From assembly GCA_902729315.2 (NCBI GenBank), contig LR746264.1, forward strand, positions 6,782,878 to 6,846,877: a stretch of DNA of 64,000 nucleotides, given 5' to 3'. Of the stretch, positions 1 through 64,000 are shown piece by piece. Every line of letters begins with the position of its first letter. The stretch's first letter is position 1. This DNA comes from Spirodela intermedia. Lineage: Eukaryota > Streptophyta > Magnoliopsida > Alismatales > Araceae. A model generated the notes under the pieces. That model did not search any database, was not told where the DNA came from, and saw only the letters and a program-made list of their open reading frames with translations. The position numbers were made by a program, and so were the translations under genes.

Positions 1-360
1 ATTTGTTAGTGCTACTACCTCAATCCATTATATTGTCCCCACCTCAGTTCTTCGTTACCTACGGGAGACCCATTCCCACTCCTTGTTTATGTCATTCACT
101 AAACCTTTGGACCTTGATGTCTGTACTGATGTTCATTGGGATAATGATCATGCTCTCTCAAAAAAGAAGCATCTGCATCTTTCTAGACTCCTCTCTCATC
201 CCCAAAAAGGAACAAGAGGTAGGTCGTCATCTCTCAGTCCCACACAAAGGCCTTGCACTACCCTATGATTGATACATTCGGCGATAGCTTCTTTGAGATT
301 TAAGCATAGCTTCCTCAGTTCTTACTCCATTTTATTGTGACAATGGCGCCACTTTGGGGA
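1..360 (+). mobile_element. Degraded Ty1/Copia polyprotein fragment (RNase H region)
   Basis: Frame-shifting translation of the + strand gives a decayed Copia RNase H region: a segment like VLRYLRETHSHSLF, then TKPLDL, then a piece resembling the family pattern CIFLGSSLIS-WKSKKQ, and near 325-345 the peptide TPFYCDNGAT, which matches the conserved CDN motif late in Copia RNase H. Stops and frameshifts show it is dead. It lies antisense inside the last visible intron of the FTSHI5-type gene. Downstream sequence at about 1070-1330 (GGCCTATT, TATATA, then CT-rich sequence) looks like a 3' LTR, but I could not define its ends. The family call rests on remembered motifs, not a search. Confidence 0.55.
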
Positions 361-994
361 TGTATTAAAAGAGGAATTGAAAAAAATAATGTTGGAACAA
401 CTCAGGGGTAGGGATATGGTCATAAAGTACAACAAAACTAAAACCAGAAGAGAAGGGGAAAAGGATGATAGCCTAAACTTGGAAAAAAGGAAATACGGAA
501 GCCGGATGTTGATATAGACCAAGACACTGACTCCAGCCAAAACCTTCAACATTCAAACTTGTGAGGATACATGCAAGTTTCTGAAAGTGTATGTGAATGA
601 AATAGTTTCAGTGGGGATTTTTATCCACTTTAAACTATGCGATAATCTCTCTTGAAAACATTGAGGGCACCTTGGAGGGCTCAGAAAGAAAAATTCGAAT
701 CTTCAACTCAACAAAAGAGTAAGCTCAAGGACCCAAGGAAAATAGACTACATGGAATGGCCACTTAGAGAGGAATTCAGTACACTCTACAAGTCGTCAGT
801 AATATTGTCATCCATGAGAGGACCAAATATATAGAAATTTATAATCAATTCATTCTCAACAGTACCTCCCCAAGACCGTCTCTTCATCAAATTTCTTTTG
901 TTGAGCAGCTTGCTGATTGATTCCCAAAGTCAGTTACCTATTCTATATTTATCCTGTCTTTCTTTGGGATCTTGGCTCTTGTACTTAAATATAA

Positions 995-1067
<73 letters not shown>

Positions 1068-4000
1068 TCTTAAGGTTCAAAATTCGTAGCACACAATCAG
1101 CATTACACTGTAAGACATGATTTGGGCTGGCCTAATGGGTGTATATTCTAAATAGCTCACTAGCACACAATGATAGTGGGCCTATTAAACTTTTATTCTA
1201 ATTGACTCTCTAAGAGGATATATACAGATTGCAATATCACCTGAGAGATACGCTCTCCATTTCTTTTTGTTCTCTCTAGTCGTGCTAGATTTAATTCATA
1301 CGAATCTATTCTCTTAGGTCGCATGATCAATAGACTATAACCAAAATTCTCGATTACATATGTAAAAACAACAAACTGATATAACTAAATAGAGAATCTA
1401 CGAAATAGCTCATAGCAGCAACAATCGTAAGGAAAGAACAAGAAACATACCCATCAAGTTCAACAAGAAGTTGATTTATAAAAGCTTCATGGTCTTGCTT
1501 CTTAGTATGAATAAACTGTCCACGAACGCCCGCGAAGAGGTCAAAGTCCTCGACAAAGATGATAACTGGTGCCTACGAAACAAAGTATCATTATTTTCAT
1601 CAAAAGCCCTGACGAAAGATAAATACAATCTAGGTCCTTTTACAAGGACTCCAAGTTAAATTCGCCATTGAATGATGCAAGTAAAATTTCAATGGCATTC
1701 CCAAAGTCAAAAAAATACTGTACGAAATCAATAGTTCTAATATATCTGATTTTTTAGCAGAGCACAACATTACAGAAATTTATTCCAAAACATGACATGA
1801 AGATAGAGTTCTTAATTTGAAAGTCATTTCATTATGTATAGGATGCCGAATATTTCATCAAACCAAGAATAGGTATGCAATATCCCTTCCAATTAAAGGT
1901 TTGGATTGGCATTTTTTCTACATGACCTAAAAGCTCCTCTTTGTCTAATTTTCTGCTGCGTCTTCAGTTTGTGTCAGATATGACTTCTTAATTAATAATG
2001 GACGAACAGATGTAAGACTCAAAATAGTGAGAGAGAGGGTAATATCAAAACTTTCACGAACTGCAACAGCATTGCAGTTATAGTAGTACTACAGATTATT
2101 ATGTTGACCACAGGGAGTAAAGGAAAACCTGTACAGATAGTATTCTATAGTATGAAAGATATTCTCTAAACTACAAAGACAAGAAGGATGGAGCACAACA
2201 GGCTACAATATAGATTTTTTAAGATTTGGATGAAAATGGAAATGGCCAAAAGCACCAGCATTTTAATAGATGTTCATAATTTAATGAAAACAGCAGGAGG
2301 AAACTTTAAATTTTAAAAGGGCAAGGATAATACAATGAATACAACGAATAGAGAGATATCTTCTCCAACAGAAGAAAATGATGGCTGGGAAAAAAAACAG
2401 CAGGTCCAACACTTACTGGTGCCTCTCTCCACAGTCAGCCCCAAGGCCTTTATGCATGATCATAACAATAGGTGTCTTTCCGCAAATAAAGTATAGAGAT
2501 GAGACTATATACAGTCTATGAGAACAAATAGAGCAATTATTCGGGTAATATTGCGAGACAGACGTAAAATTTCGAAAAACATAATGGTATTCAGCATGAT
2601 GGTGCTTTTCAAGAAAAGAAAAAAAAAAGGACTAAAGAAAGGCCAGAGATTAATATTAGGGAAATCCCAAAAACAAATGATTAATAAATTGGCTCATCTC
2701 TTTTTAGGTCATATGTTCATTATTTTTTGGGCCACCTGTCTATCTGGTAAGAATAATGGAAATGGTCAACAAGGTTGAGAGGACAAACCAAATCCCTTGC
2801 AGTTTGAAATAGCTCCCTGACATTTGATGCACTTTGCCCAACCCAAAGCCCAGCTTCCAGCTGGCGAGCTTTAACTTCAACAACAGGAACCTTGGCCTCT
2901 GCAGCAATGGCCAATGCAAGGGATGTTTTCCCCGTTCCTCTCTCACCAACAATAAGAACACCCTGCACCATAAACGAGACACAATCTGAGTAATATATGA
3001 TGTTGAATACACATCTCAGAGAAATATTAAGAGAAAAGGAGATCACTGTATATATCATCCAGTATCCTAGATATACCTCATCTTCAAAAGAATAATCAAT
3101 AGAAGATGTATGCCCGTATTCGACACTTGGTTGACCAGAATTTCCAATCATTTGACTATTCTTAAATTCCTTTCGATCGTATTCCAACTTTCCTCAAAAA
3201 AAGTGCACTCATTTTGCAGCCTTGCAAAGTGCTCTAACTTCCATTTCCTTACCTCCCAAAAGTCTTCTATCTCCACCCCCATCCATCAATGTAATATCGT
3301 TTCGGAATTTCAGCTTCCTCACAAATGAATCCACTAGAATGTCCCTATCTGATCCACGACGTCCCTTTCATCTGTACCCAAAAAACATGCTCTCGTACTA
3401 CTCAAAATCCTGCTAGTTTCATCAAGTGAAGAGAGCACTCTCGTGGAAAAACTATCTACTTTTTTTTACTGCAAAAACATAGCATATTCCGCGAGCCAAG
3501 TTCACAAGAACTCCAAGGATGGCAATACCAAATCACTCTCTGTACCATAAAATATGACTGTTTCTTCAAAAATACAATTCATCAATTGATGGGACATGGC
3601 ATCTTGAATTTCAAGTCTGAGGAAAAACAAAGTTTTCAAACTATAAAAATCTACAAAGTAACTACAAGAGATTATCGAACATTCAATCAAAGTTCTCACA
3701 ATTCTATTCTCAGCAGGAACATATCATTTATTTACTTAGCAGTCATACGCCATAATTCTGTTCATCTGTTAAAACCGCCAACTTGGGCGGATGAAACAAG
3801 ACAGGTTAGTTATGGACACTCTTCAAATGTCCACTGTTTAGAATGACCCATCAAAAGCTCTAGTTTCATGATTGTACAAACTAATAACTACAGAAAATCA
3901 TCTTCATGCTAGTTAATGAAGCAGGAAGAAAATTTACAAGAACATCATTACCCGTGGAGCACGAGCACCCATTTCTTGAAAAGCAGCAGGATTCCGTAAA

Positions 4001-7000
4001 AATGCAACTATTTCATTTATTTCCTCTCTCATAGAATCAACGCTTGAAAAATCATCCAGCCTTATTGGTGGATTTTTAACCCTCTGCAAATTCAAACAAT
4101 TAATAAGTGAAACAAAAAAAGGTAGAACACCCTTAAACATGCACTCAATGGAAGAATCAAAATACAGATGTCTAAAGAGCACCTTCATTTGTTCAAAAGC
4201 AGACTTTATAGGGTCAACACCTTCTTTTCTCCTGCGAATTCTTCGATTCAACCTAAATTGATGATAAAATCTCTGCATACAGTAAAACAGCACCAATACC
4301 CATTATATCAATCCAAATAAGAAGAAAAATTAGCTTAACAAGAATAAACCAGCATAACTACCCCTCATCATTAAGTGAAGAAACAATAATGAATAAACAA
4401 TGCAATCATTTTCACAGCAAACCTACTAATCACAAGTAATATGGGTGCACAATTTTGAGCATAAAACTTGCTCGTATCGCTAATTTTATCACGAAGGTAC
4501 CGACAATCTAGCCCCATGTCCCAAAACAAGCATCGTCAATTGCATTTTATCATAAAACATTCTACATTATCGACCTATAAAATTCTTTTTTCTCCTGCCC
4601 TACGTCATCCAAAAAGAAACCACAGGGTGAGAATCTATTTACAAATGTATTCGATTCCACAACAAGAACTATAGAGCACACAGATCTAATAATAAATGGA
4701 ATAATATCATAGGTAGAAACAGTTTGAAACTTTTTTAACTCACTTTTTTAGAAGGGAAACGAAAAAAGAAAGAGAAGCGTGACCAGAAAAAATGGTTAGA
4801 ATTGTGCCTATTCGAGGAAACTATTAAATCTATTTGAAGCCATAATCTTAAGAGGCATTCTCAGTATTGGATTACCAATTGACAAAGAATGCATAACACT
4901 TATAGCAAGTTAAGCAGCAACTTGCACCAGAACAAGACGATATGATTAACGATTACATGCATAAACTAGAAACCAGAAACACATAAATGTGATAGAACAA
5001 ATGGAACTTACCACTCTCCTCAACTTACGTAAGTTAGGATCCTTCCGGAAAGGCCCATATCCCAGTGCTCTAGGTATCTTCCTCATAAATCGGAGAACAT
5101 GAAACACAACAAAACCAAATAGAAGGCTCCTGAAAAGAAATCCAATAAACCACCAAAGGCTGTTGGTTTTATGTGACTTGAAATTGATTTCAGCCTCAGA
5201 CTGCCATTTTAGGTACCAAGTTGAGCCCACAAATTGATCTACTTCTTCAGGCCACGCCATGCCTAAGCTCATCCTTACCTAGGAGATGAAATGAATGTCC
5301 AATTAATATGTTGTATGCCAGCTAAGCCAATAAAATATGTTACAAGATAAATGATTAGCGTATGGACAAGCCTCACCGGCTTTGGAATAATGAACTCCAC
5401 AATGGGAAAGCCAATCATAATCATTATGTCATCAGTAGTATTTTTTATCTTTTTATAAACCCATTCCTTTCCATATGATACAATTGACGATTTCCATAGT
5501 CCAAGTAAGCACTGATATAGCAGCTTAGAAGATAAGACAAACTGCTGGCGTATGTCCAGTTCTGTGAATGGAATCCACATTAACTGCACAGTAGTTGGAA
5601 TACCAGATGATAACATTTTGATGTAGAGCCCATCAAAACCCCCAAAATCGTCAAAGAGTAGTTCAAATTCCTGAAAGAATCATAAACATGAAAAGGGATG
5701 ATGACCACAAGTTAAAAAAATGAATTTCAACTAAAAAAAACAGGCATTGGGGAATATGAGGAAGCAAAAATCAAAAATAAGTCACAGAGTTGCCAACCTT
5801 TATATCAACATAATATTCCTTGTCATCACCCTTAAGGGCAACATACATGGCACCCCAGTCATGTCGAATCCGCGCATACTCTAGTAGTTTCTTGGACACA
5901 GCATAGGGTACGGTGACAGGATCCATTTCCCACCTATTCTTTTCCTGATTATACCATGATCTCCCCACCACCCTGTCGCGATCCAGAAGGAGGCGTTCCT
6001 GCACAGTATAAAAAAGGCAATCATGGAAAATTGTTTCAACTAGTTCTTCAAACTCTCAGGCAAATTTGGGCCAACTTGAAAAGAAATCCTGAAGTTGGAG
6101 TAAAAAGTCGAGTTCTTTGAATGGACATTTTTGCAGAATGTTCAAGTACAGCCACAAACCCCATAGATATCATGCTGTGCTTATGAATTATCAACCATGA
6201 TACTTCAAAGAGAATTTTTCATTTACTTCATCAGAGTATTGAGCCACCCAAGTGAAAATCCATTTGGAATGAGTAGACTAGGTCCATCTACTTTTAACTG
6301 CAAAATTATACCCATCTTCCAGAATAGAACTATTCAAACACCTATACTCCACTCACTATGAATTGAGATATAAAGCTGAACCCAATCAGATAACGATGAC
6401 GAGAACCGTTGTGGATTTCCTTTTTTCTCTGATGTAGTTTCTCATGTACTTGACCTCAGACCTAGCTTGGGAAACAGGGTTGGTGTGACAAATTTCAATC
6501 CACCAACCACTTCCCACTGTAGGGTTTCTGTACTTCGGGAGTTTTTTCTTCAAAAACCAGCACAATTCCGAAGTTAGCATAAGACCGACTCATATATTTT
6601 CTGAGCACATTATTCATTTAAATTTGACATATAAGCAATGTTTGAGGGAGCAACCTTTCGTGGCAGTTATGGCTGACTACACACTGGAGAACATGTCCAT
6701 TCCATGTTGTCTATAGTCATCGATGAGATGCCTCTTAATGACGTGATCATAAGAAGAGTGATGAGGACTGCCACTTCCATGCGTTTTCAATAAGATATTT
6801 ATCTCTCTGAAACAAGTTGGTAACCATTTTTTTTCATCTGCAGTCACTAGTTGCACCTATATTTTAAAATATAACTTTAGATATTTGTTTTCATGAATAT
6901 ATTGCTACAGCTCTCTACAAGTTCTTCAGAGAAACACTTGATCCTTTTGTCTTCTCACCAACTAATATAAACAACCCCCCACATCTATAAACCTTTTTGG

Positions 7001-10000
7001 CATCAATAATAGATGCCAAGTTAGTTCTCTTCAGAGGGAAAGGTCAGAGCCTGCTTCCTCTATTTGAGATGAAAAAACAACAGAAAAACATGCAATTACT
7101 AAGTTGCAGACGAACATACTCGTCCAAAAATCTTCTAAAAAAATAAGAAATTCAGATAGAGAGTAAACATCACGACAACATTCTATCATTGATTTAATGG
7201 ATAGATTTTAGTTGCCACCGAAAAAAAAAAAAGGTTGTTCTACGTACTCCCTCTAAGACCCATGTAGAAATTGTAATCACAACATCATCTACTTATTGGC
7301 ATCCAAGGCTGAACTAGTTACAATTTTAGCACGAGATGTGGCCTTACATTGGAGGGAGGGGTACATAGCTTAAAAACAACCGAGTTCTCCACATAACCAG
7401 TATTCTCTGGGTCGAAACATGCAAAAGCAATGATAATGTAAATAGTGTGAAATGTTAAAAATAATGCGATCTTTAAAAAATTACCCAACCTTCATCAATC
7501 TCCATTAGGTTCATGTATTGAAGATGAAAGTCATAGCATAGCATGCCAGGAACCCATCACACAGGATTCACTTCACTACATAACCTAGAGCAAACTTCTC
7601 ATTGAGTTCGGAAACAGAAAAAAATTTCTTACAGAATTCAAAAACCAGAGGACGTGACCCAAACATCAATGTCCATACTATAAACTTGCAGAGAAAGAAT
7701 CACTATCTAGCAATAGTATGAAAACAAAAAACTTTCAGAAAATGTTAATTATCAAAACATACAACTAAGCTGACTAACTTATGAAACAACAAACGGAAGA
7801 GTAGATCTGGGATACATGATTTTGTGTGATTTAATGATTGTGCAATTCGTCACTTGAGATCCACCCACCATAATAAATTAACAGTGATTTGCCATGCACT
7901 AAGACGTTTTTCAAGAGCAAGCATGTGTCACAACGAACTGAATCAGCACACTGCATTGCAAAAGAGAAGCCCGATTCATAAGTGAAGATAACTATGCAGA
8001 GCTGATCTGCAATACATTGCCATGCAATGCAATATGACAATTTAAGAGAAATTATCCATCATAGTCCATTCAATAGGCAGACTACATCACAAATGCATCG
8101 TCAGAGTGAATCACACCATTCTAAAGATAAACAATATGCAGACAAACATCAGGGGAGAAAAGTTTCATCAAGTTAATTCTGATGAAAAAACTACCTGCCT
8201 CAGTTTAATGTATTCCTTTCGGTAGTCCTCATTTTCCACCAATTCTCTTTTGAGGTTCGCCTTGGTTTCTTCACGCCACTTTTTCCATCCATGAAACAAG
8301 TGTAGGCGAATTGCCTTTGGGACTGTAACTTCTTTTTGTCCAAACATCCACTTTAACTCAACTTCTGGAAAACCTTTCACAACCTCATCATCAGGTGTAT
8401 AAACAAGAAAGCGCTTTTCATCTCCAAATGTCTTCATCTTATTTCTTATGCGATCTTCCAGATTCCTTTGAAGCTCTTTTGACTTTTTGAAGGCCTTCCT
8501 CACATTTAGAACGAACTTCCGAGTGCTTTGATCCATGAAAGACTCTGCATCCTCGAGCTCCATGACTGATGGCAGAACTATTTGCTCCAGATAGCTCCTA
8601 CGAACTGTTTCTAGATCTTTTTTTATCTCAAGTGATGAGAGCTTGCTTGGACTCTTTGCCTGACTGTGACCGAATATAAATCAGTGTAAGCGGTTAAAAA
8701 TGAGAGCTTGCTAGAACTACATTCACATTTGGCAGAACTATTTGACAATGTGAGAAAATGATACAGAAAGCAATATCCCGTAGTAATGCGAGCACAAAAG
8801 CATGTTGCTTCCACCATCTCATTTAAGTCACTCAGCAGGAAGGCTGCCCCACATAAGGCACTAAAGTTAAATTTCTCGTAGTAATGCAGAAAATATCATT
8901 TTTCGCAGCACTTTGTAGTATTCATTCCTCTATGTCGGTTAATTATATGAACAAATACAGAAGGTTTATATCGACAAGATGGACTTTGATGAGATGAAAA
9001 CGTGGGTAGATGCACAGGAAAAAGGAAATCATTGCACACTAATGAGTACTATGAAAATCCTGATGACACAGGGAATAGGAGTGTAAGGGAGAGGAACTGA
9101 GATATGTAATGTGAAAATTCAGTTCACTAAGCAGTCAAGACAAAGTCAACCAAGCTTTATCTTGCTCCAGCCTGCTTCATTTATTAGTCAAGCCAAAATT
9201 AAGGAACTTTGGATGTTAACAGAGGTTAACTCTTCTAATACCCACAACCATGTCCAAGCTAATAATTGTCTCACAAAGGTATACTTGTTCCTCATCAATA
9301 CACATTTATGCCATTTACTTCGAAAATACGAGCTAGGTACTAAAGAAGAAATAGACGAGCTGGGTATGAGGCACTAAATGGACACGAATGGACGCACTCC
9401 TGAACAAAGGAAGAATTTTGCAAGTTCAAGCTTGACCTTGTGAAGGTTTTGCGCAAGATTTTTTTTCATAACAAGGATGAATAAGAAAAGTAGAGTTTTT
9501 AAGAAGTTTAATCGCGAGTTGTCAATTTGGAGTAGCATTTATACATCAGCTTTACAAAGTATTGAATTTTAGGATAACAATTCCCGGAAGAACTATGACA
9601 AGCAAGACAGTTCTGAAGACTCCACCAGCCAAAAGAAGACTATATTAATGATGAAGGATCCATAGGTTGATCAGTGCCTAGATATACCAAAATATAATAA
9701 AACATGACCAGATGCAAGTATAGACCATAAGATCCAATAATCTGTATCAATATCTTCACAATTGGTATTCGTAAGTCATATGAATCGATATAAGCACCAG
9801 AGAAAAGTAACACAGAAGGATAGTTAGAAGTCAGGTCCATTGGCTAGGAGAAATGGGGTTCTATGATTGGGTTGAAAATAGTCATATGGAGACCACTCTC
9901 CAAAGCATAGGAGCAAAGGTTTTAGAAAACTGAATCGTCTAGAAGGAATTTGGCTTCAGTAGATAGGTGCTCTACGTTCTCTTAATAAAATGCATATATC

Positions 10001-11348
10001 ATATGCTGATAAGAGAAAAAGAGAGTCAACCATAAAGGACGCACTGAGGAACTCTAATTAGGGAGGTGTTGGACATAAATACAGTCTTAATCCCTATAAG
10101 ATGAGAACATATAAAGAGCTCTTCCATGAAAGAATGTCGGACAATGAAGGCAAAATATTTAACCATGGAACATTTAAACTAGAAGAAGGGATGAAACTGA
10201 CTATTTATAAGCAGTGGAAAATTGAACCTGAAAAATCACAGAAGGGGATAATTCAATGAGCACCTAATCTGACTATCTAAAAGATTAATGGAAAACTCGC
10301 AGCGACTGGCCTTCCAGTTCTTCATTCTTTCTGATTTCTTCCGTCCGTAGCTTGACCACTGTCAACATAACTAGACATGGCATACGATAAACCAGTAATC
10401 ATGGCGTAGGGATGATAAACAGTACCTGTCAAGTACCTCCTGCTTCAACCAAAGCCTAAACCTCTCCACCAGCAGCTCGCTTTCCCTCTCTATAAACGAA
10501 AGTTCCCTGATTGCAATGCTATATGTCAATGTCTCTCTCCTGAGCATCTTGTCATCTAGCTCTCCAACCTTCTCCCACAAGACATTATACTCTTCATCTG
10601 CCAGGTTTATTCTATTTTCCAAAATAGCCACCTTCTCCTTCACATCTTCACTGTCCTTATCCAATAACCTATCCCGCTCCTTCCCTGCAGTCAATGCAGC
10701 GTCCAGGACCTCCCCTGACTGCTTTACGAGTTCTAACTTCTCCTTCCTCAGCAGCCTCAGTTCCGAGTTAAGCACGTCGAGGACCTCTTTCTGCACCTCC
10801 TTCCTCTTTACTTTCACCTCCCTTAGGGCCTCGTGGACAGCATTCATATTCCCTTTAGACAACTTCACAGCTTCGATCCTTTGCAGGAGAACTGAAACAG
10901 ACTCCAGCAGTCTCCGAGTGTAGCTGGAGAACTCATGATCCAGCGGACTAAGAACCTCGCTTTTCGCGCCAGCCTTGCCCCTAGTTTCGTCCTTGGACGT
11001 CACAGTTGCAGCAGGCGCGGCAAGAACGTGAACCCGCTGGACAGGAAATGGTAAAAAACCGACCGCGGCACAGAACAACGCCAATGTTAAAGGTCTCGCC
11101 AAATTCTTGCCCATTTCCGTTATCTTGCTAGCGTGAGAAAAGGGGGCAACAGGAGACGCGGATGTGGGGCGGCACCCACAGGGATGCTCATCGGACAATT
11201 CACATCGAAACCGGTACCGTGGGAATTTCACGCCGGTGGGAGGAATGGCACGGGAAATGCGATTGAAATACCGGTGCCTGGAGACAGGAACCACAGAGGA
11301 TGTGAGCCGGGTAGAGGTATTGAAGGGACCGAATGTAGCCCAATCCAT
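1..11348 (-). CDS. FTSHI5: FTSHI5-type inactive FtsH protein, chloroplast (3' end off window)
   Basis: FtsHi proteins belong to the plastid FtsH/AAA+ family but lack protease activity; they are linked to a chloroplast envelope AAA complex associated with protein import. Exons on the minus strand: 11348-10437, 10350-10297 (least certain), 8659-8195, 5998-5798, 5670-5368, 5278-5012, 4272-4183, 4083-3952, 2962-2789, 1572-1451. All are phase 0 except the last, which ends inside a codon. About 906 residues are visible; the Arabidopsis protein is about 1320. The N-terminus has a transit-like region, a hydrophobic segment near residue 85 and a long coiled coil; a second membrane segment (WWFIGFLFRSLLFGFVVF) precedes the AAA domain. 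Walker A is GERGTGKTS (814-822). Walker B reads FVEDFD instead of FIDEID. The protease half is outside the window. Similarity to Arabidopsis At3g04340 runs through most exons. The alternative end of exon 1 at 10426 breaks the phase. Confidence 0.9.
361..1450. other. Intronic sequence with no exon found
   Basis: This is the 5' part of the intron after the FTSHI5 exon at 1451-1572, extending off the left edge. I looked on the minus strand for the next FtsH exon (family text resembling FEKQDG..LMATTRN) and did not find it, so the remaining roughly 390 codons should lie left of the window. The contents are the AAT microsatellite and AT-rich, possibly LTR-derived sequence. Confidence 0.6.
995..1067. 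repeat. (AAT)n microsatellite
   Basis: About 24 AAT units interrupted once by AGT near 1029. It lies in the intron of the FTSHI5-type gene next to the Copia remnant. Confidence 0.95.
3081..3420 (-). pseudogene. Coding-like remnant inside an FTSHI5 intron, unrecognised
   Basis: Between the exons at 3952 and 2962, the minus strand has protein-like stretches in more than one frame: one with VDSFVRKLKFRND and MEVRALCKAAK, then a stop, then in the 3187-3080 part MEYDRKEFKNSQ and SVEYGHTSSIDYSFEDE ending at a GT. The FTSHI5 reading frame joins cleanly from APR (exon ending 3952) to GVLIVGER (exon from 2962) without it, so it is not needed for the main product. It may be a decayed transposon or an inserted exon. 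I do not recognise the family. Confidence 0.3.
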
Positions 11349-12095
11349 GGCGGGGCTGAGCGAGGAAAGACGGCCGCTCCTGCAAATATCTCGACGTCAC
11401 ACTCCGCCGAGCAGAGTTCTCTTCACCGCCCTGCCCATCTCTGATCCTTTCCCCGCGGCGCCTTCCCCCCGGCGGAGAGTCGCCGGAGCTTCAGCCTTTG
11501 GAGGAAGACTGAAGGGTTTTAGATAAACCAGAATAAAAGATATCTGACCGGGGAGGTTACAGCTTTTTACATGTGAACCGTGATAACTATTGTATTTGTG
11601 AATATAACCATATAAATTCCACCTGTATAACTACATATTCTAATAACAAGGAAAGTATTTAATACGACTTCTAACCGCTTAAATAAGGCCTTACATTTGC
11701 CACGTGTTAGAAGGATTATTTCCATATTTGGCGGGGACCCTCACCGGGAAGAAATTCAATCGACACCGTCCATTTTTTATGCGGGGGCATTCGCAGCGCC
11801 ACGTCACCAGAACTGTCGAGCCAGCTTTCCCGCTCGCCCACTTTCCGCGCCAAATCTAAAAGACCCTAAGATTTGGCTCCCAAGACGACGGAATGGTGGT
11901 GTCGCTGGTGCAAAGGTCACTACATCGGCTGTGGGCTGACGAGCAACGGGAAGAACGAAGGCTCAGGCAGTGTTCGTGAATCAAATCTTCAGGACGTCTC
12001 ACCGATTCCTTGCGTGCTCACCGATCCATTCTTCTTCAGATGTCCTGTTTTGATCTAAATCGTTGAACTCTTCGGGCGACGCTTGTTCTGAGGAA
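11349..12095. promoter_or_regulatory. Divergent promoter between FTSHI5 and the BRCT-PHD gene, with E2F-like motifs
   Basis: Only 747 bp separate the two start codons, so the genes share a promoter region. Three E2F-type motifs stand out: TTTGGCGGGG at 11727-11736, TTTCCCGC at 11826-11833 and the near-palindrome TTTCCGCGCCAAA at 11842-11854. A G-box CACGTG lies at 11701-11706. The E2F cluster is 240-370 bp from the BRCT start codon, which fits a DNA-repair or cell-cycle gene. Motifs are read directly; regulation is inferred. Confidence 0.5.
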
Positions 12096-15000
12096 ATGGC
12101 CGGCGGGCTCGGACCGAACGAGGGAGAGGTTTTCACTGGCGTTCGTTTCGTTCTCGTTGGGTTCGATTCCGTCTCCGAGGCGCAGGTGATTGTCTCATCT
12201 CCGACTGTATTTTGTTAGTTTCTATTTTGTATTCTCGATTGCCCAACTCTGCGCTCGTGCTCAATGTTTGCTAACATTGGATGATAAATTGATGCCTGCC
12301 GTGCCTCAGTATCGATCCGAGCTCGTCCGGAGGGGTGGCACTGACGTGGGTCGCTACCATTCAAGCTGCACTCATGTCATCGTCTTTGGTCGCGTTCATG
12401 TGCTCTCTCTTTCCCCCCAGACCGCGCTCATACGCACATATCTGTTAGGATGTCAAAAAATTTCACATGCCTTGTATTTTTTCAGGACGATCCAGTATGC
12501 ATTGCTGCTAAGAATGATGGGAAGGTGCTTGTGACAGAATTATGGATCGAGGACAGTGTAGACTTTTCAGAACTTGCCAATGCCGACCGGGTAAGTTGAA
12601 CAGCGTCTTATGCAGCTCAAAGTTGGGAAAAATGTCATGCTAAGTTCATATGATCGAAGATTCCATAAATGAAAGAAAGGAGCGTCGACTTCCTACAATG
12701 TCATGTCGCCGTAATTTCGTAGTGCCACTTGAAATGCTCAGGTTATTCTAACCAGGCGAATCGCTTTTATATTCTTGTATACACAAACCATGCTGCAAAG
12801 CAGGTTCTTGAATACCAATACCAGCCTCCACAACACAAGGAGGAAGTTCTTTAACTCTCCTTTGTTTTTAATCGAATATCCCTGAAATTAGAGTACATGC
12901 GCATTTTGTCACTCCCCAGTCTGTCAAGAATGCGTAATTTCAGAGTATAAGAGGCATGAAGATGTTGGAGTGGACTGGTTCTCCATGTAATCGGACAGAA
13001 AATATACCATAATTTTTGGCATCGAATGCCCTGGTCATTAGGTAACTAACAGATCATTTTGGACTATGCCTCAACTATAGCAGATGTACTTGAACTGTTA
13101 GATAATTATGGTCGATGATAAGATCACTGTTTATGTCGCTATTCCAGGACCTTAAATGAAACATTCATTTCATATTTAAGGACTAGTTCGGAGTTAACAT
13201 TAAATTACCTGTTGGGTAATGAATAGAATAAGAATTGATTGTACAGTTCAAACTAGGGCACTAGTGCATGTATTTGACGTTTTTAATATTTTTATTATTT
13301 GTGTATACAGCAATGTTTTTCGACGGGTGGGATGCCAAGTTTATTGTTTGTGCGATACAAGCTGGATTTCATGAATGATTTATGTTATCAAAACGATTGG
13401 TTGGCTTATGTTGTGGTTGTTGTTTCGCATCACTTAGCTGTATTTTGTCAGACATTGAGAATACCAAGCCAGTGTGTGTTACATAGAGGATACAGCATCC
13501 CTGTTTCAGCTTTAATCTGTTAGGAAATAAGTTGGTTTCACCTCTACGTTTTAGGCAAGCATGCGATCATCATGGAACATGAGGTAGTGCATGGAAAAGT
13601 GGTAGTAAATAAATGTTGCACATGGTTTATGGATTTATGTTTTAACTAGTGCAGTTGCTGTAGATCCTTTTTTTCCCCTTTCATCACGTTATCATATTTT
13701 ATTCATTCTATACCAAACTTAAAGGGCTGTCCTTATTTTGCGCCACAATTGGAAATGTGTCATCTCAATAGTCACGAAGAATTCAGAGTGAAACTACTTA
13801 TGGTCATTTCAGCATCATGTCTGGTGTAACGAGTTCTCTAACACCAATCTCATAGAAATGACATTGAATCAACGACGTAGGCCTTGCTTGTGATCTATCT
13901 TCCTCCTCTCCTTAACTATAGACGTTATTGAAGCAAAAATGAGAAATTGTGATGAATACAGCTGAATAAACCCAGATGAAGTTGTACATCACAGAACCTG
14001 TTATTGAACAAACGGAATAAATGAGATACAAATCGTGCTTCATGAATTCAGCGAATAGACTAGTGATTAATATGGTCATGAACTCGGACTGGTGAATCCC
14101 TAGATGTATGCTTTAGTCACTTCATCGTGCTTGTTTGCACATTCCCAAGAAAATAGCAACGAACTAAAGCGTGGTGTGAATGCATGTTGCCACCCATGCA
14201 CGTGTTGCATTGTGTGTGTTTTGTTAGATGTAATGGGATTTCTTAACACGTTTATCTGCACTTTGTAGTTCGTGGGTGCTTGTACAGGGGCCAACCTGCC
14301 TAGAATTTTGAATAAATTGATTTTTTTGCTCACATTTGGGATATGTTCATTGTTTGTTTTTGTTTCTCCCTTGCAGATTTTATACAAGCCAGTCAAAGAC
14401 TTAAATGGGATTCCTGGAAGTGAATTATTGTTTATTTGTTTGACAGGATACCAAAGGCGAGAGCGTGATGATATCATGGTATGAAGTTCCCATCAATAAG
14501 TTTATTGATATCAAAGGCTTTATTCATGAAATATCTGCTGGCTCGAAGTTAAATCCTTGCCTTCATGAATGCAAGGATTTAGTTCTTAGGAACTGCATTA
14601 TTTTATCACTACGAAATACTGAGGTGGGAAATTGGTGGGAAGAAAGGAATGGAATCTGTGAAAAGAGGGAGCGTTGACTTCTGAGATTTCAAGCCAGAAC
14701 CTGGAAAAGCTCGGAGGCTACCGACTTGCCTTGGCCATGCTTGGCCATCAAATTTTTTGTAGTCTTTGCTTTTAAAATCAATCTTACAAAAAGTGTTAAG
14801 GGCTAAGCTTCTGGGATACACAGCTCGTCTAGGTCCCCAGACATCAACCTCTTCTCTTTACTATGATTTTGACAACCACCCCCCACATGCTGTTAGGCAC
14901 CCTTGTGAATTTTGAGAGACTCCTTATGGTCGTCATTTATTCCGCTCCCCCACACTAAAGTGTCTAAAGAAAAACTTTGCTACTCATGCATTATACTACT

Positions 15001-18000
15001 CGAATTACTAAACAAAAAAATTGAAAACTTATTAAGAATTTGTGGAGTTTGCGTAAGAGACTATTTTAGTGCATCTATATATACATATATATATAAGTTG
15101 ATTCTTGGGCATTTTTATGTGTACACTATTAATTGGGTGTATGCAGCCAAGAGTGTTCGTCAACTGTGGTGCCATGTTAAAGTTATTCGTTCATCTAACA
15201 TAAACCCAATTACCAAAAAGCTTTGTAGATCCATCTATCTAATCACATGAGTTTGTTTGTATCTTCCAATAATAGGAGCGGTCAAATTAAAACGCGATCT
15301 ATACTCATCTCTCGACAATAAAGTCAACTGAAACGTTATTCCTCTGTAGCATATAGTCTTTGGTTTCTGGTTTTTGGACCTACAACATAATCTTGTGTAA
15401 TAATATGTCACTACCGCAACACCAGTCAAAAACCTGCTATTCCTCTGTATTATGCTTATGGGTGTTCTGTCAAAATTGAGACGTTTTTTTATTATATTTT
15501 TTTCCTTATATTTGAAAATCCTTTTTTATCTACATAGAATGCCTTTAATATTCGCTCTAAATGATACGCATGAACATAAAACTAAGTGCAACTTGAATTC
15601 ATTTGAAAGCACTTAGTGCATTCCAAAATACATCACTCAGAAAATATGGATCTTAGTTTTTTTGCATCTGTCCATCTTGGTTAAATTTTGTATTATCAAC
15701 CGACAGTTAATTATGCAGCCCATATCTACTTAGATCTGATTTCGAACCACATGATAGCAAACTCCAGATTAATAGTAGTCTTGATGATGATCTTGATATT
15801 ATCAAACCACCCATGCAGTGCATATTGATGTATTTCTGCTTCATCGAACAGAATTTGAGGAACTCATTGTTTAATGGGTCTCTTTACCTGAATATTTCTC
15901 TTGATGTCGAGAAACATTTCTTGATGAGGTTGAGCACATTGCCCGCCTTAGTGTAGATTGTTACATTTTAGTCTGTGTCTTTGTTATTTATGCTGATCTC
16001 ACATGAAATGGACGACAAAGTTTAGTTCCAATCATGTTAACTCACTCAGATCGCGCTTATTGAAACATGATTTTTTATCTACCATTTTCTTTTTACTAGT
16101 CAGCCCTAGCTTCTTCTTTTGAATGTTTGCAGAAAATGGTGGAATTGATGGGTGCACACTTCTCTAAGCCTTTGATAGCGAGCAAAGTCACTCATCTTGT
16201 TTGCTACAAATTCGAAGGTCTGTTCATTATTCTGAAAGTAATCTGTATTCAATATTTGTTGTTTCCAATTTGGGGACTGATGATTCATCTCTTAGTTAGC
16301 TGTCAAATTTCCCTGCTTTTTGCCCTTTTTCTACTTTCCTGTCATGCAAAAAGGCCCGAAACTTAAAGTTTGTCTGTAGCGGAACCAGGCTGAGCGGAAA
16401 ATCTGTTCCGCACTACATATGTTATATATAATGACTGGTATAGAGTGAATGGAACAATAGAAACTAAAGTGTTGTACAGTGCGTTTAATAGTATTTTCTT
16501 ATTATAAGAAAAAATGTAGGGAGTACCTGTGCTTTGATAACAAATCTCGCATGTGTGTGTGCAAGTATTTCGTTACTATGTACATAGAATTCTAATTATC
16601 ATTTATGTCGTCATCCGTTTATCATTAGCCAATCATCCGTTCACTTAAAAAACTAATGTTCAAGGAATTCTATGTCACAGGCAATTAATGGAAATTTAAT
16701 TTATGATAATGCTTTTTTCTCTGTCGATTGAGCTGGATTTTTCCGCTAGGGAACTTAATTTATTCACCTTCTCCGCGTGTCACTGCTGTAGAGGTTTGAA
16801 AGTCAGAATCAACGGGTTTTACTTTTCGCGTAGATTGTTGATCCTTGCTAATGAATGTGCTGTCTGTTATTGAAATGTATTTTTTCATTCAAAATCCATC
16901 GCTTTTTGTAATTGTATGCTGTAAGGAAGGTATTCTTATATCCTTTTTCAACTCCCTACCAGGTGAGAAGTATGAACTTGCAAGAAGAGTGAACATAAAA
17001 CTTGTCAACCATCAGTGGTTAGAAGATTGGTATGATAAAACATTTTCCACGCTATTTTCATTTGTTTAAGTAAGCCATCTTCAAGAAGATGCTTACAAAT
17101 TTTCTGTAGGCTATTTTTCTGATGCTTCGTTGTTCCAATTCTTCTCTCAGCTTAAGAGCATGGGAAATCCTTCCTGAAGATAACTACAGAATGAGGTGAA
17201 AAAAAATTCCTCCTTTCAAACTTATTTTTTATTTTGTTCTCATTACTACATGGGAAATTTTCATATTCTTGTTCATTATAAATTTAGTTACTTTTTTCAT
17301 TATTGCATGGGAAAAACTAGGTCTTTACTAATGCTTTGTTGCCTCTTGGATATGTGTTGTCTCCGCGAACTGCCAAGAAAGAGTCCTCTAAGAGGGCCAA
17401 TTGTACTGATGATCCACAGATGGTCTCATCTCCTAGCTCAGTTCCTTAAGTCTTAAAGGCAATCTACAGTCTTGTCGTCAGTGCCATAGGATTCATTTTG
17501 AATTTCAATCGTCATTCTCTTGTTTATTTTAGACAAATTGTTTAAATGATTTGTGGGATGACTTGTCGGATGAGCCATCTCAAGTTCTTCATGGAATGCT
17601 GTTAGCAACATGATTAACTACCTGCAGGATTTGCAGAGGCTCATATGCGAAGATATTATATTAAGTATCACAAAAAATAGCCTTAGTATTATGATGAAAA
17701 TACCGATCCATTACTCTTAGGTGACCCCTATTATGATTAACCTAAAAATGAGCCATACTATGTGCGAAGAATTTTTTATCCTAAACAATAAAGCAGGATT
17801 AATCAACCAAACAAAACAATTCAGTCCTCTCTTTTTAAGAGATAGGATGGAGAGGATCTGGTCCACACTGGTCCCCAATGTGGGTATATTAGACCCATAT
17901 TTAATGAAACTGCGGTTATATACCATTCGTCCTGATGGTGTTGTGTGCGTATCAAACGAGTCGACCTTGTTACAAAAAGAAGAATCTGCGGCTCTTCATA

Positions 18001-21000
18001 TTTGGTATAGGGAATACAGATTTTCTTATTCATCACAATTTTCAAAACAAAATGACAATCTGCTTTAATGCATTTGTCTTTCCCATGAAAAACAATATTA
18101 CCAGTAATGAAGATGCATGGTCATCAAGTTTCTGTGAGGCTGTTTAATTCATTGTTCTATTCTTAGCCTCACCACTAGGTCCTCGATAACAATTTGTCTC
18201 TCAATCTTCCAGAATATGAGATTCCCACCAATTAGCATAAAAGACATAATGGTAGATTGACTATCACTCGTTGATATTGTACAGTCTACATCAGAGGAAG
18301 CAACAGTATGTAGATTTACATTTGTTAGCATCTGGCAGGCCTTCCCTTAGAGCACATTTATTCAAGCCGAGTCTGCCAATAAGATGTCTAAATTATATCT
18401 TGTCACTAAAAAATAAAAAAAAATCACAAAGTTTAAATTTTCTCCATGGGAGTGGTTGCTGGTTTTGCTCTTAGCCTGCATGGCGAAAGAGATCTGTGGA
18501 TTCTTTTCTTCAGGATGAAAAATCCCTTTGTTTCCTCAGAAAACTTCAATTCAGTATTCATTCTCTTTTCATTCAAAGGAGGGGGAGGAGGATATAGTAA
18601 TTTGCATCGTTAATCACATGCCACAGTTTTATGTATCTATAGCCAGTATTGCATTCGATGGTTGATGCGGTATGAGATACATAGGAACTATTGAATGAAA
18701 ATATGAAGGAATTCCTAATGTTTGAATCATGTTTTCTATTTTGCACTTAGACCAAGTTTTTTGTTGCGCAATAGTGCTACTTTTTATATTCGGAAGATAC
18801 AAACCAATTTATTCATATGCATTATTATTTTTTCTTTTTCGTTTCACCTAAACGTATTCACTTGTGTAGCCTTCCTTTTTATTTTATGGAGTAATTGAAA
18901 TTCTATTTTTATCATATGTTTATCCTAAGATCTCAAATGTCAGTACTTCTCTTTCTTTCTCAAGCACAAAAAATGTTTATTTTCTAAAGTGAAGGAAATG
19001 ACACACCCATTCAACCAAAGAGTTAGTACACTAAAAAAATATTTGCTGGGTTAGCCTTGCATCTGCCGACGGATGTGACTTATCCCGTTTCTCTCTCTCT
19101 CTCTCTCTCTCTCTTCCCCGCACCCCACTGGAATGACCACACAGTTCGATGGTTTATTATTTGTACTAAATAGATGATGCATTCCTTTGGCCCAACTTAT
19201 TAAAAAAGGAAACGTAATCTTGAATATTATGTTTTATTTTTTGGTTAGAGAGGCCTGAGGCAATTCCTTTTTTTTAGCATTTTCTGTGCCATATTTAAGG
19301 GTAAGCTACAATGCCAGTTCTGCTAAGTTTTCTTCACAGTGGCTGGGAGTTGGAGATTATGGAAGCTGAGGCAAAGAATTCTGATGATGACTCTGAAGAG
19401 TGTTCAAGGGTGCGACCAGCGAGGAAGAGAAGCACTACAGCAGAGAATTCGGATATGCAGAGTTCTATGCCAGTGTTACACAGTCCTAAACCATCATTGA
19501 CAGTTCCGGACAGATCTATCATCAGGCAGGAAGATACTGTGCCATCAGAAGTTCTGCACTCCAAGCTTGACGAAGTTCGTGTGGGCAACGCATCATTATT
19601 GAATCCATCCAACGAGGACTGTTCTGCCATAGCTTCTAGCATGCGTAATAATGGCAATATCACCGAAAAATTAGCCATTCAAGATGGTAATGGGACAAAG
19701 GACAGTATCACGAACGATGCCCACCTCCAGAACCCAGATGTTACATCGGACAATATTGCTAATGTAAATGATGCAGGCATTGAATTGTCACCTGATTCCT
19801 TGCGTAGAAGCTTCTCAAGTTATGATGCAGCTGAAATGAAATCGGGTTCTGCGAGTTACTCTAGGAAAAATCGTAGAAAATCAGTATCTACGGAAGATTT
19901 AGCAAGGAGAATGGGTTGTCCTCAAAGAAGTTCAAAGGCAAACGACATTCCATCATCAGTTCCGAGAGGACAAACAAGTAACATTGGGTCAGCGGATGTT
20001 CAAAGCCCAACGACCATGAAAGAATTGTCCCGCATGGAGGGGGTATGTAATGCATTGCCTCAGAAGAGGAAGGTGCCTACTTTTTATCCCACGTCAATAA
20101 AGTCGGGACTTCAAAATAATTCAGAAACCTCTGCTCGGCAGAGTTACTCAGCAGCTTCGGTATCATCACAACTTGAAGCTTCAGGCAAGACTGCACACCA
20201 AGGTGGATCCCTTTCTTCACTTGATGATCTAAAAACAGCTGATGGGCATGGGAGTCCGTTAATTTCAAAATCTTCAGTTTCCGGAAAATTGAATGAGCGT
20301 GAACCTTCTTCAAGGGATAATGAAAAAGCTTGTTTAAATGGTAAAGTCATGAACTCATTTCACAATGCTGGATCAATAATGTCGCCCCTTCATCTGAGTT
20401 CAACAGATTTGAGCACAGTTGGTGCACTTTCTCGTTCAGGTTGCAGTACGAGTAGTTTACATCAAGATTGCGACCTAGGCAGGGCAACAAGATCTACATT
20501 GTGTATAAGGAATACTGTGGACAACCTTGGTGCACTATCCATTGATTGTCAAATGGTAGATGGCGTATCTGCCGAGTGCAAGAAACCAGAGCGATCTCCA
20601 AGTAAGACATCTGAGTTGTATCTCAAGCATGATAAAGTGGATGTTCCAATGTCTGATTTGTCAGACATTCATATCGGTGAAAATGGGCAAACCAGGCCGC
20701 TAAAGGACTCGGGGTCTTCATCAGGCGGTAATAGGGATTCTGGAATGGGGAAGTTATCGGATCCTTCAAATCCTAATCGCAGAGTGCTCTCGAAAGCTCT
20801 AAACAAGAAGGTAGTTGCAAAGAAAAAGCTGAGCTGCATCGGTAAACCAAGTGTAGAGAGCAAAGATAGAAGCTCTGTTTACTCGAACAAGGTTGTCAGT
20901 CCAAACTTATCCACCTGCAGAAGAGAGCAACAAAAAGAGCCTGAACATGGGCAGAAAGCCAATGACGAGAGTGACGAAATGGTTGGGATCTCCAAAGAAG

Positions 21001-22830
21001 TAATCATGGTGGGAATACTTCAAGAGCCACAAAATTCTTCAAGTAAAGGCGACAGGATAAGTTCTAGTGAGAACATCACCCTTAACCGGAACAATGAAAC
21101 TGTGGGTGAACATGACTTCAAATCAATGGAAGTAGAAGGGCCTGTGCTCAAGGGGACATCTGTCAACGAGACAAATCTGATGGTTAAGTCAGTACATGGC
21201 AATACCGTAGTGAGGGGGAAGATGAAGAAGGCTCATCGTCTTGATGTTGCCCCCAATGCCAAGAATGTGCCAACAGTTGCAGTGCACCCGTCTGATGACA
21301 CGGGGAAGGAAAATAAGTCCATAGAAAATACCCTTACAAACAGTAAGATAGATAAATTTGGTGGAAAGTCAGCTGAGAGTACCAAGAGAATTGATGAGAC
21401 AGCCACTGGTCAACTTCAAAATCACCAGCATCCCAAGTATATTTCCGAGCCTTCATGCTTCATCTTGAGTGGGCACCGTCTACAAAGGAAAGAGTTTCAG
21501 AAGGTCATCAGGCGCTTAAAGGGGAGGCTCTGTAGAGACTCCCACAACTGGTCTTACCAGGCTACACATTTCATCTCCCCGGAGCCTATACGGAGGACTG
21601 AAAAATTTTTTGCAGCCGCGGCATCGGGAAGGTATGCGGCTAACCTCGTGCCCACTGTTCATTTCATGCGGATTCCATTGTTTAAATGACACCGATCCAT
21701 GGTTCACGCTACATACAAATTCCATTAAAACCCCTGCGCATTCATTCCTTCCAAAGATTTCACTCGAGGAGATGTTCCTCTTGCTGAATGTAGGTGGATT
21801 CTAAAGTCTGACTACTTGGCCGCTTGTAACGAGGCTGGGAAGTTTTTGCCCGAAGAACCTTTTGAATGGTATGGCTGTGGCCTTACTGAAGACGGAGCAA
21901 TCAACCTAGAAGCTCCCCGAAAATGGCGTCTTCTGAGGGAGGGAACCGGTCATGGTGCTTTCTATGGGGCGCGTATCATCGTCTATGGAGAATGCATTGC
22001 TCCTTCTCTGGTACTCCACCCTTTTCCTTCTCCCCCTTCCTCACTGACTGCCCTGATAGTTGATATATAACCTACAAGCATCTGCTCCCCGAATGAAGAA
22101 GCCTCTTTTAAGCATTTTGGCTCGCTATAGTTCCACCCCATAAACGCTTTTAAAAGCAGAAAGGCTGATGAGCTTCAACCCTTCTGTACTTCCATTAAAA
22201 TCCCGTCAGAAGTAATGCTTCCTTTCTTTTCTTCTGTTTGGTTTTTTTTTTTCCGAGGAACTGCTGCCATCTTTGGTACGATTAATGCCACATTGGTGCT
22301 TGTTTCTTCTTTTGGTCTAGGACACTCTCAAGCGTGTGGTGAAGGCTGGCGACGGCGCGATACTGGCCACCTCCCCACCCTACACCCGCCTCATGAACTC
22401 GGGCGTTGACTTCGCTGTTATCAGTCCAAGCACGCCCCCGTCGGACCCGTGGGTTCAGGAGTTCCTGAGGCACGAGATCCCGTGCGTGCTGGCCGACTAC
22501 CTAGTGGAGCACGTGTGCAAAGCAGGCTACCCTCTCGACCGCCACGTGCTGTACGGAAGCCTCCCCTTGGCCGAAAGGGCGCTAGCGGCGCTCCGCCGCC
22601 GATCGGAAGAGGCTGTCCCCCCCGGTGAGGAGACCTCCGACGACCTCAGCTGCTCAGTCTGCGGCTCCCGAGAGAGAGGGGACGTGATGCTAATCTGCGG
22701 TGACGAGCTGGGGCTCAGCGGCTGCGGCGCCGCCATGCACACCGACTGCTGCCAGCCGCCGCTCGCCGCCGTGCCAGAGGACGACTGGTTCTGCCCCCGC
22801 TGCGCTCAGGACAAACCCACCAGGAGATAG
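12096..22830 (+). CDS. BRCT-domain protein with C-terminal PHD finger (At4g02110-like)
   Basis: Exons: 12096-12185, 12310-12393, 12486-12590, 14377-14478, 16133-16217, 16963-17029, 17151-17195, 19340-21631, 21794-22010, 22321-22830; all phases close and the product is about 1198 residues. BRCT 1 spans about 10-95 (FTGVRFVLVGFDSV to ELWIEDSVDF) and BRCT 2 about 105-185 (LLFICLTGYQRRERDD to NHQWLEDC). Exon 8 encodes a long, low-complexity Ser/Asn/Lys-rich linker of about 700 residues. A C-terminal BRCT pair follows: CFILSGH near 895, HFISPEPIRRTEKFF, then HEIPCVLADYLVEHV near 1080. Residues 1140-1190 form a Cys4-His-Cys3 PHD finger (CSVC, LICGD, HTDC, FCPRC). BRCT proteins bind phosphorylated partners in DNA damage signalling, and PHD fingers commonly read histone tails; combining the two suggests a nuclear chromatin or repair role, which is inference. 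The closest remembered relative is Arabidopsis At4g02110. Confidence 0.92.
19090..19114. repeat. (CT)n microsatellite
   Basis: About 12 CT units in intron 7 of the BRCT-PHD gene, roughly 225 bp before the large exon. Confidence 0.95.
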
Positions 22831-22892
22831 GTAGCCTTCTTCTCTGCATGTAGAGTAATGAGCTGAACCGCCCTTGTTGGAACCTTCATGTT

Positions 22893-22898
22893 AATAAA
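22893..22898 (+). terminator. Candidate polyadenylation signal of the BRCT-PHD gene
   Basis: AATAAA lies about 63 bp after the stop codon of the + strand gene, a usual position for a near-upstream element in plants. Confidence 0.45.
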
Positions 22899-23472
22899 TC
22901 TAGGCATCGTATTTGACAACCCCAAACACCCTACGGAAGAGATGTTCTAGCTCCTCCAGCAGCCCGCCAGTAATGGATTCTTTGGATATCGACTTGAAGA
23001 GCTGTTCTTCCCCTGTTCGAATTCCCCTACTGACTGCCTTAGACGCCTCCCCACGTTCCCTAAAGGTTTAGTCTTCGAATTTGAGTTAGCTGACTAAAAA
23101 AAATATCCAGTTCGATCTATACTCGGAATTCTGTATAGAAAAAACCAGTGGGCAGGCGAGATTCCTAGTTATCATGGAACCCTCTCGATATTAATCAATA
23201 AGATTCAGCAGCTTGGCTGCCGGCTGGAAGTCAAATGCACTCAGAAGCCACCATGTGAGCAGGGGAGGAGGGATTGGTGGGTCGCTCGCCTGAGACGTCC
23301 TTTGCATGTTAGAGATGCTGGCGAGGTCTTCCAACTGCCCATCTGTGTCAGTGGCTCCTTGCGGCGTAGACAACTCGATTGTCAATTCCCTCCTCCCTAA
23401 ACTGTCAGAGTGCAACGTGGCTCGAAGCAACTCGTAGCCATTATTTGTGCAGGCCAACCCCGAGGAGGGAGA

Positions 23473-23514
<42 letters not shown>

Positions 23515-25777
23515 CAGATCCACACTATCCCTTCATGTCTGTATTAAAGTCGGACACGAAAATTTCTGGGCATGAATAGAAAACGCAACACCGCACATAG
23601 AGCCCAGATTTATTTTTTTTACTCGCGATCGTAGGAGCTGGAAGCCTCGAATCAGGAGAAGGGGTAGCGAAAGAGATCTACCCACCCCTGCGGCTGACGA
23701 AGAACCCAAGCTGGGGTCGACCCACCGGCGGGACAGCTCCGGCCGGCAGACGGGCCGGGAGAAGAATCCTATGTCGCGGCGGTGTAACGATGGGGCAACC
23801 TCATTGCCTTTCGCCCTGTTTTAACTCCGCCGCTGACCAGAAAAGCCTGCAGTCCGGGGCTCCGCCATGCTTCGACAGACGTCATCTCAGGATTCGTGAT
23901 GTTGCCCAGCGCTGGCCTCGAGGGAGGAAGGATCAGATCCACGTGACGGATTCTCCGCCTCCCTCTCCGGCCTCTCCGATCATTTCCGCTGCCGGGGCTA
24001 AAAACCGGTTCCTCTCCATCATTTCGGGTACCTGTCGACTTCAAGTACAACGGATAGACGCGACCGGCTCGCTCATCGCCTCTGCCAGTGCCCGGCCCCA
24101 CCGTCTGGTCCTCCCCCCCTCAACTGCCGGGCTCCCCTGGGCCGCCGCCATAATATTTTTCTTACGAGAGCTGAGGAGCGGGCCCTGTTGCAAAAGGCAC
24201 GATTTTTAATGTCCAGGGAAATGAGTGCGAGGTGGTGATGGCGACGGCCATGGTGGCGTGCACATCACCGCGCTTAGCAGGTCGCATGCGTCCCATCGCT
24301 CCCCCTTCCGGCGGCCGTACGCCGGAAGACTCGGTCCACGGGGTCTCGCCACGGCTACTACGACGTCATGGCTGCCCTGTGAGCCCACCTCTCCTCGCAG
24401 ACGGGGGCCACGGATGGCGCAGAGGGATCTTGGCTTGCAGCGGCGAGTTTTTACCGGGATTCGGCTGAGTAGAGCGAGCTCTTCCTTATTCGGGGGAATC
24501 GTTCGATCGCTCCTTTCTTTATCGCTGAAAATGGAGGGAGGGAGTTGCCTTTCCATGGCCGCTTTAGGGTTTCAGACCTACGGTGGAAAGGAGGGGGGTG
24601 GAAGTGTCAGGGGAGTTTTTTTCTGAATAGATTAAGGAGTTGAACCACTGCTGCATCATCATCCCCTCCCACGGTTTCGTCATCGAACTGCTCCCAGAAG
24701 AGCCCTGCAACGGGTCCAAGGAGGTAGCTGTCGTCATTACGTCTTCTCTCCCCAGAATTGTGAGGGAGTTTTCTCGATGAGGATCAGACTTCACGATATT
24801 TTACCCCGATTACGTCGCCGGTGGCCGTTAGCAGTGGAGGGCGGTGGCGCCGCACGCTGCCGCGCTGGCGATCCAAATCGACCCGTGGGATCCCTCGCCA
24901 TCATACTCATCGTCCTGTTTCTCTCTCCCCCCCGTGCTCATCGAGGGCAGAAAGGACAGGCTACGACCCTCGCGTCACTCGTTGACACAGATCAAGATCT
25001 GTACTGCTTGCCTACGTCATCTCTCTACCTCTCTTCGGCGCGTTTATTACCCTGTCCTCTTCGGATCATCACCACCGTAGATGACTTCTGAAGAAAGACG
25101 TGCCGTGCTTGTGAGTAAGGCGGAAGGCCCGTGTTCTCACCCACTTCCCCCGTCGCCCCCAAGCCCGAACCTTGTGCCTTCCCACCACCATGAAAGCATG
25201 TTGGTTCCTCTCTCTCCAGCTGGGCTAGAGCACGACGAGCAATCAGAGTGAGGGCGCAGCATGTGCCATGCACTGGGGCGGGTGGAGTTTTAATAACTCG
25301 CTGACGATTCAATTGATTGCCAGATTATTTTAATGTCCGAATCGCATATTAGATCCTTAAAAATACAGAGGAATTCGGGATGCAGCTTCCAACCGCGTAA
25401 ACTGACCGATCATTTTGTCTCATTCACGACTTCAACTGAGATTTAGAGCATCTCCGACCATCATCGGATGGATCGTCGTCGCCGGTGACGGCCACCGGAG
25501 AGGAGCCAGTTAGAACCCACCATGAACAACTAGAAGCTCGAGAAATGTAGATGGATTCAACAGTATATACACCATCAAGAGAGGTCGCGGATGAAACAAA
25601 AGTTCTAACGAGAGAGGGAGATGGCGGAGAAGATGACGACGATGACGATGAAGTTTTGAACCAGAGGCTGCAACAGCGAACGATCGAAACTGAGACAAAA
25701 TTTTCCCTGCGGTGTCTTGTCCACTGTACAACCCGAGAATCCTTTCGGTCCCTCCCCGACTATTCCGTCCACCTTCA
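22899..25777. other. Intergenic region, no gene recognised
   Basis: This holds the 3' flanks of the BRCT-PHD gene (+) and the TPR gene (-). A (CT)n microsatellite lies at 23475-23512. Between about 23630 and 25300 the sequence is GC-rich and carries several overlapping open frames on both strands (for example 24225-24626 and 23769-24101), but none shows a familiar domain and their composition is Arg/Ser/Pro-rich as expected from GC-rich noncoding DNA. Confidence 0.6.
23475..23512. repeat. (CT)n microsatellite
   Basis: About 19 uninterrupted CT units between the BRCT-PHD and TPR genes. Confidence 0.95.
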
Positions 25778-27588
25778 TCAGCAGCTCAGAGCTTCGTACT
25801 TCACCGAGATGGCCCTGTTGAAGTTCACCTGAGAGAGAAGGCTCCCCACGGCTGCCAAGTCACGGCAGAACACCCCTTGAAAAACCGACGCGGCGGCTGC
25901 GGCCGCCGCTTTCGCGTCCGACGGCAGCTGCCGTCCGGTTTCGTCGGGCTCGCCCGACTCGACGTTTGATCTCTGTGAACCGCTGGATTCTCCTTCCGCC
26001 GCCGGCTTCTCCGTCGACTGTGGGGACAGAACAGCGGTGGCTGCTGCGGCTTGCAGCGCCGCAACAACGGCCCTCAGCCTCTGCTTCTCCGCTGCTTCTT
26101 CATCTATGACGGTGGACATGATACTCGAATAACCCTTCTGAAGAAGACGATACAGCATCAAAGCCGACATCTTCGCCTGGTCCCTCACCGCGTCCAAGTC
26201 TCGATAATCGTCGGTGAACTCCACCCGATCGACGAACGCCGCCGCCTTGTCGGGGCGGTGCTTGAGGGACAGCAAAAGATGGGCACGCTCCAATTCGGAT
26301 CTGCTGCACCCCCTCCTCACGCCGATCAGCGCGTAGTAATCCACGTTGTAGGCTTCCCCCCTCGCCACCCTCTGCCGCAGCTCCTGAGTCCTCGACGCGA
26401 GGGCTCGCAGGTCGCCGGCGATGTCGTGGTAGCGGACGCCGTTGTGGAGGCGCCATGCCGGACCGGGAAGCTTCCGGTCCCGGAGAATGGCGTCGTAGAG
26501 GAGCTTGAGGTGGTCGAGGTCGCGAAGGCAATCGGGAAAGGAACGCACCGACTCAAGCAGGTCGGCCCTCGCGCGCAGTGCCGGTATGGACGCCGGATCG
26601 AGAGCAAGAGCTCGGTTGCAGTCGGCTATGGAGTCGGCGATCCTGCCGGAATCGCGGTAGGCGGCGGCGCGTCCGACCAGGCAGCCGGCGGCGAACGAGT
26701 GAGGGGTCCCTCGCCGGCCGTCCAAGAGCTTGGTGAAGTGGCGGACGGACTCGGTAGAGAGGCCCGCGTCGAGCGCCGCCACGGCGGCGGCGCGGCGCCG
26801 GAGGAGGAGCTTGATGTGACTGAGGAGGTGCGCAGCACCCTCCAATTCCGTCGAGAGAATCGGCGGAGATGAGCTCGACGTAGCCGGACAGGACTCGTTG
26901 CTGATGAGGATCGAAGAAGAAGAGAAATCGTCGTCGGAGAGGTAGCGGCTCTCTCGGCGCGACGCCGCCGTGGCGAGGCGCCTCCCGGTCTGGAGGAGCA
27001 CCATGGCGTCCTCCATCATCCCTAGGTGGCTGCAGGCCTTGCCCAACACCATGTACCTGGAAAAAAGAGGCCGCCAGACAGGACAGGAAGCGCAAGGTCA
27101 GCGATCGAGCGCGGATGAATAAACGACAGCTCATCCATGTCTTGCGGAAAGGGATGGGACCTAGACCTAGCCCTGCTGTACTGCAGATTGAAGAAGATGA
27201 AACAGGAATTCCCATCACTACCCCCCTCCTCCCCTATTGCCCAGCTACTGCTGACTTGCAGGAAGGAGTTTGGGGGGCCGTTCTGGGGGACCGACTACCA
27301 TGATCTGTCACTGCACACGGAAGGTCGTCCGGAGGAAAAAGTATAGGCTGAGCTCGGCGTTGAATTCGCCGGAGAGGACTGTACTGGCTTCTTCTTCTGT
27401 GGGTTCTTACACGCCCGCTAAGATCTTGAAGAGAAGGATAATCTAACAAGAACAGAACCTCTACCGCTGAAATTTCTTCCCCCTTTTTTTCTGATCGCTG
27501 TCAGGAAATGCGAGAGAAATGGATTTAGAGGAAGACAGGGTGCTGGATTGGAGGAAATGACATGAGAGTGCAGCACTGCATAACCCCA

Positions 27589-27633
<45 letters not shown>

Positions 27634-28295
27634 CTCCATGCTCCTTCATGGCCGCAGTCCCTGTACAACCCAGCCAACACCTTCCTCTTCATGTCTGCCA
27701 TGGAGAGGCACCTGAGAACACCGTCGGGTTTAGAGTATTCCTCATCCGAGGAGGAAGAGGGCGAAGGAAGCAGCTTGACCCGCTCCCTGGACAGCTGCTG
27801 AGACTGGGAAGAAGACGAGGAGTTGTCCGAGGAGAGGGACGTGAACGAGTCGCCCACGTCCTCTGCCCCCCTGAAACTGGGGATGTAGTCCTGGAGCATG
27901 TCGGCGACCTCACGGAACCGCCGGAGATAAAGCAGAGACCGGGCCCTCAGCTCGAGCGCCGCCTCGTTGCGCGGGGAGACGGCGAGGGCGGCATCGAGCA
28001 GCCCGAGCGCCACTTGGACGTCGCACGGCTCCTCCGTCGAGATGAGCGCTCGCGCGTCCTTGACGTACTTTTCGACGATCTGCACCAAACCGAGAAATCA
28101 CACAATGCCGGTGAGCAAAATAGATTCCCGAGTCTACGCACAGCCAGAAACGAGAGTGAGAGAGAGAAAGAGAGAGATAGAGATGCTGAACGGAGACGCC
28201 TCAGTGGCGGGCGGAACAGTAGAGGGATATCCCACCTTGCGGCTGCTCAGCCACCAGTGCTTCTTCTTCGGGCACAGCGAGGGAGAAGACGACAT
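25778..28295 (-). CDS. TPR protein with J-like domain (At2g47440/At3g62570-like)
   Basis: Exons on the minus strand: 28295-28236, 28079-27634, 27056-25778; phases close and give 594 residues. It starts MSSSPSLCPKKKHWWLSSRK. The ATG is the first in frame and the KKHWWLS start matches what I recall of the family. TPR-like helices lie near residues 30-75 (LGLLDAALAVSPRNEAALE) and 260-335 (AAYRDSGRIADSIADCNRA, ALDPASIPALRARADLL). Residues 405-450 (NVDYYALIGVRRGCSRSELE) resemble a J domain, but the HPD tripeptide that stimulates Hsp70 is replaced by HRPD, so normal J function is doubtful. The C-terminus is Ala-rich and poorly conserved. A co-chaperone role is inferred from TPR plus J-like homology only. 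A 37-bp GA repeat ends at the first intron bases beyond exon 2. A TATA-like TTTAAATA lies near 28521-28530 on the minus strand. Confidence 0.88.
27592..27628. repeat. (GA)n microsatellite abutting a splice donor
   Basis: About 18 GA units lie 4-5 bp inside intron 2 of the TPR gene, immediately after the donor GTACC, so on the minus strand the intron begins GTACCC followed by a pure CT tract. Confidence 0.95.
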
Positions 28296-30778
28296 CTCGA
28301 CCAGGGCATCACCTTGCAGTTGAAGAAGAAGAAGACAACGACCAGGGGAGCGGGAAGGGCGGGAGGGGCGGGAGCGGCGGGAGCGGCGGGCGTAGACAGC
28401 TTTCTTCCCCGCTCCCTCTCCTGCGGGATGGGAGGTGAGGAGTTGACGAGAGTGAAACAGACCGGAGAGAAGAGAGGGGAAGGGGCGGAGGGTAAGATCG
28501 GGAGCAGGGAACCCCACCACTCTATTTAAAGCGAGGGAAAAGATGTGGAGGGGGGGAGGGAGAAGATAGCCACAAACAGGGAACACCCGGAGCCGTAACA
28601 GGGACTCGGATGCCAGCCTTGACTGTGTCTTCCTTGCGCCATCCCTCCGCCGGGGTTTCCCTCCCGAAGAAAGCTTTCATCCTCTGTTTCTTCGCTGGCA
28701 AGATGCTCTCAGACCTAAATTTAAATAGGACGAAGAAAAAAAAGGACAAGCCTCTGCCACCTAAAAGCTCAGCAAGGAGAAGACCCGACCCAATCAGATA
28801 ATACCTTATCGACCGGCTGTAGCACGTTATTCCGGCCCAGTCGCGGGTCATGCAGTCCACCCCAAAATACCAGATCGTGGACTTTTGAATATAATTTCCT
28901 TAATGCCCCTAATACTTGGTTGAAGTATCCCCTTCACCTCTTCTGAGTTATCCGTATCAACCCGACTCGGGAAACCCATTGAATTTTCAAATCGTGGCAG
29001 TAATGACCGAGTCAGCCGTTTCGATCGGATCAGCAGAAGAGATCTCAGTGCGGATCGGAAAGGGGTGTTATGGTCTTTCTAAGTTGGAACTAATAATTTT
29101 GGACCGGCAGAACCGGTGCCCGGATCTTTCCCTCCCTCTATTTTCGTCGTCTGTTTCCTTTCTCTTGCCGTCTTTGAGAAGGATAGGCCTTTCCGTGGGG
29201 CCCACACGACTTTCTGTTCAATCGGGCACATGAAAATCAGAGTAGAGAGAGAGGATAAAGGGGGGAGGGCAAAAAGGGGAAAGGTGGGGGGGGCCCTACT
29301 CCAAACTCCTCTCTCTCTCTGTCTCGCTCTGTATTCGGCCTCCTTAATCAAGCTCATGGGATGTATGCCGAACCATTAATGCACCTGCTGGCCCGCGCGC
29401 CCCTGGCCCTGATGCGTGATGGGGTCCAACTCTGGCCCACAATCCAGATGGTAGAGAGACAGCTGGGATGCGGGCCCGCTCAAATGACAGTTCGGCCTAC
29501 GCCACGTAGGCTACTCATAGAGGTCAATCGCATCATTTAACGGCCACAGTTGACCACGTTATCGGGTCCCGTTAACGGGCATTGTGTAAGCGGTTGTTTC
29601 GGTTTTTTCTCTCCACCTGTCGCGGTTTTAATACTGTCGACGTACCCGTTATCAGACCGTTGGTGGCCACGTCCCCACAACCCAGTTAAGGCCTCCTGTG
29701 TAGCAGGTGGCTTCTTTGTCTGGTCTTTAATCTGGTGGTTAGATAATAAAAGGGGGAGGCCCTCCTCGGCCGTCGCCGGCTTCAAGCTCGTCCTCCTCCG
29801 GCGGCACTCCGGCAGAAGGCGGTCCTTCCCCACTTTCCTACGACGCCATTATTTCTCCAAGTTCCAGCGGGAACGTATGTACTGACTACTGTATGAGATT
29901 GTTTTTTCCCGAGCTCGAATGAGACGTCCATGACGAGCGAAAGCTTGTGTGTTTCTTTAATACACAATGAGGCGAGCTCTGCGGCTGGTGTCCCGCATTA
30001 ACTGCTCCCCCTGCCATCGGATTCCTTCTGAGAGAAGAAGAAGATCTCGAAAGGGGAGGAGTTGATCGTATGATTCTGCTTGCGGGGAGATGGCTGCCGT
30101 AGTTTATACGCCTGGACGACAGCCCCCCTCGCCGCCCGGGAGTGTGCCTTGTTCTGCAGGCAAAGGGGGCCTCACGTCGAGAGATGTGGAGCATTTATAA
30201 ACCTGGAAGTGTAGGTGGAGCACTAGCGCCGTATTTTGAACTTCTAAGATTATCCGAAGACACGTAGGCGGTGACTTGCGCATCAACACGCCCCGAGGAG
30301 GGGAGGGAAGAAGATCCCGAGTTGGGTGAAACCCAGTTAGACGGACATCAATTTTCCGATAAAGGGAAGACTACCTCCTCTCCTTCTCTCTCTCTCTCCC
30401 CCCACTGTGCCACAAGGGACAGCTTTATTGAAAGGAATGTTATGGAGAAGATCAGCTGGCGGACTAATTCCTCGCCGTCAGCGTCCATGTGATAGTTCCT
30501 ATCGACGACATCTTCCTGCCGGTGCAACCGCATCTCCGGCCCCGGGATAGCGGCGAATGAGAGCCGGAGGGCGTCACTATCCATCCGGAGCAGACACACC
30601 TACTGGCTTCTTGTACCGCTGTTCATGTTGGACCCCCACATTAAGCCATCGGCAGTTAGCTCCGCCCCATCCAAGTTGCGCCAGCGACAAAGCAGGTCCC
30701 CCCACCTCCGCGGCCGATATCGACCATCAATTATCCTCTTCTCCTTCGTCTTTCTCCCCGTCTGTCTGCTCATCCTTC
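28296..30778. other. TPR gene upstream region and intergenic DNA
   Basis: This contains the 5'UTR and promoter of the TPR gene (GA/purine-rich at 28150-28180, TATA-like sequence near 28525) and then about 2 kb of GC-rich intergenic DNA. Short open frames at 29079-29379, 29537-29885 and 30348-30841 on both strands have no recognisable domain and are not called. Confidence 0.55.
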
Positions 30779-31153
30779 TCATTCCCTATCTTCGTCTTCC
30801 GCTTCCAGCGGAAAATGACGAGAAATGATCTTTCGACGTAAAACGGCCGGAATCGACCGCGGTTCATCTACCACACCCAAGTAAGAAGTGCAGTAGCAAG
30901 AACACTGAGCCAGTTCAGTCAAATTATCATACAATGCCGGGAATCTCTGGCGAGTAGATTCTCTAACCAGGGTCCGTCCATCCGTCCACAGTGCCCAGCG
31001 GTGGCAGAGGCAGAAGGGCTGGGCTTCGTAGGTCACGCGCTCGTGGAGATCGTAATCTCTCTCCTGAATTATGAGGGGAACATCCATAACAGGAGGAGCT
31101 ATACCCATGGCCTCCAGCGCGTCCCCCCCCCCCCCCCCCCCCAACCCCACCAT
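30779..31153 (-). other. Unassigned 124-codon open frame
   Basis: The frame has more balanced composition than its neighbours (for example MDVPLIIQERDYDLHERV and CHRWALWTDGRTLV, then YDNLTELAQCSCYC). It begins just 3' of a poly-C/poly-G run that encodes a GGGGGG stretch. I see no domain, signal peptide or matching exons on either side. It could be a lineage-specific gene, a first exon, or chance. Confidence 0.2.
31122..31142. repeat. Poly-C run of about 21-22 bases
   Basis: A homopolymer C tract within 31121-31145, followed by AACCCC. On the minus strand this is a long G run. Its exact length is unreliable in most sequencing data. Confidence 0.85.
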
Positions 31154-31765
31154 TTGCCTCCCTCTTCATCCACAGACTGGCCGGCTGTTCAGCGCCCTCC
31201 CCGCCAGATCTTTTCAACACCCCGCTGTCTTTTCTCAGCCGCCAACCCTCCCACAGTCACGGGTCTTGTCCAATCCTTCCTTTCCTCCCCCGGCGCCCCA
31301 CATGGACAACCTCCCCCGGCACTGGTACGCCCTTCCCGACGACCGCAGTCCTCGTTGTATTCTCTGGCTGCTTCCTCCCGGATCACTGCACGGCCTACGG
31401 CCTCTTCTCTCCACGCTGTGGAGATTCGTCCTCGTTGGACATGGTTACAGATGAAGCCGAAGATTAAAACGCGGCCCTCTGGTCAAAGCACAAGAACGCT
31501 GGATTCTCTTTGGCCCGAGCGGATGAGGCCACCTCGGATTATCGAACTCCACGCCGGCCGATGATCCCATCAAAATCCAGACGGCCCTCGACGGGTGGTC
31601 AATCTATCGTTCGTTTGGCCTTCGACGGCTGTTTCTTCGGATTGATGGGCCCCACTCGCTCATCCGATCTTCGCTCCACAGCGGATTCTGGAGCTACCAT
31701 AGAAGAACGAACAGGAAGCAAAGAAACCCTCCAGTTTAAAATATAGAAGGCACGAGTAAAAAAGA
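31154..31765. other. Intergenic DNA, no gene recognised
   Basis: GC-rich sequence between the poly-C run and tRNA-Lys. Open frames here (31001-31564 on +, 31189-31386 on -) are Pro/Arg/Ser-rich and show no domain. Confidence 0.5.
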
Positions 31766-31838
31766 CGCCCACCGTGGGGCTCGAACCCACGACCACAAGG
31801 TTAAGAGCCTTGCGCTCTACCGACTGAGCTAGACGGGC
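31766..31838 (-). tRNA. tRNA-Lys (anticodon CUU)
   Basis: The reverse complement starts GCCCGTCTAGCTCAGTCGG and ends GGTTCGAGCC followed by the closing stem. The acceptor stem GCCCGTC pairs with GGTGGGC, including two G-U pairs. The D-arm (A-box TAGCTCAGTCGG) and T-arm (B-box GGTTCGAGCC) are intact. The anticodon loop CTCTTAA places CTT at 34-36, which reads AAG lysine codons. It is 73 nt without CCA and has no intron. A T run follows on the minus strand (AAAAAAG near 31758-31764 on +), suiting RNA polymerase III termination. Confidence 0.97.
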
Positions 31839-32267
31839 TGTCCTAATTTTTTCAAATGTTATTTTTACTTGCACCATAGGCCCTCAGAAAAGGGGCTCTC
31901 CCTGCAGCCGGATCCCTCTTCGCTCCCCGATGGCATTTATTAGATTTTGCAGAAGCCCCACGCAGGCCCTCGTCAAGTCCACGCCAAAACACAGTAAAAT
32001 GCTCTTGAAATTACTACCCACAACGATTCTCCGCGATTCATCCCGGGCAGGCAGCCCCTTGATCGAAACTCGTCGTTCTTTCGCTATCCGCTCACATGGA
32101 GCTCGGCTCCATTCATTCCACGAGCTATATATAGATGCTTCGTTGCCGAATTAACTACAGGAAATTGGCGTAAATTAACTACAAATATCGATCATCGGGT
32201 ATAGTCGATAGACCAACGCAGGAGCTTCTCTGAGGCAAGAACCTCGATCGGGCACAGCGCACCCCAG
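31839..32267. other. Intergenic DNA between tRNA-Lys and endosulfine
   Basis: No gene seen. It should contain the 3'UTR of the endosulfine gene, whose stop codon is at 32268-32270 on the minus strand. Confidence 0.5.
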
Positions 32268-32920
32268 CTACCCGCGAAAGCTAAGCTCGTCCCCGACGGA
32301 GGTGCAGGCCGGCCTTCGAGGTGGCAGGCGCCGGCGAGGTGTCGGCTGGGAAGAAAGAATAAAAACATAGAGTTCCGCGTCATGCCCTCGAGACCGAAAT
32401 CGGAAACAAAACGTACCCAGACAGACCGAACCTGCAGCTTCGGCCGTAGAGGCTCCGCAGCGGACCCCGCGGCCGCCCCTTCCTGCGGAGAGACGGCGAG
32501 TGAGCGAGAGAAAGCTTCACGGGAGGCAGATGAGGAAAGGCGTGACCTTTATTTAGCGGACCGGTCTTTCTTTGGGCGTACCTTACAGAGGGCCCAGTCA
32601 GCGGAGTCGAAGAAGGCTCTCCTCGTGTCCTGCAACGTAAAGCGCAGTTAGTTGGGTGTTGGTCAATAAATGGGTCGGTGATTTAATGGACCCATTCGGC
32701 CCATTTTGAAGTAAGCCAAAAAAAGGCACCTACTTTCGAGATTAGCGGCTTCTTCTTGGGCGCTATCCCCCCGTACTTCCTCTCCGGCGGCGGCTGCCAT
32801 CGGCGCTCGAATTTCAGACCGGAACAGAGAAAGAAATCGAGAAATCAGTTCCGAGAAAACGGGAACCCGAGATACCTTCGCCTCCGGCGATATCATGCCC
32901 TCTCCGCCGCAGCCGTTCAT
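32268..32920 (-). CDS. Endosulfine/ARPP family protein
   Basis: Five exons on the minus strand, all phase 0: 32920-32876, 32805-32734, 32629-32582, 32482-32432, 32345-32268. The product is 97 residues. The family core is clear: RKYGGIAPKKKPLISK, then AFFDSADWALCK, then EPLRPKLQ and a basic tail LPPRRPAC. In animals and yeast the Ser of FDSGDY is phosphorylated by Greatwall kinase, turning the protein into a PP2A-B55 inhibitor; here the site is FDSADW with Ser at about residue 48. In plants the role is less settled. The N-terminus (MNGCGGEGMISPEAK) is short and would be longer if translation began at an in-frame upstream position, but that path runs through a GA-repeat. The exon-2 acceptor is the least certain boundary. 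CTATAAAG at 33017-33023 sits about 100 bp upstream as a TATA box. Confidence 0.88.
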
Positions 32921-32927
32921 CTCCAAC

Positions 32928-32951
32928 CTCTCTCTCTCTCTCTCTCTCTCT
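32928..32951. repeat. (CT)n microsatellite in the endosulfine 5' leader
   Basis: About 12 CT units just upstream of the endosulfine start codon, so the 5'UTR would be GA-rich on the sense strand. Confidence 0.9.
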
Positions 32952-33016
32952 GAGACAGAGAACGGGGGAGGAAGGAGGAGGGGAGAGACGGAGGTAGGGG
33001 GAAGAGAGACCACGCA

Positions 33017-33023
33017 CTTTATA
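33017..33023 (-). promoter_or_regulatory. TATA box of the endosulfine gene
   Basis: TATAAAG on the minus strand about 100 bp upstream of the ATG at 32920. The distance leaves a 5'UTR of roughly 65-70 nt. Confidence 0.5.
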
Positions 33024-33488
33024 GAGCTTGTGGGTGGAGGGGAGAATCCGAAGCAAGCGACGGTTATGGGCGGCGGATAAGTGTGAGAAAGATGGAGGGG
33101 AAGATTCGGGGGTCAGAACCAGAAGCTCCGAATGTGCCCAGAAAGCGGGTGGGGGAGGAGGAAGATTAGAAAGGTCTGGCACTTGGGGAGGCGGAGGGCC
33201 GCGGCGGCGGCGCTGGTAAAGTAGGAAAGACGGCGAGTAGAATGTCTCCGTCCTTGCATGGTCCGCGAAGGACATCCTCACGGCCACTGCGTGCTTCCCG
33301 TGGGGGGGCCCACCGGCGGGAGACCTTTGGGCGGTGGGGTTACCCACTTCGAGGTTGACCCAGCATCTTCCCTGGATAATCCGCCGGTGTAGATGGGCCT
33401 TACCTACCACTCATGGCCCGGCCCACGGGAAAGATGGTACTCAAGTCAACCGTTTGACCTATGATGTCAAATAATATCTTTCACTGCG

Positions 33489-33795
33489 GTTTGCATTTTG
33501 TGTTACGAATTCCAGGGAAGATGAGCTCGCTGCGCATCTCAGGGGCAATTGGGGGCATCTCCTGAAGTCGAAGGGTTGACTTCGAAGAAATCATTGTGCG
33601 ACTATTGTGATGATATAGTAAATGCTGTATATATTGTCGCAAATATCAGTATGTCGGTACATAATAATTACCAAGTGGGGTGAAGAATAAAGAAATATTT
33701 TATCGTATTGGAAATATTATTCATTTATGATCGGTTAAATTAATAGTTTTTATTATGCGGATGGGCCCTACACAGGTCAAACTTACAATACTCCA
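33489..33795 (+). repeat. Diverged direct repeat, copy A
   Basis: Contains in order ACGAATTCCAGGGAAGATGA, CATCTCCTGAAGTCGAAGGG with TTGACTTCGA, ATCAGTATGTCGGTA, and GATGGGCCCTACACAGGT. The same blocks recur in the same order in copy B at 33802-34306. Pairwise identity within blocks is high but the spacing differs. Confidence 0.7.
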
Positions 33796-33801
33796 CGGGG
33801 C

Positions 33802-34306
33802 TTGCTTTCTGTGCTACGAATTATAGGGAAGATGACGGGGGAGGAGATATTGTCAAAAATAGTAATCTACACGTTTCTGTGGTTACTCATAGGGCCACTT
33901 GGACCCATCTCCTGAAGTAGAAGGGTTGACTTCGAGGCAGCCAAGTCTCACACAATCGTCACCTAAAATTCTGATTTTACTACTAGACAATGGCCTAATT
34001 ATTTTTTCTAAAAAATTTAACCACGGTTCCCCCAATTGTATAGAAAATAACCTATATATTATAGTAAATAAATAGATCAAAGTATATATATATCGGATAT
34101 ATATCGATAGAGATCGAGAGAGAGAGAGAGAGAGAGTACAGCTGGCTGGATCCCGTATCAGTATGTTGGTAGAAAATTACTACGTGGGTGACGAATGAAG
34201 ATTTTTTTTTCATCGTGAAAATATTATTTATTTCTGACTAGTTAAATTATTAGATTTTATGATGGGGTTGGGCTCTGTACAGGTTGGGCTTAAAAAAAAT
34301 CCGCCG
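33802..34306 (+). repeat. Diverged direct repeat, copy B
   Basis: Second copy of the blocks in copy A: ACGAATTATAGGGAAGATGA, CATCTCCTGAAGTAGAAGGG with TTGACTTCGA, ATCAGTATGTTGGTA and GTTGGGCTCTGTACAGGT. It carries about 160-200 bp of extra sequence in the middle, including TA- and GA-rich tracts at 34083-34136. Confidence 0.7.
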
Positions 34307-34576
34307 TGGCGTTTTTCCCGGGCACGGCCCAAGCCCAATATTGGGATCTTCTTATTTGGACCTACGGATCAAACGGCTATTATTGTCTGGAAGTAAAGCT
34401 GCCAAAGGTCCAAGCACTCTGGGTAGGTCAGTCGCCGCCGTAAAGTCTGCCTGTAGGGAGACCGGGAGTTCGCCGGCGGCGGGTCGGCGACGGCGACACT
34501 GGGGGAGGGCTTTCGCCAACCTCGTGCCAGCTTGGCGTTGCCAGAGGGAGGAGGTAGGAAGCTAATTGCGGGCGAG

Positions 34577-37500
34577 ATGGCGAGCGAAGATGGGCAGAAG
34601 GCTGGAGGCGCCGGGGGAGAAAATGAGGGGGCGGAGGAAATGGTGGTGAACCCTTGGGAGGTGGCGGTGAAGGGCGGGGGCAAGATTGACTACGACAAAT
34701 TGATCGAGAAGTTCGGGTGCCAAAGGCTGGATTCCTCGCTTGTGCGCCGCGTTGAGCGCCTAACCTCGCGACCTGCCCACGTCTTCCTCCGCCGCGGCGT
34801 GTTCTTTGCGCACAGGTATAAGACAGTCGCTCGTCGATAGTCCCCGCACATCTCTCTCTCTCTCTCTTTTTTTTCCCTTCTCCTCATTCTATCCATTTGC
34901 CACCTCTCTCTCAATATCCTGACATCTTCTCGTGTACATAAATACATGTGTCATTTTCTTCCCTTTGTCTCATTGTTCACATCGAGAATAGTGATGTTCA
35001 TTTATAAACTTGTTTTAATACACTACTATGTAGAGATCTGGAAGAGATTCTGGACCTTTACGAGCGTGGGGAGAAGTTCTACCTATACACAGGCCGGGGA
35101 CCATCTTCAGAAGCATTGCATTTGGGGCATCTCGTCCCCTTCATGTTCACAAAGTAAGTTTCAGTTTTGCGACGCCACTCCCTGTCCACGAAATAACATT
35201 TTTTAATGATAACTTATTATCTACCCTAGAAAATTATGTAAAGATTTGGCCTCGTCATCATGTCGAATGATTGGACAACACTATTATTTTATTATTTTCT
35301 AAAACCATGGATGAGCGATGTAAAGTTAAAATGGAAGAGAGATAAATGGTGGATTTTTTACCATAGAGAACTGGTCTATATTATTATTATTAAGTTTGAT
35401 TTCTTTATATTTTTTTAATGGGCATGCTATCTCATGAATATAATATGGCGATGATATTATCTTATAGGTGGTTTGGTGCATATAAATTGCTATCTTCCAT
35501 TTTTTTCTTTCGGGTCTCTATGTTCTTCTAGCAATGGTGGTGGCAGTTAACTTGAGGCGATTCATGAACGTTATTGTGCTTGAAGCGATCGTCAATTGGT
35601 TGATTTCATTGTCAGCAAGTGAACATGAATGTTTTGCAGGTACTTGCAAGATGCTTTTAAGGTTCCTCTTGTTATACAACTTACAGACGATGAAAAGTGC
35701 ATGTGGAAGAATCTCTCTGTTGAAGAGTGTAAAAGGCTTGCTCGTGAAAATGCAAAGGACATCATTGCCTGTGGTTTTGACATAACAAAGACTTTCATCT
35801 TCTCCGACTTTGATTATGTTGGTGGGTAAGTTGTGGTTGTATCATCTGTTTGTTCTTCAGTTGAATGAATTGTGATCTCGTCAGCCATATGCGCTTCTCA
35901 TACCATATTGAACAGTTGAAAGCTGCCAATACAATTAGTAAACATGCGACTCATTTAAGCAATTGTATCGTATAGGCAAAGAAAACTAAAATATCTTATA
36001 TTAATTATTTTTTATGCGACTTGAAACTCACCTATCTTCTCTTAAATGGTTGTTTATTTATTGTATCTTCAAATTCCATATTCCTTTTTCAGTGCTTGAT
36101 TATCATCATCATTGCCGCCCTGCATGTTGAGATTAATGCTCTAATTTCTTGGTATCCATTTATTTCGCAGTGCCTTTTACGAGAACATGGTGCGAGTGTC
36201 GAAATGTGTCACATTCAATAAGGTCAGTTTACTCGTCTAGGTTTCCAGTATTCTGTTGTTCAACTTCTGTTTCATTTTAATAGAGTAACCGTCTTTTTTT
36301 TTTCTTTTTTCCTGCGAGTCATTTTTTCTGATTTTATGTCACCTAAAATTCTTAGAATTTTTAAACAGGTTGTGGGAATATTCGGCTTCACTCCAGAAGA
36401 CCACATTGGGAAAATTAGTTTCCCTCCTGTGCAGGTGTTACTGATTCTATGCTCTTGCATCCTTACAGCGCATTCTACTTTATCTATGCTTATTTGTGGG
36501 TATTATCTTCGTTCATTAACTGTCCTTTATCAGAGGCCATTCATAGCTTAACATTGAAGCAATCATTTTGACTGCAGGCTGTTCCATCATTTCCAAGTTC
36601 ATTTCCACATCTCTTCTCAGGCAATGATAATCTTCGCTGTTTGATTCCATGCGCCATTGACCAGGTGCTAAGATCCCACCTTATAATGCTCAACTGGCTT
36701 CATTTGCACGGTGAATAGTTATGGTTATTGTGCTTTGAGGCATTAGTTATTTGTCATTTTGTCAACATATGTGTCGCTGAGGCCACCCTGTTAACCAAGA
36801 CACATCTTTATGCCATCAAAGAATCCATTTGGATTATGCCAATCTGTATCCAAGTTTTACTGATACTGATTTCAGGGATCAGAACTGAATCTGCTCTGGT
36901 TAATTTCTTTTTGTCAAGGACTTGAAATGCCATTATGACTATTTCTCCTAGATACGTGGTAGAATTACTCGGCCCATGGGCAGGTCAATGTGACATTAAC
37001 CAAACCTCGCCTCTATACTTAACTTGCTCATCCTAGCCCTCTCTCTCCGCCTAATGTTTTGGGATACTCCGACAATTATATGCCCACTTATCCGATGCCC
37101 ACCCCGCCTCATATTTTGCCAGAATGGTATTTCCTACCGATCTATGCTATTCTGTGCTGTATACCTCGCTAATTGGGAGGTGTAGCCACAAGAGCACCAG
37201 TCTCTGTATATCTTCTGGCTCTATCAATTTTCAGTCACAAATACTGCTAATCGGCTTATATTATTGCTGGTTCTGGTTCCTCGTATGATGTCTCTCCCCT
37301 AATTTATGCTGGTATCACTTTTTGAAGTACTCTGTCATGAATGACAACGAGCATTCCTGTTATGCAAAATAAATGAGGCTACGTGATTATTATTTGACGG
37401 GGGGACTCAGCTAGCCGCCTAAAAAATTGATTTCGTCCTTGAATTCAGAAGTTCGCTCTTTGATACCAGAGAAATATAAGTTTGGTGTTCTCTGGCAATT

Positions 37501-40500
37501 TCTTGATTCGTGGACGTGTTTTTTCTTGGAAAACTATTGGGAGATATTCCCCTGTTCATCTGGGTTGAATTTTGAGATGTTACAGCGAAGAACACTTTTA
37601 TGTCTTGTTCCTGAATCCGTGAATCTTAATTTGATTCAATGAACTGTTGTTCAGCTCAGGCTTGGATGCAGGGTTTTCTAACGTTTGATCCTTTCCGATG
37701 GATAGTATCATGCTAATAAATTATATAGAGAGAATCTGATTTTTGAAGTTAGATACTGATCTCGTCATCTGAAAAGCATACGTTTGGGTCAACGTGGATT
37801 CGTTTTAAAGGGGATGACCTGAAGTATCATCACCAAGGGAGAAAGCGCCTTAATACTCTGGAAAATAAATAGTTTCTCCCTTCCTATGTCAATTATTGGA
37901 GACATTGTTCATCCATCTGAACTGCTGGGCCAGCTAATGACATGCACTCTCCTTTTTTTCATTCAGGACCCTTATTTCAGAATGACTAGGGATGTTGCTC
38001 CCAGGATAGGCTACCAAAAGCCCGCATTGATTGAATCATCCTTCTTTCCTGCTCTACAGGTATTTCCCTTACTAAAATTGTTTTATTTGATCTGCATGGG
38101 CATTGCCTTTCTTTTAGGAGAGAATTGGCTAAAAATGGGCACATATATAATGTAGAATGTAGAAACCTGGTGGTAAGATAATGGTTGTTCGTGTCAAGCC
38201 TGCCACATTTACAGTTATTTTATACTCTGGCAGACTTGTCGGCCACTGGTCGTGATATCTATTTCTGCAAAAATATAGATTCTAAGTGATTTGTGAATAG
38301 AGCATAGTCCCCCATGATGAATTTGAGAAAACTTTAATAGGCTAGGAGATATGTTTATAATATGAGTTAGAAAACCCTTTTTATGGGGCCAAATGAAATG
38401 AATATTCTTGTATGTAGGTACTTGTGATCACTTTTTGTGTACAATCCTCGTAATGCTTTCATTTCCCCATCCTGTTCACCTATTCAGAGTTGTGCGGCGT
38501 TCAATAAGTGATTACTTTTTATAGCTTTCTCTGATGCTTCTTTCAACCATTACAAATAATCATCGAATACAGAAATATTGCTTTTATATAGTCGGTTAGA
38601 TAGGTACCTGCTAGAATTCCACATCAATTCATGTGTTAGATGCATGATATCTTAAAATCATGAGAGCATGTTGGATGAAGTTGGGCGAAATGTTTTTTTA
38701 CTTTGTTGTTTCAGTGTCAAGGTCTGCCATATAACTAGTTTTAAATTATATATCTGTTGATTGCTATTTCATTATTTGGAAAAAAAAATATTTTATGGAA
38801 CTTTTAAAGAAATATTTAGCATGAGCCATTCTGTTCGCAGGGTGAAACAGGAAAGATGTCAGCAAGTGATCCAAATTCTGCAATATATGTAACAGATTCA
38901 GCCAAAGATATTAAAAATAAGGTTTGCCTGCGACGTTACTATTAATATCTTACATGCCTACGTTGGTGCTTATTCAAGACTTTGAAATCGTGTAATCTTC
39001 AATGTTCAAATGTTTAATTTACCTTCGTCACTGTTGAAGGCGAGGTTTCTTCCGTATATCTTCATTTCTTCAGTATTTTTCGTCCAAATTTTGCTGTATA
39101 TTGAATATATTTTTTCTCAGGATGGGTTAATCCTAGATAAAGGTAAATGTCTAAGGTCGGGTTCATTGTCTTTATCCTTTTGAGGGGTGGGATCTTAAGC
39201 TTACTATGCCGGGAACTCATTTTGCTCGGTTTTCGTTATGCTTTGTCATTACTTTTATCTCCAATATTATTCAGACCCTTCAGAGTATGTTTTGAAAGAT
39301 GGGCAGTTGTTACATGTTATCAAAGAAAAAAAGTAGAAAAGACTATAGAAGAGAGGCAAAAATAAAGTGAATCTCCTAGCGTTAATACTGTTCTTCGGTC
39401 TTAATTGTACAACTCCCTAGAGAAATATTATTTCTTTATGGGCTATGAATGCAGGCATAACTCCCCCCAGCTTCCTACTAATTACTTAAAATACACCATA
39501 TCTGTCATAGCAATCCTGAGTCACCTGTGATACAGTATATCGGCTTCCTGTTTTGGCCGAGTCCATCCCGTCTTAAAACCTTGGTTAGTCATCAAAGTCG
39601 TGATTTGGTGCCTAGTCAGTTTGCGTTGGAAACATGACCACGCCATTACTGGTAGGAATGTTGAGAACGAGCATGGTTTATAAAATATTACGTGGGAATT
39701 GCTGAACAATATTTGGACTAAACATCATGTGTAGTTTCTTGCTGGCCAAGTAGGGTAAAACAGCAAATACCGATCAAGAATTATTTTTCTTTGTTCTCAA
39801 TTTCTAAATCTGTCGTAAAAAATGTCACTATCTTTCAGTTATTGTTCTACAACCTTTTACGCTAAAAGCTTGAAATGGTTAGTAATTTATTTCAGGTGAA
39901 TAGGTATGCTTTTTCTGGTGGTCGAGATTCGATAGAGCTCCACCGGAAATATGGGGCAAACCTGGAGGTAAGTTTTTTGATTAAATGAATTTCTAAACAT
40001 CATTTGAAAGGGTACTAACGTTGGGTCATGTCGTTTTTTTCTACATCCTATTTATCTGGATGGATAAAAGATTGTGTAATTACTCAAAAAATTTCAGGAA
40101 TTCAAAATGGAGACTGATAGTTTAGGGTACAGAATTGCATCAATCCTTTTTCTCCTATTGAATATAGTGGCAAAAAACTCGGCTGGCTAATTTTGCATTT
40201 TATGGATGAACCTTTATGTACTTTTGTAATTATAAATATGTACAATATTAATAAACAGTGGAAGATTGATAAAAATGAAATAGATGAAGAATCTAGAAAT
40301 AGAAGAAATCGGGCAAACAAGCTTTTCTCTGATATTCCCAACGAACTCAGTGTGGAGTATGCCATAGGAGCACGAAGGAAACCCGGATAACATGATGACA
40401 GTTGTTGAGAGGAAAAGTTCATAGAGAAGTGGAAAGGTAGCATGGGTTTGGATGTTGAATGATTAATTCCCATCGAAACTTCAATGGAGGAAATGTAGAC

Positions 40501-42028
40501 AAATATTTGATTCTTAGCAGACTGGATCCCAGCATGAGATATCGGGAAATGGTAGAATTAGATCTGCGCCCGCCCTTGAACCCAGTCAACTAGGATTATG
40601 AGTTTCGTTAAATAATGATGATTGTCATCCATGACCTGGTATGAAGCAAAGTACAGTTGATTCTCGCTATAATCTGTCATCATGAATTTTGAAAATATTT
40701 TTTTTGTACATGCTATTCTTGGACAATAAGCAAATTTTGTAGCTGAGGTGGATATTGCTAATTCTAACCAGTAATTATATATTGGATTAGAAAAAAAATG
40801 AAAATAAACTCACATTTCCTTATCTAAACGTTACTGTTGAATTACTTACGTCACCATAGGGATCAAACGGTGAATTCTTTTAAAATTTCCACCAAAGTCC
40901 GGTGCACCATTGGTTACAAGTGGGATTTTATAAATTCTTTTGCCCTTCTTTTCCTTTTCCAGTTCCCTATTGAACCCCCTGCATGATCCAGTGTTTCTTT
41001 TGCAACAAACTATTAAAAAATAATTATGAGCTTATACATTCTGTACGGTCGCACCCTGGCTCCAAACTGCCAGACTGATCTATCCATCATGCATACCGTT
41101 TGCCAATCTATACCAAATTTATGATTGTTCTGAATCTCATACTTCATTTAGAATCTAGGCATTTCTTATATGTTCTCATTTCTCTTCAGCTGGCCGTTTG
41201 AGGTTTTTGTGCTGGAGAAGTAGTTTCGGTTACACTCATCATTTGCGGTTTTTGAGCCAGGTTGATATTCCGATTAAGTACCTTGGTTTCTTTCTTGAAG
41301 ATGACGACGAACTGGAGCATATAAAGACGGTACGTAACATGATTTATTTGATCTAGCAGTGCCCTCGAGAAGTGTGTTCATCATCCAAGAGCCAACAATT
41401 CATACTAGACTACAATTTACCACAATTTTTTTTTTGCCTTTATCAGGAATACGGTGCTGGACGTATGCTGACAGGAGAGGTGAAGAAGCGCCTCATTGAA
41501 GTCCTGTCAGAAATGGTCGAGAGGCATTGCAAGGCTCGAGCTGCAGTAACAGATGAGGTAACCAATGTCCCAAGCTGTGTTTTGTTCTTCCCCGGATTAG
41601 GATCACATTGTTTCAAAGTAGATCATATTATGTTTTATCTATATATAAAAAATAAATTGGGACTACAATCTAACGTGATGATCATATATTTCATACAGTT
41701 TATCTCTCCTCTTGCGCCGTTTAGGTGCATTAACACAATCTCGCACATGCCCATAATTAGTGTCTGATGTAGGTGGGACATGAACATCTTTTTTCATGAG
41801 AAAACTGATGTAGGTGGGCAGTTGTCAATAGCCGGGGAATATAATCTAGTTCGGTTGTTTTGTTTACAACTCTCGCGTGTTTTAGAGTGATGAAGCTGGT
41901 CTTTTTTATCTTTCTTGGAGCGCCTCTGGATTTTGCCTGTTTCAGTCTCTGATATGGTGAATCTTCTCTTCTTCAAGATGGTGGATGCATTTATGGCCGT
42001 GAGACCTCTTCCCAACATGTTCAGCTGA
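34577..42028 (+). CDS. Tryptophan-tRNA ligase, cytosolic
   Basis: Class I aminoacyl-tRNA synthetase that charges tRNA-Trp. Exons: 34577-34815, 35034-35153, 35640-35825, 36171-36222, 36369-36434, 36578-36664, 37967-38059, 38841-38921, 39896-39967, 41261-41329, 41447-41557, 41978-42028. Phases close and the product is 408 residues, near the usual 400 of the plant cytosolic enzyme. The HIGH-type motif is HLGH (109-112) within [17 protein letters not shown]; the KMSKS-type motif is KMSAS (286-290). Other family blocks are [30 protein letters not shown] and the C-terminal [16 protein letters not shown]. The ATG MASEDGQ is the first ATG in frame. No transit peptide is visible, so a cytosolic location is inferred. 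The last exon encodes only 16 residues and lies 420 bp beyond the previous one; its position is convergent with the beta-xylosidase gene. Confidence 0.95.
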
Positions 42029-42309
42029 GTCCCTTGTTCCCTCTGAGCTCCACTGAAACCCGCTGGGGCTGCCATATGTTCCGCATCCCCACTGGGCCAA
42101 AATGCGTGCAGGAGGGGGAACTCCAGAGCCACTGGTTTTCTTTGTTCTGATGCCGAGCTCATAAAGCTTATGAGTGGAGAGGGTTTCATTATTTATTGTC
42201 ATAATTTTTTTTTCTTTTCCATCTTCCCCCAGCCCACCCATTCAGTCTGGTCCATCATTTTCTATCTTAAACAAGTTTTCTTCCAAATCAGTAATCTTCG
42301 AAATTTTTC

Positions 42310-42350
<41 letters not shown>

Positions 42351-42366
42351 GATGCATCAGGGATAA
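42029..42366. other. Convergent 3' flanks of TrpRS and beta-xylosidase
   Basis: The stop codons are 338 bp apart. A (GA)n microsatellite of about 39 bp lies at 42311-42349, within 20 bp of the beta-xylosidase stop and therefore in its 3'UTR. No other gene is present. Confidence 0.7.
42311..42349. repeat. (GA)n microsatellite
   Basis: About 19 AG units in the 3'UTR of the beta-xylosidase gene. Confidence 0.95.
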
Positions 42367-44863
42367 TCAAAGGCCTGGAGCCGCCGCGTGGATGGAGAAA
42401 GTGTGTTTCTGGTCGCCGATATGAAGGGTGTGCTCGCCGATCGGAATCCTTCGGATCCCATTTGCGTCTGCGAAGCTCAGATCCTTGCAGACGTCGATGC
42501 CCAAACGGACACGCGCCCGCGACTGCGCCTGCACGTGGAGCTTCTCGAAAGCGACCAGCTGCCTGAACGGCGCACGGTGCCCCCCCGGCGGGCTCGCGAA
42601 CAGGAGCACGGCGTGGGCGCCGTCCCTGTCTCCGGTGTTCTCGACGTCCACGAGCACGTCCATCGCCAGCTCGTCGCATCGAGCGTGGGTCACCCTCACG
42701 GCGGCGGCGCTCAGTAGGCGGCCGGTGGTGGAATTGGCCTGCGCGGGACCACGCCGGCCGGCGAGGTTGACGGAGATGGCGGTGGGCGCGTGGGCGATGG
42801 AGTGCGAGAAAGACGTGTAGCTGAGGCCGTGGCCAAAAGGGTACACCACGGGGCCTCTGTAGAACCTGTAGGACCTGCCGGGGTAGCCGTTCGCCGGGTC
42901 AGCCCTCATCGCCATGTCCGTCATCGGAACCTTGGCGGCGAACTCCTCTGGGTACCATGTTGTCGGCAACTTACCCCCTGCGTAACAAAAGCCCAAGTGA
43001 GATTCCCGGTGGATCTGACTGTTCAAGTGGAGGCGAGGAAAACAGAGGAGGCGATGGAGGTGGTCACCTGGATTGTGGGCGCCGAAGATGACGTCGGCGA
43101 TGGCCGCCCCCCCGGCCTGGCCTGGGTAGCCGACCCAGAGGATGGCGGCGACCTTGGGGTTGTTATTCGCGAAGGTGACGTCCAGGGGGCCGCCGCTCAT
43201 GAGGACCAGCACCGTGGGGCCTCTGGAGGCGGAGGCCACCTTGGAGACGAGCTCTTGCTGGCGGCCCGGCAGGAGGAGGTTCTCCCTGTCTTTCATCTCC
43301 GCCTCCTGCGACTGGTCGAGGCCCATCACCAGGATCGTCGCGTCCGACTCCCTCGCTGCGGTCACGGCCGCATCTATCGGCTGGTTCCCCGCGCAGGGTA
43401 CGTTGTTGCATCCCGGCTGGTGGATGGTCCTTGCGTACCTTCCGATCCCCTGCAGCGGCGTCGCATACCGGCACGGCACGCCGGCGTAATTGCCGATCAT
43501 GGTGGCGGTGGCGACGGAGTTGGGCCCAACGACGGCGACAGTGCGGAAGCGAGAAGCGGAGAGCGGGAGCGCAAGGCGGTCGTTCTTCAGCAGCACGATG
43601 CCCTGGAGAGCGGCCTCCAAGGCGAGGCTCTGATGGGCCGGCGAGCACACGTCAGACGGCCCAAGTTTCCCGAAGGGCTGCTCGGAGGGTTCGCCATCGA
43701 ACATCCCCAGCCGCATCTGGACTGTGAGGGTGTTCGCAAGGGCGTAGTTCACCTGCAGCTCTTGCACCTTCCCCTTCCTCACGGCCCCTTCAGTGTGTTG
43801 TGCGAGAAAAGGCCCACAATCCAAATCCAGGCCTAATCAAGACCATAGACGAACAGTTTCAGGCGAAGGCCCACGCTCGAAGCAACAATAAGAAACCCAC
43901 TGCGGTCGCCGGCGTCGTACCTGCTTTGATGGCGTCGGCGGCGGCGTCCTCGGGCGTGGATGCGTAGTGCTGAGAGTTGTAGAAGACGCCGACGGAGTCG
44001 CAGTCGGAGACTATGTAGCCATTGAGTTCCCACTCGCCCCTGATTGTGTCGAGCAGGAGGTTGCGGTCGGCGCAGGTGGGAACGCCGTCGACCTGATTGT
44101 ACGAGCACATCACGCTGGCCACCTTCCCTTCCATCACGCACCTCTTGAAAGGCACGTTGAAGGTGTCCTCCAGGTCTTGCTTCGTCACCTGCGGCTCCAT
44201 GGGGCGGGACGCGTCACCCAGAGGGATTACAAGGGAGGAAACTGGCGGCGCCACCGGTGCGTCGAGAGCTTACCCGGGCGTTGAAGTGGAAGCGATCGGC
44301 GCCCTTCCAGTTGTCGAGGTCGTAGGCGGTGTAATGCTTGCAGCAGGCGGCGACCTTGAGGCGGTTGGCCTCGTAGCCGTAGGGCTGCTGGAGGCCGCGG
44401 ACGTAGCTGGCGGCGTACCTGCCAGCGACGAGGGGATCCTCGCCGGGGGTCTCCTGCCCCCTCCCCCACCGTGGGTCCCGGAAGATGTTCACGTTGGGGC
44501 TCCAGAAGGTCAGCCCCGCCTGCCCCCCGTTGTACATGGCCCGGCCCTCGTCGGACACCACCTGCTCACACACCACGACTCGCAAGATTAGGGAGGAGGA
44601 AACCCATGCAGAAGAAGATGTAGTCGGCGAAGAAGCTGGCATTTCCGTCGCCCGTGAAGTCGGCATTGATTGGTTTTAGGCGTCTGACGAGCCTGGCTGG
44701 ATCAAGTTCCGATTAACCGCTGGAAATTAACCCTGAAGACCGCCAATCGCCGGACAAGCACCGTCCAGAGCTCTGACCAATAATCATCGGGCTGCCGACA
44801 ATAAATATTTACCGACCAAGAAATGCTTTCAAAGATTTCAGCTTGGCCCAGGAATACAGAGAA

Positions 44864-44931
<68 letters not shown>

Positions 44932-45861
44932 GCCAAGCTCTGACGTGGGATACCGACGGAAAGATAACTAAAGGTGATTGCCCACGGTACAGGTAGTTGG
45001 TGAAAGGAGGAATGTACCGATGTTCTGCGGTAGATCAGGTTTCCGATCCGGTCACTGGAATAACGGGAGTTTCAAGAAGCCGAACGAGGTGAGACTACGA
45101 AATCCGACTAACTCTTGGTGAGTGGGGTCATCAGTGGTCTAGATCTCAGCCCAGGAAGATGAAGATGGATCGGGTGGAGCTGTGTAAACTACAGGTCTCA
45201 TAGATCTCTTCTCTAAACAAAAGCCAACTCCATGTATGTGTCATCATCCCCCTCAACAGGATAGCGAGAGATTCCCAGCAGATGGGTCTCCACTCTCCAC
45301 CCAGAGCATAAAAAGGAGATGGAGGAGAAAGCTGGTGTGGCGTGGGGCTTTGGCTATGCAGTCGTATGAGTCCCTAATGAATCATCATGGATAAAGGAAA
45401 AGCGGCAGCAGTATCAACTTCTTAGATATTATCACCTTGCCGATGTCTTCCCAGAGGGAGGCGTTGAAGGAGGCGGCGGTGAGGATGACCTGGGGGAAGA
45501 TGGTGGCGCCGGGAAAATGCCCGCCGAATCTGGTGCCGGGACCGACGTTGGACACGCCGTGGAGAGCCTCGGACCACCACTCGTAGCCGGATATCCCCAG
45601 TCTCGGCACCCCGGCGGCATTGTTCACTAGCAGCCGGATCTTCTCCTGCAGCGTCAGCCGCCCAATGAGGTCTTTCACGCGGTTGTGTACCGGCATCGTC
45701 CTCCGGCAGAAGGGCAGATGCGCGAACTCCTTTCCGCACGCGAAGGCCGGCCTCGCTTCGGCCCCCTGCCCGAGCAGGGCGGAGCAGGAGAGCACCAAGA
45801 GAACGGGGAGGAGGAGAGAGGATCGGTTACGGCGGTGGGGGGGTGGCGGTGACCCGGCCAT
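42367..45861 (-). CDS. BXL1: Secreted beta-D-xylosidase, GH3 (BXL1-type)
   Basis: Cell-wall enzyme that removes xylose, and in related bifunctional enzymes arabinose, from hemicellulose and arabinan. Exons on the minus strand: 45861-45436, 44561-44274, 44188-43921, 43832-43068, 42977-42367; phases close and give 785 residues. An N-terminal signal peptide is evident (basic RRNR then [17 protein letters not shown]), followed by the mature start around [11 protein letters not shown]. The GH3 N-terminal domain contains [40 protein letters not shown] and IVSDCDS, whose Asp (about 300) is the expected nucleophile. The C-terminal sandwich domain has [16 protein letters not shown] and [11 protein letters not shown], followed by a fibronectin III-like domain ending near IGDQKH. 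The start ATG precedes the signal peptide directly. Similarity is greatest to Arabidopsis BXL1; orthology among BXL1-7 is not proven. Confidence 0.94.
44867..44929. repeat. (GA)n microsatellite
   Basis: About 31 uninterrupted GA units in intron 1 of the beta-xylosidase gene, the longest such tract in the window. Confidence 0.95.
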
Positions 45862-45929
45862 TGGACCCGGGTGGCGGTTGTGATTGAGCAGGGACTGAGG
45901 TGAGGAAGGACGCGGGCGAGGGGGACAGG

Positions 45930-45937
45930 TATAAATA
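45930..45937 (-). promoter_or_regulatory. TATA box of the beta-xylosidase gene
   Basis: TATTTATA on the minus strand, about 70 bp upstream of the ATG at 45861, in otherwise GC-rich DNA. Confidence 0.45.
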
Positions 45938-46094
45938 GGTGGGAAGACAGCGGTGGATGGCATCCGGCCTTTTCTCATTTGCCAGAGAGACTGAGTTGCC
46001 GTGTTCCCACTTCCGACTGGTCCTATTACAAGGCCGATAGATCTACTCCCTCTCTCTCTCTACTAAATTTATCTTCTTTCGCTTTGAGCAAGTC

Positions 46095-46137
<43 letters not shown>

Positions 46138-48594
46138 CTCCGACGAACGGTGGTGGCCGCCGGCAGGTTATCCCTACGGTGCCATGACATCAGTCGCGGG
46201 TCAGGAAGGCGACAAACAACAGGGATGAAGCCGCACGCTTTTTCTTCAATATTTTTCATGTTGTCCTAAAAAATCCTCTTTAATACACGTAGATTCCATC
46301 GACCCATGTATCGTCCCAGGTAACTACACGATTGAGACCTAGCGCATCACGATCAATTACACGAATATATACGATACAGTATTCTAAGCGATACTGACAA
46401 GTCCACCATTATTTTAGATCAAATTTCTTTCTTCGCGTATATTCCATGCAGTACTTGCCAAGTACTACCGCTCTATCCACAATCATACAGAAATCCTGAA
46501 TGTGGTTTACTATTAGTTTATCGAGCGCTCTTATTCTAGTGTTAAATTATTTGGTAATATAATCCCCGATTTTAGGGATTCCCGAGGGACCCATCGATCC
46601 AGTTCCCAATACAATATCATTAGCTTACAGCCGCCATGAGTGCCGTATATTCGTCGTAATGCTTGCAGTTGTATGTTGGTTTTCAATCACCATTACCAGA
46701 ATGTGGAATGGGGTCTAAGTCTCTAAGTTCTTTCCGGTACTTCGCTTGATAGTTCTCTTGGACTTGGGGTTCTTGAGTGGTATAGAAGTGCCTCCTGAGA
46801 GGGAAATGATCCAAGGTAACCCACACCGAGACGGGATTACATCTCATCCTACCCATTTGAGTGCAATCGCCTGCCCTCGTCACCCCAGTGGACGGAGATG
46901 GCCATTGATGGTACCCGAGTTTCTTGCAGGGGAAGCTCTCCCCTCTCATCTTTGTCTCGTTCGTCTCGATCACCCTACCTACTCTATCTACACTGTCTCA
47001 TTCCAAGACTAGAGAGATAGAGAGAGAGAGAGAGCTGATCGATACGGACGAGATAAAGAGGAAAGGAGGCGGGGGGTAGGCAGGTCCACATTGCCGCATT
47101 GGGTCGACAACTGGGGAAGTTCGTCTCCAAGAAGGTAAGCTACGAGAGGAGAGACGTACAGCGGCGGCACGAGCTCTCCCAAGCGGCGGGCGTGGTGACG
47201 AGGTGGCCGGTAACGCCGTCAGGGGGCTAGGAATGGGGAGTTGCCGTGGGAATCCATTATCAGTTGCGAATGGATCACACGCGATGCTCCCCATAGCCGG
47301 AGAGTAGTTCCTACGAAGTTAAAGCTCACGAGGACCGCCGCACCGTAGTTGTGGCTAGTAAATGCCTCACGGATGCCTGGTCTGAGCTCGCACTCATATT
47401 CTCCATGGCTCTATTTAATTTTTCCAAGTGTTAGTACCGAATAGCTTTCGAAAACCGCCTCCTTGGTGGAGGGTAAGCAACCGATTATTAATAAGAAGAG
47501 ACTCCATCCATCTCGAGGTGAGCCAAAGGGCATTGACTAGAGGTTCATTGTATGGGCTGCAACTCGTAGATTGAGCCCACGTGAAGACCCACCCGTCTGC
47601 GATAGGCCACAAGTGAGAGCCTAATAAAAATCGGGAACAACGTCCTGCATATTGCGTTAAATAATACCTTGATATTTGACTACTCATTGCGGCATATTTG
47701 TAAATTTTTATGTTAGGAGTATGTGGGAATCTACCCGAAACTTTTCTCCTGATTTTAGACTCAGATCGATCAGGATATGGATCCTCGCAAAGCCCACGTT
47801 TCATCCCTTTTTCCCGGGTCAATTTGGCCCGGTGTGGCTAGTGCTCAGCTCCAACAAGCTTATCTTCCTATATTTTGGGTCTCAAAGTTAAGTATTAGAT
47901 TGATAATGACAATAAACTAGCTAAGTTGTTATGCGGGCAGGGTCTAAATTTTCCACAGGATCTCGTTATAAAGTCTAGAATCAAAATCAGGCGGTCAGCT
48001 GATCCTCTGCTTTTGATGCATCAGGAAGTCATCGGATTTGAACAGAGTCGGTTCATTCCCCCGGACAGCCCTTCCCTCAGACGGCCCGATCAGGTCGATC
48101 TGATCCCGACCCACTTCTGGGCCCGGGTGAGGACGATTGGACCTCGCTTTCTAATCAGTTTCTTCTTAATAGGTCCATTTTTGGCCAGGAAGGTTCAGGT
48201 GGCACGTGCAGAGGGAGCTGAGTCAGGAGGTGCTCATGAATGCGGTCATTGGACGCTTCGCTTGCCATTCTTATCCCCAACAACCCTCCGCCCCTCCCAA
48301 CTCCAGCCAGCGCAGCGCGTGGGCCAGTGATGTGCCGTTGCCATCCATCCCCAGTTCAGGTGTTCCTTGATCTGGACAAGACAGCTGGTATTTCCTCCAC
48401 ACAGTCGAGTCGGCGGAAATCCAGAAGGGTTCCTCGTCGAAGGTGCACTTAATTTGGTGCCTGTTTTGTCAATCATATAATAAAGAACTGATGACAAACT
48501 TTGAGAAAATGAAGTCTCACATAGAACAACCATACAGAAGGGTGATTCCGAGGATGACGACGGGCTTTGGTGAGAGAGCGATCATAATATCTGG
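45938..48594. other. Intergenic region, no gene recognised
   Basis: A (GA)n tract at 46098-46132 lies upstream of the beta-xylosidase gene. The rest is mixed AT/GC DNA. An open frame at 47415-47822 (minus) contains no recognised domain; the surrounding 47430-48010 sequence, beginning TGTTAGTACCG, could be transposon or LTR debris but I could not find its partner. The right end includes the 3'UTR of AAE7. Confidence 0.5.
46098..46132. repeat. (GA)n microsatellite
   Basis: About 17 GA units, roughly 240 bp upstream of the beta-xylosidase start codon. Confidence 0.95.
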
Positions 48595-51047
48595 CTACAG
48601 CCTACTCTTCCTCACCGGACCCATCTCCTTGGCCTTCTCCCTCAACAGGTTCTTCTTGATCTTCCCAGTCGCGGTCTTGGGGAGCGGCCCGAACACAACG
48701 GACTTGGGAACCCAGTAGCCGGGGAGTTTCTCACGGCAGAAGTTGAGGATGTCCTCGGCCAGCGCCTGCTCGTTGCTCGGGTCCACCTTTCCCTTGGGAG
48801 TGACAAAGGCGCAGGGCGACTCCCCCCACTGCTCGTCTTCGCGAGCCACCACCGAGACCTCCAGCACCCCGGGGTGCCTGTACATCGCGCTCTCCACCTC
48901 CAAGCTGCTGATGTTCTCCCCGCCGGAGATGATGATGTCCTTGGCGCGGTCCTTCACCTCGATGTACCCGTCCGGATGCTTCACCGCCAGGTCGCCGGAA
49001 TGATACCAGCCGCCGGCGAACGACTCGTTGTTAGCTTCCGGGTTCTTCAGGTACCCCTTCATGACGGTGTTTCCCCGCAACACTATCTCCCCCAGCGTAC
49101 TGCCGTCGGCGGGGACGGGGGCCATCGTTTTCATGTCGACGACGTCGAGGCCTTCCAAGCCGATGTAGCGAACGCCTTGCCGGGCGTGCAGGCGCGCGCG
49201 AGCGTCCGCCGGCAGCAGATCCCACTCGGGCTTCCACGCACATACTGTAGACGGCCCGTACGTCTCAGAGAGGCCGTAGGTGTGGGTGACCCTGAAACCG
49301 AGCGAGGACATGGCGGCGAGCACCGAAGCTGGAGGAGCTGCCCCAGCGGTCATGACGTTGACGGTGCGCGGAAGGGGGAGGATGACCTCTCCGGGGGCTG
49401 CGTTGATGAGAGTGTTGAGAACGACAGGGGCTGCGCAGAAGTGAGTCACGCCGAGGTTGGCTATGGCCGAGTAGACAGCCCGAGCCGATACCTGCAGAGG
49501 CACCACCATCTGATAAAAACCCTAATCGTCACATTGCCCATCTTGGACAAGCAAGCCGATCGGCGACCATCGTACCTGGCGGAGGCATATGTTCGTCCCG
49601 CAGAGGGCGGCCAGGGTCCAAGTGTAGCACCAGCCGTTGCAGTGAAACATGGGGAGAGTCCACAGGTAAATGGCCCCCTCGTTCATTCCCCAGATGAGAG
49701 CTCCGCTGAGGGCCATGATGTAGGCGCCCCTATGGTGCAGCACCACGCCCTTGGGGCTGGACGTCGTCCCGGAGGTGTACCCCAGGGCGATGCTCTGCCA
49801 CTCGTCATCAGGGGGCCTCCATGCGAACTCGGGGTCGCCGGACCGCAGGAACTCCTCGTACTCCATGGCCCCCTTGCTTCGCGCATACTGAAGCGTCCGC
49901 CTGTCGCAGGTCTCGTCGCCGATGACGATCAGGAGAGGGGGCCGGAAGCTGTGCTTTTTCTTGTCTTCCATGATCTTCAACGCGTCCTCCGCCAGAGTGA
50001 AGTACTCCTGGTCGACCATCACCACCTCGGCGACGGAGTGCTCCAGTAGGAAGGCGACTGTTGGAGGGTTTAGCCTGATGTTCACCGTGTTCACCACCGC
50101 TCCCGCCATTGGGACTCCGAAGTGAGCTTCGAAAATAGCGGGGACATTCGGCGCGATTACTGCGACCTGAGAAACCGCAGAGAACAGGTTCTGTTATCTT
50201 GGCTTCCAGCAGCCCTCTCTCTCTCTATCTCTCGACATGATTTTTCATGCTTCGACCCAGATGAAACTATTCTGCGAGCATCAATTTCAGCCGCTTTCCA
50301 ACTGTCCGCTCGATTGCTCCAGAGATGACCGATTGAGGCAGATTCGGGTCCGCATCCAAGGACAAAAGTAAAGGGTGATGTTCGGCTCAGATGTCCCATG
50401 GAATTACAAAAATAAAAAATGCTCCTAAAATATCTTCTCTTTTTTAGCGGGTTGGAGGGTCAAAAAGGCGAGTCGTTTATGGAGCGGTCATCGTTGATGT
50501 CAACGTGGGGGGGAACCAAATGGACAAAAAATAAAGACCAAGAAAATATAGGGTCGAGGAAAACCTCCCTGTTGATAGGTCTGGGAGGGGGAGAGGGGAT
50601 GCCAACAGAGACATGGCAGGGACGGAGGGGGATCCTCTCTGGAGGAATCGCCGGTAGGTTATTGCTCCGTCGATATGGATGCGGGGGGGGGGGGAGAAGG
50701 ATGGACGAAGGAGGAAAATCACAAAAAAAGAAAGAGCCAATGGTGACTTAAATTTCGGGCGAGGAAACGGACTCGGAATGGGGACGGAGAGACGGCGGGC
50801 ATCGAGCGGCGGATAGGAGGCGAGTAGGGAATCTCACCGTGGAACCGGGGCCGATCGAGCGGCTGGAGAGGGCGGAGGCGAGGCGGCGGCAGCGCTCGTA
50901 GGTCTGCCTCCATGTGTACCGGAGGGTGCCGTGGACGATCGACGCCCTCTCCGGATGAACATACGCCGCCCGCTCCAGGAACCACAGCGGCGTCAGCGCC
51001 GTGTAGTTTGCTGCGTTCTTCGGCAGATCGTCAATGTCCCGATCCAT
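48595..51047 (-). CDS. AAE7: Peroxisomal acetate/butyrate-CoA ligase (AAE7/ACN1-type)
   Basis: Adenylate-forming enzyme. Arabidopsis AAE7/ACN1 activates acetate in peroxisomes and feeds it to the glyoxylate cycle. Exons on the minus strand: 51047-50838, 50166-49576, 49491-48595, all phase 0; product 565 residues, close to the 569 of AAE7. The N-terminal DIDDLPKNAANYTALTPLWF is nearly diagnostic. The AMP-binding loop YTSGTTSSPKG is near residue 200, YGLSETYG near 339 and WYHSGD near 429. The protein ends in SRL, a type 1 peroxisomal targeting signal. Exon 1 given here is the copy nearest exon 2 (copy 1); five further intact copies of the same exon lie upstream at 51812-52021, 53631-53840, 54606-54815, 55581-55790 and 56556-56765, and any could be the transcribed first exon. 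With the farthest one the first intron would be about 6.4 kb. Acceptor choice for exon 3 at 49491 restores the family sequence CLRQ-VSARAVY. Confidence 0.95.
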
Positions 51048-51811
51048 TCCAGGCTCCCCCCCGAAAGGCTTACCGAGAGAGAGAGAGAGGGAGAGAGTCT
51101 GCTCAGTATGCTGCTAATAGGAATAGAAGACCACTGCGACCGTCGGCGAGTTATACGGCGCCCCTGAGGCCTCTCAGCGCTTCATTCTCCCAGGTGATGT
51201 GCTTTGGACCGTACGCGTGGCCGATCAAGGCGGATCTTCACCGCGGTCGGAAAGCCCGGTCGCAGCAATCGTCAGTTGGGCACGAAAAAGACACGTGCGC
51301 AATCTATCTCAAGAGTGGAATTACTGATATGCCCTCAAAAATCTGGGCAATCTGCACCGTCCAATGGAGGGCTGAGCTCTCTGAGTGCGTCAAATTGTCA
51401 CAAGCTGACGGAACCAGTGATGGTGTTGAGTTCGTCGTTGACTTTCTTGATTACCAGTTTTTGGATCGACTTTTTCTTCACACAGGGTACTGAATTTCAA
51501 AGCGATGGGTTCCGAAAAGGCTAAAAGGGAAATTACTCAGAAACCCTCGGCAATTGACTTATATTGCTTTCGTACATTTTCCGTAAGTTTGTTAAAAATC
51601 GATTGCATAAAGCGATTTCCAGGGTACTACATCTGACGGTTGTGATCAGTGGATTAAAAATTCACAAAAAAAGAAAGAGCCAATGGTGACTTAAATTTCG
51701 GGCGAGGAAACGGACTCGGAATGGGGACGGAGAGACGGCGGCTGGGCATCCCCGGCGGAACGATCACCACATCGAGCGAATTGCGGATAGGAGGCGAGTA
51801 GGGAATCTCAC

Positions 51812-52021
51812 CGTGGAACCGGGGCCGATCGAGCGGCTGGAGAGGGCGGAGGCGAGGCGGCGGCAGCGCTCGTAGGTCTGCCTCCATGTGTACCGGAGGG
51901 TGCCGTGGACGATCGACGCCCTCTCCGGATGAACATACGCCGCCCGCTCCAGGAACCACAGCGGCGTCAGCGCCGTGTAGTTTGCTGCGTTCTTCGGCAG
52001 ATCGTCAATGTCCCGATCCAT
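51812..52021 (-). CDS. AAE7 alternative first exon, copy 2
   Basis: Intact 70-codon exon with the same ATG, the same sequence and the same GTGAG donor as copy 1. It is in phase 0 with the exon-2 acceptor at 50166, so splicing would give an unchanged protein. Confidence 0.7.
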
Positions 52022-52786
52022 TCCAGGCTCCCCCCCGAAAGGCTTACCGAGAGAGAGAGAGAGGGAGAGAGTCTGCTCAGTATGCTGCTAATAGGAATAG
52101 AAGACCACTGCGACCGTCGGCGAGTTATACGGCGCCCCTGAGGCCTCTCAGCGCTTCATTCTCCCAGGTGATGTGCTTTGGACCGTACGCGTGGCCGATC
52201 AAGGCGGGATCTTCACCGCGGTCGGAAAGCCCGGTCGCAGCAATCGTCAGTTGGGCACGAAAAAGACACGTGCGCAATCTATCTCAAGAGTGGAATTACT
52301 GATATGCCCTCAAAAATCTGGGCAATCTGCACCGTCCAATGGAGGGCTGAGCTCTCTGAGTGCGTCAAATTGTCACAAGCTGACGGAACCAGTGATGGTG
52401 TTGAGTTCGTCGTTGACTTTCTTGATTACCAGTTTTTGGATCGACTTTTTCTTCACACAGGGTACTGAATTTCAAAGCGATGGGTTCCGAAAAGGCTAAA
52501 AGGGAAATTACTCAGAAACCCTCGGCAATTGACTTATATTGCTTTCGTACATTTTCCGTAAGTTTGTTAAAAATCGATTGCATAAAGCGATTTCCAGGGT
52601 ACTACATCTGACGGTTGTGATCAGTGGATTAAAAATTCACAAAAAAAGAAAGAGCCAATGGTGACTTAAATTTCGGGCGAGGAAACGGACTCGGAATGGG
52701 GACGGAGAGACGGCGGCTGGGCATCCCCGGCGGAACGATCACCACATCGAGCGAATTGCGGATAGGAGGCGAGTAGGGAATCTCAC

Positions 52787-52939
52787 CGTGGAACCGGGGC
52801 CGATCGAGCGGCTGGAGAGGGCGGAGGCGAGGCGGCGGCAGCGCTCGTAGGTCTGCCTCCATGTGTACCGGAGGGTGCCGTGGACGATCGACGCCCTCTC
52901 CGGATGAACATACGCCGCCCGCTCCAGGAACCACAACGG
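52787..52939 (-). pseudogene. AAE7 first exon, copy 3, start codon deleted
   Basis: A 131-bp deletion joins CCACAACGG directly to AATAGAAGACC. It removes 74 bp of 5'UTR, the ATG and the first 19 codons but leaves the rest of the exon and its donor. A GG microhomology is present at the junction. No in-frame ATG remains ahead of the exon, so this copy cannot start AAE7 normally. Confidence 0.85.
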
Positions 52940-53630
52940 AATAGAAGACCACTGCGACCGTCGGCGAGTTATACGGCGCCCCTGAGGCCTCTCAGCGCTT
53001 CATTCTCCCAGGTGATGTGCTTTGGACCGTACGCGTGGCCGATCAAGGCGGGATCTTCACCGCGGTCGGAAAGCCCGGTCGCAGCAATCGTCAGTTGGGC
53101 ACGAAAAAGACACGTGCGCAATCTATCTCAAGAGTGGAATTACTGATATGCCCTCAAAAATCTGGGCAATCTGCACCGTCCAATGGAGGGCTGAGCTCTC
53201 TGAGTGCGTCAAATTGTCACAAGCTGACGGAACCAGTGATGGTGTTGAGTTCGTCGTTGACTTTCTTGATTACCAGTTTTTGGATCGACTTTTTCTTCAC
53301 ACAGGGTACTGAATTTCAAAGCGATGGGTTCCGAAAAGGCTAAAAGGGAAATTACTCAGAAACCCTCGGCAATTGACTTATATTGCTTTCGTACATTTTC
53401 CGTAAGTTTGTTAAAAATCGATTGCATAAAGCGATTTCCAGGGTACTACATCTGACGGTTGTGATCAGTGGATTAAAAATTCACAAAAAAAGAAAGAGCC
53501 AATGGTGACTTAAATTTCGGGCGAGGAAACGGACTCGGAATGGGGACGGAGAGACGGCGGCTGGGCATCCCCGGCGGAACGATCACCACATCGAGCGAAT
53601 TGCGGATAGGAGGCGAGTAGGGAATCTCAC

Positions 53631-53840
53631 CGTGGAACCGGGGCCGATCGAGCGGCTGGAGAGGGCGGAGGCGAGGCGGCGGCAGCGCTCGTAGGTCTGC
53701 CTCCATGTGTACCGGAGGGTGCCGTGGACGATCGACGCCCTCTCCGGATGAACATACGCCGCCCGCTCCAGGAACCACAGCGGCGTCAGCGCCGTGTAGT
53801 TTGCTGCGTTCTTCGGCAGATCGTCAATGTCCCGATCCAT
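53631..53840 (-). CDS. AAE7 alternative first exon, copy 4
   Basis: Identical by eye to copy 2, with ATG, 70 codons and a GTGAG donor. Preceded by a full promoter module. Confidence 0.7.
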
Positions 53841-54605
53841 TCCAGGCTCCCCCCCGAAAGGCTTACCGAGAGAGAGAGAGAGGGAGAGAGTCTGCTCAGT
53901 ATGCTGCTAATAGGAATAGAAGACCACTGCGACCGTCGGCGAGTTATACGGCGCCCCTGAGGCCTCTCAGCGCTTCATTCTCCCAGGTGATGTGCTTTGG
54001 ACCGTACGCGTGGCCGATCAAGGCGGGATCTTCACCGCGGTCGGAAAGCCCGGTCGCAGCAATCGTCAGTTGGGCACGAAAAAGACACGTGCGCAATCTA
54101 TCTCAAGAGTGGAATTACTGATATGCCCTCAAAAATCTGGGCAATCTGCACCGTCCAATGGAGGGCTGAGCTCTCTGAGTGCGTCAAATTGTCACAAGCT
54201 GACGGAACCAGTGATGGTGTTGAGTTCGTCGTTGACTTTCTTGATTACCAGTTTTTGGATCGACTTTTTCTTCACACAGGGTACTGAATTTCAAAGCGAT
54301 GGGTTCCGAAAAGGCTAAAAGGGAAATTACTCAGAAACCCTCGGCAATTGACTTATATTGCTTTCGTACATTTTCCGTAAGTTTGTTAAAAATCGATTGC
54401 ATAAAGCGATTTCCAGGGTACTACATCTGACGGTTGTGATCAGTGGATTAAAAATTCACAAAAAAAGAAAGAGCCAATGGTGACTTAAATTTCGGGCGAG
54501 GAAACGGACTCGGAATGGGGACGGAGAGACGGCGGCTGGGCATCCCCGGCGGAACGATCACCACATCGAGCGAATTGCGGATAGGAGGCGAGTAGGGAAT
54601 CTCAC

Positions 54606-54815
54606 CGTGGAACCGGGGCCGATCGAGCGGCTGGAGAGGGCGGAGGCGAGGCGGCGGCAGCGCTCGTAGGTCTGCCTCCATGTGTACCGGAGGGTGCCGT
54701 GGACGATCGACGCCCTCTCCGGATGAACATACGCCGCCCGCTCCAGGAACCACAGCGGCGTCAGCGCCGTGTAGTTTGCTGCGTTCTTCGGCAGATCGTC
54801 AATGTCCCGATCCAT
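54606..54815 (-). CDS. AAE7 alternative first exon, copy 5
   Basis: Identical by eye to copies 2 and 4, with an intact ATG and donor. Confidence 0.7.
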
Positions 54816-55580
54816 TCCAGGCTCCCCCCCGAAAGGCTTACCGAGAGAGAGAGAGAGGGAGAGAGTCTGCTCAGTATGCTGCTAATAGGAATAGAAGACC
54901 ACTGCGACCGTCGGCGAGTTATACGGCGCCCCTGAGGCCTCTCAGCGCTTCATTCTCCCAGGTGATGTGCTTTGGACCGTACGCGTGGCCGATCAAGGCG
55001 GGATCTTCACCGCGGTCGGAAAGCCCGGTCGCAGCAATCGTCAGTTGGGCACGAAAAAGACACGTGCGCAATCTATCTCAAGAGTGGAATTACTGATATG
55101 CCCTCAAAAATCTGGGCAATCTGCACCGTCCAATGGAGGGCTGAGCTCTCTGAGTGCGTCAAATTGTCACAAGCTGACGGAACCAGTGATGGTGTTGAGT
55201 TCGTCGTTGACTTTCTTGATTACCAGTTTTTGGATCGACTTTTTCTTCACACAGGGTACTGAATTTCAAAGCGATGGGTTCCGAAAAGGCTAAAAGGGAA
55301 ATTACTCAGAAACCCTCGGCAATTGACTTATATTGCTTTCGTACATTTTCCGTAAGTTTGTTAAAAATCGATTGCATAAAGCGATTTCCAGGGTACTACA
55401 TCTGACGGTTGTGATCAGTGGATTAAAAATTCACAAAAAAAGAAAGAGCCAATGGTGACTTAAATTTCGGGCGAGGAAACGGACTCGGAATGGGGACGGA
55501 GAGACGGCGGCTGGGCATCCCCGGCGGAACGATCACCACATCGAGCGAATTGCGGATAGGAGGCGAGTAGGGAATCTCAC

Positions 55581-55790
55581 CGTGGAACCGGGGCCGATCG
55601 AGCGGCTGGAGAGGGCGGAGGCGAGGCGGCGGCAGCGCTCGTAGGTCTGCCTCCATGTGTACCGGAGGGTGCCGTGGACGATCGACGCCCTCTCCGGATG
55701 AACATACGCCGCCCGCTCCAGGAACCACAGCGGCGTCAGCGCCGTGTAGTTTGCTGCGTTCTTCGGCAGATCGTCAATGTCCCGATCCAT
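55581..55790 (-). CDS. AAE7 alternative first exon, copy 6
   Basis: Identical by eye to copies 2, 4 and 5, with an intact ATG and donor. Confidence 0.7.
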
Positions 55791-56555
55791 TCCAGGCTCC
55801 CCCCCGAAAGGCTTACCGAGAGAGAGAGAGAGGGAGAGAGTCTGCTCAGTATGCTGCTAATAGGAATAGAAGACCACTGCGACCGTCGGCGAGTTATACG
55901 GCGCCCCTGAGGCCTCTCAGCGCTTCATTCTCCCAGGTGATGTGCTTTGGACCGTACGCGTGGCCGATCAAGGCGGGATCTTCACCGCGGTCGGAAAGCC
56001 CGGTCGCAGCAATCGTCAGTTGGGCACGAAAAAGACACGTGCGCAATCTATCTCAAGAGTGGAATTACTGATATGCCCTCAAAAATCTGGGCAATCTGCA
56101 CCGTCCAATGGAGGGCTGAGCTCTCTGAGTGCGTCAAATTGTCACAAGCTGACGGAACCAGTGATGGTGTTGAGTTCGTCGTTGACTTTCTTGATTACCA
56201 GTTTTTGGATCGACTTTTTCTTCACACAGGGTACTGAATTTCAAAGCGATGGGTTCCGAAAAGGCTAAAAGGGAAATTACTCAGAAACCCTCGGCAATTG
56301 ACTTATATTGCTTTCGTACATTTTCCGTAAGTTTGTTAAAAATCGATTGCATAAAGCGATTTCCAGGGTACTACATCTGACGGTTGTGATCAGTGGATTA
56401 AAAATTCACAAAAAAAGAAAGAGCCAATGGTGACTTAAATTTCGGGCGAGGAAACGGACTCGGAATGGGGACGGAGAGACGGCGGCTGGGCATCCCCGGC
56501 GGAACGATCACCACATCGAGCGAATTGCGGATAGGAGGCGAGTAGGGAATCTCAC

Positions 56556-56765
56556 CGTGGAACCGGGGCCGATCGAGCGGCTGGAGAGGGCGGAGGCGAG
56601 GCGGCGGCAGCGCTCGTAGGTCTGCCTCCATGTGTACCGGAGGGTGCCGTGGACGATCGACGCCCTCTCCGGATGAACATACGCCGCCCGCTCCAGGAAC
56701 CACAACGGCGTCAGTGCCGTGTAGTTTGCTGCGTTCTTCGGCAGATCGTCAATGTCCCGATCCAT
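56556..56765 (-). CDS. AAE7 alternative first exon, copy 7 (distal)
   Basis: Same 70 residues, but with at least two base differences from copies 2 and 4-6 (AACGGCG for AGCGGCG and AGTGCC for AGCGCC). Its upstream half carries many substitutions and small indels, and a pure rather than interrupted GA tract in the 5'UTR. It joins unique DNA at the PADRE gene and is probably the oldest promoter. Confidence 0.7.
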
Positions 56766-57392
56766 TCCAGGCTCCCCCCCGAAAGGCTTACCGAGAGAGA
56801 GAGAGAGAGAGAGAGAGAGTCTGCTCAGTATGCTGCTAATAGGAATAGAAGACCACTGCGACCGTCGGCGAGTTCATAGCGGCGGTATTATACGGCGCCC
56901 CTGAGGCCTTTCAGCGCTTCATTCTCCCAGGTGATGTGCTTTGGACCGTACGCGTGGCCGATCAAGGCGGAATCTTCACCGCGGTCGGAAAGCCCGGTCG
57001 TCAGTTGGGCACGGAAAAGACACGTGCGCGATCTATCTCAAGAGTAGATTTACTGATATGCCCTCATAATCCGGGCAATCTCCACCGTCCAATGGAGGGC
57101 TGAGCTCTCTGAGTGCGTCAAATCGTCACAAGCTGACGGAACCAGTGATGGTGTTGAGTTCGTCGTTGACTTTCTTGATTACCAGTTTTTGGATCGACTT
57201 TTTCTTCACACAGGGTACTGAATTTCAAACCGATGAGTTCCGCACTGATGGAAAAGGCTAAAAGTGAAATTACTCAGAAACCCTCGTCAATTGGCTTATA
57301 TTGCTATCGTACATTTTCCATATGTTTGTAAACACGTGTTAAAAATCGATTGCATAAAGCGATTTCCAGGGTACTACATCTGACGGTTGTGA

Positions 57393-57983
57393 TCAGTGGA
57401 TTAAAAATTCCCAAGACCACGAGAGATCCGATGGACGCGGACATCTCATCGTCGCCGCCTCTGGTTTGACTCTTTTGCACTCGCGAATGGTCTCGAGAAC
57501 GGGCTTCCACCGCCGAGCAGCTCCGATGGGGGGGAACCGGGGTAAGTCAGCCGTGTCTCCCCCACTCCTCCCCTCTTTGCCCTCCTCGCTCGGCCAGTCG
57601 CCGCCGGCCACCACGCCGGGGAAAACCCTGCTGCCGGCGGCGAGCCCCCGCCCATTACCGGGTCTCCTCCGCTTTCCCCCCCGGCGAGCGCTCTCGACGG
57701 CCGCCATTTGGTGCTCCGGCAACCTGGAACCCGCCCTGTCAACAGGGCACAGCAGGTAGACCCCGCCGGCGCGCAGCCGTTCGTCGGCCTTCAAGGCGAC
57801 GGCACGGCGAGTCCTCTTTGCCTCCTTGCCGCAGACGATCATGTGCCCCGGCGCCTCCAGCATCAGCTCCGCCACAGTCGCGAGGAGCTCGTGATGCCGG
57901 AGGTTCCCCTCCCAATCCACCAACTTCGTTATCTCCGATGCGCCGCCGCCCACGATACACGACACGTAGTCTGCAAACTTCAT
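57393..57983 (-). CDS. PADRE/DUF4228 domain protein
   Basis: A single-exon gene of 196 residues. The N-terminal MKFADYVSCIVGG, then TKLVDWEGNLRHHELLATVAELMLEAPGHMIVCG and ALKADERLRAGGVYLLCPV, fit the DUF4228/PADRE pattern of short plant proteins often induced by stress or pathogens. The domain ends near residue 105; the Gly/Arg-rich remainder is unlike anything I recognise. Biochemical function is unknown for the family. TATATA at 58095-58100 is about 112 bp upstream of the ATG. The final codons (EFLIH and stop) lie inside the right-hand end of the AAE7 promoter array, so every array unit also carries a copy of this gene's last 18 bp. Confidence 0.8.
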   Translation of the reverse strand: MKFADYVSCIVGGGASEITKLVDWEGNLRHHELLATVAELMLEAPGHMIVCGKEAKRTRRAVALKADERLRAGGVYLLCPVDRAGSRLPEHQMAAVESARRGGKRRRPGNGRGLAAGSRVFPGVVAGGDWPSEEGKEGRSGGDTADLPRFPPIGAARRWKPVLETIRECKRVKPEAATMRCPRPSDLSWSWEFLIH

Positions 57984-58601
57984 AGCCGCTTCTCTCTCTC
58001 TCTCTTCTCAGTATTCTTCCAGATACTGACTTCCCTCTCTATGAGATGCTCTCTCTTCGTTTCTGCTCGCAGTGACGAGACTGGTGGTAGACGATATATA
58101 GGCCTCCGGCGAAGGAGAGGGGAAGGAGGGGAAAGAAGGGATTGAGTGGCGCGTGGTGAGTCAGTGGGAGAGCGTCGGCACGCGGCGGCCAGCTGGTCTT
58201 CCTTAGACAGGAGCCAAAACTACTCTGAGACGGCACCTCTACACGTTTTTGGGTCAAACAGGAAAAGTCCACGCTCACAGCCGTCCATCTCATATCAGAT
58301 TGCCTATTTTCTCAAAACTAGCATCAAATAAAACACCCAGTTTTCGGTGAACGAAAAATAGAGGTAATAACGACGGACGAAAGACAAGTGAATTGAGCAA
58401 AAAATTCCCAGTTCTAACAGCATCAGTATCTGTTATTGGTCAAACAGGAAGACCAAAGATCACCCTGCGATACTCCGATAATTCCCATTCATGTTGTAAG
58501 AATAACTTCTACGGCTAAAGAGAGAAAATCGCGACTGCTGATGCCCACACGAAGAAGAAGGTTGAAGAAGACGGCGGCGAGGTAGGGGGAAACGGGGGCT
58601 G
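57984..58601. other. PADRE promoter and SAR1 3' flank
   Basis: The SAR1 gene ends at 58602 and the PADRE gene starts at 57983 on the same strand. TATATA at 58095-58100 is the PADRE TATA candidate. No other gene is seen. Confidence 0.6.
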
Positions 58602-60252
58602 CTACTTGATGTACTGAGAGACCCACTTGAAGCCTTCGCCATAGCCCATCTTACGGACGACGCTGCACATGAAGACCTCCATGGGGCGGAGGTTGGAGCC
58701 GTCGAGTTTCACTGTGCCCTTGCCGGTGGCGAAGCTGCTCAGGCCGAGGTAGTACTTCAGCTCCTCCTCAGACGCCGCGTATGGTATGTCGATCTTGTTG
58801 CCCAGAATGAGGAAGGGGACGTTGACTAGCGAGTCGTCGGAGAGGAGTCCATCGAGCTCCTTCTTCGACTCTACAAACCTCTCCTTGTCGGCGGCATCGA
58901 CCAGGTAGACGACGGCGTCCACCTGCGCAGGCCCAGACGAGAAGCATACCTTCAGAAAGCTGGTCTGAGCCGAAAGAGGAAGCCTCTTCCTGGGGTATCA
59001 TCCTCCAGAACCAGAAATTTGTATCAATTTTTTTCGGACGACTGTTGCCGCAGGATCTTAATGGGTTCATAGAAAACCAATCAACTTTCAAGAACACAGG
59101 TGAAAAATACGGCGGCTGCTGCTACCAAACGAAAAACCAATGTAAGCAGGCCCGTCGACGTCCGGGATAAAATGAGAATAAATGGTCTGATGCAGCAGAA
59201 ATGAATAGGCCATAAACAGTCAGATGAATAATAAAATCAGACACAGATGGGAATTTCTCGATAGTCGCGCGCTCATGATGGGATCATTCCAGCACGGTCT
59301 ACCATCCTCTCAAAACCCATGAGATTTATCCTTGATGCCACGCTCTACGAAGGCACAGAAACTTCTCAGACCCTCTTGATTCTACCTGAAATACAAATTC
59401 TCCAAAGAATTGGATTCCGATGGGAGATGGCGATACGGGGAACCAAAGCTTCTCCAGATCGCCGATAAAATATTAAGGGGCGCGTTAAATCTTCAAACTC
59501 CGCAACGTTTGATTTCTCCTTGAAATCTTTCCTCCGTTGCGCGGACGAGACTAGAAATGGGAATTTCCTCACCAAGCGGATTACTGGCATCGAAGAGGAG
59601 GAACCACGCGATTTTGCGGGGAACCCATCAAGAGCAAAAGCGTTGGGTTTCTTCATCCATACGACGGAAAAAACTCGGGAAATCTTTCGTTTACAAACAC
59701 GGTGTGAATTGCAAATCTGAGAAACAAGAGGCCTTCCCGATGCTTACATCTACCGGGACTATCCACAAACGACCAGAAGAAGAGCAGATGAACAGATGGG
59801 CGGGTGGGTGGGTGTGGCGGGGGGCGGGGGGGGGCGATAGAGCACGAGAGTGAGGACCTTAGCGTAGTAGTCCTTCCAGACCCGGCGTGCGATCTGGTGG
59901 CCCCCCAAATCGAAGGCTTTGAATTTGATTTTGCCGATGCTCAGCTCCTCGGACGTCGGATGCTGGGTCGGCTGGTGCTGGACCAATCTCTGCTCAACAG
60001 ATTTGGGCACAAACGACCAACCAATCAAACGAAGAAGGAGAAAACAAGGGAAATCGAGAAGTTAAAGAATCTCTCAAGGAATAATTGGGTACAACTACCC
60101 TCGGGCAAGGTCAGAGATCGAACCTCGTCCTTCAGCATGTGGAGCAGGGTGGTCTTGCCGGCATTATCGAGGCCCAGGAACAGGATCTTCGCCTCCTTGT
60201 TAGACAGCCCCAGGAAGGAGAGGATGCCGTAGAACCAGTCGAAGAGAAACAT
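58602..60252 (-). CDS. SAR1: SAR1 small GTPase (COPII coat)
   Basis: SAR1 GTP loading at the ER recruits Sec23/24 to build COPII vesicles. Exons on the minus strand: 60252-60124, 59989-59858, 58922-58602, all phase 0; the product is exactly 193 residues, the family length. The amphipathic N-terminus [15 protein letters not shown] is characteristic of SAR1 and not of myristoylated ARFs. GTPase motifs: P-loop GLDNAGKTT (27-35), DLGGH (70-74, with His at the catalytic position) and NKID (129-132). It ends [14 protein letters not shown]. Compared with usual plant SAR1, the sequence [12 protein letters not shown] replaces LASLGLWQKEAK. The first ATG of exon 1 is supported by that conserved start. 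Confidence 0.97.
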
Positions 60253-61199
60253 TTGAGCGGGTCCGGGGGGAACTGCACGGGATGATAACTCTCCCCGCCT
60301 CTCGGATTCCGACGGGCCAAGGCTGATGATGTGAATAAAACTGTCTCCTTCTCTCCCTCTCCTTCCTCCCAGCAGATCCCAGGGAGGTGAGGTGTGGATG
60401 CGTTTTTATGACCAGAGGGAGGTTGACAAAGAGAGGGCTTGAGAAGGAGAGTCCCGTCTGTCTCTTACACCAATGCCGATTCCCTGCGCGAGTATGAGCT
60501 ACACCTCTCTCTCTCTTGCAAGCTCACCACTCCCCTCGCCCACTCGGTAAAATGGCGACCTGCAAGTAGCGGCGACCCACCGGGAATCTCGACGCCGACA
60601 GGTAGGACGGCCCGCAAACTTGGGGGGGGGGGGGGTGGTGATGTCGCCGGTAGGTGAAGTTTGAGGACAGGACTGCGATATGAAGTGCCTGGCAGCGATA
60701 TTCATCGTCATCGAGCAAGCCCACGCCGTAGATTCTTCAATGGACGGGATTAGATCTGTCAGACTATTTCCGTTGCCCATTTCTCTTATTTTCTGCCTGT
60801 GTTTTTTATTGTAGAATCCAGCACGGTCGTATCCAGAAGGAGAAGGAGAGAGAAGAGGGATGACGGTTCAGCACGTGACTCTCTCTCTCTAGATCGGATT
60901 TCTGATCCTAATTGGGCCAAGTTGAATGGGTAGGCCCATTTAATACGTGGGACAGAGAATGATCGAAGGTACTATAAAAGCCAGGGAAACCCTAAGTCGA
61001 CTTGTGCCGCCGTCGCGAGGGAGCTCTCCTGCAGGTATTCCCCGCGGCACTGCCGCCACGCAATTCCCAGAAAACAGCAGAGAAAATAGTGTTCTGGTTT
61101 TTTTTGTACTCTGCTTTCGCCTATCTTCTCTATCTACCATCTCCCACGTCGCCGGCTTAGGTCGGTTGTTGATTTGGCTGTGCAGTTGCAGCCGAAGAG
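60253..61199. other. Divergent promoter region of SAR1 and RPL29
   Basis: Open frames at 60439-60780 are short and unconvincing. A G run of about 13 lies near 60620-60635. The RPL29 side carries a compact ribosomal-protein promoter, listed separately. Confidence 0.6.
60913..60995 (+). promoter_or_regulatory. RPL29 promoter: site II elements, TATA box and telo-box
   Basis: In order: TGGGCC at 60913-60918, AGGCCCA at 60932-60938, TATAAAA at 60973-60979 and the telo-box AAACCCTAA at 60987-60995. This combination is typical of plant ribosomal-protein and cell-proliferation genes. The telo-box falls just before the expected transcription start. Confidence 0.7.
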
Positions 61200-62034
61200 A
61201 TGGCCAAGTCGAAGAACCACACGGCGCATAACCAGTCGTTCAAGGCCCATAGAAATGGCATCAAGAAGCCCCGCAGGCACAGAAAAACCTCCACCAAAGG
61301 GGTACGACGTCCATATCATCATCCTTCATCACGTTCTCCCCGACATATGGATATATATTATTCGGCGTTTAATTTTTCGTGATCCGTGTAGTTACGGGCT
61401 TCTTTATGCCGAGTTTTTTCGATCTATGTAGTTACCAATTTCTTCTGCCTTCGTTATGGCGAGTTCTTCGTTACGGGCTTCTTCGGCTGTTTTTTTTCCG
61501 TAATTTCCTCGATTTTATGAGGCTGGTAGGTTAGGTTCCTTCGATCCATGTGGTTTTGTATTTTTCGCTTTGATTTCTGTTTTAAAGTCATCATCTGCGC
61601 TGGAATCTCTTCGGATTTAGTCGGAAATAACATGTGGAGTGTGCGCATCCCGAATCATATCAGATGGACCCAACTTATGCATATATTCTATAGTAATCGA
61701 TAATTTGTGATCCGTATGTCTTTTATGTTCTTCGATCTATTAAGTTACCGATTTCTTCTTCCTGATCTAGAGCTGTTTTCTTCCGTGAATTCCCCGATTT
61801 TTGCGGTGGACAGGTTAATGTGTTTCGAACCACGTGATTTCTATTTTTTTGCTTTGATTTCTGTTTTAAATGCATCATCTGTGCGGGAATCTCTTACCGT
61901 TTCATCGGAAATAACGTGTGCATTGTGTGCATCCCGATTCGTATCAGATGGACCCGAAGTTCCTGAGGAACCAGAGGTACGCCAGGAAGCACAACAAGAA
62001 GAACGGCGAACTAGCGACAGAGGAAGAGGAGTAG
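61200..62034 (+). CDS. RPL29: Ribosomal protein eL29 (60S)
   Basis: Two exons, 61200-61301 and 61948-62034, encode 62 residues: [34 protein letters not shown], then [18 protein letters not shown] and an acidic tail ending TEEEE. It is a small, very basic protein of the large cytosolic ribosomal subunit, and length and sequence match the plant family closely. The intron is 646 bp and contains a diverged duplicate of the exon-2 acceptor region (61664 versus 61948), which could compete in splicing. The strong promoter motifs upstream fit constitutive high expression. Confidence 0.97.
61370..61680 (+). repeat. Duplicated intron segment of RPL29, copy 1 (with decoy exon-2 start)
   Basis: Blocks TTCGATCTATGTAGTTACC, GCTTTGATTTCTGTTTTAAA, TCGGAAATAAC and ATATCAGATGGACCC occur here and again 284 bp downstream. 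The last block is a copy of the real acceptor and first codons of exon 2; the decoy frame reads MDPTYAYIL then stop. Confidence 0.8.
61690..61965 (+). repeat. Duplicated intron segment of RPL29, copy 2 (with genuine exon-2 start)
   Basis: Matches copy 1 block by block (TTCGATCTATTAAGTTACC, GCTTTGATTTCTGTTTTAAA, TCGGAAATAAC, GTATCAGATGGACCC) and ends in the functional exon 2. Confidence 0.8.
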
Positions 62035-62446
62035 GATGCTATCGACAAGTATCTTCTTCTTCTTTTTTATCCCCAGGGCAGTGGATTCCTTCTCTTTATG
62101 AATCGATTTCTCTTCCCAGTTACTACGCAATGACTGCTGAATGTGTTCCCGAAGTAGTTATGATTTTCAGTCATCTCGTGCACTCCCGATTCTGTAATAC
62201 TTTACCAAGTTCTTCCCGTAGAACACGAACTGATGGGCCATCTTTCTGGATCACAATCATAGAAGGGCTGCCTGAAACAGCGGCAAGCACAGGACGAATC
62301 CCGATCTCAAAGATGACTGAAAACAGCCTGATTTGTCACAGATCCACATTCCGACCCTTATGTACATTTATTACCATAAAAAAAACCAGAATGCAACAGG
62401 GCGTCCGTCGACGAAGAACTGCTGTCTTGGCCTCCCTCGCACAGAT
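62035..62446. other. Convergent 3' flanks of RPL29 and the USP gene
   Basis: The two stop codons are 412 bp apart. No coding signal beyond chance frames was seen. Confidence 0.6.
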
Positions 62447-63531
62447 TCACGGCCGCTTCACGATCAGCACCGGGCACTTAGCGTGGTGGATACAGTAATC
62501 GCTGACGCTCCCCAGCAGCGCCCTGAGGATTATTATATGGTGAGGAGAAGGGAAGGTTCGATCGATCTAAGAGAGGGTGGGAGGGGTACCTCTTGACGAA
62601 GCCGTAGCCATGGCTCCCCATGACCAGCAGGTCGGCTCCCACCCTGTCCACCGTGTCACAGATCACGTCCCTGGCGTCCCCCGTTGCAATCCTCTTCTCG
62701 ACTTTGATCTGGTAGATTAAACCAAGATCATCAGGTAGATAAGAAAACCCCCCCATCAAGGAGAAGTAGAGAGGAGCCCATGGCGGAAGGAAAAGGACCG
62801 GACGTTGTCGTGGTTTTTCAGTATCGTCTGGGCCTTGTCGATGACGGAGTTCTCCACTTCCTTGTTGTACTGCTCCATCGTGGTGATCTCCTCGTCGGAG
62901 AACAGATACCCTGTCGAATTCGGACAAGAAAGAGGGTTACGGCGGAGAACAAGAGCAAGCCCGGTGGGCGTCGACCGTAATGGAAGCTTCCCATCTATTA
63001 AAGCCGCAGGGATGATGATGACTTCGCATCTATCGCATTTTCGCCCACCGGGGTTACCTGCATCTGGGAGCTCCAGATTAGGGACGTAATCGGTTTCGAC
63101 GTCGTAAAATCCGTGCCGTTCTCTACGGGAATCTGGGGATCATGGCGGAAACGAATCAAACCCAAGTTCTTACAGGGAAAATCCGACGAGCTTCCCACGG
63201 CATCATGAACTTCAGTCATCTACCGGACTAGTGAGGGAAAAGAGGGGAAAACTGTAGGATCGATTGTTCGCATCTCTCGATGGGTTTGTACGCCGATCAG
63301 TGGTTTATGGGAGAAGTGGGCGGAGGAGGAGGAGGGCGAGGACTCACCGCTGGTGTCGGTGGATGGGTAGATCGGGGGAGGAGGCCTTGCGTAGAGGAGG
63401 ACGACCGTGTTCTTGGCGCTCGCCGAGAGGACGTTGCGGAGGCTCCAGCCGAGGGCGTGCATGCTCTCCTCGCTGCCGTCCACAGCCACTGCGACCCTCC
63501 ATTCCGCAGCCGCTTCGCCGTTCTTCTCCAT
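62447..63531 (-). CDS. Universal stress protein A-like
   Basis: Exons on the minus strand: 63531-63348, 62910-62804, 62708-62590, 62522-62447; phases close to give 161 residues. The start MEKNGEAAAEWRVAVAVDGSEES contains the first beta strand with the nucleotide-contacting Asp. The C-terminal part has the ATP-binding pattern MGSHGYGFVKRALLGSVSDY (127-146) and the final strand CPVLIVKRP. This makes it an ATP-binding-type single-domain USP, a soluble alpha/beta homodimer associated with stress responses in plants. The donor of exon 2 could be read at GTCCGG (used here, phase 0) or five bases later; the latter breaks the frame. A longer in-frame reading extends upstream to 63768 but the family start favours 63531. 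Confidence 0.92.
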
Positions 63532-64000
63532 CTCTGCGTCGAACCTTCTTCCTTCCACTCGGGCTTGGTAGATCGTTCCGGTCGTTCCGGTTTTACGGAC
63601 GAACTGTCGGGACTGTCGGTGCCTCGAACCAGCCCCCAGATTTCGGCCCTCCAGCGGCTGGTTTTGGATGGGACATATGCCGTTTGGATACCCCTCCTCC
63701 ATCCGAATCCGGAAAACTGCTGTCGGCGTCTGGCGGTGCCCGGGCGCCGCGTGCCATTCAGCGGCCATACAAGGATAGAAAGATAATTTATTGCTTCACA
63801 TGCGATACGGGTGATAAAAAATAGTTGTTGGGTTTATCGGGTTATAATCCGTAATTCTTGATGACTAGGATAGTGGGATCATTTACTGGCTCAAATGAGA
63901 AACCAGAGATAAAAAAATGGTTTTTGAGTGTAGTTTGGTTTTTAGTCCGTAATTCTTGATGTCTGCATATGATCGTCTCATTTTCTCTCTCAGAAACCGA
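63532..64000. other. USP promoter region and window end
   Basis: This is upstream sequence of the USP gene. The last 200 bp are AT-rich and contain a short direct repeat TCCGTAATTCTTGATG at about 63849 and 63943. No gene is seen. Confidence 0.5.

Follow-up and report, generated by a model that had tools for sequence, protein, structure and literature searches.

A seven-unit tandem array of intergenic region and first exon upstream of a single AAE7 gene body in Spirodela intermedia

The window, the whole 64,000-nucleotide stretch of Spirodela intermedia DNA analyzed, contains an AAE7 gene whose 5' end is multiplied. On the minus strand, 57409-50719 consists of seven units lying head to tail as direct copies, each composed of the region between the upstream PADRE gene and AAE7, followed by AAE7 exon 1 with the beginning of intron 1. 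This seven-unit repeat of the assembled sequence was confirmed to be far beyond chance. Most likely the array is real and mostly a by-product of recombination, with copy 1 as the chief productive start. To the more specific proposal, drawn from the sequence, that this 5' array was built in stages, that copy 1 is the main start and that any effect on AAE7 level is at most modest, we give an even chance. The units and the gene body are as follows.

56407-57409, minus strand: copy 7, farthest upstream, 1003 bp; exon 1 at 56765-56556; diverged from the core on its left side, identical to it on the right
55432-56406, minus strand: copy 6, 975 bp; exon 1 at 55790-55581
54457-55431, minus strand: copy 5, 975 bp; exon 1 at 54815-54606
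53482-54456, minus strand: copy 4, 975 bp; exon 1 at 53840-53631
52638-53481, minus strand: copy 3, 844 bp; exon-1 remnant at 52939-52787
51663-52637, minus strand: copy 2, 975 bp; exon 1 at 52021-51812
50719-51662, minus strand: copy 1, 944 bp, adjoining the gene body; exon 1 at 51047-50838
49576-50166, minus strand: AAE7 exon 2, single match in the genome
48595-49491, minus strand: AAE7 exon 3 with the stop codon, single match in the genome

Exon 1 is intact in six of the seven units (copies 7, 6, 5, 4, 2 and 1), each having the ATG, the same 70 residues encoded by 210 nt, phase 0 and the donor CACG/GTGAGA. A 131-bp deletion in copy 3 has removed most of the 5'UTR, the ATG and codons 1-19, leaving codons 20-70. 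A six-frame search of the whole genome, which ranks only the best-scoring candidates, returned a single match each for exons 2 and 3 and seven matches for exon 1, every one of them within the array; four paralogues (53-54% identity) gave one exon-1 piece each. A first-pass annotation had proposed seven tandem units upstream of a single gene body, six of them with an ATG, the same 70-residue frame, a GTGAG donor and phase 0 to exon 2, and single-copy exons 2 and 3. The unit alignment bore out the units and their frames, and the genome search the single-copy exons.

The AAE7 protein has 565 residues, with PF00501 (AMP-binding) at residues 24-415, PF13193 (AMP-binding_C) at 465-544 and a C-terminus of KSRL. 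Among the matches listed are a Wolffia protein named acyl-activating enzyme 7 (83% identity, full length) and palm proteins named AAE7 (81-82%). Both the domains and the closest names are those of an AAE7/ACN1 acetate(butyrate)-CoA ligase, the identity predicted for this protein. The SRL end is PTS1-like; peroxisomal acetate activation is putative. Some sources label close relatives 4-coumarate--CoA ligase or CCL3. The public S. intermedia model P0004, which is similarity-based, joins one exon 1 (copy unspecified) to the exon-2 region. The same model carries frameshifts.

The first-pass annotation had treated the unit as one sequence repeated seven times; the repetition stands, but the copies are not all equal, since copies 7, 3 and 1 differ. 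Copies 2, 4, 5 and 6 are identical to one another. Relative to copy 4, copy 7 has substitutions at 18 of 532 positions in the left part, at one of the 75 5'UTR positions, at two of the 210 exon-1 positions (both synonymous) and at none of 148 in intron 1, together with five indel events left of the 5'UTR. None of these 21 substitutions falls in the last 298 columns, which has a chance of about 0.0004 if they were spread evenly. Copy 1 lacks 31 intron bases in two gaps and has one further substitution and a 1-base deletion. Copies 6, 5, 4 and 2 agree with copy 1 at all comparable events on the left and with copy 7 at those on the right, where the copy 7 type rests on three adjacent differences that are perhaps a single event. 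Copy 3 follows copy 1 up to its deletion, the junction of which shares the bases CC, and follows copy 7 from column 715 onward; copies 3 and 7 also have one exon-1 base in common. The junction between intron 1 and the PADRE 3' flank has two shared bases, GA.

Diverged ends, with middle copies that are alike and partly shared with each end, are what an array grown by unequal crossing-over should contain. The copy pattern is best read as between-copy exchange, with an older duplication and unequal crossing-over in exon 1 as its probable sources. The congener reading P0121 has the long form of the intron, so the loss in copy 1 is derived and could postdate amplification; if it is the younger event, the middle copies need not be hybrids. 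Even then, the apparent gene conversion of copy 7 and the base in copy 3 would call for exchange. P0121, a Logan protein that like P0241 is probably from S. polyrhiza, lies on 13 contigs, the longest of 6,696 bases, which hints that the congener has no array of identical units there. In the sequence of events that we favor, an initial duplication would have fused intron 1 with the 3' flank of PADRE at the GA microhomology, yielding an upstream copy (the ancestor of copy 7) and a gene-proximal copy (the ancestor of copy 1) that then diverged. Misaligned exchange within exon 1 would have multiplied the intervening block, giving middle copies with a left side of the copy 1 type and a right side of the copy 7 type, and a second illegitimate junction, at the shared CC, would have produced the defective copy 3, a copy that has been tolerated.

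The number seven is less firm than it appears. An allele made up of copies 7, 3 and 1 already contains all array words as long as 115 bases, and thus the count rests on the nanopore reads; both 4-copy alleles tested contain every word of up to 730 bases. According to the available text of the assembly paper, MaSuRCA was used to combine super-reads from 151-nt Illumina reads with nanopore reads of 10-425 kb at 62-fold, and the assembly was reduced from 191.9 Mb at first to 136.6 Mb after duplicates of heterozygous regions were taken out (PMC7645714). An over-count, compatible with the other readings, in which the true allele has three or four copies and the assembler looped extra times through its graph is a real if minor possibility. 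Such loops would yield exactly identical middle copies, and the four middle copies differ nowhere; the contents of the 3- and 4-copy alleles and a hybrid assembly stripped of heterozygous duplicates also suit it. Against it, nanopore reads of the length described could span 6.7 kb, copies 7, 3 and 1 carry private changes, and 26 other segments (254 kb) yielded no array of three or more copies at 95% identity with units longer than 500 bp. The assembler having copied one unit, or a plain 2-copy allele, was rejected given those private changes and the fact that an allele of copies 7 and 1 lacks some array words already at 20 bases, the shortest length tested. A dispersed or transposon-like repeat was not supported; a genome search with the unit, giving best-scoring candidates only and skipping very common words, matched outside the array just a 49-bp stretch in the exon 1 of a paralogue.

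Each unit also carries sequence from downstream of the neighboring gene.

57393-57983, minus strand: upstream PADRE (DUF4228) gene, a 196-residue frame entering the array (domain search and comparison with P0241)
54354-54373, minus strand: poly(A)-like motifs TGTA (54370) and AATATA (54359) in the stretch of copy 4 derived from the PADRE 3' flank (motif scan)

By comparison with the congener protein P0241, the ancestral PADRE stop codon is at 57448-57446, 36 bases outside the array, so every unit includes the PADRE 3' flank, and the PADRE poly(A) site should lie in the flank that each unit carries. The sequence AATATAAG is present in all seven units, and we take its TGTA and AATATA to be poly(A)-like motifs. 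Distal transcripts could therefore be ended early by this flank in each unit, a point that the first-pass annotation had not noticed. Copy 1 is not free of such motifs before exon 2 either: a scan of its intron found TGTA at 50408 and three words one mismatch from AATAAA. The poly(A) argument consequently rests on the presence of a real PADRE 3' flank in the unit, because the motifs do not set copy 1 apart. Truncation of PADRE by the array was not supported, as P0241 ends before the array start; the longer PADRE frame accompanies one extra A in an A-run, which may be real or a sequencing error.

Splice acceptors were scored with a matrix of low selectivity. By this measure an acceptor-like site in the 5'UTR, TTAGCAG/CAT, scores 3.63, compared with 3.36 for exon 2 and 3.15 for the other real acceptor; outside the array, 129 of 7301 AG sites score at least 3.63. 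From this site to the exon-1 donor there is a candidate cassette in frame and without a stop codon.

53631-53903, minus strand: candidate in-frame cassette of copy 4, acceptor-like site to exon-1 donor, 273 nt (sequence scan)

Exact copies start at 55853, 54878, 52084 and 51110 (copies 6, 5, 2 and 1), whereas copy 3 has lost the cassette and copy 7, with an extra CTCT in its 5'UTR, has it lengthened by 4 nt. Within a middle unit, no acceptor-like site scores higher than the cassette site. In the intron that follows copy 1 there are 35 acceptor-like sites, of which the best is the real exon-2 acceptor (3.36; runner-up 2.15). The first-pass statement that the exon-1 units have no evident acceptor is not supported, given the in-frame acceptor-like site in the 5'UTR. 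Hence, of the proposal that the gene start was multiplied without the gene body, the multiplication and the phase compatibility of six first exons with exon 2 hold, but direct splicing past the intervening copies does not follow, because the 5'UTR site scores above the real one. The same annotation assigned a G-box, CACGTG, and a GTATAA element to each promoter. Both are present, but of 975-bp stretches taken from the rest of the window, 15% contain CACGTG and 26% contain GTATAA; with the unit itself copied afterward, one of each per unit counts as weak evidence for a function and is unconvincing as proof of a promoter.

A model in which all intact copies work as alternative promoters, with every exon 1 spliced straight to exon 2, the protein unchanged and a gain in AAE7 output or start-site diversity, seems to us fairly unlikely. 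Six identical phase-0 exons with donors and the P0004 junction favor it, as does the association of promoter tandem repeats with high TaALMT1 expression in wheat, described in the accessible portion of one paper (PMC6480313). However, introns from copies 7, 6, 5, 4 and 2 would run from 6389 to 1645 nt, skip five to one cassette sites and traverse the 3' flank of PADRE once per later unit. In addition, one copy is defective and the motifs are common in the window. A copy-number-variable promoter and first-exon array on a single-copy gene, through which a mainly clonal plant would adjust output by recombination that changes promoter number, with the protein constant, is unlikely. We regard as very unlikely that distal transcripts take in later first exons through the 5'UTR acceptor, adding 91 residues per copy. 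The score above both real acceptors and the open 273-nt cassette, exact in five copies, speak for this, but the matrix scores many other AG sites as high, and the site is close to the expected transcription start of each copy. Moreover, no elongated protein is found among the best 120 of 7999 AAE7 matches (lengths about 311-988 residues), and the public model P0122 inside the array, also similarity-based, uses a different site scoring -5.63. Least credible, and highly improbable, is a silencing or regulatory repeat acting, by analogy with maize b1, through chromatin (small RNA, methylation) rather than extra promoters: the b1 repeats are non-coding and distant from their gene, unlike the AAE7 array. 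In its favor, b1 paramutation needs specific siRNA-producing tandem repeats, according to the consulted part of a b1 paper (PMC3798267).

The reading that we favor is a recombination by-product with copy 1 as its putative functional start. Copy 1 would still be the chief productive start, since no acceptor-like site downstream of its donor outscores that of exon 2. Distal copies may be transcribed; their RNA would have to get through the 3' flank of PADRE in every later unit and past competing acceptor-like sites, and a large part of it should terminate prematurely or take another splicing route. Other points run against the by-product view. Six exons keep donor and frame and the changes in copy 7 are synonymous, which fits distal use, although recent copying also explains it; and early cleavage within Arabidopsis introns is suppressed by U1 snRNP, as the available text of one study has it (PMC11489095).

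If the distal copies are used, the locus would be a natural test of whether multiplying a promoter and first exon raises one gene's output while the gene itself stays unduplicated. The host grows fast and is mainly clonal, and copy number could vary between its clones. If the distal copies are unused, the locus is a readable case of a 5' partial duplication growing through between-copy exchange and able to mislead gene annotation. In partial 5' tandem duplications the usual route is junction microhomology followed by unequal exchange. The AAE7 array has the same topology, with a higher copy number and a traceable exchange history. The titles and abstract openings of the open-licence literature gave no description of this arrangement, which is no proof that it is undescribed. 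UGT1 and protocadherin, in the text available, have tandem first exons with their own upstream regions and one shared downstream exon set (PMC3325998, PMC1885805). AAE7 resembles such clusters in having several first exons, donors, compatible phase and a single downstream exon set, but its intact first exons are the same in protein and nearly so in DNA, and distal use is only putative. First-exon diversification is absent from the AAE7 array, the 70 residues being identical in six of seven copies and the seventh truncated. For TaALMT1 of wheat and the SbMATE MITE of sorghum, repeat number in the promoter region is associated with expression in the portion of the source at hand (PMC6480313). 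Those repeats also precede one gene and are described as promoter repeats, whereas the AAE7 unit takes in coding sequence as well, namely exon 1 with its donor, and also the PADRE 3' flank. The maize b1 array comprises seven 853-bp repeats that lie far from the gene and contain no coding exons. It is likewise a set of tandem repeats of similar number and size at one gene, but the AAE7 array adjoins its gene and contains a coding exon; seven tandem repeats and 853 bp are among the terms indexed for the b1 paper (PMC3798267).

The array lies between the PADRE gene and the body of AAE7, in the following layout on the minus strand.

57983-57393, minus: PADRE gene (PF14009)
57409-50719, minus: seven head-to-tail units, downstream of PADRE
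50166-49576, minus: AAE7 exon 2, after the single-copy remainder of intron 1
49491-48595, minus: AAE7 exon 3, single copy

From upstream (copy 7, c7) to downstream (copy 1, c1), the units measure 1003, 975, 975, 975, 844, 975 and 944 bp. AAE7 encodes a 565-residue AMP-binding enzyme with domains PF00501 and PF13193; among the best 120 of 7999 protein matches, the nearest are plant proteins, several of them named AAE7. Translation confirmed that in six of the seven copies exon 1 encodes the same 70 residues, is in phase 0 and has one common donor, as the first-pass annotation had proposed, and that copy 3 retains residues 20-70 only. The PADRE frame ends in 26 codons unlike those of the congener protein P0241 and read in another frame, because an A-run near 57478 is longer by one A, either a real change or a sequencing error. 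An exon of an Arf-family GTPase (58605-58922, PF00025), which we take to be SAR1-like, precedes PADRE, also on the minus strand.

A whole-genome protein search of the assembly (136,496,439 bases, 32 contigs), in which only the best candidates were scored, gave 28 matches. Exons 2 and 3 were each matched once, upholding their single-copy status, and exon 1 seven times, always within the array. Among these candidates were also four paralogues (53-54% identity), each having a single exon-1 piece close by, and the rest were weaker relatives. With the low-complexity filter on, no array of units longer than 500 bp in at least three copies at 95% identity was found in 26 other segments (20 contig 1 loci of 10 kb and six window pieces; 254 kb). 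Locus L017 contains minisatellite-like local arrays at 2375-6407, with unit lengths of 96 and 214 bp (97-99% identity) and an older array at 81-86%. Locus L029 has a direct 2.4-kb pair (2501-7419, 99.75% identity) with inverted pieces close by, and the window has a 158-nt direct pair at 61514-61955 (78% identity).

No word of 115 bases or fewer in the seven-copy array is missing from a three-copy allele, [c7][c3][c1], and none of 730 bases or fewer from either of the two four-copy alleles tested, so copy number is beyond the reach of short reads. The count of seven depends on nanopore reads, at least 10 kb long, reported as used for the assembly (PMC7645714).

Copies 2, 4, 5 and 6 do not differ from one another. 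Comparison of c7 with c4 gave 18/532 substitutions plus five indel events left of the 5'UTR, 1/75 in the 5'UTR, 2/210 in exon 1 (both synonymous, as the encoded proteins are identical) and 0/148 in intron 1. We tabulated 31 events, the last an alignment edge effect and one a base absent from copy 1 alone. At events separating c7 from c1, copies 6, 5, 4 and 2 are c1-type on the left and c7-type on the right, the latter depending on three adjacent differences. Copy 3 is c1-type until its deletion, within which events are uninformative for it, and c7-type from column 715 onward. The founding junction shares GA between its two sides and the copy 3 junction CC. This pattern fits an older duplication of the 5' part of AAE7 with later crossing-over, probably within exon 1. 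The congener protein P0121 matches the core over 39 residues, the stretch absent from copy 1 included, and so reads the long intron form. Copy 1 has therefore lost this stretch secondarily, perhaps recently; if so, gene conversion of copy 7 would be an equally good account.

The first-pass annotation saw no evident acceptor in the repeated exons, which is wrong on our measure: with a splice matrix of low selectivity, the acceptor-like TTAGCAG/CAT in the 5'UTR of intact copies (the cassette site) scores 3.63, above both real acceptors (3.36 and 3.15), and its use would add an in-frame 273-nt exon. By the same matrix, 129/7301 AG sites outside the array reach or exceed the score of the cassette site and 168/7301 that of the real exon-2 acceptor, which is the top acceptor-like site in intron 1 downstream of copy 1. 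The public S. intermedia protein P0122 (88 aa) joins exon 1 to sequence immediately upstream of the following exon 1, and the site used scores -5.63 with that matrix. It is probably an annotation error arising from the array, and is not transcript evidence because the published models are described as built by similarity with GeMoMa.

About 240 nt past the preceding donor, within the PADRE 3' flank of each following unit, are TGTA and AATATA, presumably poly(A)-like motifs. Distal-copy RNA feeding AAE7 would have to traverse this flank in every following unit and bypass the cassette site. Such motifs also occur in the intron after copy 1, and counting them therefore gives that copy no advantage by itself. 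From the sequence, we put at even odds that copy 1 would be the main start and the other copies mostly a by-product. Introns in Arabidopsis are described as shielded from early cleavage by U1 snRNP (PMC11489095), and by analogy read-through of distal transcripts past the PADRE 3' flank is possible.
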